From: a virus
IMG/VR virus record: IMGVR_UViG_3300042863_000158
Span: 1 to 38,712 of that record
Direction: 5' to 3' (one strand)
DNA length: 38,712 nucleotides
The position numbers were made by a program, and so were the translations under genes. Below, piece after piece: positions 1-38,712 of the stretch (positions are counted from its first letter, which is position 1; every line of letters starts with the position of its first letter). The notes beneath the pieces are model-generated. The model was not told where the DNA came from. It was given only the letters and a program-made list of their open reading frames with translations, and searched no databases.

Positions 1-88
1 TGCCAGCCCTTTCAAATGCAGCAAAGGCAGGTGGCAACGGTTCGCCACCCACCTCTGCTTTATTTATAGAGCGTTTGAGGGTCTTCAC
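1..88 (-). CDS. DnaB-like helicase, duplicated 5' fragment
   Basis: This is the first 29 codons of the helicase that is complete at 37857-38669, present again only because the window ends overlap. The GTG start occupies 88..86 and overlaps the TGA of the upstream gene (87..85) as GTGA. It is not a separate gene. Confidence 0.93.
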   Translation of the reverse strand, partial: MKTLKRSINKAEVGGEPLPPAFAAFERAG

Positions 89-131
89 TTAATCTGTTCT
101 GGAACAAAGGTGTTCCATTCAGGTGACTGAA
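1..131. repeat. Terminal direct repeat, left copy
   Basis: Bases 1-131 recur at 38582-38712. The first 126 bases are identical, base 127 differs (C here, T at 38708), and the last four match again. The repeat lies inside coding sequence (helicase 5' end and the 3' end of the next gene), so it is an overlap of a circular or circularly permuted molecule rather than a dedicated end structure. Confidence 0.97.
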
Positions 132-540
132 CTGTTACGTATTGGTTCTTACACTTGTCGAAAGCACCCTTAGGTGCTGGACAAAACCAACCCTTGTATG
201 GCTTACCATCTTTACCCATACCTTGAATTGCAGTCATCTTGCCATGTGGACAATTGCGCCCACCAATGATTTGAGTTGGTGCTGGTTGTGTGTAATCTTG
301 TGCAGGAACTGGTGCTCCTGTTTCAATGATGTTGCCGCCAAATGCTTGAGCAACTGATGTAACTGATGGGGCTGGAGTACCGCGTACTGCGGACTCTAGT
401 TCCTGTGCTGCTGATGCAATTGCATGCACTGATAGTGCAATGATGTTGTCTAGTTCATCTCCGCTTTCTGCGCGGACTGTTACAAGACTACCTGCTGGTG
501 TCTTTACTGTGATACTGATTGGTGCTTCGGTGCTAGGCAC
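85..540 (-). CDS. Zinc-finger-like phage protein in replication operon
   Basis: The function is not recognised. I chose the GTG start at 540 because AAGGAG lies 6 bases upstream. A TTG at 558 in the same frame would place that site inside the gene. The product is about 151 aa. The N-terminal half is a mixed helical region followed by an Ala/Pro/Gln-rich linker. The C-terminal third has CPHG, then a Gly/Lys-rich stretch, FCPAP and DKCK, which looks like a Cys/His metal site. The gene overlaps the end of the nuclease gene by 8 bases, and its TGA overlaps the helicase GTG across the genome join. Its place between a Cas4-like nuclease and a DnaB-like ATPase suggests a DNA-binding accessory role in replication or recombination; this is inference. 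Confidence 0.8.
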   Translation of the reverse strand: MPSTEAPISITVKTPAGSLVTVRAESGDELDNIIALSVHAIASAAQELESAVRGTPAPSVTSVAQAFGGNIIETGAPVPAQDYTQPAPTQIIGGRNCPHGKMTAIQGMGKDGKPYKGWFCPAPKGAFDKCKNQYVTVQSPEWNTFVPEQIK

Positions 541-1315
541 TATCTTCTCCTTGCTCAAATGGAGTGGCTAAACCCTTCTGGTCACGCCACTGTCTTACTT
601 TCATTGCAAACTGTACACCTTTCCATCCTTCTTTGATGTCAACCCATACTAGTTTGCATGTTCCTGTCCCTGCTGGGGCATGAATTATAATTGCTTTTTC
701 TTTGTTGATGTCGCCCCATGTGCCACGGCTTGCCGTGTCCACCATATACGGCAAGCCGTTGGCATAGATAGCCAACTGCATTGATATATTATTTGGATGG
801 TCGATGCGACCTGTCTTAAGGTCAGCAATGAATCGCTCACCTTTGTACTCAACAACTCTATCTGGTGTGCCAGCAATCTTAAACTTATCAAGAACTGTGA
901 ACTGTTCAATGAATAGGTTAGTTAATATACTGGTTGCCTGTTCGTAGGCTTTGATGTCTGGCATCCACTGTTCTGGTACTGGACCTAAGTCTAATCCTAA
1001 ATCTAACTTTTCTGTTAGTGCGTGTATGGCTGTGCCTATTGTTGCTGCCTTACTTGCACCTGCTGCATCCATTGCTTCTTCGATGTATGCATTAACTAAC
1101 TTGTTATCTTCTGCTGCTACACCTATTGCTAGTAGCAGGTCTGGTCTGCTTGTTAAACCTATTGCAGCCATCCTCATCTTCCATGCTGTCAATGCTGACG
1201 CATCATCAAGACTGTTGGCTATTGTAGTGGCGCGGGTGTATGCAATTGGAGCGCCACCCTTTGGCGGTACAACCATTGGTCTACCGTATCTATCTCTTAC
1301 TATTTCTGTTGGCAT
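533..1315 (-). CDS. RecB/Cas4-like PD-(D/E)XK exonuclease
   Basis: A 260-aa protein with the motif order of RecB-family and Cas4-like nucleases: His98 in GTAIHAL, Asp152 in GTPDRV, Asp165-Leu-Lys167 in FIADLKTG, and a QLAIY motif at 180-184. These would bind metal and cut DNA ends, probably during replication-coupled recombination. No four-cysteine iron-sulfur cluster like that of true Cas4 is seen, so RecB-like exonuclease is the safer name. ATG start at 1315 with AAGGAG 5 bases upstream. It precedes the zinc-finger-like gene and the DnaB-like ATPase. No CRISPR array is present, so a CRISPR role is not suggested. Confidence 0.85.
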   Translation of the reverse strand: MPTEIVRDRYGRPMVVPPKGGAPIAYTRATTIANSLDDASALTAWKMRMAAIGLTSRPDLLLAIGVAAEDNKLVNAYIEEAMDAAGASKAATIGTAIHALTEKLDLGLDLGPVPEQWMPDIKAYEQATSILTNLFIEQFTVLDKFKIAGTPDRVVEYKGERFIADLKTGRIDHPNNISMQLAIYANGLPYMVDTASRGTWGDINKEKAIIIHAPAGTGTCKLVWVDIKEGWKGVQFAMKVRQWRDQKGLATPFEQGEDSA

Positions 1316-1372
1316 TTGTCTCCTTGTTTAGTGTCCCGTGTTTCGCAGATGGCGGGACCACCCATCCCCAAG

Positions 1373-1413
1373 TCTAACACATAGTAGAAATGAACAAACT
1401 CCTATGTGTTAGA
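1373..1413. repeat. Perfect 12-bp inverted repeat between genes
   Basis: Arms 1373-1384 and 1402-1413 (TCTAACACATAG and its complement) enclose 17 bases. The repeat lies in the 116-base gap between two leftward genes. No T tract follows on either strand, so it is not a typical intrinsic terminator. A second short stem, GTCCCG/CGGGAC, lies at about 1333-1357. An operator, RNA-processing hairpin or replication signal is possible. Confidence 0.75.
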
Positions 1414-1431
1414 TAGCGCTGCTGATGTTGG

Positions 1432-1866
1432 TTACTCGCGCTCGATGTCTTGCACTCGTACATCTGGGTCGTGCAACTCTAAGTCGTAGCCGCTGACTTC
1501 GATGTTGTCCGTAATGATATCTTCAACTTCCTCAGGGGAGGTAGCCTTGATACCAGTAACAGTAACTGTAATCTCTACAGTTGCTGACCAGGTTGTAGTG
1601 AGTACATCTGAACCGATTGCTTCAAGCAATTCGTTAACGTCGTCACGATTAACTGTTGCTTCATCTGAACCATCATCAAATGCTTCTGAAAAGAAATCAT
1701 ACACCTTGCTTCGAATGGAGATAAGCCTTTTGTATGCTTCTTGTACTTCATTGGATACTGCTTCGTGCTTTCTTTTTGCTGCAGTCTCACTCTTGATTAG
1801 TTCTTTGAGTGATTCTTCTGTGAAGTTGTAGGTTGTTCCGTCTACTGTGATTGGATTTAGGTACAC
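1432..1866 (-). CDS. Acidic conserved hypothetical phage protein
   Basis: A 144-aa protein of unknown function. GTG start at 1866, with AAGGAG 5 bases upstream. Residues 15-65 look helical and charged. Residues 85-125 are beta-rich and Thr/Val-rich, and the C-terminus is acidic with several Asp and Glu residues. It lies between the DUF932 gene and the nuclease gene and is followed by a long perfect hairpin. A structural or DNA-mimic role cannot be excluded, but nothing decisive is seen. Confidence 0.75.
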   Translation of the reverse strand: MYLNPITVDGTTYNFTEESLKELIKSETAAKRKHEAVSNEVQEAYKRLISIRSKVYDFFSEAFDDGSDEATVNRDDVNELLEAIGSDVLTTTWSATVEITVTVTGIKATSPEEVEDIITDNIEVSGYDLELHDPDVRVQDIERE

Positions 1867-1874
1867 GATTCTCC

Positions 1875-2828
1875 TTAGATTGATAGTAGTTCTAGTGCTC
1901 GTAATTTGATGCCATCATTGCGCCCTGCTAGGGTAGCAATACTAGCATCTTTCTGAGAGTAATGGTCAGCATATTCCACAACTGCTTGCCATAAACCAAA
2001 CTCTGTGTTGCGAATGTTCTCTTGCGTTGGGCTATCTGAGTAGATAGCAAACGCCTTCTGCCGTGCATTGAGAGCACGGGACTTAGCGTTCTTTTCACCC
2101 TTGGATAGTAGGTGCAGTGGTGCGTTCTCTATCTTGGTTGGCAATGCCCATACCTTTTTGAAGTAGGCTGTTGCTCTATTGATGTCTGACTCACGTTGCA
2201 TGAGATGGTTAGCCAGGTCGCTATACATATCAATGCTTGAGTAGGTTAGGTCAAGAAGGTTTCGCATATCAGATACTGATAGCACTGCGTTTTGTGTATG
2301 ACGCAGCGTATATGTATGCGCTTGGCTCTTGCTTCTAAAGATACGATTGATTTGATTAGCACAAAACAATCGCTCAATGATAGGGCGTAGTACTACTGAT
2401 GATGAACCATCATGACTGGTTTTGGCTAGCAAGAAGGCAGCATGCGGGTCGCCCTTGATTTCCATTTCTTTTGGTAATGACATGAGCATCCATACTTTTG
2501 CTCCGCCATCGTACTCACCTGCTGCTGCATAGCGAGCCTCTCCTGAATCAATCAATCCATCTAGTGAGCCAAAGACTTCAGAGTTCTGAAAGACTTTGTA
2601 CTTGCTACCCACTACACCAATGACTGACTGTTTGCCATCATGTTTCTTTACTACTGCTTGCTTCTTGGGTACATGCATAAACTCCTCTGTATGCATGTCT
2701 GACAGGCTAACTGTCCAGTTAAGTCCTGCTTGCTGTGCTACTTGTGCTGCGCTGGTTGCTTCAACCGCTACGCCTGCTTTAATCCAGGCTGAACGGTTTT
2801 TCTTATCTACTACATTTGCTGTAGTCAT
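1875..2828 (-). CDS. DUF932 (TIGR03299-type) phage/plasmid protein
   Basis: A 317-aa protein that reads along its whole length as the DUF932 phage/plasmid family. Features include LNWTV near the N-terminus, VGSKYKVFQN, LDGLIDSGEARY, a GGAKVW segment, and SHDGSSSVVLRPIIERLFC about mid-protein. The biochemical role of the family is not established; members are common in phages and conjugative elements near replication genes. ATG at 2828 is preceded by AAAGGGA. It sits in the leftward early block downstream of a conserved gene beginning MGLDMYL and upstream of the hypothetical acidic gene. Confidence 0.88.
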   Translation of the reverse strand: MTTANVVDKKNRSAWIKAGVAVEATSAAQVAQQAGLNWTVSLSDMHTEEFMHVPKKQAVVKKHDGKQSVIGVVGSKYKVFQNSEVFGSLDGLIDSGEARYAAAGEYDGGAKVWMLMSLPKEMEIKGDPHAAFLLAKTSHDGSSSVVLRPIIERLFCANQINRIFRSKSQAHTYTLRHTQNAVLSVSDMRNLLDLTYSSIDMYSDLANHLMQRESDINRATAYFKKVWALPTKIENAPLHLLSKGEKNAKSRALNARQKAFAIYSDSPTQENIRNTEFGLWQAVVEYADHYSQKDASIATLAGRNDGIKLRALELLSI

Positions 2829-2840
2829 ATGTCCCTTTCT

Positions 2841-3326
2841 TTACCATGAAGCCTGATACTCGAAGGCCCATCCTTCGGGTACATCTTCAATGAGTTTACT
2901 TACTATCCTCACGGTGTTTTCAATACCATGAAAATACCATTCGTCATACTCTGTGCTGCCAAAGAAAAAGCCAGAGCCTGTTGGCAGTAGTGTATCTGCT
3001 TTACTGTGGTCTGCCAATACTTCTTCGCATATAATCTTTAGGTCAACTAAAGAACTGCGAGGTACATAGATTGGCTGACAGTTGTCTTCTCCATCTGCTA
3101 GTTCTTGAATGAACCAGTTATGGATAGCATTAACTTTGCGCCAGTATCCAACTTGGATAGACACAGATGCAAAGGCTAAATCATTTGGGTTATACATCCA
3201 ATCCGTAGCCCCCACTAATGAGGCAAGGATTGTGTAATCAGCATTCAGTTTCTTATTGTGTGTTTCTGGTTCCCACTCAATAGATGAGATGCCCTTGCGA
3301 GCATACAAATACATATCCAATCCCAT
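2841..3326 (-). CDS. Conserved phage protein of the MGLDMYL type
   Basis: A 161-aa protein beginning MGLDMYLYARK. It contains GYWRKVNAIHNWF and GEDNCQPIYV in the middle, and GFFFGSTEYDEWYF towards the C-terminus. These are hallmarks of a common phage family whose function is unknown. Database copies sometimes carry a kinase name that these motifs do not support. The ATG at 3326 lies two bases after the stop of the DUF4192 gene, so translation is probably coupled. Confidence 0.85.
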   Translation of the reverse strand: MGLDMYLYARKGISSIEWEPETHNKKLNADYTILASLVGATDWMYNPNDLAFASVSIQVGYWRKVNAIHNWFIQELADGEDNCQPIYVPRSSLVDLKIICEEVLADHSKADTLLPTGSGFFFGSTEYDEWYFHGIENTVRIVSKLIEDVPEGWAFEYQASW

Positions 3327-3328
3327 GA

Positions 3329-3838
3329 TTAGATACCCATCCCTGCTTTAACCTTTGGATGTAGTTCCTCGGTCATACTAATGAACGCTTGTGGTGGCCA
3401 GTGTGAATTAAACACACGGTTAAGTAGATTTGCTAGTGAATAGTTTGGCTTAGCAATGAGTGCCATTGCAAGCATTTCTTTTGCATCATCTAGACGCTCA
3501 AGAGAATATAGATTAGAAGCAAGTACACTAGCAATAGGTGCTATGTATTCTTTCGGCACTGAATCCCAGAAGTATCCTAGATAATTATTAACATCTTCTG
3601 TTGAGTATTCTGATGGTAAACCTAGCAAGAAGTCACGCAGTTGGATGTCCTTATCCAATGCAACTGTTACTTGTGCTATGTGTTCAACTGTTGGTTCTTC
3701 TTTTGTATTGAGTAGTGCGTAGATACTGTCAGTCAATGTCTTGCGTTGGTCTTGTAGTTCTTGTCCTTCATTGTCAGTACCTATGATGCTGTCCTTGCAT
3801 GCGTCAATGGCTTCACGCATCTTGTCTGCTGTTGTCAT
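3329..3838 (-). CDS. DUF4192-like protein
   Basis: I start this at ATG 3838, which has AAAGGAAA 5 bases upstream and overlaps the upstream stop as ATGA; the longer frame to 3916 lacks a good site. The product is 169 aa. Its second half has RDFLLGLP, then EYIAPIASVLASNLYSL, a central helix pair, KPNYSLANLLNRVF and WPPQAF, which resembles DUF4192, a domain known mainly from actinobacteria. The N-terminal third is helical and charged. Function is unknown. Its presence supports an actinobacterial host. Confidence 0.82.
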   Translation of the reverse strand: MTTADKMREAIDACKDSIIGTDNEGQELQDQRKTLTDSIYALLNTKEEPTVEHIAQVTVALDKDIQLRDFLLGLPSEYSTEDVNNYLGYFWDSVPKEYIAPIASVLASNLYSLERLDDAKEMLAMALIAKPNYSLANLLNRVFNSHWPPQAFISMTEELHPKVKAGMGI

Positions 3839-4020
3839 TTGCTTTCCTTTTCTTTTGTATAGCGCTGGAGGGATTCCAACACATCTTGTTGTTGCTCTTG
3901 GGTTAGTGTTGCCCATAGATAGCCAAGTAAATAATGAGCACCGAACTCATCATCGTAAAGTTTATTGGCTAATTCTTTTGCTTCTTTTAGTCCTGGTGTT
4001 CCGACATTTTTTATTGTCAT
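3835..4020 (-). CDS. Small hypothetical protein
   Basis: 61 aa of unknown function starting MTIKNVGTPG. I prefer ATG 4020 because AAGGAG lies 6 bases upstream; a frame extending to 4068 would run into the preceding gene. The product is helical with a Gln/Glu/Lys-rich C-terminus. The TGA overlaps the start of the DUF4192 gene as ATGA. Confidence 0.75.
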   Translation of the reverse strand: MTIKNVGTPGLKEAKELANKLYDDEFGAHYLLGYLWATLTQEQQQDVLESLQRYTKEKESK

Positions 4021-4030
4021 TTGCTTCTCC

Positions 4031-4450
4031 TTAGTACCAGCCATGTTCTCTCCAATGTGTCCATGCAACTGATGGTTTGTCGTAACGGTGCACTATGTAG
4101 CCCAGCCCCCGCTCAATCTGAAGCGGGGCTGGGGTATCGGGGTCAAGTTTTAATAGTTGTGGCACACCAAAGGCAGAACTAGTAGGGTTCTGTGCTTTGT
4201 GATTCCAACCTGATTCCTTACCCCATAGTTTCATCAAAGCACGATGCTCAGACGAGTTCCATTCGGGGTATGCCATCTTCATAAACTGTTTGGCATATAG
4301 TTTCAAAGCACGGGGAGTCCAATGGAACTCGCTCATCTCCGTAGGCTTGGCTTCTGTGTGTGGTTGTGCTTGTGCTACTGGCGTGTGCCCTGGCAGCATT
4401 GACCAGAACACTAGATACCATGCTGTAAGCAAGGCGAATAGTTTTTTCAT
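4031..4450 (-). CDS. Secreted lysozyme-like transglycosylase
   Basis: 139 aa with a signal peptide (Lys-Lys, hydrophobic residues 4-20, likely cut after AQA near 28). The mature part has GKESGWNHKAQNP with candidate catalytic Glu79, then SSAFGVPQLL, GLGYIVHRYD and a C-terminal WREHGWY. This is the pattern of small SLT-like peptidoglycan hydrolases related to the aggregation-promoting-factor C-terminal domain in Gram-positive bacteria. It probably cuts the glycan strand outside the membrane. It lies far from the lysis genes at 33.3-34.2 kb, in the early block, right after a 31-aa membrane peptide that overlaps it as ATGA. It may aid wall remodelling, accessory lysis or superinfection exclusion; the choice is open. 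Confidence 0.85.
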   Translation of the reverse strand: MKKLFALLTAWYLVFWSMLPGHTPVAQAQPHTEAKPTEMSEFHWTPRALKLYAKQFMKMAYPEWNSSEHRALMKLWGKESGWNHKAQNPTSSAFGVPQLLKLDPDTPAPLQIERGLGYIVHRYDKPSVAWTHWREHGWY

Positions 4451-4542
4451 CTAACAACCCATCTGTAGAGGATATAGAAAACTGTAATGATGAAGACCCA
4501 GGACTGTAATGGTGTGAGAGGGAGGATTGATATGTCATTCAT
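4447..4542 (-). CDS. 31-aa single-span membrane peptide
   Basis: A short gene beginning MNDISILP. Residues 14-26 form a hydrophobic, aromatic segment (WVFIITVFYILY) followed by the basic tail RWVVR, giving one probable membrane span. Its TGA overlaps the ATG of the lysozyme-like gene (ATGA), and its start lies within the end of the preceding mini-gene. The Shine-Dalgarno site is weak, so coupling is likely. Pairing with a secreted wall hydrolase suggests a holin-like or regulatory membrane role; this is inference. Confidence 0.6.
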   Translation of the reverse strand: MNDISILPLTPLQSWVFIITVFYILYRWVVR

Positions 4543-4609
4543 CATCATCTTCTGTGTTGCAGACATCGCATAGTGTGCCGCATTGGCTGCATCTTGCATC
4601 ATCATTCAT
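4535..4609 (-). CDS. 24-aa four-cysteine miniprotein
   Basis: A very short gene (MNDDARCSQC...) with CxxC twice in CSQCGTLCDVC, then an acidic tail of Glu and Asp. GGGGAG lies immediately upstream of the ATG at 4609. It overlaps the previous gene's stop (8 bases) and the next gene's start (8 bases). Two CxxC pairs in 24 residues suggest a zinc knuckle. Expression is not proven. Confidence 0.5.
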   Translation of the reverse strand: MNDDARCSQCGTLCDVCNTEDDDE

Positions 4610-4706
4610 CTCCCCACATCCTGTCTGGTTCTGTGTAGATATCACTGTCATCTTCCACATCTTTGTCTAGTGCTATGTCATCTTCAAGCGGTGGTTCGTA
4701 GCCCAT
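4602..4706 (-). CDS. 34-aa acidic small protein
   Basis: Begins MGYEPPLEDD and is strongly acidic. ATG 4706 has a strong AAGGAG 6 bases upstream, lying inside the end of the HTH gene. The TGA at 4604..4602 overlaps the start of the four-cysteine miniprotein. Function unknown; the ribosome site and the chain of overlaps are the support. Confidence 0.6.
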   Translation of the reverse strand: MGYEPPLEDDIALDKDVEDDSDIYTEPDRMWGDE

Positions 4707-4971
4707 CTTTTCTCCTTCTCATTACATGTATTCTGTCTCCATACATACTATGTCTGATAACTGTTTCAACTGACACTCCATATACCTCACACAATTTTAA
4801 CAGTCTTTTAACTGTTATACTTCTATGGTTGCGCTCATAACTACCTAATGCTGCGACAGTAAACTCGCCATTGCTTACGCGTTCTACATCTGCAAGCGTG
4901 TATCCTGCAACCAACCTTACTATCTTGAGTGTTGTCATTACATCTAAGTGGTCAGGGTTTAAGTCACTCAT
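4684..4971 (-). CDS. BldD-like HTH (XRE) regulator
   Basis: 95 aa with an XRE-type helix-turn-helix. Residues 12-70 run VRLVAGYTLADVE, then VAALGSYERNHRSITV, then LLKLCEVYGVSVE. The GSYER..R.ITV segment followed by LYGV-type residues closely resembles the DNA-binding domain of actinobacterial BldD. The C-terminal cyclic-di-GMP domain of BldD is absent; a short Arg-rich tail replaces it. ATG 4971 has AAGGA upstream and overlaps the previous stop as ATGA. It is the likely regulator of the early block and may act at the palindrome near 5884-5904 or in the divergent control region. A cro-like role or mimicry of host BldD operators is inference. Confidence 0.82.
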   Translation of the reverse strand: MSDLNPDHLDVMTTLKIVRLVAGYTLADVERVSNGEFTVAALGSYERNHRSITVKRLLKLCEVYGVSVETVIRHSMYGDRIHVMRRRKDGLRTTA

Positions 4972-5090
4972 AATTTATATCCTTCTTTTACCCAACGTGT
5001 AAAGCATAACGCTGATTCTTCTTTAGTTAATACGTTCCAACATGTATTTGAGAACCACATTTCATATTTGTAATCTGAAATTTTATTCAC
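4968..5090 (-). CDS. 40-aa small protein
   Basis: I choose GTG 5090 because AAGGAG is exactly 6 bases upstream; the ATG at 5096 abuts the ribosome site and longer frames have none. The product (MNKISDYKYE...) is aromatic-rich with two Cys and is predicted helical. It ends TTATGA, overlapping the HTH gene start. Function is not recognised. Confidence 0.6.
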   Translation of the reverse strand: MNKISDYKYEMWFSNTCWNVLTKEESALCFTRWVKEGYKL

Positions 5091-5208
5091 ATTCATCTCC
5101 TTCATAGCATTTACCGCAGCATGTAGTACATAGACCACTGATGTTGCAGAACTCATCTGCATATTGGTCGCAGTCAGCACACTGAGGCTTTATGTATGGG
5201 CCTGTCAT
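5083..5208 (-). CDS. 41-aa eight-cysteine zinc-binding protein
   Basis: Begins MTGPYIKPQC. Eight Cys occur in 41 residues: CADC, FC, LC, TCCGKC and a final DEC. This suggests one or two structural zinc sites. The ATG at 5208 overlaps the upstream stop as ATGA, and the TAA overlaps the next gene's GTG. Its coding sequence carries the Shine-Dalgarno site of the next gene. A regulatory or host-takeover role is a guess. Confidence 0.65.
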   Translation of the reverse strand: MTGPYIKPQCADCDQYADEFCNISGLCTTCCGKCYEGDECE

Positions 5209-5393
5209 TGTTCTTTAACCAATAGTCTTTCATCTACTGGAACTTTTGTGTATCCTTTAATTGTGGTAACTCCACGATTATTACAGTATGCTTTGTATAG
5301 TTCTTGGTATTCTTCATGGTACTTAAATGTTAGGAACTTTTTGGCGTATTCTGTTGCTGCATTTTTAATGCTTCTTACTTCTTGTTCTGTCAT
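5205..5393 (-). CDS. 62-aa hypothetical protein
   Basis: A helical, charged product starting MTEQEVRSIKNAATEY. It has no recognised domain. The ATG at 5393 directly follows the TAA of the upstream gene, and its TGA overlaps the eight-cysteine gene as ATGA. It is clearly part of the overlapping mini-gene ladder. Confidence 0.7.
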   Translation of the reverse strand: MTEQEVRSIKNAATEYAKKFLTFKYHEEYQELYKAYCNNRGVTTIKGYTKVPVDERLLVKEQ

Positions 5394-5525
5394 TTATTCT
5401 TCCTCCACATAGATTCGTCCAGTCGCCATCATCTCTTCGAGGATAGCGTTGGCTGCTTTGATAGATAGTATTGCTTTATCAATGGACTCATTTAAGTCCG
5501 CTATTTCATGAACTGTGTACGACAT
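5394..5525 (-). CDS. 43-aa helical acidic protein
   Basis: Begins MSYTVHEIAD and is predicted as one long amphipathic helix ending EEE. AGGAG lies 8 bases upstream of ATG 5525, inside the preceding zinc-ribbon gene. The TAA is immediately adjacent to the next ATG. Function unknown. Confidence 0.65.
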   Translation of the reverse strand: MSYTVHEIADLNESIDKAILSIKAANAILEEMMATGRIYVEEE

Positions 5526-5658
5526 AGTTTGTTTCTCCTAACTTTGCCCATGCACATGGGCTGCAGTAGTTTCGTGGACTGGTTCTATTTACATCTACTA
5601 AAATATCCATGCCACATTGGTGGCAGTTATGTATTGCATACTTTACTTGGTTGTCCAT
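5506..5658 (-). CDS. 50-aa zinc-ribbon protein
   Basis: Begins MDNQVKYAIH. Two CxxC pairs, Cys12/Cys15 and Cys32/Cys35, with a beta-like spacer (DILVDVN) form a typical mini zinc ribbon. It overlaps the upstream membrane gene by 16 bases and the downstream gene by 20. Such phage zinc ribbons often bind nucleic acid or partner proteins; the target is unknown. Confidence 0.65.
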   Translation of the reverse strand: MDNQVKYAIHNCHQCGMDILVDVNRTSPRNYCSPCAWAKLGETNYVVHSS

Positions 5659-5852
5659 AGGTCTTCCTTCGCTATGTCTGGGTCCATGTAATAGTCCACG
5701 CTGCGGGCTTTCTTGGCTATTCTTAGCGCACGGCGCAGTTCTATATTCTCTTTAGTAAGTATCATGTTCTGTCTAATTGCTAGTGTAACAACTGCAATAC
5801 TTGTAGTCAACGCTATCAGTAATGCAAGCATAGTCATGGAATCTAATAACAT
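5643..5852 (-). CDS. Small membrane protein with helical tail
   Basis: I start at ATG 5852, which has AAAGG 7 bases upstream; the longer frame to 5867 has no site. The 69-aa product starts MLLDSMTML, then has a hydrophobic span of about residues 8-25, a charged helix (KENIELRRALRIAKKAR) and an acidic end. This is a type I/III single-span topology with a cytoplasmic coiled coil. It is the first gene after the probable 5870 promoter, so it is likely made early. It could be an Rz-like, superinfection-exclusion or membrane-tether protein; no family was recognised. Confidence 0.68.
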   Translation of the reverse strand: MLLDSMTMLALLIALTTSIAVVTLAIRQNMILTKENIELRRALRIAKKARSVDYYMDPDIAKEDLWTTK

Positions 5853-5867
5853 TCTGTTACCTTTCAT

Positions 5868-5904
5868 ATTATATAATGGACTTGTAGTTATCCGTGTTAA
5901 CTAC
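5868..5904 (-). promoter_or_regulatory. Probable early promoter with palindromic operator
   Basis: On the minus strand a TATAAT box (5873..5868) follows a perfect inverted repeat, GTAGTTA and TAACTAC (5884-5890 and 5898-5904), with 7 bases between. The repeat overlaps the expected -35 area; no strong TTGACA is seen. It lies after a terminator and before the membrane gene. The BldD-like protein is a candidate binder. Confidence 0.5.
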
Positions 5905-5916
5905 CTGGGGCCGAGG

Positions 5917-5963
5917 AAAAAAGGGGAGAGGTGAGTGAGAGCCTAAGCCCCCACCCACCCCTC
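5917..5963 (-). terminator. Intrinsic terminator, leftward
   Basis: On the minus strand a 12-bp GC-rich stem (arms 5952-5963 and 5926-5937, with two G-U pairs) is followed by CCC and six T (5922..5917). It lies a few bases after the stop of the gene at 5969-6283 and separates the first leftward transcription unit from the next. Confidence 0.82.
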
Positions 5964-5968
5964 TTTGT

Positions 5969-6283
5969 TTATGCTTGCGATACTGAGGTAAGGACTACCT
6001 GCTTGAGACCAGGCTTTCTGTCCTTGTTGTCAATGTTGGGACGACGGTCCCATCGTGTATTGCCAATCCCTTCAGCGTTGATGAACGCTGTCTGGTCCTC
6101 AAGCCAGTTGAGTGCTCGAAGTTGTGCGATTACATTCTCATCGAAGATAACCACTCGTGTGGAGTCAGAGCAAATCATGCGCCCTGTTGGTAGTTGTTCG
6201 TAGTCGTTGATGGATGCTGTGTAGAATCCATTGCGGTCAACAACATTCTTGATAACGCTGTTCTTGAATGTGACTGTGTTCAT
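5969..6283 (-). CDS. Hypothetical early protein, 104 aa
   Basis: Starts MNTVTFKNSVIKNVV at ATG 6283, with AAAAGGAAA upstream. The N-terminus is beta-rich; the middle has VVIFDENVIAQLRALNWLED, and the C-terminus is basic with RRPNIDNKDRKPGLK. No recognised domain. It is the second gene of the first leftward unit and ends directly before a terminator, so it is probably expressed very early. An OB-like nucleic-acid-binding fold is possible but not supported by a motif. Confidence 0.72.
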   Translation of the reverse strand: MNTVTFKNSVIKNVVDRNGFYTASINDYEQLPTGRMICSDSTRVVIFDENVIAQLRALNWLEDQTAFINAEGIGNTRWDRRPNIDNKDRKPGLKQVVLTSVSQA

Positions 6284-6315
6284 GTTATTTCCTTTTCTGT
6301 TGGTAGTGTTGTTGT

Positions 6316-6352
6316 GCAGACCTGCTCCTGCACTTGTTCAGAGCAGGTCTGC
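6316..6352. repeat. Perfect 12-bp hairpin between early genes
   Basis: Arms 6316-6327 and 6341-6352 (GCAGACCTGCTC and its complement) enclose 13 bases. It lies in the gap between the first two leftward genes. There is no T tract on either strand, so partial termination, RNA processing or protein binding is more likely than an intrinsic terminator. Confidence 0.75.
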
Positions 6353-6358
6353 CTTGCA

Positions 6359-6730
6359 TTAGTTACAACTTGGACATACGGCGTGCTTGTTACACACCAT
6401 TCGACAGTCTTGACAGACCATCTCATGTGGACCTAAGTCCACGACCAGTTCGAAAAACCTGTCGGATAGGTTGGTGATAGGCTCAACAAACTCTTCACGC
6501 TCAGCCTTTGGGTCATACCATGTGCCCAAAGTGGTGGGCGATACCCAGTCATGACCACTTGGTTCGGTTATGCTGTGCCACTGCGCAGGGTAGATAAGGT
6601 TTCCTTCGTCTACCATGTCATGGGCGATGTTGGTCGCCCGTGAGTCTCGCAGGTCTTGGCAGTCCACACATAGTTCCATTTGAATCATGCACTGGTAACA
6701 TGGGTTGGATACAGTCAGTTCATCGGACAT
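6359..6730 (-). CDS. Early protein with zinc ribbons at both ends
   Basis: I start at ATG 6730, which has AAAGGAAA 5 bases upstream; a frame open to 7024 runs through the control-region hairpins and has no site. The 123-aa product has a Cys cluster near the N-terminus (CYQCMIQMELCVDC) and another at the C-terminus (CQDCRMVC...CPSC), with an acidic, Trp-containing centre. Eight Cys in two sets of four suggest two zinc sites. It is the first leftward gene after the divergent control region. An RNA-polymerase- or DNA-binding takeover role is an inference from position and domains. Confidence 0.72.
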   Translation of the reverse strand: MSDELTVSNPCYQCMIQMELCVDCQDLRDSRATNIAHDMVDEGNLIYPAQWHSITEPSGHDWVSPTTLGTWYDPKAEREEFVEPITNLSDRFFELVVDLGPHEMVCQDCRMVCNKHAVCPSCN

Positions 6731-6920
6731 TGTACTTTCCTTTCTTATACCAACTGACTCTCTGTCAGTCGCGTAATTAGGAGCATGGGCTTGCATCGGA
6801 TAGCCCAATCTTGGGCTAGACGCGGGGCATGGCTGGACTGTGCAGGGCGCTTGCGCCCAAGCAGGCGCACATTCATGGGCGCTCCAGACAGGCCAGATGC
6901 GTGGTTTACCACGCTGAGAG

Positions 6921-6971
6921 AAATCAGCCTGTTCGCATGCTCTGCTGAATAGGCAGAGCATTGGCTGATTT
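6921..6971. repeat. Nested cruciform-like inverted repeat
   Basis: Outer arms 6921-6929/6963-6971 (9 bp) enclose inner arms 6937-6945/6953-6961 (9 bp) with a 7-base loop. Together they form one long interrupted hairpin with an asymmetric bulge. It is in the left half of the divergent control region. Confidence 0.75.
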
Positions 6972-7098
6972 GCTGTCCATGCTATCATCAGGCGACTGAG
7001 AGAGAGAGATAGATGGCCAGCCATCGCCAGGGCTGTAACTATTTCAGTTTAATAAAACAGGGGCGAGGTAGTCCTGTCTATCGAGCCGCAGACTAGTC

Positions 7099-7206
7099 TC
7101 TGTCTACACTCAGCCTGTACAGTACAGGTCAACCTGTATCTGTCTACCTGTAGTCTGTTTCTGACCCTAGAGTGATTAAACTACGGCTGTAAGATATACT
7201 GTATCT
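7099..7206. repeat. Short repeated motifs and palindrome, operator-like
   Basis: TCTGTCTAC occurs at 7099-7107 and 7139-7147. CTGTATCT occurs at 7134-7141 and 7199-7206, and again at 7389-7396. A perfect palindrome, CCTGTAC-A-GTACAGG, lies at 7114-7128. Such clustered motifs suggest binding sites for a phage or host regulator. Confidence 0.55.
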
Positions 7207-7359
7207 CCCATAAAGATTTTCCCGTACAGTCCCCTATGCCCTGTTTAGGCTGTTACTTAACTGTTTTAATTAAGTAAAAAGATTTTTGCCTTTGAACCGT
7301 TCGGAATGGCTGTTTGAACGGGTTAATACTATATAGAGACTATTTCTTTTACTACCTAA

Positions 7360-7380
7360 GCAAGTTCTTCAGGAACTTGC
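7360..7380. repeat. Hairpin upstream of terminase
   Basis: An 8-bp perfect stem (GCAAGTTC, 7360-7367, with 7373-7380) and a 5-base loop. It is 65 bases before the terminase start, probably in the leader of the late transcript. No T tract follows. Confidence 0.6.
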
Positions 7381-7444
7381 GTTACAGACTGTATCTACTA
7401 TCCGTTACTAACTGGTCTGTACTATATGCAGATGGGACAGTTAC

Positions 7445-9331
7445 GTGACTTTTCAGAAGACTAATAACCCCCGTACCGCTATGGCATCAGAGGCTAAAGC
7501 CAAAGTTTTGGCGCTGGTATCTGAAGGTATGTCGGTACATAGGGCTATGGAACAAAATGGCAAAAAGCCAGACACTGTTCGTATCTGGTGTTTAAGAGAC
7601 CCAGCCTTTGCTACCGCCCTTGTCGAGGCAAAGGAAAACGCTAAAGAGCGTTCATTAAAAGCCATGGGCGTAGCCCGTGAAGATATTACCTTTCCTCAGT
7701 TTTCTGAGATGTTTTTGGACCAGCGGGTTTTTCCACATCATATGGATTGGATTGACCTATTAGAGGGACGCGAGCCATCATGGCTGCACCCCAATATGAT
7801 TTACGAGCCAGGCAATCGGAACCGCCTACTTCTAAACGTTCCCCCTGAGCACGCCAAATCAACCGTCATTACGGTTAACTACGCAACTTATCGCATCGCT
7901 CTCAATCCGAACGTCCGCATTATTGTGGTCTCGAAGACCCTTGTTAAAGCACGCGAGTTCGTGTACGCAATCAAGCAGAGATTATCCCACCCGCGCTGGC
8001 TAAAGTTACAAACAACTTTTGGACCAGAAGGGGGCTGGAAAGAGGACTCAGATACTTGGCGAGTTGACACGGTCTATCTTGGGAGTGATGCGAGAAACTC
8101 AAGTGAAAAAGACCCAACGATTCAGGCACTGGGTATGGGTGGTCAGATTTACGGCGCACGTGCCGACCTGATTATCTTAGATGACTGTATAACTACCTCT
8201 AACGCTCACGAGCATGAGAAGCAGATTAACTGGCTGCAAAAGGAAGTTATTACCCGTCTGGGCAAGAACGGTAAGTTACTGGTGGTAGGAACCCGTATCG
8301 CCCCATCTGATTTTTATAAAGAACTCCGCGACCCTAAGCATTGGTCTGGTGGCAAGTCACCTTTCACATACATGGGTATGCCAGCAGTTCTTGACTATAG
8401 CGATAAGCCAGAAGACTGGACAACTCTCTGGCCTGCAAGTGATACACCCTGGGACGGGGATGAAGATACCCCACCTGATGAAGAAGGGTTATACCCTAAG
8501 TGGGATGGCGAAACGCTTTTCAAGCGTAGAAGCGAAGTAACCCCAGCAACATGGGCGCTTGTTTATCAACAAGAAGATGTAACTGAAGACTCTATCTTTC
8601 CACCTGAACTGGTGCAAGGTTCTATCAATGGCATGCGTAAGCGTGGTCCATTAAAGCCAGGTGCAACGGGACATCCACCTCAGGTTGAGGGTTACACTAT
8701 TGTGGGCTTTGACCCTGCTATGGCGGGTAATGCTGCATTTGTGGCTATCACCTATAACAGGACCGATGGAAAGATTTATGTTCTAGAGTGTTTGAACATG
8801 CCAGACCCTACGCCACAAAAGATTAGGCAAGCCATTGAAGATTTTACACTTCGGTACAGACCGCAAGAGTTCCGCGTTGAAATCAACGCCCACCAAAAAG
8901 CCTACTCCCTTGATGAAGAACTACGAACATGGCTCTCTTCACACGGCGTACGGCTTAATTCTCACTTTACAGGCAAGAACAAATGGGACACAAACTTCGG
9001 TGTGGCATCAATGTCAACACTCTTTGGCACTACTCGTGAAGGCAAGTTCCAAAAGAACAACATTATAGAATTACCTAGTACTGAAAACTCAGAAGGTATG
9101 AAGGCGTTAGTCCAACAGTTAATTACCTGGAAGCCTGACACCAGAGGTAAGACAGATACTGTTATGGCTTTATGGTTTGCGGTTATCCGTGCCCGTGAGT
9201 TCATGCAGCAAAATAGCAATATCGCAAGGTATGCCAACAACCGTTGGGCTACTAGAGCGCAGCAACACAAACGTACCTCAATTAACTTAGATGATGCCGC
9301 ATCTGAAATGTGGAATCACCAATACGGATAA
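7445..9331 (+). CDS. terL: Terminase large subunit with N-terminal HTH
   Basis: 628 aa, longer than the usual terminase ATPase-nuclease. Residues 17-60 resemble the helix-turn-helix of small terminases (VLALVSEGMSVHRAME...). The ATPase has an atypical Walker A (NVPPEHAKST, about 131-140) and Walker B (LIILDD, about 241-246). The nuclease has GFDPAM near 420, EINAHQ near 478 and KTDTVMALWF near 568. It packages genome DNA into proheads through the portal. The GTG start at 7445 is preceded by GGGACAG; ATG 7481 lacks a site. No separate small terminase is seen, so the N-terminal HTH may supply DNA recognition. First gene of the rightward block. Confidence 0.93.
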   Translation: MTFQKTNNPRTAMASEAKAKVLALVSEGMSVHRAMEQNGKKPDTVRIWCLRDPAFATALVEAKENAKERSLKAMGVAREDITFPQFSEMFLDQRVFPHHMDWIDLLEGREPSWLHPNMIYEPGNRNRLLLNVPPEHAKSTVITVNYATYRIALNPNVRIIVVSKTLVKAREFVYAIKQRLSHPRWLKLQTTFGPEGGWKEDSDTWRVDTVYLGSDARNSSEKDPTIQALGMGGQIYGARADLIILDDCITTSNAHEHEKQINWLQKEVITRLGKNGKLLVVGTRIAPSDFYKELRDPKHWSGGKSPFTYMGMPAVLDYSDKPEDWTTLWPASDTPWDGDEDTPPDEEGLYPKWDGETLFKRRSEVTPATWALVYQQEDVTEDSIFPPELVQGSINGMRKRGPLKPGATGHPPQVEGYTIVGFDPAMAGNAAFVAITYNRTDGKIYVLECLNMPDPTPQKIRQAIEDFTLRYRPQEFRVEINAHQKAYSLDEELRTWLSSHGVRLNSHFTGKNKWDTNFGVASMSTLFGTTREGKFQKNNIIELPSTENSEGMKALVQQLITWKPDTRGKTDTVMALWFAVIRAREFMQQNSNIARYANNRWATRAQQHKRTSINLDDAASEMWNHQYG

Positions 9332-9342
9332 GGAAAAAATAA

Positions 9343-9609
9343 ATGGCAACTAAAGCACAAAAAGTATTAAAGACAGAATACATGAAAAGCACAGGCATGA
9401 ACCCTACACTAGCGGCAACAAAATATGTTGTTAATGGACTTAAAGACCTTAATTTGTCACCTCAAGAAAAGCAAGCAATGAAGCAAAAGTTAATTCCAAT
9501 AGTAGCAAATCGTATTAAAAATGACCGCGGTCGCACAAAGGGTCGTGCTGTAGGAATCGTAATGCGCGAAGAAAAGGCTCGTCTTAAGAAGGCAGCAGAA
9601 AGTATTTAA
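9343..9609 (+). CDS. Small basic protein between terminase and portal
   Basis: 88 aa, rich in Lys and Arg, starting MATKAQKVLKTEY and predicted all-helical. AAGGA lies upstream of ATG 9343. No recognised domain. Its place between terminase and portal suggests a packaging or head role; the basic charge would fit DNA contact. Confidence 0.75.
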   Translation: MATKAQKVLKTEYMKSTGMNPTLAATKYVVNGLKDLNLSPQEKQAMKQKLIPIVANRIKNDRGRTKGRAVGIVMREEKARLKKAAESI

Positions 9610-9638
9610 TTAATTTTTAATCAACCGTTAGGACAATA

Positions 9639-11381
9639 ATGCTTTCGATAGAACAGATTTCAGCACGCGTTGCATCCCTTAAGGACCGCGCTGCAGAGCG
9701 TGATGCACGCCAGCAAGATGTTCTTGCTGTCCGCAAAGGACAGATAGCAAGTGTTTACCCAGATTTTTTTCCACAGGGTGTTGATGCTAACGTAGTAGCA
9801 AACTTTATTGACATTGTGGCCCGTGACCTTTCTGAGGTCATGGCTCCACTACCATCTGTCAATTGTTCTGCTGCTAACCAAGCCAACGACCGTGCTCGTA
9901 AGTTTGCAGATACACGCACTCGTATTGCTAACAATTATTTTTCTAACTCAGATTTACAAGTACAGATGTACACAGGCGCAGACATGTACATCACATTTGG
10001 TTTCGTCCCTTTCATCATTGAATTAGACGAAGAAGCAGGGCTACCGCGTATTCGCGTAGAAAATCCAGTGGGGGCTTACCCAGAATTTGACCGCTACGGA
10101 CGCTGTATCGCCTTTGCTAAGCGTTATTACTTGAGCATTGGAGAACTTGCTTCAGAGTTCCCTGAGTATGCAAGAGAACTTCTTGGTCCAGAAATGTACA
10201 AGGGAGACCTTAACGCTCAACTAGAGATAATCCGTTATTACGATGCAGACCAATCTCTGTTGTTTGTTCCATCAAAAAACAATTTAATCTTATCTAAGGC
10301 GGCTAACCCGCTTGGTAAGATGATGGTTGTTGTTGCTAAGCGTCCATCAGTTGATGGTGAGATGCGTGGACAGTTTGATGATGTATTGGGTATTCAGTTG
10401 CTTCGTAACAGGTTCGCATTACTTGCGATGGAAGCAGCAGAGAAGTCAGTACAGGCTCCAATTGTTCTACCAACAGATGTAACAGAACTTGAACTGGGTG
10501 GCGATGCAATTATTCGCACAGCAAACCCAGCAGGTGTAAGACGCGTAGACCTTAACATTCCACCTGGCGCATTTACTGAGCAGGCTTTGTTGCAGCAGGA
10601 ACTACGAACAGGAACACGTTACCCAGAGGGACGTACTGGAAACATTGATGCTTCCATTATTACTGGTCAAGGTGTTCAAGCACTTATGGGTGGCTTTGAT
10701 ACGCAGGTTAAATCTGCTCAGGCTATCTTTGCTTCTGCATTACGAGATGTTATCTCTGTATGTTTTGAGGTAGATGAGAAGTTTTTTGATTTTGAAAAGA
10801 CAATCCGTGGCGTAGATGCAGGTTCTCCTTATAGCCTTACCTACAAGCCAGGCAAAGATATTAAGAGTGACTTTACTGCCGATGTTAGATACGGCATGCT
10901 TGCTGGGCTTAACCCAGCACAGGGACTTATCTTTATGTTACAAGCATTAGGTGGTGGATTAATTTCTACAGACCTAGCAATGCGTGAACTACCATTTGGT
11001 ATTAACGTAACGCAGGAACAAGAAAAGATTGAAATTGAGAATATGCGTAAAGCACTAGTTAGTTCTTTACAAGCATACACACAAGCCATTCCACAAATGG
11101 CTGTGCAAGGTGGGGACCCATCAGCCGTGGTAAATAAAATCGCTGGAGTTATTAAGGCTCGTCAACGTGGCGTACCAATAGAGGATGCCGTTGAAGAAGT
11201 CTTTGCGCCAGAATTACCTCCTGCTGGTGCACAGGTTGAGCAACCGTCCCCTGTTCCCGCCGCGCCAGCAGGAGGCGCTTCTTTAGAAACACAGCAACCA
11301 CCACAACTGCAAAGTCTTTTAGCAAGTTTAACATCAGGCGGAGAAGCCTCAGCATCGGCAAGAACAGTAACTAGACGCTAA
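9639..11381 (+). CDS. Portal protein
   Basis: 580 aa. Placed directly after terminase and before the head genes. It begins with a charged helical region, has a middle rich in beta structure (FVPFIIELDEEAGLPRIRVENP), a probable stem/wing, and LLRNRFALLAMEAAEKSVQAP, then GTRYPEGRTGNIDASIITGQG, which is portal-like. The final 70 residues are Pro/Ala/Gln-rich and probably disordered. It would form the dodecameric DNA channel at the head vertex. AGGACA precedes ATG 9639. Confidence 0.82.
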   Translation: MLSIEQISARVASLKDRAAERDARQQDVLAVRKGQIASVYPDFFPQGVDANVVANFIDIVARDLSEVMAPLPSVNCSAANQANDRARKFADTRTRIANNYFSNSDLQVQMYTGADMYITFGFVPFIIELDEEAGLPRIRVENPVGAYPEFDRYGRCIAFAKRYYLSIGELASEFPEYARELLGPEMYKGDLNAQLEIIRYYDADQSLLFVPSKNNLILSKAANPLGKMMVVVAKRPSVDGEMRGQFDDVLGIQLLRNRFALLAMEAAEKSVQAPIVLPTDVTELELGGDAIIRTANPAGVRRVDLNIPPGAFTEQALLQQELRTGTRYPEGRTGNIDASIITGQGVQALMGGFDTQVKSAQAIFASALRDVISVCFEVDEKFFDFEKTIRGVDAGSPYSLTYKPGKDIKSDFTADVRYGMLAGLNPAQGLIFMLQALGGGLISTDLAMRELPFGINVTQEQEKIEIENMRKALVSSLQAYTQAIPQMAVQGGDPSAVVNKIAGVIKARQRGVPIEDAVEEVFAPELPPAGAQVEQPSPVPAAPAGGASLETQQPPQLQSLLASLTSGGEASASARTVTRR

Positions 11382-11400
11382 CTAATAAAGGTAGGGGACA

Positions 11401-11970
11401 ATGACAACACTCGCTGCTTATCAGGGAGATGGCTGGTCTGTAATTGGTTGCGACTCTAGAGCATCTGATGAAAGCGGTCGTCCTATGACGATTGCTACTC
11501 ACAAGATTACCGAAAACAACGGATACTTAATTGCAGGAGCAGGCGCTAGCCGCGGCTCTAACTTATTGCAGTTTGGATGGAAGCCACCTAAGCCAACTAA
11601 GTTAGAAGACTTAGATTTGTTTATGACGCAAAAGTTTATACCAGCAATGCGCAAAACATTTATTGACGCAGGTTATGACATGAAAGAAGATGGGGATGCT
11701 GCTGCACAAGATTCGAGTTTTATTATTAGCGTTCATGGAATCTTGTATCCTATATTTGAGGATTACTCTTGGGACCGTGATAGTCGTGGCATTTATTTTA
11801 ATGGTAGCGGTGGCGATGTTGCCCTTGGTGCTATGGCAGCAATGGGTATTAGTAAAACAAAAACTCCAGAACAAGCAGAAGTTATTATCCGCAAAGCAAT
11901 AGAAATTTCTTGCAACTGGGATATTCACACTAGTGAACCTATTATTACAAAGATTCAGTACGCAAAATGA
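11401..11970 (+). CDS. Proteasome-beta/HslV-like Ntn-hydrolase
   Basis: 189 aa starting MTTLAAYQGDG. After Met removal, Thr1 would be the nucleophile. Counted from Thr1, Asp17 sits in GCDSR (as in proteasome Asp17/Arg19), and Lys34 in HKI corresponds to Lys33. A GAGA segment at 45-48, FNGSGGDVALGAMAAMG at 132-148 and a C-terminal D173..T176 match the family layout. No propeptide is seen, as in HslV. It follows the portal and precedes head and scaffold genes, where a capsid maturation protease would be expected; no canonical prohead protease was recognised. Family is confident; role as capsid or host-protein protease is inference. Confidence 0.85.
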   Translation: MTTLAAYQGDGWSVIGCDSRASDESGRPMTIATHKITENNGYLIAGAGASRGSNLLQFGWKPPKPTKLEDLDLFMTQKFIPAMRKTFIDAGYDMKEDGDAAAQDSSFIISVHGILYPIFEDYSWDRDSRGIYFNGSGGDVALGAMAAMGISKTKTPEQAEVIIRKAIEISCNWDIHTSEPIITKIQYAK

Positions 11971-12233
11971 GCAAAGAGTTTAGAGACAAAATAGAAGAAG
12001 CCTTAAAGATTCTTCTCGAAGAAGATACGAAGGGGACTGAGTTCATCTGCACTAACTGGTTAATGATAACCGAGTGGGCAGACTACGAAGGGACCCGATA
12101 TTTACACACAGAAGTTAGCGAAGCCATGACACCATGGAACGCGTATGGGATGATGAAGATGGCACAAGAATATAACAGTGAAGTACTTGGCACTAAACAT
12201 GAAACCGTTGAAGAAGAGGAGGATGAAGAATGA
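11967..12233 (+). CDS. Acidic hypothetical protein, 88 aa
   Basis: Starts MSKEFRDKIEEALKILLEE, overlapping the hydrolase stop as ATGA. Strongly acidic, with a C-terminal run of Glu and Asp, and a Trp-rich centre (NWLMITEWADYEG). No domain recognised. Tight coupling to the Ntn-hydrolase suggests a common process, such as a partner or modulator. Confidence 0.7.
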   Translation: MSKEFRDKIEEALKILLEEDTKGTEFICTNWLMITEWADYEGTRYLHTEVSEAMTPWNAYGMMKMAQEYNSEVLGTKHETVEEEEDEE

Positions 12234-12661
12234 CAACTGCCCCAGAAAATCGTGGTGGGATGCGTCCAACAGCCCCTCAGAATAATCCAGCAAATGTTTC
12301 AGCAACTGGTGGTGCAGGCCAATCGGGCCGTGCCACACAACCTGCTAGATATATTGCTGGCTTGCCATACGGAGAAGGTCAAGCAACTATGGCGCAACAA
12401 ACAGGTGCGCCTATGCAGGGTAGTTCAATGCCACAGATGCCTCAAATAGAAATGCCAACACCGCTAGGTGCGCCATCTATGCGTCCTGGTGAGCCAATTA
12501 CATCTGGTATTGACATGGGTGATGGTGCAGGTTCAGAGGCAATGCGTGGTTTACCTAATCAAACACCAACGCTTCTTGACACATTAAAGTATTTAGCACA
12601 GTTTGATTCATCAGGAGATGCAGAGTTAATTTACAGAACAATTCTTGATAGAGACTTTTAA
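12230..12661 (+). CDS. Low-complexity head-region protein
   Basis: 143 aa, Gly/Pro/Gln/Met-rich for the first 110 residues and likely disordered, with a short helical C-terminus (TLLDTLKYLAQFDSS). The ATG overlaps the previous stop as ATGA; its TAA overlaps the next ATG by one base. No recognised family. It may be a minor virion or assembly linker protein. Confidence 0.7.
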   Translation: MTTAPENRGGMRPTAPQNNPANVSATGGAGQSGRATQPARYIAGLPYGEGQATMAQQTGAPMQGSSMPQMPQIEMPTPLGAPSMRPGEPITSGIDMGDGAGSEAMRGLPNQTPTLLDTLKYLAQFDSSGDAELIYRTILDRDF

Positions 12662-15600
12662 TGGCCCAGTACATCAAACCGATTGTTGCTGAGGTATCAC
12701 CTAATATTTACGCTGCTGCAAAAAATGCAAACCTAACTGGCACGGAAAAAAACCAAGTAGAGCAGATGAGTTACACGATTAAGAAGCATCGTGAACTAGT
12801 TAAACTTGGTCCAGAGATGGCTCGTAAAGAATACAACCGATTAGAACCTCAGTTCCAAGACCAATTAAAGTTTATGTTTAAAGATGCTGACTACATGCAA
12901 GATGCACCTGATGTATCAGACCGTCTCTTTGGCGTTGCCAAAACTATCGGAACAATAGTTGCATCACCATTGATTGGTTTATTTAAACTAGGTGGACAGT
13001 ACAATCGCTTGATTAACCAGCCTTACAAGGTAGCACGACAGGTAGCACAGGGCGAAGATTTGTTTTCAATGAAAACATGGACAGATGCATGGGATGGAAA
13101 AAATCAGTATGATGACAAGGCTTTGGCGGAAGCGACCAGTTACTTTGGTGAGTTTGATGTTATGGTTGCTAAAGGATTACTTGCGGGTAAAACTCCTGGC
13201 GAGATTGTTCAAGACTTTGGTAAAGTAGACGCTAACCTTCTTAACTCAATTAAAAAAGCCTATGATGAACCAGAGGCTTTTAAGGAAGTACTAGATGGCG
13301 TAAAGTATGCACAGATTTCTCCAGGACGAGACATTGCTCGTATGCTTGACCGCAAGCCACCATCAAGTGGTGTTAGCGGTACAACAAAAAATGTATCTGG
13401 TGTTATAGATTTTGTTTATCAGATTGCTATAGACCCACTTACTTGGATAACAGGTGGACTAAGCAAGGGTGTAACTAAGGGTGAGCGTATTGCTAACTCG
13501 CTTACTGAAGCAATTAACAATGGTGTTTCAGTAGAAAAGGCTGTTGGAGATACATTTAAGAATCCGTTAGTTTATTCATTCTGGCAAGACGGACTAGGTC
13601 CTGCGCTTAAAAAGGTAAAAGACTCAAGCGGAACTCCAGGTGCAAAGTCAATTGCACTTGATGATATTGCAAAAAACTTTCCTGGTTATAATGACCAGAA
13701 TGCAATTAAGGCACTTGTAGATGGAGAAGTATTTGATGCTGCATCAGCACAAGGATACTTTGAAAATGCTGGCAATCTAAATCTATTGCTAGCAGGACGA
13801 GTTGATGGTTTAACTTACATGCGCAATGGCGTAGTAGTAGCCCGTCAAAATCGTTTATTCTCAGATGCAATAACACGTTCACTAGACAGAGTCTTTAATA
13901 ACATGTCTCGTAATGCTGCTGAAAGAGATGCTGCTCTTGAACCAATTAGTGCTGCATTTCTTAATGCAGAAGATTCACTACAGCGTTTAGTTAACCCTCT
14001 TTCTGATATGTCTGTAGTATTAAAGGCCAATGAAGAAATTAAAGGTTGGAAAAGAATTGGCCGCTTAGCGGCACGTTCGCCACAAGGATTAGAAGTACGA
14101 GTTGGTGTTAACGCTGTTGATACTGCTTTTAACTTTACAGCCCGTGCTCGTCAGATTTTGCCAAAGGATATGGCTCAAGCATTAACTGTTCGCTTTTTGG
14201 ACTCAACGGCTGATGAGCAAGTAGTTATTTTGCGTAATTTAGATGCTGCAACTATGTATTCAATGGGACTAGGTGGCAGTGTTAAGGGTGAAGATTTAAT
14301 TCTTAAGACACTACAGGACAAGTATGGTGATAAAGCAGGCTTTGCTACCAAGCGAGACCTAGCAATTAACCCAGACCATGTTAAGTTTGCACCAGCGAAC
14401 ACTGTTCGTGAATCTGAATCAGGATTTTTTGTTAATACTGAAGGTCCGTTGCAGCCTTATCAGACTACATGGGCTATTGGCCCACTACCTTATGACACAA
14501 TCGGGTCAACTGTGTGGGAAATTAAGTCTAAGAAAAACATTATTACTGCACTTGGCGGAGCAACACAAGGTAATTTTTCAAAAAGACTAGTTGATGCATG
14601 GTCTATTTTAACTTTGTTCCCACGTTTAGGTGTTCGTTCTGCTATTGACGAAGCAACTATGTATTTACTGTCTGCACCTACTAAAGATTTACGTAAGTTT
14701 GCATCATTAGAGGGACTAAGACTAGGAAATATATCTCGCGCTGCTACTGGTTCTAAGTCTGCTAGTGGTCCTATACGTCGTAGTATTCAAAAGACTTTAA
14801 AGTTTGTACCGCGCTCTAACGCACCTATGCGTTTGGGCCAGCAACCACGTTATTCACACGAAGAAGCGCTATCAATCTTAGACCGACAGACAATCTTGCA
14901 GAATAAAGCAGATGAACTGGGTGTTGATGTTGTTCTTTTGTCAAGTCTAGAAAAACGTGAAGCAATATCAGATACTGTTTCACAGATGTATGGTCGTTAT
15001 GTAGACCCTGAGTCTGCTGGTTATTTAATGCAGGCGTTTATACATTCACCTGATGCACTTAACTCAATGGCTGCTTCTCTTGTAGCAAGCAGTGGTATTT
15101 CTGGTCGCTATGGCGAAGAGATTGTTGCATCAGTTATTACACCATCTATGCTTGATATGGCTTTTGATGCATTAGGTATTAAGATGGGTAAGGGAACCCG
15201 TACTATTGATACTGCCATGCTAACAGAACGCGAAGTTGCACTAGCACACTTTGAAAAATGGTTCAAGATGTTGGCTGCCAACAAGGCTAAGTTAACTGAT
15301 GATGTAACTCTTAACCCAGCAGATATATTCTTTAGATACAATGCATTAAAGCCAGGCGAGATAGACCCACGCACTGGTAAAGAAATGATGGAATTAGCAC
15401 TCGATGCTGCTATGGAAAAAATTGGTTTTAAATTTGAGCCATTAACTAAAACTTGGCAGGTTCAAGACAATCTATCTGTTGGTGCGTTTTTAGAACGCAC
15501 AGCCTACACAGTTCAGGCCCGTGGGCGTGGGCTAGATGATGAGCAGATTGCCCGTGGTCAGTTATTCCGTATGTTTACTGATATGTATGAAACATTCCAT

Positions 15601-17772
15601 GGTGATGCTAACAAGTTTAATCAAGGATTATTAGATGTAGTTAAGAATAGTTACGGGCAACTAGTCAAGATGAGTGCAGAATCTGGTCGCACTCCTACTT
15701 GGAACGCAGCGGTTGCACGTATTCCTTTAGATGAGTTTCAAGATGCTAGCCAAGGATTCCGTATTAGCGGACCTATCAATACTGAAATAGCCTTTGGTGA
15801 CTTTGATGTAGAGTCTGTATTTAGACGCTACGGAAATACTATGATGGACTGGATGGACCAACAAGTAACTGGTTTATTCCGTCAACCAGCAGTTATGGTT
15901 ACATATGCACAGTTGCGCAAGAAGTATGCTGGTATTGAAAAAGAGTTTGTTCGTCAACAGGTAGCAAATGAGATGGGTCCTTTTGCTGGTGCTACTCAAA
16001 AGCAGATTGATGCAGTAACTGAGAAGTATAAGGCTATAGCCGAAAAGCGTTTTACTGAATTGGCAGTGCGTGAAGCAGCAGATACTATTCTAAAGTTTGC
16101 TGATAACCCAAAGATACGTTCTAACTTTGCATTTAGTGTGCGTACTGTTGGTCGTTACTATAGAGCAACTGAGGATTTCTATCGCCGTATCTATCGTTTA
16201 AAGGATGTAGCACCACGTACTTTGTATCGTTTGCGTTTAGTTAACGTAGGACTTGAATCAAGTGGCGCTATCTTTAACGATGCTGAAGGTGAGCCGTATG
16301 TAGTAATGCCTATGGATAACATTATCTACAAGGCTACAGATGGCGCATTTCGTGCGCTAACAGGTAATACTGGATACAGCCAGCCATTGTTTAATGAGTT
16401 TACATTTAAACTAAGAATGGTTAACCCATCATTCTCACAAGATGCTGGTCTTCCTACCTTGTCTGGCCCTATTGCAGGACTAGGAGTTATTGCTGTAAAG
16501 AATATACTTGGCATAGTTCCAGGAAAAATTCCATTTGTTGGTGGTGCAATACAGCCATACTCACAGCAACTAGGTGAAAGCATTGATACATTTGCACTGG
16601 GTAACATTGGTGACAATGTTGATATATTCCGTGCTGTTGTTCCTTCATCCTTACAGCGTGTCTGGGGTATGTTGGGATTTGATGAGAAGTCTAGACAAGA
16701 AGTAACCGCTGCACAGCAGGCTATTGCCTACAATGCAGCCAACGGAATAGGTATTGCAGCAGATGCTACAGATGAAGAGAAGTCTGAATACCTAAAGAAC
16801 ATCCGTATCTCAGCACATAACGTATTGTTTATGCGTCACTTCCTAGGTCTGTTATCACCAGTTGCACCTACAACTATGGAGTCCGTAGGAGTTCCTGACT
16901 ATATTAAAGATACTGGCATTACTACTTTGCGTTCAGAGTTCTTTGATATTCTTAATGGCATAACCGCTATTAATAATGGAGACATCTCAGACCCATACGA
17001 GGTAGCACTTGCTACATACATTGGTAAGAATCCAGGCAAACTTATCTATACAGTCGCCCGTGAGGATAAGCAGACTAGCGTTCTTATTAAGAACACAGAT
17101 AAATTAAAGAACTGGGGCATCAAAAACGCTGATTTAATTAAGACTTATGGCGAGGTTGCATACATCTTTGCGCCACAGATTGGTGACTTTAATGCTGGTA
17201 CTTATAACTGGATTAAGGCAGCAGGTCTTATTGAGAGTAAGTCTCTTGAAGATTACTACACAGATATACAGGTAGCAGAGGATAAGCAGAAGTATTATGA
17301 CATTGCTCGTCAGCAAAAAGATATTCTTAATAATTTGTCAGACCCAGAACTACGAGCCAATGTTATTAAAGCAGCAGAGCAGCAACGTGCAGCACTAAAG
17401 GCTAACAACCCACTACTTAATTCAGAACTTATTGGTTCTGGTAATGAAATTGGTAACGAGTCTGTAATGCTTGAGAGTCTTGAGCAGTTAATTTCAAACC
17501 CTAAGACCGATGTTAGACCAGCCACACGCCAGAAGTTAATGATGGCAATTAAAATGATACGAGAGTTTATTGCTTTTTCTACTGACCCAGAGTTAAAGAA
17601 TGTTGAAAACATTGCACAACTTAAGCGGGAAAGAAAAGAGCAGATAGAGGCTAATCTAAATGAGTTAATGGTAGGCGACTTATATGTAACAGAAGCCAAC
17701 CGCGCAATCTTTAAATCAATACTTGGATTTTATTCACGTGAATCATACTATGTCTATAAGGAGTTAAAGTAA
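12661..17772 (+). CDS. Very large helical virion protein (1703 aa)
   Basis: The largest gene in the window. Predicted mostly helical, with hydrophobic stretches near residues 93-112 (TIGTIVASPLIGLFKLGG) and 1270-1290 (IAGLGVIAVKNILGIVPG) and several helical Ala/Lys/Glu-rich parts. No enzyme motif or lysozyme signature found. It lies between the portal-side genes and two further helical proteins before the scaffold. By size and place it may be an internal or ejection protein of a short-tailed phage. A tape-measure role is less likely because no tail-tube genes flank it. Confidence 0.78.
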   Translation: MAQYIKPIVAEVSPNIYAAAKNANLTGTEKNQVEQMSYTIKKHRELVKLGPEMARKEYNRLEPQFQDQLKFMFKDADYMQDAPDVSDRLFGVAKTIGTIVASPLIGLFKLGGQYNRLINQPYKVARQVAQGEDLFSMKTWTDAWDGKNQYDDKALAEATSYFGEFDVMVAKGLLAGKTPGEIVQDFGKVDANLLNSIKKAYDEPEAFKEVLDGVKYAQISPGRDIARMLDRKPPSSGVSGTTKNVSGVIDFVYQIAIDPLTWITGGLSKGVTKGERIANSLTEAINNGVSVEKAVGDTFKNPLVYSFWQDGLGPALKKVKDSSGTPGAKSIALDDIAKNFPGYNDQNAIKALVDGEVFDAASAQGYFENAGNLNLLLAGRVDGLTYMRNGVVVARQNRLFSDAITRSLDRVFNNMSRNAAERDAALEPISAAFLNAEDSLQRLVNPLSDMSVVLKANEEIKGWKRIGRLAARSPQGLEVRVGVNAVDTAFNFTARARQILPKDMAQALTVRFLDSTADEQVVILRNLDAATMYSMGLGGSVKGEDLILKTLQDKYGDKAGFATKRDLAINPDHVKFAPANTVRESESGFFVNTEGPLQPYQTTWAIGPLPYDTIGSTVWEIKSKKNIITALGGATQGNFSKRLVDAWSILTLFPRLGVRSAIDEATMYLLSAPTKDLRKFASLEGLRLGNISRAATGSKSASGPIRRSIQKTLKFVPRSNAPMRLGQQPRYSHEEALSILDRQTILQNKADELGVDVVLLSSLEKREAISDTVSQMYGRYVDPESAGYLMQAFIHSPDALNSMAASLVASSGISGRYGEEIVASVITPSMLDMAFDALGIKMGKGTRTIDTAMLTEREVALAHFEKWFKMLAANKAKLTDDVTLNPADIFFRYNALKPGEIDPRTGKEMMELALDAAMEKIGFKFEPLTKTWQVQDNLSVGAFLERTAYTVQARGRGLDDEQIARGQLFRMFTDMYETFHGDANKFNQGLLDVVKNSYGQLVKMSAESGRTPTWNAAVARIPLDEFQDASQGFRISGPINTEIAFGDFDVESVFRRYGNTMMDWMDQQVTGLFRQPAVMVTYAQLRKKYAGIEKEFVRQQVANEMGPFAGATQKQIDAVTEKYKAIAEKRFTELAVREAADTILKFADNPKIRSNFAFSVRTVGRYYRATEDFYRRIYRLKDVAPRTLYRLRLVNVGLESSGAIFNDAEGEPYVVMPMDNIIYKATDGAFRALTGNTGYSQPLFNEFTFKLRMVNPSFSQDAGLPTLSGPIAGLGVIAVKNILGIVPGKIPFVGGAIQPYSQQLGESIDTFALGNIGDNVDIFRAVVPSSLQRVWGMLGFDEKSRQEVTAAQQAIAYNAANGIGIAADATDEEKSEYLKNIRISAHNVLFMRHFLGLLSPVAPTTMESVGVPDYIKDTGITTLRSEFFDILNGITAINNGDISDPYEVALATYIGKNPGKLIYTVAREDKQTSVLIKNTDKLKNWGIKNADLIKTYGEVAYIFAPQIGDFNAGTYNWIKAAGLIESKSLEDYYTDIQVAEDKQKYYDIARQQKDILNNLSDPELRANVIKAAEQQRAALKANNPLLNSELIGSGNEIGNESVMLESLEQLISNPKTDVRPATRQKLMMAIKMIREFIAFSTDPELKNVENIAQLKRERKEQIEANLNELMVGDLYVTEANRAIFKSILGFYSRESYYVYKELK

Positions 17773-19490
17773 TGGCTGACATTAGAGGTTTAGAAAAAGC
17801 CTTCTTTGATGCTTCAGAAGAAGCACGCCGTACGTTTGATATCCTTAATGGTACTGGCGGACGTGGTGGGCTAGAGCAAAAGTATTTAATTGCCTTGGAA
17901 GATAAAGAAAAGAACGATGCAAAGCCAGGCAGCGTACGCAACTTTAGTATGAAAGAGTTTAATGCAATAAAGAAATCCTATGATGCCGCCTCTGCTGCAT
18001 ACAAGAAAGCACAAGATTTAAAAAATGCTACACGCTTAGAACTTAACCGCGCTAAAGGTACAAGCGAAAAGCAAAAGGGTGCTCAGGGTGCAGTTGATGA
18101 ATACAAAAAGTCACTTGATGCTCTTAAAAAAGCAGAAGCGCTTATACCTTCACGTGGTCAGGCTCAGTATGACGCAGCAGTACAGGCTGCTTATGATGCT
18201 CAGACTGCTGCTAAGAAAGCAGGTGCAAAGGTTGACCCATTACCACCCGCACCTAAGGGAGTAGTTAGACCTGAAAATAAAACTGTAGAAACTCCGCCAC
18301 CTGTTGAAGATGGTGCTGCTGTAGATGTAGCAGATGACAGACTTAAAGGTTATTCAATTGAATCTTCTGGCAATGTTATTCTTCCTAATGGAACTCGTGT
18401 CTATTTTGTTGATACAAAGAACGCTGATGGCTCAACAACTATCAGTCAATACCAAAGTATTATTTCAGCACGTGATGCTTTCTTAAAGAACTATTCAGCA
18501 CCTGGACAATTAGAAAGTTTAAAGCAAGAGTTAGTTAGCCGTAACTGGATTACAAAAAAACAACTGGAACAAAACGACTGGTTGTCTGGTCTTGATAATG
18601 CAATTGCTAAATATACATTTGATGCTGCAACTAAAATTCAAATTGAAGGCGTTAAGCAAGTTCCTTTTTCTTCATGGTTTAACTCTGGTAAGGGTGGGGC
18701 TGGAACGGGAGAACCAGCAAGCAAGGCTGGAACCTTTAAAGATACAGATTTAATTCTTACTACTGCTGGCGATGCTTACAATGAAATCAATGACTACATG
18801 ATTGATGCTGTAGGTAGACCAGCAACACAGCAAGAAAAAGAAGAATACTATAAAGATATTAATGCACGGGAAAAGAAGTCTGCGGTTGAGACAGTTTCAA
18901 CCCGTGATGCAACTGGAAAGATAACTACTTCTACCAGAAAAGGCGCAGCCTTTACTCCACAAGAAAGACTTAATTCTCAAAACGCTATTGTTATTAAAGC
19001 CCTTAAGGGTACAGATGCTGGAGAAATCCTTGCCTCTGCCAAGGGTAGTCAGGTTGCTGTACAGATTGCGGCTTTGCAAAAGGCTGGAGCAGAGTATGGA
19101 CAACCACTAACAGCAGGCGAAGCACTTAAATATGTTATTGCTGGTGGTACAGAAATAGACGCTATTAAAAAGCAGACAGAACGTATGCGTCTTAACGCAA
19201 TAACTATGTATGGCAATCTTAAAGACCACATTACTAATGGTGGAAATGTTAAAGACATTGCTGACCAGTATGCATTGATTAAGTCAAGAAAACTAGGTAT
19301 TCCAATTACCGATGCTTTCAATGACAAAGATGTACAGATGGCACTTACTAGAGATGGTGGACTAATGAGTACTGCAGAGTTTAATAGACAGATGCAAGCA
19401 AACCCACTATGGCGACAAACAGATGAAGCACGTAATACTGCTGCTGATTTTGCTAACACCATACTTAAGTCGTTTGGATTCATGGGCTAA
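17772..19490 (+). CDS. Helical virion-associated protein (572 aa)
   Basis: Starts MADIRGLEKAFFDASEE, one-base overlap with the upstream stop (TAATG). Residues 1-140 look like coiled coil, followed by a Pro-rich linker near 155-185, a beta-rich patch (IESSGNVILPNGTRVYFVD) and a helical C-terminal half. The C-terminus has STAEFNRQMQANPLWRQTD. No family recognised. Probably an internal virion or ejection component with its two neighbours. Confidence 0.72.
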   Translation: MADIRGLEKAFFDASEEARRTFDILNGTGGRGGLEQKYLIALEDKEKNDAKPGSVRNFSMKEFNAIKKSYDAASAAYKKAQDLKNATRLELNRAKGTSEKQKGAQGAVDEYKKSLDALKKAEALIPSRGQAQYDAAVQAAYDAQTAAKKAGAKVDPLPPAPKGVVRPENKTVETPPPVEDGAAVDVADDRLKGYSIESSGNVILPNGTRVYFVDTKNADGSTTISQYQSIISARDAFLKNYSAPGQLESLKQELVSRNWITKKQLEQNDWLSGLDNAIAKYTFDAATKIQIEGVKQVPFSSWFNSGKGGAGTGEPASKAGTFKDTDLILTTAGDAYNEINDYMIDAVGRPATQQEKEEYYKDINAREKKSAVETVSTRDATGKITTSTRKGAAFTPQERLNSQNAIVIKALKGTDAGEILASAKGSQVAVQIAALQKAGAEYGQPLTAGEALKYVIAGGTEIDAIKKQTERMRLNAITMYGNLKDHITNGGNVKDIADQYALIKSRKLGIPITDAFNDKDVQMALTRDGGLMSTAEFNRQMQANPLWRQTDEARNTAADFANTILKSFGFMG

Positions 19491-20851
19491 TGGCACAGAC
19501 AGCAGCGCAAAAAAAAGCAGCAGAAACTTTAAAGCAAGCACAAGCATTACTTGCTAAGCAAAAGAAATCTTTAGCCAGCCTTGAGAATCAGCAAACACAA
19601 CTACTGCGCCAAGCAGCAATAGGAATAACGCCAAGTGCATTAGCAGCACAAGAAGGTGGTGCTATTGGAGCAGCAAGTATTGCATCACAATTAGCAGCAG
19701 CGCAGAAAAATGTAGCGCAACAGCAACAGGTTACAGATGATGCATTTTTTACACAAAAGGTTGGCACTACTGGTAAGACCCAAGCACAGTTAGATGCAGC
19801 AGCAGGTGCTGCTGATGTTGTTAGGGGTATTAATGAATCATACAGTGGTCTAGGTATTACATCTAAGATTGACCCTAAGACTGGTATGGTTGTTACTACA
19901 CAAGGCGATAATGTTTTAACTAATACTTTACCAGGTAGCCCTCTTTATGGTGCAAACATTACCACCACTTTTGATGATGATAAAAAGAAAATAAATGTAA
20001 GCGATGCAACGCGTGACGCATTTGCAATGCTTGAAGATTTGTTTAGGTCTTATGGACTTGAAGAACTTGCTGGTGAAATTGCAGACTATATGAAGCAAGG
20101 CCTTACATCAGCCGAAGCATTAATTAAACTAAAGACTAATCCTGCTGGTGCTTACGCAACTCGCTTTGCAGGTAACTTTGAACGTGTTAAGAAGGGCTTA
20201 AATGTCCTATCTGAGGCTGAGTATATTAACCTTGAAAGTTCCTATGCCCAGACACTTAAAGCCTATGGCTTAGGCAGCATGGTAAGCAGTAATCGTAAAG
20301 ATAACTACAAGAAGTTTGCCGAGTTTATTGCTGCAGATATTTCTGCCGTTGAGTTTAAGGACCGTATTGACCTAGCAGTAACTAGAGTTAAAAACGCTGA
20401 CCCGTTTACTCGCAATACTCTTAAGTCTTTTTACAATATTAACGATACTGATTTAGTTTCTTACTTTTTGAATCCTACAGAAAACCTACCTAAGTTACAG
20501 CAGAAAGTAACTGCTGCTGAAATTGGTGGCTCTGCTGTAGCACAAGGCTTAACAACATCGCTTACATCAGCGCTATCACTTGCTGAGTTTGGTGTTGACA
20601 AGACTGAAGCACAGCAAGGATACCGTTACATTGCACAGGCTTTGCCACGCGGTTCTTTCCTTAGTGAGATATCTTCTCAAGGTGGTCCTGCTTATACGCA
20701 AGGCTTTGCTGAAGATGTAGTACTGCGTAAGAGCGGTAAGGCTTTGACACAGCAAGAAAGATTAATTGAAGAAGAAACTTCTCGCTTTAAGGGTTCTTCT
20801 GGTATAGCAGATAGCAAGAGCCTAGCGTCGCAAAATCGCGGCGCATTTTAA
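19490..20851 (+). CDS. Helical virion-associated protein (453 aa)
   Basis: Starts MAQTAAQKKAAETLKQA. The first 95 residues are Ala/Gln/Lys-rich coiled coil; the middle has helical pairs (DAFAMLEDLFRSYGLEELAG, SEAEYINLESSYAQTLKAYG). The C-terminus is Ser/Gly-rich. It overlaps the preceding stop by one base. No family recognised. It may join the two larger helical proteins in an internal or ejection complex; a weak architectural resemblance to the 572-aa protein is seen. Confidence 0.72.
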   Translation: MAQTAAQKKAAETLKQAQALLAKQKKSLASLENQQTQLLRQAAIGITPSALAAQEGGAIGAASIASQLAAAQKNVAQQQQVTDDAFFTQKVGTTGKTQAQLDAAAGAADVVRGINESYSGLGITSKIDPKTGMVVTTQGDNVLTNTLPGSPLYGANITTTFDDDKKKINVSDATRDAFAMLEDLFRSYGLEELAGEIADYMKQGLTSAEALIKLKTNPAGAYATRFAGNFERVKKGLNVLSEAEYINLESSYAQTLKAYGLGSMVSSNRKDNYKKFAEFIAADISAVEFKDRIDLAVTRVKNADPFTRNTLKSFYNINDTDLVSYFLNPTENLPKLQQKVTAAEIGGSAVAQGLTTSLTSALSLAEFGVDKTEAQQGYRYIAQALPRGSFLSEISSQGGPAYTQGFAEDVVLRKSGKALTQQERLIEEETSRFKGSSGIADSKSLASQNRGAF

Positions 20852-20970
20852 ATTCCTGACATGGACCTATCGGCCCCATGCAGCGTATTAGACCGATAGT
20901 AGGAGCCAGCCAGTTTCCCCGAACTGAACTGTGGCCTGCGAACTAACAACGAATAGAAGGGTGGGTTGCT
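20852..20970 (+). promoter_or_regulatory. Structured leader before scaffold and capsid
   Basis: A 119-base non-coding gap, unusual in this tightly packed block. It has a 7-bp stem (20867-20873 with 20893-20899) and a second candidate fold around 20906-20935 (GCCA, CAGTT, AACTG and TGGC segments). It lies directly before the high-output capsid genes, so it may hold a promoter, a processing site or a stabilising leader. No clear -35/-10 pair was found. Confidence 0.45.
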
Positions 20971-21444
20971 ATGAGCAACAACTACTGGGATGAAGAAGAT
21001 GACGACCTAGATACAGAAACGGAAGCACCATTGGATGGTAGTGACTTACTTAAAAAGTTACGCAAAGCCAAGCGTGCAGATGAAAAACGTATTAAGGAAC
21101 TTACTGAGCAACTTGAGATATTCTCCAAGGCGCAGCGTGAGTCGACACTTAAGGAAGTCCTAGAAAAGAAGGGCGTAAATACCAAAGCAGCACGGCTAAT
21201 CCTAAAAGATATATCCGAAGTTAATGAAGAGTCAATTAATAATTGGCTATCTGACAACGGAGATTTAATTGGGTATCAGCCTAAGTCTAATAATGACGAC
21301 ATCAATCTTGCGGCATTACGCCAGCAAGATGTTGTGACGCAGCAGGGTATTTCGCCAGATAAAGCAAATGATATGAACGCTCGTCTAAATGGCAATTTTG
21401 ACAATGCGGAAGACTTCATTGCTTTTCTTCAGTCACAACAATAA
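20971..21444 (+). CDS. Probable scaffolding protein
   Basis: 157 aa immediately before the major capsid gene. Acidic N-terminus (EEDDDLDTETEAP), then a charged coiled-coil of about residues 24-75 (LLKKLRKAKRADEKRIKEL...), and a Gln/Asn-rich C-terminal part. This is the usual layout of a phage scaffold that directs prohead assembly. ATG 20971 is preceded by AAGGGTGG. No sequence-specific scaffold motif exists to confirm it; position and composition are the evidence. Confidence 0.75.
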   Translation: MSNNYWDEEDDDLDTETEAPLDGSDLLKKLRKAKRADEKRIKELTEQLEIFSKAQRESTLKEVLEKKGVNTKAARLILKDISEVNEESINNWLSDNGDLIGYQPKSNNDDINLAALRQQDVVTQQGISPDKANDMNARLNGNFDNAEDFIAFLQSQQ

Positions 21445-21475
21445 TATCCGTTCATAGTCAAGGAGACTAAAAAAC

Positions 21476-22678
21476 ATGGCAAACGCATATACAGATACCA
21501 CGAGCGGTTCGTTCGGCGGTACAGTAGGCGGCGCTGGTCTCGTACAAAAGGCGTATGACCGCCTTCTCGAGTTCGCTCTCCGTTCAGAACCCCTAATTCG
21601 TTCTGTCGCAGATAAGCGCCCCGCACGTCAAGCAATTCCAGGTTCAACAGTAGTTCTACAGAAGTACGTTGACCTTGATGCAGTAACAGGAACACTAACA
21701 GAGACTGTTGACCCAGATGCAGTAGCACTGACAACACCAACCTCTGTCACAGTAACACTTAATGAGTACGGTAACGCAGTTCTAGTAACTCGCGCATTGG
21801 AACTCTTCTCACTTGCAGATGTAGACCCAGCAATTGCTAACATCATTGCATATAACCTTGCAGATTCTATCGACAAGGTTGCAATGACAACTCTACGCTC
21901 AGGTACAAACAACATCTTCTCAGGTACAGCAACATCAACTGCAACAATCGCTGCAACTTCTACACTAGACTCAGCAGACATCCGTAAGGCAGTTGCTAAG
22001 TTGCGTTCTAACAAGGCCAAGGGCCGTCGTGGAAATGCATACTGGGTAGGTATTCACCCAGAAGTTTCACACGACCTTCGTGCTGAGACAGGCGACCTAG
22101 GATGGCGCTACCCACAGTCACAGTCTGCTTCAGAAGCAAGCAAGATTTGGGCTGGAGAAATTGGTGAGTACGAAGGCGCGTTCTTTGTAGAGTCATCACG
22201 TTTGTTTAATGCCAAGTCAGGTGCAGACCAGTCAGCATTGGCAACAACAGCAGTAACAGTTGCAGGAACATCAGCAGGATTCACATTCGGCGTTGCTTCA
22301 TCATCTGTTATCGCTGCTCGCGCTGAAGTTGGCGATAAGGTTTCAGGAACAGGTATTGCATCTGCTGCTAAGATTACAGCAATTGCAACATCAGGTTCAA
22401 CAACAACAATTACTGTAGATACTGCTAACACAGCAGCAGTTACAGCAACAACAGTTGTTACAGTAACTCCAGTAACACGTGTCTTTGACACAATCGTTGC
22501 AGGCGCACAGGCAATGGCAGAAGCCGTTGCTGAAGAGCCACATGTAGTTATTGGTAACGTAACTGATAAGTTGATGCGTTTCCGCCCAATGGGTTGGTAC
22601 GGCGTACTTGGCTTTGCAGTTTACCGCGATGAGGCTCTATACCGAATCACATCAGGTTCATCAATCGCTGCTCTCTAG
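21476..22678 (+). CDS. Major capsid protein, N4-gp56-like
   Basis: 400 aa. AAGGAG precedes ATG 21476. Residues 20-140 fit the N4-gp56/HK97-fold layout: AYDRLLEFALRSEPLIRS, GSTVVLQKYVDLDA, TLTETVDPDAVALT, TVTLNEYGNAVLVTRALEL and DSIDKVAMTTL. The fold resumes at about 330 (RVFDTIVAGAQAMAE). Between about 254 and 330 is a Thr/Ala-rich beta segment (TAVTVAGTSAGFTF...), probably an inserted surface domain. Codons here are richer in C endings than in neighbours, as expected for a highly expressed gene. It forms the head shell. Confidence 0.87.
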   Translation: MANAYTDTTSGSFGGTVGGAGLVQKAYDRLLEFALRSEPLIRSVADKRPARQAIPGSTVVLQKYVDLDAVTGTLTETVDPDAVALTTPTSVTVTLNEYGNAVLVTRALELFSLADVDPAIANIIAYNLADSIDKVAMTTLRSGTNNIFSGTATSTATIAATSTLDSADIRKAVAKLRSNKAKGRRGNAYWVGIHPEVSHDLRAETGDLGWRYPQSQSASEASKIWAGEIGEYEGAFFVESSRLFNAKSGADQSALATTAVTVAGTSAGFTFGVASSSVIAARAEVGDKVSGTGIASAAKITAIATSGSTTTITVDTANTAAVTATTVVTVTPVTRVFDTIVAGAQAMAEAVAEEPHVVIGNVTDKLMRFRPMGWYGVLGFAVYRDEALYRITSGSSIAAL

Positions 22679-22695
22679 TAGTTAATTGACTGTAG

Positions 22696-22713
22696 GGCTG
22701 GGGCAACCCAGCC
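22696..22713 (+). terminator. GNRA hairpin after capsid gene
   Basis: GGCTGGG-GCAA-CCCAGCC, a 7-bp GC-rich stem with a GCAA tetraloop, in the 63-base gap after the capsid stop. Only a weak TTATGG follows, so it is more likely a partial terminator or mRNA 3'-end stabiliser than a full stop. Confidence 0.6.
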
Positions 22714-22741
22714 TTATGGTGAGTCCACTAAAGGAGGATGA

Positions 22742-23014
22742 ATGTCTAACTGGTCATTTAAAACACCAACAGTTGAAGAAGGTCCTGCAGGCATGCATAG
22801 ACTGTTTGAGTTCTATAAGTTAGACCGTGGTATTTCTATTGTATTAAATACTAATGGACAGTACCAACAGATTCGCTATCCACTTGATTCTGATTTACCT
22901 GAGTACCCAGTTGTTTATCGTGGTGGCTATGCCCACACAGTAGATGACACTACTAAGGCAGCGCTTATTGCTGGTGGTGTAGGAGTGACGGAAGCAAACT
23001 TTACGGAAGTATGA
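22742..23014 (+). CDS. Hypothetical head-associated protein, 90 aa
   Basis: AAAGGAGG lies 4 bases before ATG 22742, one of the strongest sites in the window. The product starts MSNWSFKTPTVEEGPAG, with beta-rich segments (GISIVLNTNGQYQQIRYPLD). No family recognised. Position after capsid suggests a head-completion or decoration role. Confidence 0.72.
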   Translation: MSNWSFKTPTVEEGPAGMHRLFEFYKLDRGISIVLNTNGQYQQIRYPLDSDLPEYPVVYRGGYAHTVDDTTKAALIAGGVGVTEANFTEV

Positions 23015-23331
23015 GCCTACATCAAATACAGACACATCCTGAATATGTAGAAGGATGCTTTGGGTGCAAGGTTATGACCCTTGAACTAGGTACAGGTGAT
23101 GCTGACTCTCGTCGTCAAAGACCACAGAGAGCGTTTAATCAAGAACTAAATGCTTACAATGAGGCTAGAGCACAGGGTATACAACCTGGCGGTACATCAA
23201 TGCAAAAGATTCGTGAAGCCGAAAAGGCTTCCGAAGTATTAGGCAAGCCATACAACTCGAACACAATGCCTGATGCAAACAAAGTAAACAAATCAACCGT
23301 AGCAGTAATGAAAGAGATAGGACAAATATAA
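23011..23331 (+). CDS. Hypothetical virion-region protein, 106 aa
   Basis: Starts MSLHQIQTHPEYVEGCFGCK. A CFGC pair near the N-terminus, then a charged helical region (FNQELNAYNEARAQG) and a basic tail. ATGA overlap with the gene before. It shares a stop/start base with the basic mini-gene after it. No family recognised. Confidence 0.72.
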   Translation: MSLHQIQTHPEYVEGCFGCKVMTLELGTGDADSRRQRPQRAFNQELNAYNEARAQGIQPGGTSMQKIREAEKASEVLGKPYNSNTMPDANKVNKSTVAVMKEIGQI

Positions 23332-23465
23332 TGCCAATGGTAGGAACAGAGAAGTTTGATTACACACCAGCAGGTAAGGCTAAGGCTAAGAAGGCTGCTA
23401 AGAAGATAGCCATGAAGAAGACTACAAAGAAGATGGCTATGAAAAAGATGGGCAAGAAGAAGTAA
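23331..23465 (+). CDS. 44-aa Lys-rich basic protein
   Basis: Starts MPMVGTEKFDYTP. After a short acidic/neutral N-terminus, almost every second residue is Lys or Ala (KAKAKKAAKKIAMKK). The first and last bases are shared with the neighbouring genes (TAATG at both ends). The composition resembles a histone-like tail and suggests DNA binding. Confidence 0.7.
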   Translation: MPMVGTEKFDYTPAGKAKAKKAAKKIAMKKTTKKMAMKKMGKKK

Positions 23466-23617
23466 TGGCTCCTAGAGATAAAACTCCAGCACAGGTTAGA
23501 GATATTCAAACACGTATTAAGCCACGCAAACTTACAGCCTTTGAAAAATTACTTATTAAGTATAAAGGTGATATTACAAAGATTCCTGGTTGGCAAGGCG
23601 GAAGAGGAACAGAGTAA
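23465..23617 (+). CDS. 50-aa basic protein
   Basis: Starts MAPRDKTPAQVRDIQTRIK. Basic, helical, ending PGWQGGRGTE. The ATG overlaps the previous stop (TAATG). No family recognised; it belongs to the run of basic mini-genes. Confidence 0.65.
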   Translation: MAPRDKTPAQVRDIQTRIKPRKLTAFEKLLIKYKGDITKIPGWQGGRGTE

Positions 23618-23620
23618 ACA

Positions 23621-23917
23621 ATGGCTAAGTCTCCAGCATGGACGCGTAAAGAAGGTAAAAATCCTAAAGGAGGACTTAACGCAAAAGGTCGTGCATCCTA
23701 TAAGGGTGGCACTCTTAAGGCTCCTGTTAAATCTGGAGACAATCCACGCAGGGCATCCTTCCTAGCACGGATGGGTGGGATGCCAGGTCCAGAGCGCAAG
23801 CCTGATGGCTCGCCTACTCGTCTACTTCTATCACTGCAAGCATGGGGTGCTTCTTCAAAGTCAGATGCAAAGGCTAAGGCTGCTGCTATCTCTAAGAGAA
23901 ACAAGGCTAAAAAATAA
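23621..23917 (+). CDS. DUF6321-like basic phage protein
   Basis: 98 aa with WTRKEGKNPKGGLNAKGRAS at 7-26, NPRRASFLARM near 41-51, a GPERKPDG segment, and LLLSLQAWGASSKSDAKAKA at about 68-87. This pattern is widely shared by small phage proteins, which I match to DUF6321 from memory. Function unknown; strong positive charge and position fit a minor head or DNA-binding protein. Confidence 0.75.
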   Translation: MAKSPAWTRKEGKNPKGGLNAKGRASYKGGTLKAPVKSGDNPRRASFLARMGGMPGPERKPDGSPTRLLLSLQAWGASSKSDAKAKAAAISKRNKAKK

Positions 23918-24099
23918 TGGCTGCTAAAAAGAAATCAACAGTCAACGCTGCTGGTAACTACACAAAGCCAGGTATGCGTGCTGCATTGTTTAAGAAGATT
24001 AAGGCTGGCTCTAGAGGTGGAGACCCTGGTGAATGGTCTGCTCGTAAAGCACAGTTACTTGCTACTGAATACAAGAAGGCAGGCGGAGGGTACAACTAA
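23917..24099 (+). CDS. Small basic conserved phage protein
   Basis: 60 aa: MAAKKKSTVNAAGNYTKPGM near the start, FKKIKAGSRGGDPG and WSARKAQLLATEYKKAGGGY. A short conserved layout seen in marine and freshwater phages, as recalled. The ATG overlaps the previous stop and its TAA overlaps the next ATG. Function unknown. Confidence 0.7.
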   Translation: MAAKKKSTVNAAGNYTKPGMRAALFKKIKAGSRGGDPGEWSARKAQLLATEYKKAGGGYN

Positions 24100-24335
24100 T
24101 GGCCCTTGCTAAATCTCAAAAGTCTCTTAAGAAGTGGACTGCACAGAAGTGGAAAACTTCTGATGGTAAGCCATCTAAAGGCAAGAAAAGATATTTACCA
24201 GCAGCAGCATGGGATGCTTTAACTCCTGCTGAAAAAGCAGCAACTAATAAGGCTAAGGCTGCTGGCAATAAAAAGGGTAAGCAATTTGTAAGACAACCAA
24301 AGTCAATAGCAAAGAAAGCAGCGAGGTTTAGATAA
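24099..24335 (+). CDS. DUF5872-like basic protein
   Basis: 78 aa with KKWTAQKWKTSDGKPSKGKK, RYLPAAAWDALTPAEKAATN and GKQFVRQPKSIAKKA. This is the pattern I associate with DUF5872, found in phages and some giant viruses. It is highly basic and probably binds DNA or stabilises the virion; this is inference. It shares the stop/start base with both neighbours. Confidence 0.75.
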   Translation: MALAKSQKSLKKWTAQKWKTSDGKPSKGKKRYLPAAAWDALTPAEKAATNKAKAAGNKKGKQFVRQPKSIAKKAARFR

Positions 24336-24610
24336 TGGCAACAGGAGTAGCAGGTAGCACACTTGCTGACGAGTTAAATCGTCTTGCAAATAGTGGGACA
24401 TACCCAACACCAGATGCATATCAGTCCGAACAAGGTGCAGCAAACAACTATGCTGAGACTAGTGGCTTAGGTATTATTGCTGCTCTAAATATTAAGGCTG
24501 ACGCAAATCGTCAACCCAATGAATACAAGATGCTTAACGCTATCTGTAATGAATTAGCAGGAACTACTGGACTATCAGCCATTGTTGCATTAAGGAGCAT
24601 AGACCTGTGA
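24335..24610 (+). CDS. Hypothetical connector-region protein, 91 aa
   Basis: Starts MATGVAGSTLADELNRLANS, helical, ending in IVALRSIDL. Its TGA lies in the GTGA overlap with the next gene. No family recognised; position suggests a head-tail joining protein. Confidence 0.7.
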   Translation: MATGVAGSTLADELNRLANSGTYPTPDAYQSEQGAANNYAETSGLGIIAALNIKADANRQPNEYKMLNAICNELAGTTGLSAIVALRSIDL

Positions 24611-25527
24611 CAACAACATTGACACAGATGATTGATGAAGTGCTTATCAATCTATCAGGTTACACATACCAGCAAGACCGCTCTACCTATCTTAGAACTG
24701 CGGTTAATACTTTAACCTCACCAAGTACTGCACCTACAATCTTGTCTCTTGGAGACACTAGCAATGTGGGCAAAGGTGTGCTTGAAATTGATGAAGAGTT
24801 GATGTGGGTTGATTCATTTGACCGTGTTGGCAATACAGCAACAGTCGCCCCTTACGGGCGAGGCTATCTGGGAACAGATGCTGCTACCCATGCTGCGGAT
24901 GTAAAGGTTACTATCTCACCTATTTTCCCGCGCTATGTTATTAAGAAGGCTATCAACGATACTATCGAAGCAGTTGGCTCTGCCATCTATGCGGTTAAGC
25001 AAACATCATTTGTTTACAATGCAGCGGTAACTACTTATGAGTTTCAAGACTTATACATAGAAAACATTCTTACTATGTCATGGCAGGATATTGGGCCAAC
25101 AAAAGAATGGATTAGAATTAAGCGTTGGTCATTTGACCCGTTTGCAGATGTCGCCACATGGGGTGGCGGTTCCCAAACTGTAACTATTCAGGATGTTATT
25201 ATTCCTGGTAGAACTGTTAAGGCTATGTATGCTACACACCCAATGCCTTTTACAACTAACACACAAGACTTTGCTACACAGACTGGATTATCAAATACAG
25301 TTAAAGATGTAATTATTTTAGGCGCAGCCTACAGACTGTTGTCATACCTTGACCCAGCCCGTGCTGCTCAGTACAGCCCACAGGCTGATGAGATTGACTC
25401 TAAGCGTCCGTTCGGTGCATCTAATACAGCAGTGCGTCAAATCTTTGGACTATATCAACAGCGTCTTAATGAAGAAAAACAAAAGCAATTAACTCAGTAC
25501 CCAACACGAGTTCACTACAGCCGATAG
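24607..25527 (+). CDS. Head-tail connector or tail-tube-like protein
   Basis: 306 aa from GTG 24607. It has a beta-rich N-terminal half (GVLEIDEELMWVDSF), PYGRGYLGTDAATHA, a helical segment (FPRYVIKKAINDTIEAVGSA), then a strand-rich middle and LGAAYRLLSYLDPARAAQ near the end, followed by a basic C-terminus. The helical ends around a beta core resemble adaptor or tail-tubular-A-like proteins of short-tailed phages. The name is provisional. Confidence 0.65.
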   Translation: MTTTLTQMIDEVLINLSGYTYQQDRSTYLRTAVNTLTSPSTAPTILSLGDTSNVGKGVLEIDEELMWVDSFDRVGNTATVAPYGRGYLGTDAATHAADVKVTISPIFPRYVIKKAINDTIEAVGSAIYAVKQTSFVYNAAVTTYEFQDLYIENILTMSWQDIGPTKEWIRIKRWSFDPFADVATWGGGSQTVTIQDVIIPGRTVKAMYATHPMPFTTNTQDFATQTGLSNTVKDVIILGAAYRLLSYLDPARAAQYSPQADEIDSKRPFGASNTAVRQIFGLYQQRLNEEKQKQLTQYPTRVHYSR

Positions 25528-25535
25528 GAATATAA

Positions 25536-27401
25536 ATGACAACTAGAAATTACTCCTCACGCTCTCAGCAATCTACGCTGACTAGCGCGGTTACTGCTGG
25601 TGCAACAACGATTGTTGTTCAGAATGGGCCGTCTCTTATGGGTGGTGCAACGATTGCAGGTGGTACAACCTTTACTCTGGTCATTGACCCAGATACAGCG
25701 CTCGAAGAAATTGTAGATGCCACGGCGGTATCTACTAACACCTTTACTATTACTCGTGCCATAGATGGCTCCTCTGCCCAAGCCCACTCGGCTGGTGCAG
25801 TTGTGCGCCACATGGCTATCGGTCGTGACTACCGTGAGTCTAATGTTCACATTGAGTCTACAACAGGCGTACACGGGGCTACAGGGGCTGTGGTGGGTAC
25901 TACAGATACCCAGACACTAACCAACAAAACTCTTACAAGCCCTACAATTTCTAACCCTACAATTACTGGAACTCCTGGCGTTGGAACTAGCATTGTCTTT
26001 GAGGGTACTACGGCAGACGATTATGAAACTACCTTGACAGTAGTTGACCCTACACAGGACAATACAATCACAATGCCTAACACAACAGGCACAGTGGTTA
26101 TTGCTACTGCAGTACAGACGCTTACAAACAAGACTTTAACTAGCCCAACTATTTCAGGTTCACCAGTTATTACTGGTCTATCTTCTGCAGGTATGTCTGC
26201 CTCATCTGCTACTCCTAAGGATTATGTAGATAGCATTTTAGGTTCTGCTACAGCAGCAGCCACATCAGCAGCAAGTGCTGCTACTAGTGCCACATCTGCT
26301 GCTACTTCTGCAACGAGTGCATCTAACAGTGCAACAGCATCTGCCACATCTGCAACAGCCTCAGCAACTTCAGCCACAGCGGCAGCAACCTCTGCTACTT
26401 CAGCAGCAACCTCTGCTTCAGCAGCGGCAACTAGTGCAACTAGTTCAGCAACAAGTGCAACAGCAGCGGCTACATCAGCCACATCTGCTGCTACAAGCGC
26501 TACAAGCGCGGAAGCCAGTGCAACAACCGCAGCGGCTTCTGTAGCCACAATTGCAGGATATGCAACTACAGCATCTAACTCTGCAAGTGCAGCAGCCACA
26601 AGCGCTACATCTGCTAGTGTATCAGCAACGGCTGCAGCCACTTCAGCATCTAGTGCTGCAGCAAGTGCAGCAAGTATTGTAGGAGATGCTGCGGCAGCAG
26701 CGACTAGCGCAGCATCTGCATCTACAAGTGCAGCAAGCGCTTTGACATCTGCAACTTCGGCTTCTACGTCAGAGACTAATGCAGCAACTAGTGCAAGTTC
26801 TTCCCTAACATCTGCTAACAGTGCAAGTACTTCAGCATCATCAGCATTAACATCTGCTAACAGTGCAAGTACATCCGCTACGGCAGCAGCCACTAGTGCA
26901 TCTTCTGCATCTACTAGTGCAAGTTCTGCTCTGACTTCCGCTAATAGCGCAGCAACATCTTATGATGAGTTTGACGATAGATACTTAGGTTCTAAGACAT
27001 CTGACCCTACAGTAGACAACGATGGCGGTGCTCTTATTACTGGAGCACTTTACTTTAACTCAGTTGTTGGTGCAATGAAAGTTTATAATGGTTCCGCTTG
27101 GGACTTAGTAGCCCCTGATACATCTAACTTTATTGACAAGTCTATCCTTACTAGCAAAGGTTCTTTAATTTCAGCAAGCGGTGCATCAACACCGTCTGCT
27201 CTTACAGTTGCTACAACTAATGGTTATGTTCTTAGCGTTAATAGCGCAACAACAACAGGACTTGAATGGATTTTGCCAAACCCAGGAGATATTACTGGTG
27301 TAACTGCTGGTGATGGACTTGCAGGTGGTGGAACATCAGGAACAGTAACACTAAGTTTATCAGACGAAACAAGCATCAACGCCGTAATGGGCGTTCTCTA
27401 A
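25536..27401 (+). CDS. Tail fibre with Ala/Ser/Thr repeats
   Basis: 621 aa. The N-terminal 120 residues are beta-rich (TTIVVQNGPSL, FTLVIDPDTALEEIVDAT) and probably attach to the tail. TLTNKTLTSPTIS occurs twice, near 127 and 200. Residues about 235-475 are AATSATS-type near-heptad repeats, probably a trimeric helical shaft. The C-terminal domain (GALYFNSVVGAMKVYNGSAW...) is followed by a glycine-rich end. It would bind host surface structures. The repeat makes a false antisense frame. Confidence 0.87.
   Translation: MTTRNYSSRSQQSTLTSAVTAGATTIVVQNGPSLMGGATIAGGTTFTLVIDPDTALEEIVDATAVSTNTFTITRAIDGSSAQAHSAGAVVRHMAIGRDYRESNVHIESTTGVHGATGAVVGTTDTQTLTNKTLTSPTISNPTITGTPGVGTSIVFEGTTADDYETTLTVVDPTQDNTITMPNTTGTVVIATAVQTLTNKTLTSPTISGSPVITGLSSAGMSASSATPKDYVDSILGSATAAATSAASAATSATSAATSATSASNSATASATSATASATSATAAATSATSAATSASAAATSATSSATSATAAATSATSAATSATSAEASATTAAASVATIAGYATTASNSASAAATSATSASVSATAAATSASSAAASAASIVGDAAAAATSAASASTSAASALTSATSASTSETNAATSASSSLTSANSASTSASSALTSANSASTSATAAATSASSASTSASSALTSANSAATSYDEFDDRYLGSKTSDPTVDNDGGALITGALYFNSVVGAMKVYNGSAWDLVAPDTSNFIDKSILTSKGSLISASGASTPSALTVATTNGYVLSVNSATTTGLEWILPNPGDITGVTAGDGLAGGGTSGTVTLSLSDETSINAVMGVL
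26240..26960 (+). repeat. Degenerate Ala/Ser/Thr codon repeat array
   Basis: About 720 bases of short GCA/ACA/TCT-like units encoding the AATSATS shaft. The units are not identical at DNA level but recombination between them is plausible, which would change fibre length among relatives. No CRISPR-like regular spacing. Confidence 0.85.
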
Positions 27402-27419
27402 AGAAAGGTACAGCAAATA

Positions 27420-27734
27420 ATGACTGTAACATCCAAAGCGCTGGCTAGAACAGCAGCAGCAACATCAAGCGCAACACTCTATACAGCCCCAAATACAACC
27501 TCAGTTGCGGTGGTAACTAATATTGTACTTGCAAATGCATCTACATCTTCAGCAACAGCAACTGTTGCAATGGATGGAATTGTATTAGTGCCAGAGGTAA
27601 CTATTGCTGCCAACGCTCTTGTTGGGTTTGACCTTAAGCAGGTTCTTCCAGCCAATGCAACACCTAAGGTAATTAGTGGCTTTGCTTCAACTACCTCAGT
27701 AACAATTCACATTAGCGGAGTGGAGATTAACTAA
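27420..27734 (+). CDS. Small beta-rich tail or head-fibre protein
   Basis: 104 aa starting MTVTSKALARTAAATS. Alternating Val/Thr/Ala strands, VVTNIVLANAST, MDGIVLVPEVTIAAN, GFDLKQVLPANATPKVISGF and IHISGVEI at the end. This pattern is familiar from small phage fibre-associated proteins, as recalled. It overlaps the Gly-rich gene by one base, so it probably works with it. Confidence 0.7.
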   Translation: MTVTSKALARTAAATSSATLYTAPNTTSVAVVTNIVLANASTSSATATVAMDGIVLVPEVTIAANALVGFDLKQVLPANATPKVISGFASTTSVTIHISGVEIN

Positions 27735-29233
27735 TGGCTATTCAACAATTTCCCCTACCAGAAGCAGCAGGTATTCCTTCTGGCGACACGGCTAGTCGTC
27801 CCGCTGCACCTGTAATTGGAGACCCATATTACAATGGCGAAAAAGGCATTCTTGAAATTTATGATGGAACAGATTGGATTGCTTGTTCTGCTCCTGCTGC
27901 ACAACCAACAATTGCCGTAACAGATGTTGGAACAGGTGTAGCCTATGGTAGTGCTCAAGCGCTTGTAACAATAACCCCAGGAACAGATGGTGGTATTGCA
28001 ACTGGATTTTCAGCAACTGCTACAACTGGTGGTTATACAGCAACATCAACATCAACTGCTATTACTGTAACAACCGCTAATAATGGAAGTTATACTTTTA
28101 GCGCGGTTGCATTTAATGCTTTTGGAACTAGTCCAACTAGTCCAACATCAAGTGCTACGCTTACTACTGTTACGGAAGCACCTACAATTGGAACTGCTAG
28201 CACATCCTCAGTTACAAGTGATATAACAGTTACTTGGACACTAAATTCAACTGGTGGAAAAAACTTAACAAGCATTACAATTACTCCATACTTAAATGGA
28301 ACAACTGCTCAAACATCACAAACAGCAGCAACTACATCTTCTACATCACATACATTTACTGGATTAACGTCTGGTTCAAGTTATACATTTAAAGTTAAAA
28401 CAGCAAATGCTAATGGAACTGGATTAGAAAGTTCTGCTACTAACTCTGTAACTATTCCAACATTTGTTACTGTTGATTATTTAGTAATTGCTGGTGGCGG
28501 TGGCGCTGGAGGCGCTAGCGACCAAGCCTGCGGCGGTGGAGGCGGTGGTGCTGGTGGTTACAGAACTAGTGTTGGAACTTCTGGTGGTGGTGCTTCTGCA
28601 GAAACAGCAAAAGTTATTTTGGCTGGCGGCAATTTTACAGTTACTGTTGGCGCAGGTGGAGCGGCTTCAAATAATGGTACTTCAGGAAGTGCTTCCGTAT
28701 TTAGTACTATAAATTCTACTGGAGGCGGTCGTGGCGGTGGACAAAATAGTAAAAATGCATCTAGTGGTGGCTCAGGCGGTGGTGGGTGTCGTTTTCAAGG
28801 TCAAGGTACAGGTGCATCTGGAACAGCAAATCAAGGTTTTGCTGGCGCGGATAGTGCTACTAATAGTAATACTGGCGGTGGCGGTGGCGGCGCTGCTAAT
28901 AATGCCAGCGGTGCTGCTGGTGGAAATGGCGTTACTTCTAACATTGCTGAAAATGCTGTAACCCGAGGCGGCGGAGGAGCGGGAGCAAGTGGCAACGCTG
29001 GCAATGGCGGTGGTGGAGGTGACTCTACTGCTGGTAGTGCTAACACTGGTGGAGGAGGCGGAGGTTCCGTAGGCGGTAATGGACCAGCAGGAGGTTCAGG
29101 TATTGTTATACTTCGTTATCCAAGTAGTTTTTCTGCCAATATTGGTGGAGGTTTAACTGCAAGTACTAATACGTCAGGTGCTAACAAAATTACAACTTTT
29201 AACGCAGGAACAGGAACGGTGGCAATTTCATAA
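27734..29233 (+). CDS. Gly-rich tail adhesin with Ig/Fn3-like domains
   Basis: 499 aa. Residues 1-50 include IGDPYYNGEKGILEIYDGTD. Two beta-sandwich repeats (about 58-150 and 150-240) read as Ig/Fn3-like domains. From 245 on, VDYLVIAGGGGAGG starts a Gly-rich domain with many GGGG runs and ends GGSGIVILRYPSSF, a familiar phage tail ending. The final 30 residues are Thr/Ser-rich. The Gly-rich domain is a likely receptor-binding tip. Confidence 0.83.
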   Translation: MAIQQFPLPEAAGIPSGDTASRPAAPVIGDPYYNGEKGILEIYDGTDWIACSAPAAQPTIAVTDVGTGVAYGSAQALVTITPGTDGGIATGFSATATTGGYTATSTSTAITVTTANNGSYTFSAVAFNAFGTSPTSPTSSATLTTVTEAPTIGTASTSSVTSDITVTWTLNSTGGKNLTSITITPYLNGTTAQTSQTAATTSSTSHTFTGLTSGSSYTFKVKTANANGTGLESSATNSVTIPTFVTVDYLVIAGGGGAGGASDQACGGGGGGAGGYRTSVGTSGGGASAETAKVILAGGNFTVTVGAGGAASNNGTSGSASVFSTINSTGGGRGGGQNSKNASSGGSGGGGCRFQGQGTGASGTANQGFAGADSATNSNTGGGGGGAANNASGAAGGNGVTSNIAENAVTRGGGGAGASGNAGNGGGGGDSTAGSANTGGGGGGSVGGNGPAGGSGIVILRYPSSFSANIGGGLTASTNTSGANKITTFNAGTGTVAIS

Positions 29234-29628
29234 TGGCTCATTACGCATTTTTAGATGACAACAACATAGTGACTGAAGTAATTACTGGTGTTGATGAAAC
29301 TGAATTAATTGAAGGATTACACCCTGAAACTTGGTATGGAAATTTTAGAGGTCAAATCTGTAAACGAACTTCTTATAATACATTTGCGGGAGAACACCAA
29401 GAAGGCGGCACACCGTTTAGAAAAAATTTCGCTGGCATAGAATTTTATTATGATGAATACTGGGATGCTTTCAGAGCGCCAAGACCATTCTTATCTTGGA
29501 AACTAAACTACGATACATTTTTGTGGGAAGCACCTATACCTATGCCAGAAATAGAAGATGGATTTTTTTGGAAATGGGGCGAGATTAACAAAGAGTGGAT
29601 TAAAGTACCACTAAATCCTTCAGAATAA
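29233..29628 (+). CDS. Conserved tail-associated protein (MAHYAFLD type)
   Basis: 131 aa starting MAHYAFLDDNNIVTEVITG, with KRTSYNTF, GGTPFRKNFAG, YYDEYWDAFRAPRPFLSW and a Trp/Pro-rich end. It matches a small protein common in cyanophage and other marine phages, as I recall. Its role is probably tail fibre assembly or virion surface. It overlaps the adhesin stop by one base. Confidence 0.8.
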   Translation: MAHYAFLDDNNIVTEVITGVDETELIEGLHPETWYGNFRGQICKRTSYNTFAGEHQEGGTPFRKNFAGIEFYYDEYWDAFRAPRPFLSWKLNYDTFLWEAPIPMPEIEDGFFWKWGEINKEWIKVPLNPSE

Positions 29629-29647
29629 TAAAACAAATAGGGGAAAA

Positions 29648-30328
29648 ATGAAAATTATATTTACCAACACATCTGGTGCTGACTTAGAACAGCCAAAACC
29701 TGCATCTAAGTTAGTTCCTGATTGGTATAAAAACACACAGTCATATATTAATGATGAAAAAAAACCTACTGGTTCAGGTGGTACCTCTGCTACAGTAAAA
29801 CGTTGCATGCCAGTATTTGATGCTTTGGTTTCTGGTTATATTATTGAATCACCAGCAGATGTGTATGTATCTGCAAAAGACGAAGGTCAGTGGTTTGAAT
29901 GGTCTGACTTTGGTTTAATTGGTTTTCATCCTATAGAACAAGCACCAAAACATCCTGCTAAAAATGGTTTTTCTTATCCAAAATGGACAAACCCTTGGGC
30001 AATATCAACACCTAAAGGCTACTCTACTTTATTTGTGCAACCATTTCACAGGGAGTCTGTGTTTACTATTCTTCCAGGAATTGTAGATACTGACCAGTAC
30101 ACTTCTCCAGTTAACTTTCCGTTTGTTATTAATGACCCAACATTTGAAGGGCTGATACCAAAGGGAACACCTATTGCACAAGTAATCCCATTCAAACGGG
30201 ACTCTTGGACTATGGGGTTAGGTAACAAAAAAGACTTAGAAGCACAGGCTAAAGTAACAAAGAAACTACAAAGTAAGTTCTTTGATAGATATAAATCAAT
30301 GTTCTGGACAAAAAAAGAATACAACTAG
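29648..30328 (+). CDS. DUF6065-like protein
   Basis: 226 aa. Features: SKLVPDWYKNT near the N-terminus, GYIIESPADVYV, NPWAISTPKGYSTLFVQPFH, ILPGIVDTDQYTSPVNFPFV and IPKGTPIAQVIPFKRDSW. I associate these with DUF6065 from memory. The beta-rich core with a metal-ligand-like His in PFH resembles a cupin or jelly-roll fold, but no catalytic set is clear. AGGGGA precedes ATG 29648. It lies just before a glycosyltransferase. Confidence 0.72.
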   Translation: MKIIFTNTSGADLEQPKPASKLVPDWYKNTQSYINDEKKPTGSGGTSATVKRCMPVFDALVSGYIIESPADVYVSAKDEGQWFEWSDFGLIGFHPIEQAPKHPAKNGFSYPKWTNPWAISTPKGYSTLFVQPFHRESVFTILPGIVDTDQYTSPVNFPFVINDPTFEGLIPKGTPIAQVIPFKRDSWTMGLGNKKDLEAQAKVTKKLQSKFFDRYKSMFWTKKEYN

Positions 30329-30337
30329 GGGACTATA

Positions 30338-31060
30338 ATGGCTAAGATAAACAAAGGAACACTAGCAATTGGCTGGTGTGACAACGGTAACACTGATGGT
30401 AAGTTTACAGAAGGTGTCGTTAGTGTGGCACTACAGTGCGCTAACAACGGCATCGAACTGACTCACAGTATGCGAGTACAGGGTAATCAGATTGGCAGAC
30501 AACGTCAGGTTTTGTTTGACTATTGGGCTGACCAGATTAAAAGTGACTGGTTACTATGGATTGACTCAGACATTGTAGTTAACATGGAAGTAGTTGCTAA
30601 ACTTTGGGATGCTGCAGACAAGATTGGTAAGCCAGTAGTTAGTGGTACTTACTTTATTTCTAAGGAAAATGAAGGTACATTGGCTAAGCCATTTCCTGCA
30701 TTGTTCTATGATGTAGATGAGTTTAGTATCCAACATGTACACCCACTGCCAGATAACGAACTTATCAAGGTAGATAGTGCAGGCTTTGGTTTTGTTCTTA
30801 TGCACAAGTCAATCATTCCTAAAATGCGTGAGAAATTTCCAAACCAGTCAATGTTTGCAGAGCAAGAAGGTGTTGGCGATAAGTATGTAGGTGAAGACAT
30901 TGTCTTCTTCCGTAAGATGCAACAGTCAGGTATTCCATTACACGCACACACTGGTGCATTAGTACAGCATATTAAACGCTTTAGCCTTGATTATGGGTAC
31001 TATGCACTGTACTGGGCACACGAACATTTAAAGAATAAACTTAAAGAACAACAAGACTAG
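30338..31060 (+). CDS. GT-A glycosyltransferase-like protein
   Basis: 240 aa. A DxD-type motif, WLLWIDSDIVV (Asp76/Asp78), with an upstream Arg-rich loop (IGRQRQVLFDYW), GFGFVLMHKSII and VGEDIVFFRKMQQSGIPLH, which is the layout of GT-A family glycosyltransferases. It would transfer a sugar from a nucleotide donor to a phage protein, DNA or host wall component. Its place between tail proteins favours a virion or host-surface target. AGGGGAC is upstream of ATG 30338. Confidence 0.8.
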   Translation: MAKINKGTLAIGWCDNGNTDGKFTEGVVSVALQCANNGIELTHSMRVQGNQIGRQRQVLFDYWADQIKSDWLLWIDSDIVVNMEVVAKLWDAADKIGKPVVSGTYFISKENEGTLAKPFPALFYDVDEFSIQHVHPLPDNELIKVDSAGFGFVLMHKSIIPKMREKFPNQSMFAEQEGVGDKYVGEDIVFFRKMQQSGIPLHAHTGALVQHIKRFSLDYGYYALYWAHEHLKNKLKEQQD

Positions 31061-31068
31061 GAGTCTAA

Positions 31069-33321
31069 GTGGCTAATCGTGATATTACCGAAGGTCGTGC
31101 ATCGAGAGCCATTGCTGTTGATGTTGGTGTCGTTGCCACCTCTGCTATCTGGCAGAACACAGACATAGCCTATGATGTTGCCGTTGGTGGTATGCCGTTT
31201 ATCTACGCTATTAGTGATGCTCGTCCATACATCCGCCAAACTGCACCTTTCCGTAAGGAACAGTTTGATAATCAAACAGAGCCAGGTGAGCAGTCGCTCA
31301 CTGGCTGGTGGATTAGAAGTCAGATGTCCTTTCATGGTGGAGATGGCATAACATTTTTTGACCCAGCCCAAGCAACATCTAGTTCTCCAGCACAGTACCG
31401 TTTTGCCGACAGCCAAGGGGTAAATGTATTTGAGCAAGGGGAAGTAACCCTACTTAAAAGTGTAGTTAATACACATCAAACTACTGGTCCAGTTGTAGGC
31501 ACAGACCATCAGCATGTTAATCAACATGTCCGTTCTATTCAATGGTCAGGTGTTAATGGTGTTTTACTACATGATGAGTTTGATGTAGACAAGGTATCAC
31601 CATCAATTACTGTATCAATTACTAACAAGGCTTTGACTAGCGATGTGGCAACACTAACAACTGCTACCCCACACGGGCTAACTGTAGGTATGACAATAGT
31701 TATTACTGATGTAGATGCTACATTTAATGGTTCTTATCGCATTACAACCGTGCCAACTACTACTACATTTACTTATGCAAAGGTTGTAGCAGATGTAGGT
31801 TCTACTGCTGTATCCCCTGCTGGTACTGGTGTAACAGACCCAGTAATCCACTACATTGATTACCTTGCTGGAACAGATAAAAAAGTATTTGCTATCTGTG
31901 ATGATGGAGTTAATGCTTACTGGGTAACTAATAAAACTTCAGGTGGAAATCAACGCCTTACTATGTTTAAGAAGCCTTTAACTGGCGATGCAGTTAGTGG
32001 TGGGTCAAACCCTAGCGCTAGTGGTGACGTTACCCAGATGTTTCAGGATGCTAATATTGAAATTCAATTTGCAACAATGGAGTTTATTAAAGACCGTATT
32101 GTTCTATGCGTAAACAATAAAGTATATGAACTATCTACCGTAGCATCTTCTTTACCATCACCTGTATACACAAACCCTAATGTAAATTATCACTACACAT
32201 CTGTAGCAGCATCAGGTCCTGCTATCTATACCGCTGGACATTCTGGTATTTATTCTACTATTCAAAAGTACACGCTATCTACCGCTGGTGTAATGCCTAC
32301 CCTTACATCTGCAGTAGTTGCAGCAGAACTACCCGCTGGTGAGATTGTAGAAAAGTTATATTACTATTTAGGTTACATGATAATTGGAACTAATAAAGGT
32401 ATTCGAGTCGCAACAGTCTCAGACCAAGACGGTTCAATTAACTATGGTCCTTTGATTGTAGAAACAGCACAACCAGTCTATGACTTTGCTGCTAGAGATA
32501 GGTTTGTTTGGGCAGCATCAGGCATAGGCGCTTTAGATGGCGGACTTATCCGCCTAGATTTAGGAACAGAAGTAGAACCATTACGCTTTGCCTACGCAAA
32601 TGATTTACAGATACAACAGGATACAGAACACTACACAACAGGTGTAGCATTTCTTGGTGCAACCAATAGACTTGCATTTACTACAGCCTACAATGGCACA
32701 GATGGTGCAATTTATTTAGAGTCAGCCACAGAATTAGTAACCAACGGCTATCTAACAACAGGCTATATTAGATATAACACACTAGAACCTAAAAACTTTA
32801 AGCGTCTTATTGCACGTGGAAATTATGAGTTTGGGTCTATGACTCTACAAACAGTTACCGCTGATGGTACTGCATTTGATGTCGTATCTTATGACGCATC
32901 AGTACCACCAGTTGAGGTAACTACATCTAATCCACAGGAAGCACAGGAGTATTTATCTTACAAGTTTATATTGTTTCGTGATGCTACTGACTCAAGTAAA
33001 GGTCCTGTTATGGAGGGTTATCAGGCAAAGGCTTACATTGCTACACCACGACAGAGAGTTATAAAGTTTCCTGTCTATTGTTATGATGTAGAAACAGACA
33101 AGTATAATGTGCTAACGGGATATGACGGACGAGCATTTGACAGAATCACACAACTAGAATCTGTCGAACAAAACGGTGATGTTGTTACATGGCAAGACTT
33201 AACCACAGGTGAGTCACGTCAGGCACTCATTGAACAAATCTCATTCACCCGTTTGACTCCACCTGACCGTGGCTTTAATGGTTATGGTGGCATCATTGAT
33301 ATCACGATAAGGACTGTGTAA
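31069..33321 (+). CDS. Tail nozzle-like beta-propeller protein
   Basis: 750 aa, with the GTG start at 31069 preceded by AGGAG. Long beta-rich architecture; a Thr/Val-rich Ig-like insertion near 185-265 (VTITNKALTSDVATLTTATP-like); and repeated blades such as KIDKVFAIC-type strands, ending with PVMEGYQAKAYIATPRQRVI, then GFNGYGGIIDITIRTV. It resembles nozzle or minor tail proteins of short-tailed phages. It is the last large gene before lysis. Identification is by layout, not a diagnostic motif. Confidence 0.65.
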   Translation: MANRDITEGRASRAIAVDVGVVATSAIWQNTDIAYDVAVGGMPFIYAISDARPYIRQTAPFRKEQFDNQTEPGEQSLTGWWIRSQMSFHGGDGITFFDPAQATSSSPAQYRFADSQGVNVFEQGEVTLLKSVVNTHQTTGPVVGTDHQHVNQHVRSIQWSGVNGVLLHDEFDVDKVSPSITVSITNKALTSDVATLTTATPHGLTVGMTIVITDVDATFNGSYRITTVPTTTTFTYAKVVADVGSTAVSPAGTGVTDPVIHYIDYLAGTDKKVFAICDDGVNAYWVTNKTSGGNQRLTMFKKPLTGDAVSGGSNPSASGDVTQMFQDANIEIQFATMEFIKDRIVLCVNNKVYELSTVASSLPSPVYTNPNVNYHYTSVAASGPAIYTAGHSGIYSTIQKYTLSTAGVMPTLTSAVVAAELPAGEIVEKLYYYLGYMIIGTNKGIRVATVSDQDGSINYGPLIVETAQPVYDFAARDRFVWAASGIGALDGGLIRLDLGTEVEPLRFAYANDLQIQQDTEHYTTGVAFLGATNRLAFTTAYNGTDGAIYLESATELVTNGYLTTGYIRYNTLEPKNFKRLIARGNYEFGSMTLQTVTADGTAFDVVSYDASVPPVEVTTSNPQEAQEYLSYKFILFRDATDSSKGPVMEGYQAKAYIATPRQRVIKFPVYCYDVETDKYNVLTGYDGRAFDRITQLESVEQNGDVVTWQDLTTGESRQALIEQISFTRLTPPDRGFNGYGGIIDITIRTV

Positions 33322-33527
33322 TGCAAGCACAAGACTATGCAACCGTTGCTGTTGCTGTAATGACAATTGTAGGTGGCTTTGCTGCAGCGGTACGCTGGAT
33401 GGTTAAGCACTATCTTAATGAACTCAAGCCTAATGGTGGTTCAAGTGTCAAAGATTCTGTTACTAGATTAGAAACAAAGGTAGAAGTTCTCTACCAAATG
33501 ATGTTACAAAGAGGGAAGAATGAATGA
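33321..33527 (+). CDS. Small membrane protein, holin-type candidate
   Basis: 68 aa. Residues 7-24 form a hydrophobic span (TVAVAVMTIVGGFAAAV), followed by a Lys-rich region and a helical C-terminus (SVTRLETKVEVLYQMML). Its stop overlaps the endolysin ATG (ATGA). This topology suits a class III holin-like or Rz-like partner. TAATG overlap with the tail gene. Confidence 0.7.
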   Translation: MQAQDYATVAVAVMTIVGGFAAAVRWMVKHYLNELKPNGGSSVKDSVTRLETKVEVLYQMMLQRGKNE

Positions 33528-34027
33528 AGAATGTTGTCAAGAGAGCCACACCTGCCGCTATTGCTGTCCTTCGACAAGCCACAGCGATAGCGCCATCTCG
33601 TATGAAAGCATCCGATGGGCTTCTGCCGTCGAACGCTCATCTAAAACAGAATCCAACTAGCGACCACAATACTGGACTTGCTGTTGACTTAACACATGAC
33701 CCTAAGAATGGAATTGATTGTGCTAACATTTTTGAAAAACTTAAAGAAGATGAGCGGGTTACTTACCTTATCTTCAAAGGCAAGATATGGTCTAAGGAAA
33801 AGGCTAAGCAAGGAAACAGACGGTACACTGGGAGTAATCCTCATAACAGGCATCTACATATTTCTATTGATGCTGCTTGCTCTGCCGATACTTCTCCATG
33901 GTTTTGGTGGTTAAATCAACCAAAGATTATTAGTCAAGTTATTGCTAAAGTAACACCAGTACCTGCTAAGAAAGCATATACAAAACAAGTTTGTACTTGC
34001 TGCAAATTGCACAGTACAAAATCCTAA
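33524..34027 (+). CDS. M15-like D,D/L,D-peptidase endolysin
   Basis: 167 aa. SDHNTGLAVDLTHD (His48, Asp55) and NPHNRHLHISI (His110/His112 region) match the zinc-ligand pattern of M15-family peptidases that cut stem-peptide bonds in peptidoglycan. No signal peptide is present, so it needs a holin. The C-terminal tail ends with VCTCCKLH, an unusual Cys cluster. AGGGA is upstream of ATG 33524. Confidence 0.85.
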   Translation: MKNVVKRATPAAIAVLRQATAIAPSRMKASDGLLPSNAHLKQNPTSDHNTGLAVDLTHDPKNGIDCANIFEKLKEDERVTYLIFKGKIWSKEKAKQGNRRYTGSNPHNRHLHISIDAACSADTSPWFWWLNQPKIISQVIAKVTPVPAKKAYTKQVCTCCKLHSTKS

Positions 34028-34043
34028 TCCCCTAGGAGGAATA

Positions 34044-34229
34044 ATGGAGCAATTCAAACAACTCGGACTAACATGGTTCCGTGCAGCAGCAGCATCTGCT
34101 GTAGCACTTTACCTTGCAGGAGAGACAGACCTAAAGACCTTAGCAATGGCAGCAATCGCTGGCTTTGCTGGTCCACTACTCAAGTGGCTAGATAACTCTG
34201 CCCCAGAGTTTGGTCGCGGTTCAAAGTAG
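34044..34229 (+). CDS. Small holin
   Basis: 61 aa from ATG 34044, preceded by AGGAGG. Two hydrophobic segments (about 10-27, FRAAAASAVALYLAG; and 31-50, LKTLAMAAIAGFAGPLLKWL) with a short charged C-terminus, as in small actinophage holins. Immediately after the endolysin and before the main terminator. Confidence 0.8.
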   Translation: MEQFKQLGLTWFRAAAASAVALYLAGETDLKTLAMAAIAGFAGPLLKWLDNSAPEFGRGSK

Positions 34230-34240
34230 TACCCATTTAA

Positions 34241-34311
34241 GGGGCTTAGCAGCCCCATAGAGACAGTAAACCCCCCGTTCTGGTTTCCCCTACCAGCGCG
34301 GGGGGTTTTTT
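34241..34311 (+). terminator. Strong convergent-site terminator
   Basis: A 10-bp GC-rich stem (34268-34277 with 34299-34308), inner CTGGT/ACCAG pairs, and six T at 34306-34311. A smaller GGGGCT/AGCCCC hairpin lies just before it (34241-34246/34251-34256). It stops the late transcript before the leftward genes; the leftward transcript ends nearby as well (minus-strand tail has only TTT). Confidence 0.9.
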
Positions 34312-34686
34312 CTATTTCTGCAGGGCAGAAAGTATGTCTTCAACCTTAATAAGGTAGCCCTTACTAGGGTTCGGAGGTATGTTGCAAGTAATGGCTCTTC
34401 CCCGAACCGTTACTACCTGCTTGAGTACCTCCGTTGGTATCAACAGGGTTGCCCCCTCTAATACAAAGGCCCAGTATTCTGCCTTAGTACTAGATAGCCC
34501 TGATAGATACCAATTCTCATTGTTGTGCGACCAGCAAACTGTTTCGATATATAGATTGCCAGTATCTTTCCATTTCAAATCTGTTTTTACTTCTACTGTC
34601 TTGCCACCTGTTAGTAGTTGTTCTACTAACCCTTCTCCTTCTTGTCCCTTTGCTAGGTCTAAGTCGAAGTCTGATAGTTTGCTCAT
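34312..34686 (-). CDS. PD-(D/E)XK-like nuclease
   Basis: 124 aa. GEGLVEQLL with Glu18, VEVKTD with Glu32/Lys34, a GNLYIET segment and GLSSTKAEYWAFVL, which is a small PD-(D/E)XK nuclease layout. It may be an endonuclease for recombination or host DNA breakdown. The ATG at 34686 overlaps the whiB stop (ATGA). Last gene of the leftward block. The missing clear catalytic Asp keeps this tentative. Confidence 0.65.
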   Translation of the reverse strand: MSKLSDFDLDLAKGQEGEGLVEQLLTGGKTVEVKTDLKWKDTGNLYIETVCWSHNNENWYLSGLSSTKAEYWAFVLEGATLLIPTEVLKQVVTVRGRAITCNIPPNPSKGYLIKVEDILSALQK

Positions 34687-34949
34687 GGGTATCCTAAGTA
34701 TAGTGGCTTGGCTGTAATGTTGAGTTTGTTTCTCATTAGTTTACGTTCATACTCTGTAGTACCGCCCCAGAATCCAAAGACAGCGTGTCTAAGTGAGTAG
34801 TCTAAGCACTGCTTCTTAACTTCACAGTTGCTACAGATTTTCTTAAGCATCTTAACTTCTCTATATGTAGAACTACCATCTGGTACAAAGAACTCCTCTG
34901 ACTCTACACTTCTGCAGTTAGGTGTGCCTTGCCAATCTGGGTATTCCAT
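34683..34949 (-). CDS. whiB: WhiB-like (Wbl) iron-sulfur regulator
   Basis: 88 aa with the four-Cys set of Wbl proteins: Cys12, then CSNCEVKKQC (Cys39, Cys42, Cys48). It is followed by VFGFWGGTTEYER (59-69), the G-W turn of the family, and a basic tail. Wbl proteins are found in actinobacteria and their phages, bind a [4Fe-4S] cluster and contact region 4 of the primary sigma factor. The ATG lies directly after the stop of the FmdB-like gene, with GGAGG inside it. Together with the sigma-like gene it may redirect host transcription to late genes. Confidence 0.9.
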   Translation of the reverse strand: MEYPDWQGTPNCRSVESEEFFVPDGSSTYREVKMLKKICSNCEVKKQCLDYSLRHAVFGFWGGTTEYERKLMRNKLNITAKPLYLGYP

Positions 34950-35111
34950 CTATCCTCCTGTTGAGTAGAAGCCTGTGCCATTGAACTTGATGGCTGGTGC
35001 TGACCATATACGCTGCATGATTTCACCACAAGTTGTGCAGGCTGGCGGTATATTTTCGCTTACTTCAATTACATCTGAACAACAATTACATTTGAAATCA
35101 AACAGTGGCAT
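34950..35111 (-). CDS. FmdB-like zinc-ribbon protein, 53 aa
   Basis: CNCC near 8-11 and CTTC near 25-28 form a zinc ribbon, followed by RIWSAPAIKFNGTGFYSTGG. The last segment matches the FmdB/putative-regulator ribbon ending GFYxT. The ATG at 35111 overlaps the previous stop (TAATG). Role unknown; it sits between the sigma-like and WhiB genes. Confidence 0.78.
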   Translation of the reverse strand: MPLFDFKCNCCSDVIEVSENIPPACTTCGEIMQRIWSAPAIKFNGTGFYSTGG

Positions 35112-35359
35112 TAGTTAAACTCCTGGCCCGTTGGGTGAGGGAGTGTGACCATAGACCCACAGTTAGCGCACTCTCCATCAAGGAAATAAAAGCATATTTC
35201 ACCTTGGTCAAATGCAACAAGCGCATGAAATACATCCCCTCCACATACGCAAACATCTCCAATAGATTCTCCTCGCAAATCCATAGCGTGTGTGTAATCC
35301 GTTGGGTGTAGTAACTCTCTGATTTCTTTAGCAACACTATTCTCCTCGTTCGTCATCAT
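35111..35359 (-). CDS. Zinc-ribbon-like conserved actinophage protein
   Basis: 82 aa, ATG 35359 or 35356; AGAGGCAG precedes the first. Starts with a helical region (SVAKEIRELLHPTDYTHAMD), then CVCGG and CANCGSMV. Two CxC/CxxC pairs with a strand-rich middle indicate a zinc ribbon. Familiar from actinophage genomes, as recalled. It overlaps the sigma-like gene by 23 bases and is probably coupled. Function unknown. Confidence 0.75.
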   Translation of the reverse strand: MMTNEENSVAKEIRELLHPTDYTHAMDLRGESIGDVCVCGGDVFHALVAFDQGEICFYFLDGECANCGSMVTLPHPTGQEFN

Positions 35360-35984
35360 CTGCCTCTACTAAATCATCATCAGGCTGTGGTTTCCATCCG
35401 CCTAGGTTTCTAATTAGAGATGCAATAGTTCTTTGGACTTTCATTCGTGCACCATCTGGTGTTGTGTCCAACTCTTTGGCTGTCTCACTCCACTCGACAT
35501 TGTCCACTGTGAATCTGACCTTAAGGATAAACTGCTTTGCTTCTGACAGTTTATAATATGCTGCTGCAATATCAGACCTAAGTACTAGCCAGTTGTTGCC
35601 ATCATTGGCAGCCTCTGACTTGTTGAACTTAAAGTTAAGGTCTTTAATCTTAGTTGGAATCTCATACGACTCAGCAATGATTGATGGTAAGAACGCTTCG
35701 ATAACAGATGCATCGTAGTAGTAGAGGTCAAGCAACTCATAGCCAACCGTCCGTGCTTTTTCGCGTTCACAATAAGTAATTGCTTTATTGCGAAGAGACT
35801 TGGCTATGAGTTTGTCCTTGTCTTTTCTTGGCAGGGCTGACCACTCTTTGTACTTAACTGGGTGACTAACGAACCATATCCACAGCACCTGCTGTATGTC
35901 TTGCTGGTCAGTCATTGGGTATTTGCGCTGGTATTCGGCAGCAACAGCCACAACCATCTGCTCATACTCTTCTAAGTAGTCCAC
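35337..35984 (-). CDS. Sigma-70-like factor
   Basis: 215 aa. An N-terminal region (residues 10-80: DIQQVLWIWFVSHP, LRNKAITYCEREKARTVGYE) resembles sigma region 2; residues about 145-195 (SEAKQFILKVRFT..WSETAKELDTTPDGARMKVQRT) form a region-4-like HTH. The acidic tail ends DDDERGE. It probably helps the host polymerase read phage promoters. No -10/-35 recognition can be deduced. It lies next to zinc-ribbon and WhiB genes. Confidence 0.72.
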   Translation of the reverse strand: MDYLEEYEQMVVAVAAEYQRKYPMTDQQDIQQVLWIWFVSHPVKYKEWSALPRKDKDKLIAKSLRNKAITYCEREKARTVGYELLDLYYYDASVIEAFLPSIIAESYEIPTKIKDLNFKFNKSEAANDGNNWLVLRSDIAAAYYKLSEAKQFILKVRFTVDNVEWSETAKELDTTPDGARMKVQRTIASLIRNLGGWKPQPDDDLVEADDDERGE

Positions 35985-35985
35985 G

Positions 35986-36276
35986 TTATCCCTCTGCTAC
36001 GCCTTCCCATTGTCGCCTTTGCACCAATAGTCCGATTATTGCATAGTTTGCTAGGTCAATAAAGGTATCTTCAATACTTTCATAGTTGGGCGTGTCGCTT
36101 TTTTTATAGTAAAGGTTTTCTAATCGTGCCATCTTGTCGTGCATACGCACAAGTAGTCCATTCATTGCACCACCTGGAGCATTGGCTATGTTAAACGGGC
36201 CGTAGTCTTGATGTTTACGCACCATAATTATACGTAGTTCATTTAATATATCTTCAAAATTATTCAGGTCTTTCAT
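35986..36276 (-). CDS. DUF1599-like nucleotide-modification-associated protein
   Basis: I start at ATG 36276 (GGGAGA upstream). The 96-aa product has HQDYGPFNIANAPGG, RMHDKMARLENL and ESIEDTFIDLANYAIIG, matching DUF1599, also called a nucleotide modification associated domain, which resembles MazG-type all-alpha NTP pyrophosphatases. It might act on nucleotides. It overlaps the gene before by 17 bases. Confidence 0.8.
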   Translation of the reverse strand: MKDLNNFEDILNELRIIMVRKHQDYGPFNIANAPGGAMNGLLVRMHDKMARLENLYYKKSDTPNYESIEDTFIDLANYAIIGLLVQRRQWEGVAEG

Positions 36277-36574
36277 TAAGTATCTCCCTAGCCTGTTCTT
36301 CAAAGTCCATCATTGCTTCTTGCACTAATACTTCTTCTACAATCTCATCTCCGTGCCCTGCTTCTGACGATACTAGCACTGCTGCCAGCATTGTTAACAT
36401 GCTGTTGGCTTTTTGTGGGTCTGTTTTATTTGCCATCCACACATCTCTTAACGCATTAAGGATATCTAATCCCTTGCTATTGGAGATTGGTATGCCTATG
36501 TATCTAGGATGTTCCTTGATGAACTCCCATACTTCCTCACCATTATTAAGAAATGCATTTTCGGATTCGCTCAT
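36260..36574 (-). CDS. Acidic hypothetical protein, 104 aa
   Basis: Starts MSESENAFLNNGEEVWEFIK; helical and strongly acidic (DEIVEEVLVQEAMMDFEEQA). The gene overlaps the TOPRIM end by 29 bases and the DUF1599 start by 17. No family recognised. Confidence 0.7.
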   Translation of the reverse strand: MSESENAFLNNGEEVWEFIKEHPRYIGIPISNSKGLDILNALRDVWMANKTDPQKANSMLTMLAAVLVSSEAGHGDEIVEEVLVQEAMMDFEEQAREILNERPE

Positions 36575-37172
36575 TAATAAACTCTGCCCCCTCTAGCATT
36601 ACTATGCTGTTTACATCATGCCCTTCTGGCATCTGCACTATATTAACATTACCTAACTCTCGGCTAACCTTCTTGCCAAAATCCATACCTGCTGTATCGC
36701 CATCTGCTAATACAATTACTGTATCAAAGTCATCTAATATCTTAGAGTAAAACGGTTTCCAATTGTTGGCCCCTGGAATACCTACGGCTGGATGGTTAGT
36801 CTTGACACTAACTGTAATGCAATCTATCTCTCCCTCTGTCACACAGATATAATCTGATGCAGTAAGAACTACTTGTGCATTGAACATGCTGGTCTTAGCA
36901 CCTGGCATACCCATATACTTTGGGTCAGCATTACCTATCGCTCTGAATCTAATATCAACTACACCTGATGGTGTTATGTATGGTATTGCTAGCCTGCCTG
37001 TGTACTGTTCATGACCTGGAAGAGCGTCCTTTACCACTCCAAGATGAAAGCGTTGCGCCTCGTCGACCGAGAGATTGCGTGTTGCTAGATACTCTGTTGC
37101 TAGATGAATCTGTTTTGCGTACTGGTGCGTCGCCTGTAAGAGAAATTGTCTGTGCGAACTTGACAGCCTCAC
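36546..37172 (-). CDS. DNA primase, TOPRIM part
   Basis: 208 aa. GRLAIPYITPSGVVDIRFR near 59-77, KYMGMPGAKTSMFNA, then TOPRIM motifs VTEGEID (Glu113/Glu115) and LADGDTAG (Asp157/Asp159), and AVGIPGANNW. It would synthesise RNA primers with the CHC2 protein. The GTG at 37172 is preceded by AAGGAGGT with 7 bases, so it is separately initiated inside the CHC2 gene. The two overlap by 164 bases in different frames. A +1 frameshift fusion is the alternative. Confidence 0.87.
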   Translation of the reverse strand: MRLSSSHRQFLLQATHQYAKQIHLATEYLATRNLSVDEAQRFHLGVVKDALPGHEQYTGRLAIPYITPSGVVDIRFRAIGNADPKYMGMPGAKTSMFNAQVVLTASDYICVTEGEIDCITVSVKTNHPAVGIPGANNWKPFYSKILDDFDTVIVLADGDTAGMDFGKKVSRELGNVNIVQMPEGHDVNSIVMLEGAEFINERIRKCIS

Positions 37173-37383
37173 TGTAGTTACCTCCTTCTCTATGCATAAT
37201 TAAATCGTATACATCTCCACCAACACCACATCCGTGGCATTTGAATCTGTTTTCTTCAAAGTTAATACCTGCTGATGCATGACTGTCCGCATGAAATGGA
37301 CACTTAATTTTGCGCCAGCCGTGTCCCTCAGCAGGCACGGCTGCGCCTACATATCTTAAGTAGTCCGCGATACTATGTTTCAC
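37009..37383 (-). CDS. DNA primase, CHC2 zinc-finger part
   Basis: 124 aa. Cys28, His31, Cys49 and Cys52 form the CHC2 zinc site (CPFH ... CHGC), followed by GDVYDLIMHREGG. The last 40 residues are Ser/Arg-rich and lie where the TOPRIM gene is read in another frame; they are probably a by-product of overlap. GTG at 37383 overlaps the resolvase stop by 11 bases, with AAAGG upstream. It supplies template recognition to the TOPRIM partner. Confidence 0.85.
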   Translation of the reverse strand: MKHSIADYLRYVGAAVPAEGHGWRKIKCPFHADSHASAGINFEENRFKCHGCGVGGDVYDLIMHREGGNYSEAVKFAQTISLTGDAPVRKTDSSSNRVSSNTQSLGRRGATLSSWSGKGRSSRS

Positions 37384-37717
37384 CCATTGCCTTTCTGATT
37401 AGGGCAAGCCAAATGCTGGCTGGCATTGTGCAATACCACTCACCAACATCTGACTTACCTCTGCGCTTATGTAGAACTGTCCCAGTCCACGCGTTGTCGT
37501 TCTTAATCTCTACTTCTAACTCTTTCACCCAAGCGCTCAAGTCCATGCGGACGTGGTCTTTAACCTCAATGGTCACTCCATTCACACCGCTGATATCACC
37601 TTTATCTAGTTGTGCTCCTGCGATTCTGCGGTCTGCATATGGAAAGCCATTGACCTTTAACCACTTGACAGCATCTGCTTCTGCCTTGCTGCCTTTACGC
37701 TTGGCTGCTGTACTCAT
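37373..37717 (-). CDS. Holliday-junction-resolvase-like nuclease
   Basis: 114 aa. RKGSKAEADAVKWLKVNGF (Glu13), ADRRIAGAQLDKGDI (Asp41) and GVTIEVKDH (Glu51-Val-Lys53) match a PD-(D/E)XK resolvase. It probably resolves branched DNA during replication. The ATG overlaps the upstream TGA (ATGA). Confidence 0.83.
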   Translation of the reverse strand: MSTAAKRKGSKAEADAVKWLKVNGFPYADRRIAGAQLDKGDISGVNGVTIEVKDHVRMDLSAWVKELEVEIKNDNAWTGTVLHKRRGKSDVGEWYCTMPASIWLALIRKAMGET

Positions 37718-37857
37718 TCTTGTGGCTCGTCCCTAACTTCCGTTAGTTCCCATCTACCTGTCTCTGCTTTCTTTGCACGTTCTTCTGCTATTTTTAATGA
37801 TGATGCACGAATAACTTTTACTTTATATTGTGAGTATGTAACTCTATACTTTGGCAT
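37714..37857 (-). CDS. Small basic protein, 47 aa
   Basis: Starts MPKYRVTYSQYKVKVIRAS. Beta-rich start, basic helix and acidic end. GGAGG lies 7 bases before the ATG at 37857, which overlaps the helicase TAA (TAATG). Its TGA overlaps the resolvase ATG. Function unknown. Confidence 0.7.
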   Translation of the reverse strand: MPKYRVTYSQYKVKVIRASSLKIAEERAKKAETGRWELTEVRDEPQE

Positions 37858-38669
37858 TACACTACCTCCTCTTGTTGGTATCTAACTGCTACATCTTCTA
37901 AGTACATAGACTCAGGATTAAATGACAGAGTAACATAGTTACTGCCTGTCTGGTCAGCCCGTCCGTATCTGTTTTTAACTGGGGCTACGCATAAGAATGT
38001 TTCGTCTCCCTGTTTCATTTGTCCGATTGTAAGTACCATTGCTGGTATCTGATTGACCATGCCCTGCACTGCGCTACGCGGCTGACAAGGATAGCCATCA
38101 AAGCCTTCTTTGGTGTGATGTAGCACCAACACTGCTGCGTTGGTATCTCTGGCTAGGTACTTAAGTTCTTTCATAACGGCACGCATTGCACCGAACTCAT
38201 CGTACCCATCCATTGCTACATCCATTAGGTTGTCTACCACAATCAAGGTAGGACTCTTACCCCATACAGTTTCAAATGCTGAGACTTCATCATCTAAGTC
38301 TTTGAGTGTAGGGCTAGATTCAAATGACCAGAACAAATGATTGTTGAGTTGCAGTATTTCATGTGATTTATCTGGGTTGTTCTTTAGCAAACTTTCTGCT
38401 GCTGTCTGTGTCATCTTGCCAGTCATGGCAATCAAGCGCATAGCCATTGTGTGTGCATTGGTATCTGCTGAAAAGTAAAGTGTCGGATGTTTTGTTTTTG
38501 CAGCAATAGACAATGCAACTGATGACTTGCCTGCACCTGGAGTGCCAGCGATTACAGTTACTTCTGCTCGACGCAGAATAATGCCAGCCCTTTCAAATGC
38601 AGCAAAGGCAGGTGGCAACGGTTCGCCACCCACCTCTGCTTTATTTATAGAGCGTTTGAGGGTCTTCAC
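37857..38669 (-). CDS. DnaB-like (RecA-fold) replicative helicase
   Basis: 270 aa. Walker A GTPGAGKSS (42-50), Walker B LIVVDN (142-147), LVLHHT (182-187) and PVKNRYG (230-236) fit a DnaB C-terminal ATPase. The N-terminal DnaB domain is absent, so loading or primase contact may rely on partners. GTG start at 38669; the same 88 bases recur at 1-88. It overlaps the upstream gene across the genome join. It would unwind DNA ahead of host polymerase. Confidence 0.88.
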   Translation of the reverse strand: MKTLKRSINKAEVGGEPLPPAFAAFERAGIILRRAEVTVIAGTPGAGKSSVALSIAAKTKHPTLYFSADTNAHTMAMRLIAMTGKMTQTAAESLLKNNPDKSHEILQLNNHLFWSFESSPTLKDLDDEVSAFETVWGKSPTLIVVDNLMDVAMDGYDEFGAMRAVMKELKYLARDTNAAVLVLHHTKEGFDGYPCQPRSAVQGMVNQIPAMVLTIGQMKQGDETFLCVAPVKNRYGRADQTGSNYVTLSFNPESMYLEDVAVRYQQEEVV

Positions 38670-38712
38670 TTAATCTGTTCTGGAACAAAGGTGTTCCATT
38701 CAGGTGATTGAA
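38582..38712. repeat. Terminal direct repeat, right copy
   Basis: Matches 1-131 except at 38708 (T for C at 127). The mismatch falls in the third codon base of Gln in the zinc-finger-like gene (CAG to CAA on the coding strand), so it is silent. Confidence 0.97.

Follow-up and report, generated by a model that had tools for sequence, protein, structure and literature searches.

Proteasome homologues encoded by phages were described in 2021 as PPH and AAH, both without a propeptide, a partner or a known function, and that study found neither an AAH in actinophages nor an informative gene context (Fuchs, Alva, Lupas 2021, PMC8665760). In the bacterial proteasome homologue BPH, the pore loop is acidic and an unfoldase is lacking (PMC5777263). 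An HslV-like protein is carried by the Planktophila phages LanE43AprE7 (hereafter E7) and F5, cultured phages in which WhiB, a sigma factor and a glycosyltransferase have been described (PMC10202952). An exchange slot adjacent to a portal gene was not described in the literature we retrieved, and searches of the literature yielded no functional work on the present phage family.

We analyzed a stretch of 38,712 nucleotides (the window), in which an earlier note had taken one gene for a proteasome-like Ntn-hydrolase whose place in the head-assembly cluster would be unusual. A proteasome-like gene is not a novelty in phages, as PHROG 1040 and PMC8665760 document. What is new here is the allelic slot in which the gene lies, its link to acI actinophages, including the cultured E7 and F5, and the evidence that it is dispensable.

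Family assignment and predicted active site

The gene and the parts of it discussed below are as follows.

11401..11970, plus strand: proteasome/HslV-like N-terminal threonine hydrolase (type A1), 189 aa; assigned from phrog_1040, the AlphaFold2 (AF2) model, VIA and the catalytic residues
11404..11406, plus strand: codon of Thr1, the predicted catalytic nucleophile (residue 2, exposed once Met is removed); invariant
11452..11454, plus strand: codon of Asp17 (residue 18); invariant
11503..11505, plus strand: codon of the catalytic Lys (residue 35; Lys33 of the proteasome); invariant
11668..11715, plus strand: acidic pore loop, residues 90-105; from the profile alignment to BPH 5ovs

The open reading frame starts with ATG, encodes an M-T-T N-terminus and has a GGGGA motif shortly 5′. 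Its 189-aa product matched phrog_1040, 'peptidase HslV family' (E 1.3e-17), a family that carries no assigned role; across the window protein and the alleles B, C and E7, matches to PHROG 1040 had E values of 1e-17 to 4e-30. A Pfam search and a single-sequence PDB search with the window protein returned no match, so profiles are needed to detect its kinship, and a profile built from 30 relatives matched PDB sequences of HslV and BPH (E 5e-9 to 8e-7). In the AF2 model (pLDDT 86, pTM 0.85), strands and helices follow the order of the proteasome beta fold, and the Ntn beta-sandwich is present with flanking helices, two of which span residues 50-58 and 71-89. Foldseek with this model placed BPH at the top and gave full-length matches to BPH and 20S subunits, as well as matches to HslV. 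With VIA, the model reached Z 19.7 against BPH 5ovt across 172 residues (rmsd 2.7 A), Z 19.5 against an archaeal 20S subunit and about 18-19 against further 20S subunits, with residues 2-189 covered. Judged by PHROG 1040, the profile matches and the predicted fold, the product is a proteasome-superfamily Ntn-hydrolase, as the earlier note had proposed, and the structure prediction and Foldseek check that it suggested returned a resemblance to BPH, 20S and HslV.

Thr1, Asp17 and the catalytic Lys were identical in all 88 distinct homologues, and the equivalent of the oxyanion-hole Gly47 was kept in 87 of the 88. The invariance of all three agrees with the residues named beforehand as catalytic (Thr1, Asp17 and Lys34 in mature numbering). 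Removal of the initiator Met, which the small second residue would allow, is expected to expose Thr1 as nucleophile. The gene is under purifying selection, with median dN/dS of 0.07-0.15 per allele type. Because the proteasome fold, the invariant catalytic residues and purifying selection coincide, the phage enzyme is very probably active.

Like PPH and AAH, the window protein is a phage-borne, propeptide-free group I proteasome homologue with Thr1, Asp17 and Lys33 and no known partner (PMC8665760). Unlike PPH, which has about 140 aa and is missing helix H2, it has 189 aa with both H1 and H2, and on these two grounds we rejected identity with PPH. It further differs from the phage homologues of that study in belonging to an actinobacterial phage group and in having a fixed gene context. 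With HslV it shares the superfamily and a clear profile match, but its acidic pore loop is longer and no HslU-like partner was found among phage ORFs of at least 130 aa. Given this result and scores against HslV models far below the NCBIfam cut-offs (17.6 bits against 137, and 16.9 against 157.75), the protein was rejected as an HslV orthologue.

The closest resemblance is to BPH (5ovs/5ovt/5ovu), the best structural match, which likewise has Thr1 without a propeptide, a long acidic pore loop and no unfoldase gene; among window and phage ORFs of at least 130 aa we found no AAA+ unfoldase. The two nevertheless share only about 17% identity, and the BPH gene is chromosomal and bacterial. Scans of genome contigs yielded no bacterial relatives of the phage protein, misses that do not show absence from hosts. 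The acidic loop of the phage protein aligns with the acidic pore loop of BPH and has low pLDDT at residues 96-102. Since BPH is the best structural match and an acidic, flexible loop aligns at the matching place, we propose that the subunits would assemble into a double ring of the BPH kind, its pore loop acidic. Such a ring would act on unfolded proteins or peptides independently of ATP, with no AAA+ unfoldase dedicated to it.

An exchange slot between the portal gene and g6

The window is a tailed-phage genome of 38.7 kb encoding a terminase, a portal, three large ejection-type proteins, a scaffold-like protein, a capsid and a glycosyltransferase, with replication genes, a sigma factor and WhiB on the opposite strand. 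The genes that frame the protease, and the host marker, are listed here.

7445-9331: terminase
9639..11381, plus strand: portal protein, left border of the exchange slot; phrog_104, E 3.2e-29
11967..12233, plus strand: g5, 88 aa, its start overlapping the protease stop; seen only behind the protease, never behind K
12230..12661, plus strand: g6, right border of the exchange slot; phrog_8200, present in 19/19 genomes compared
20971..21444, plus strand: scaffold-like protein, directly upstream of the capsid gene; weak PF14265 and phrog_648 matches
21476..22678, plus strand: major capsid protein; phrog_1357, E 1.9e-75
34683..34949, minus strand: WhiB-like regulator, actinobacterial-host marker; PF02467, E 7e-17

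This neighborhood places the protease between the portal and the scaffold/capsid genes, as had been noted from the sequence; roughly 9 kb filled with further virion genes separate it from the scaffold gene. The terminase ORF has an N-terminal HTH resembling small terminase subunits (phrog_4044, residues 5-70), which suggests a fusion of small and large subunits. The 1703-aa protein at 12661-17772 has no family match and is roughly 20-50% identical among relatives whose portals share about 72-88%. Capsids fall into two lineages, with 36-44% versus 55-85% identity to that of the window, and these have been exchanged independently of portal and protease.

The nearest isolates are E7 and F5 (OX376640 and OX376641), whose portal and capsid are about 77% identical to those of the window; both records (OX376640.1 and OX376641.1) are filed as 'Caudovirales sp. 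ct2KA10', without annotation. The WhiB, sigma factor and glycosyltransferase of the window agree with the description of these phages (PMC10202952), which belong to the phage family of the window. Because the gene set fits E7 and F5 and these are the nearest isolates, the phage most likely infects a freshwater acI actinobacterium (Ca. Nanopelagicales). In E7, the HslV-like gene occupies the matching slot behind the portal gene and is followed by a g5 homologue. Identity of the E7/F5 protein to the window allele is nevertheless just 31-33%, and the E7 allele, at about 33%, is C-like.

Across viral contigs the gene order was constant: terminase, portal, slot, g6, large proteins, scaffold and capsid. 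The slot held one of four divergent protease alleles, with g5 behind it in some cases, or else a small basic protein that we call K, and never both. Identity to the window protein was 70-100% for A1, 67-70% for A2, about 35% for B and 33-36% for C. Each of 142 loci showed a single state (A1 78, A2 10, B 14, C 2, K 38). Protease was thus present in 104 of the 142 and K in 38, a ratio biased by the 80 loci that were found with the protease as query; all 38 K loci came from the portal-seeded search. Exclusion was complete in 19 full or near-full-length genomes, with protease/K counts of 11/0 versus 0/8. K begins MPPRKKK and has 82-89 aa (e.g., L101:3878-4129, and 37 other loci); it showed no recognizable family, protease families included. 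K was rejected as a g5 homologue (hhalign probability 0.4%).

Comparison of the window DNA with three loci (L086, L088 and L089) delimited the exchanged segment. Both flanks were 84-100% identical, and identity dropped to 61-82% at 11400-12000. The slot there held, instead of the window's allele, one 68% identical to it, with portal, g5, g6 and the downstream proteins nearly unchanged. In these alignments the slot swaps are gene-sized. Slot state changed at least nine times on the portal tree and five times on the capsid tree; on the latter, K and protease genomes were interleaved, with at least three changes. Slot states formed clusters on the trees of portal, terminase and scaffold, which indicates that swaps are rare rather than free and that exchange is not unlimited.

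Prohead maturation

The earlier note had raised the possibility that the Ntn-hydrolase matures the prohead. If so, it would be an essential enzyme replacing the usual serine or cysteine type. The gene lies directly downstream of the portal gene, a place where HK97-type proteases often sit, and no other prohead protease was found among window ORFs of at least 130 aa, in agreement with the earlier note, which saw no ordinary one. However, the scaffold-like protein is encoded separately, ahead of the capsid gene, and phages that assemble on a scaffold, P22 and T7 among them, do without a maturation protease.

The K relatives also weigh against such a role. Their portals are 80-88% and their capsids 73-85% identical to those of the window, but a profile search over whole records found no protease homologue anywhere in 11/11 K records, and a second profile again found none in two K records. 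Two of these 11, genomes of 37,923 and 39,538 bases, have end overlaps of 127 and 138 bases and are therefore complete. A listing of K-only genes gave no plausible substitute protease, and several K genomes had no convincing K-only gene of at least 90 aa. Streptomyces phages carry a homologous head module (portal 45% and capsid 53% identical to those of the window); in the one examined, the protease was absent, its head region contained no annotated prohead protease, and there was no K homologue.

Homologues in other annotated phages point the same way. The suggested check of their gene neighborhoods gave a divided answer: the protease lies in the head operon in relatives of the window, and outside head clusters in more distant annotated phages, among accessory or nucleotide-metabolism genes. 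The homologue adjoins WhiB in DSL-LC01 and ThyX in Pumpernickel, lies near DNA ligase in Tunturi_5 and close to the genome end in Pitbull, and occupies similar accessory-type places in MTATph1 and XacN1. In D'Alembert it sits in a block of small genes, apart from an annotated head maturation protease that this phage has in addition.

An essential role in head maturation is unlikely on this comparative evidence, because the protease is missing from complete K genomes and from the Streptomyces phage. We rejected assignment to the prohead maturation proteases, since the protease is not present wherever a similar capsid is built and none of the K-only genes resembled a replacement; that it is the essential maturation enzyme of these phages we consider very improbable. 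We read the gene as an exchangeable accessory one from an already known phage family rather than as a new kind of prohead protease.

Candidate roles and meaning for the phage group

We favor, with a probability of roughly 0.6, a swappable accessory, propeptide-free peptidase of the proteasome family in freshwater acI-type actinophages that most likely acts on host, competing-phage or defence proteins; action on host proteins was the alternative that the earlier note had offered. Judged by its position, it would be expressed with the late operon. It would meet its targets during infection, making no essential maturation cut in capsid or scaffold.

The slot itself leaves room for a role in the particle. 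It is always filled and always in the virion-gene operon, which suits a virion or late function no less than a host-directed one. The protease could trim a virion protein in the phages that carry it, with K achieving the equivalent step non-proteolytically; candidate substrates would be the portal tail, g6, the 1703-aa, 572-aa and 453-aa ejection-type proteins, and the scaffold. The constant position between portal and ejection-type genes is consistent with this, as is the mutual exclusion by which K and the protease resemble alternatives for a single slot. Yet K has no recognizable protease family, and alleles swap while the candidate partners stay the same: between L086 and the window, the portal, g5, g6, 1703-aa, 572-aa, 453-aa and scaffold proteins are 89-99% identical despite the protease swap. 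Conversely, one allele type occurs beside capsids just 36-44% alike. No partner therefore changes in step with the allele; this speaks against a specific substrate in the virion, and we regard virion trimming as unlikely.

Allelic diversity in a single slot, gene-sized replacement and the placing of homologues among accessory genes of other phages, once beside WhiB, would also suit a role in counter-defence or superinfection, in which a protein of the host or of a rival phage is degraded and an arms race has diversified the alleles. The low dN/dS within each allele type speaks of constraint and not of rapid change, and we hold this specific form of host-directed action to be rather improbable. 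A similarly low weight goes to the speculation that a mini-proteasome is made together with the head proteins, with alleles or K tuning either the processing of virion or ejected proteins or the attack on the host.

Phage proteasome homologues have been known since 2021 without functional context, and one of them can now be assigned to a fixed, swappable slot. The phage group concerned is that of abundant freshwater actinophages, and its cultured members E7 and F5 carry the protease. Natural genomes that have or lack the gene but share similar head genes offer a ready comparison for finding substrates. Should virion or ejection proteins prove to be substrates of the enzyme, a proteasome-type enzyme would for the first time be involved in the assembly of phage particles or in entry.
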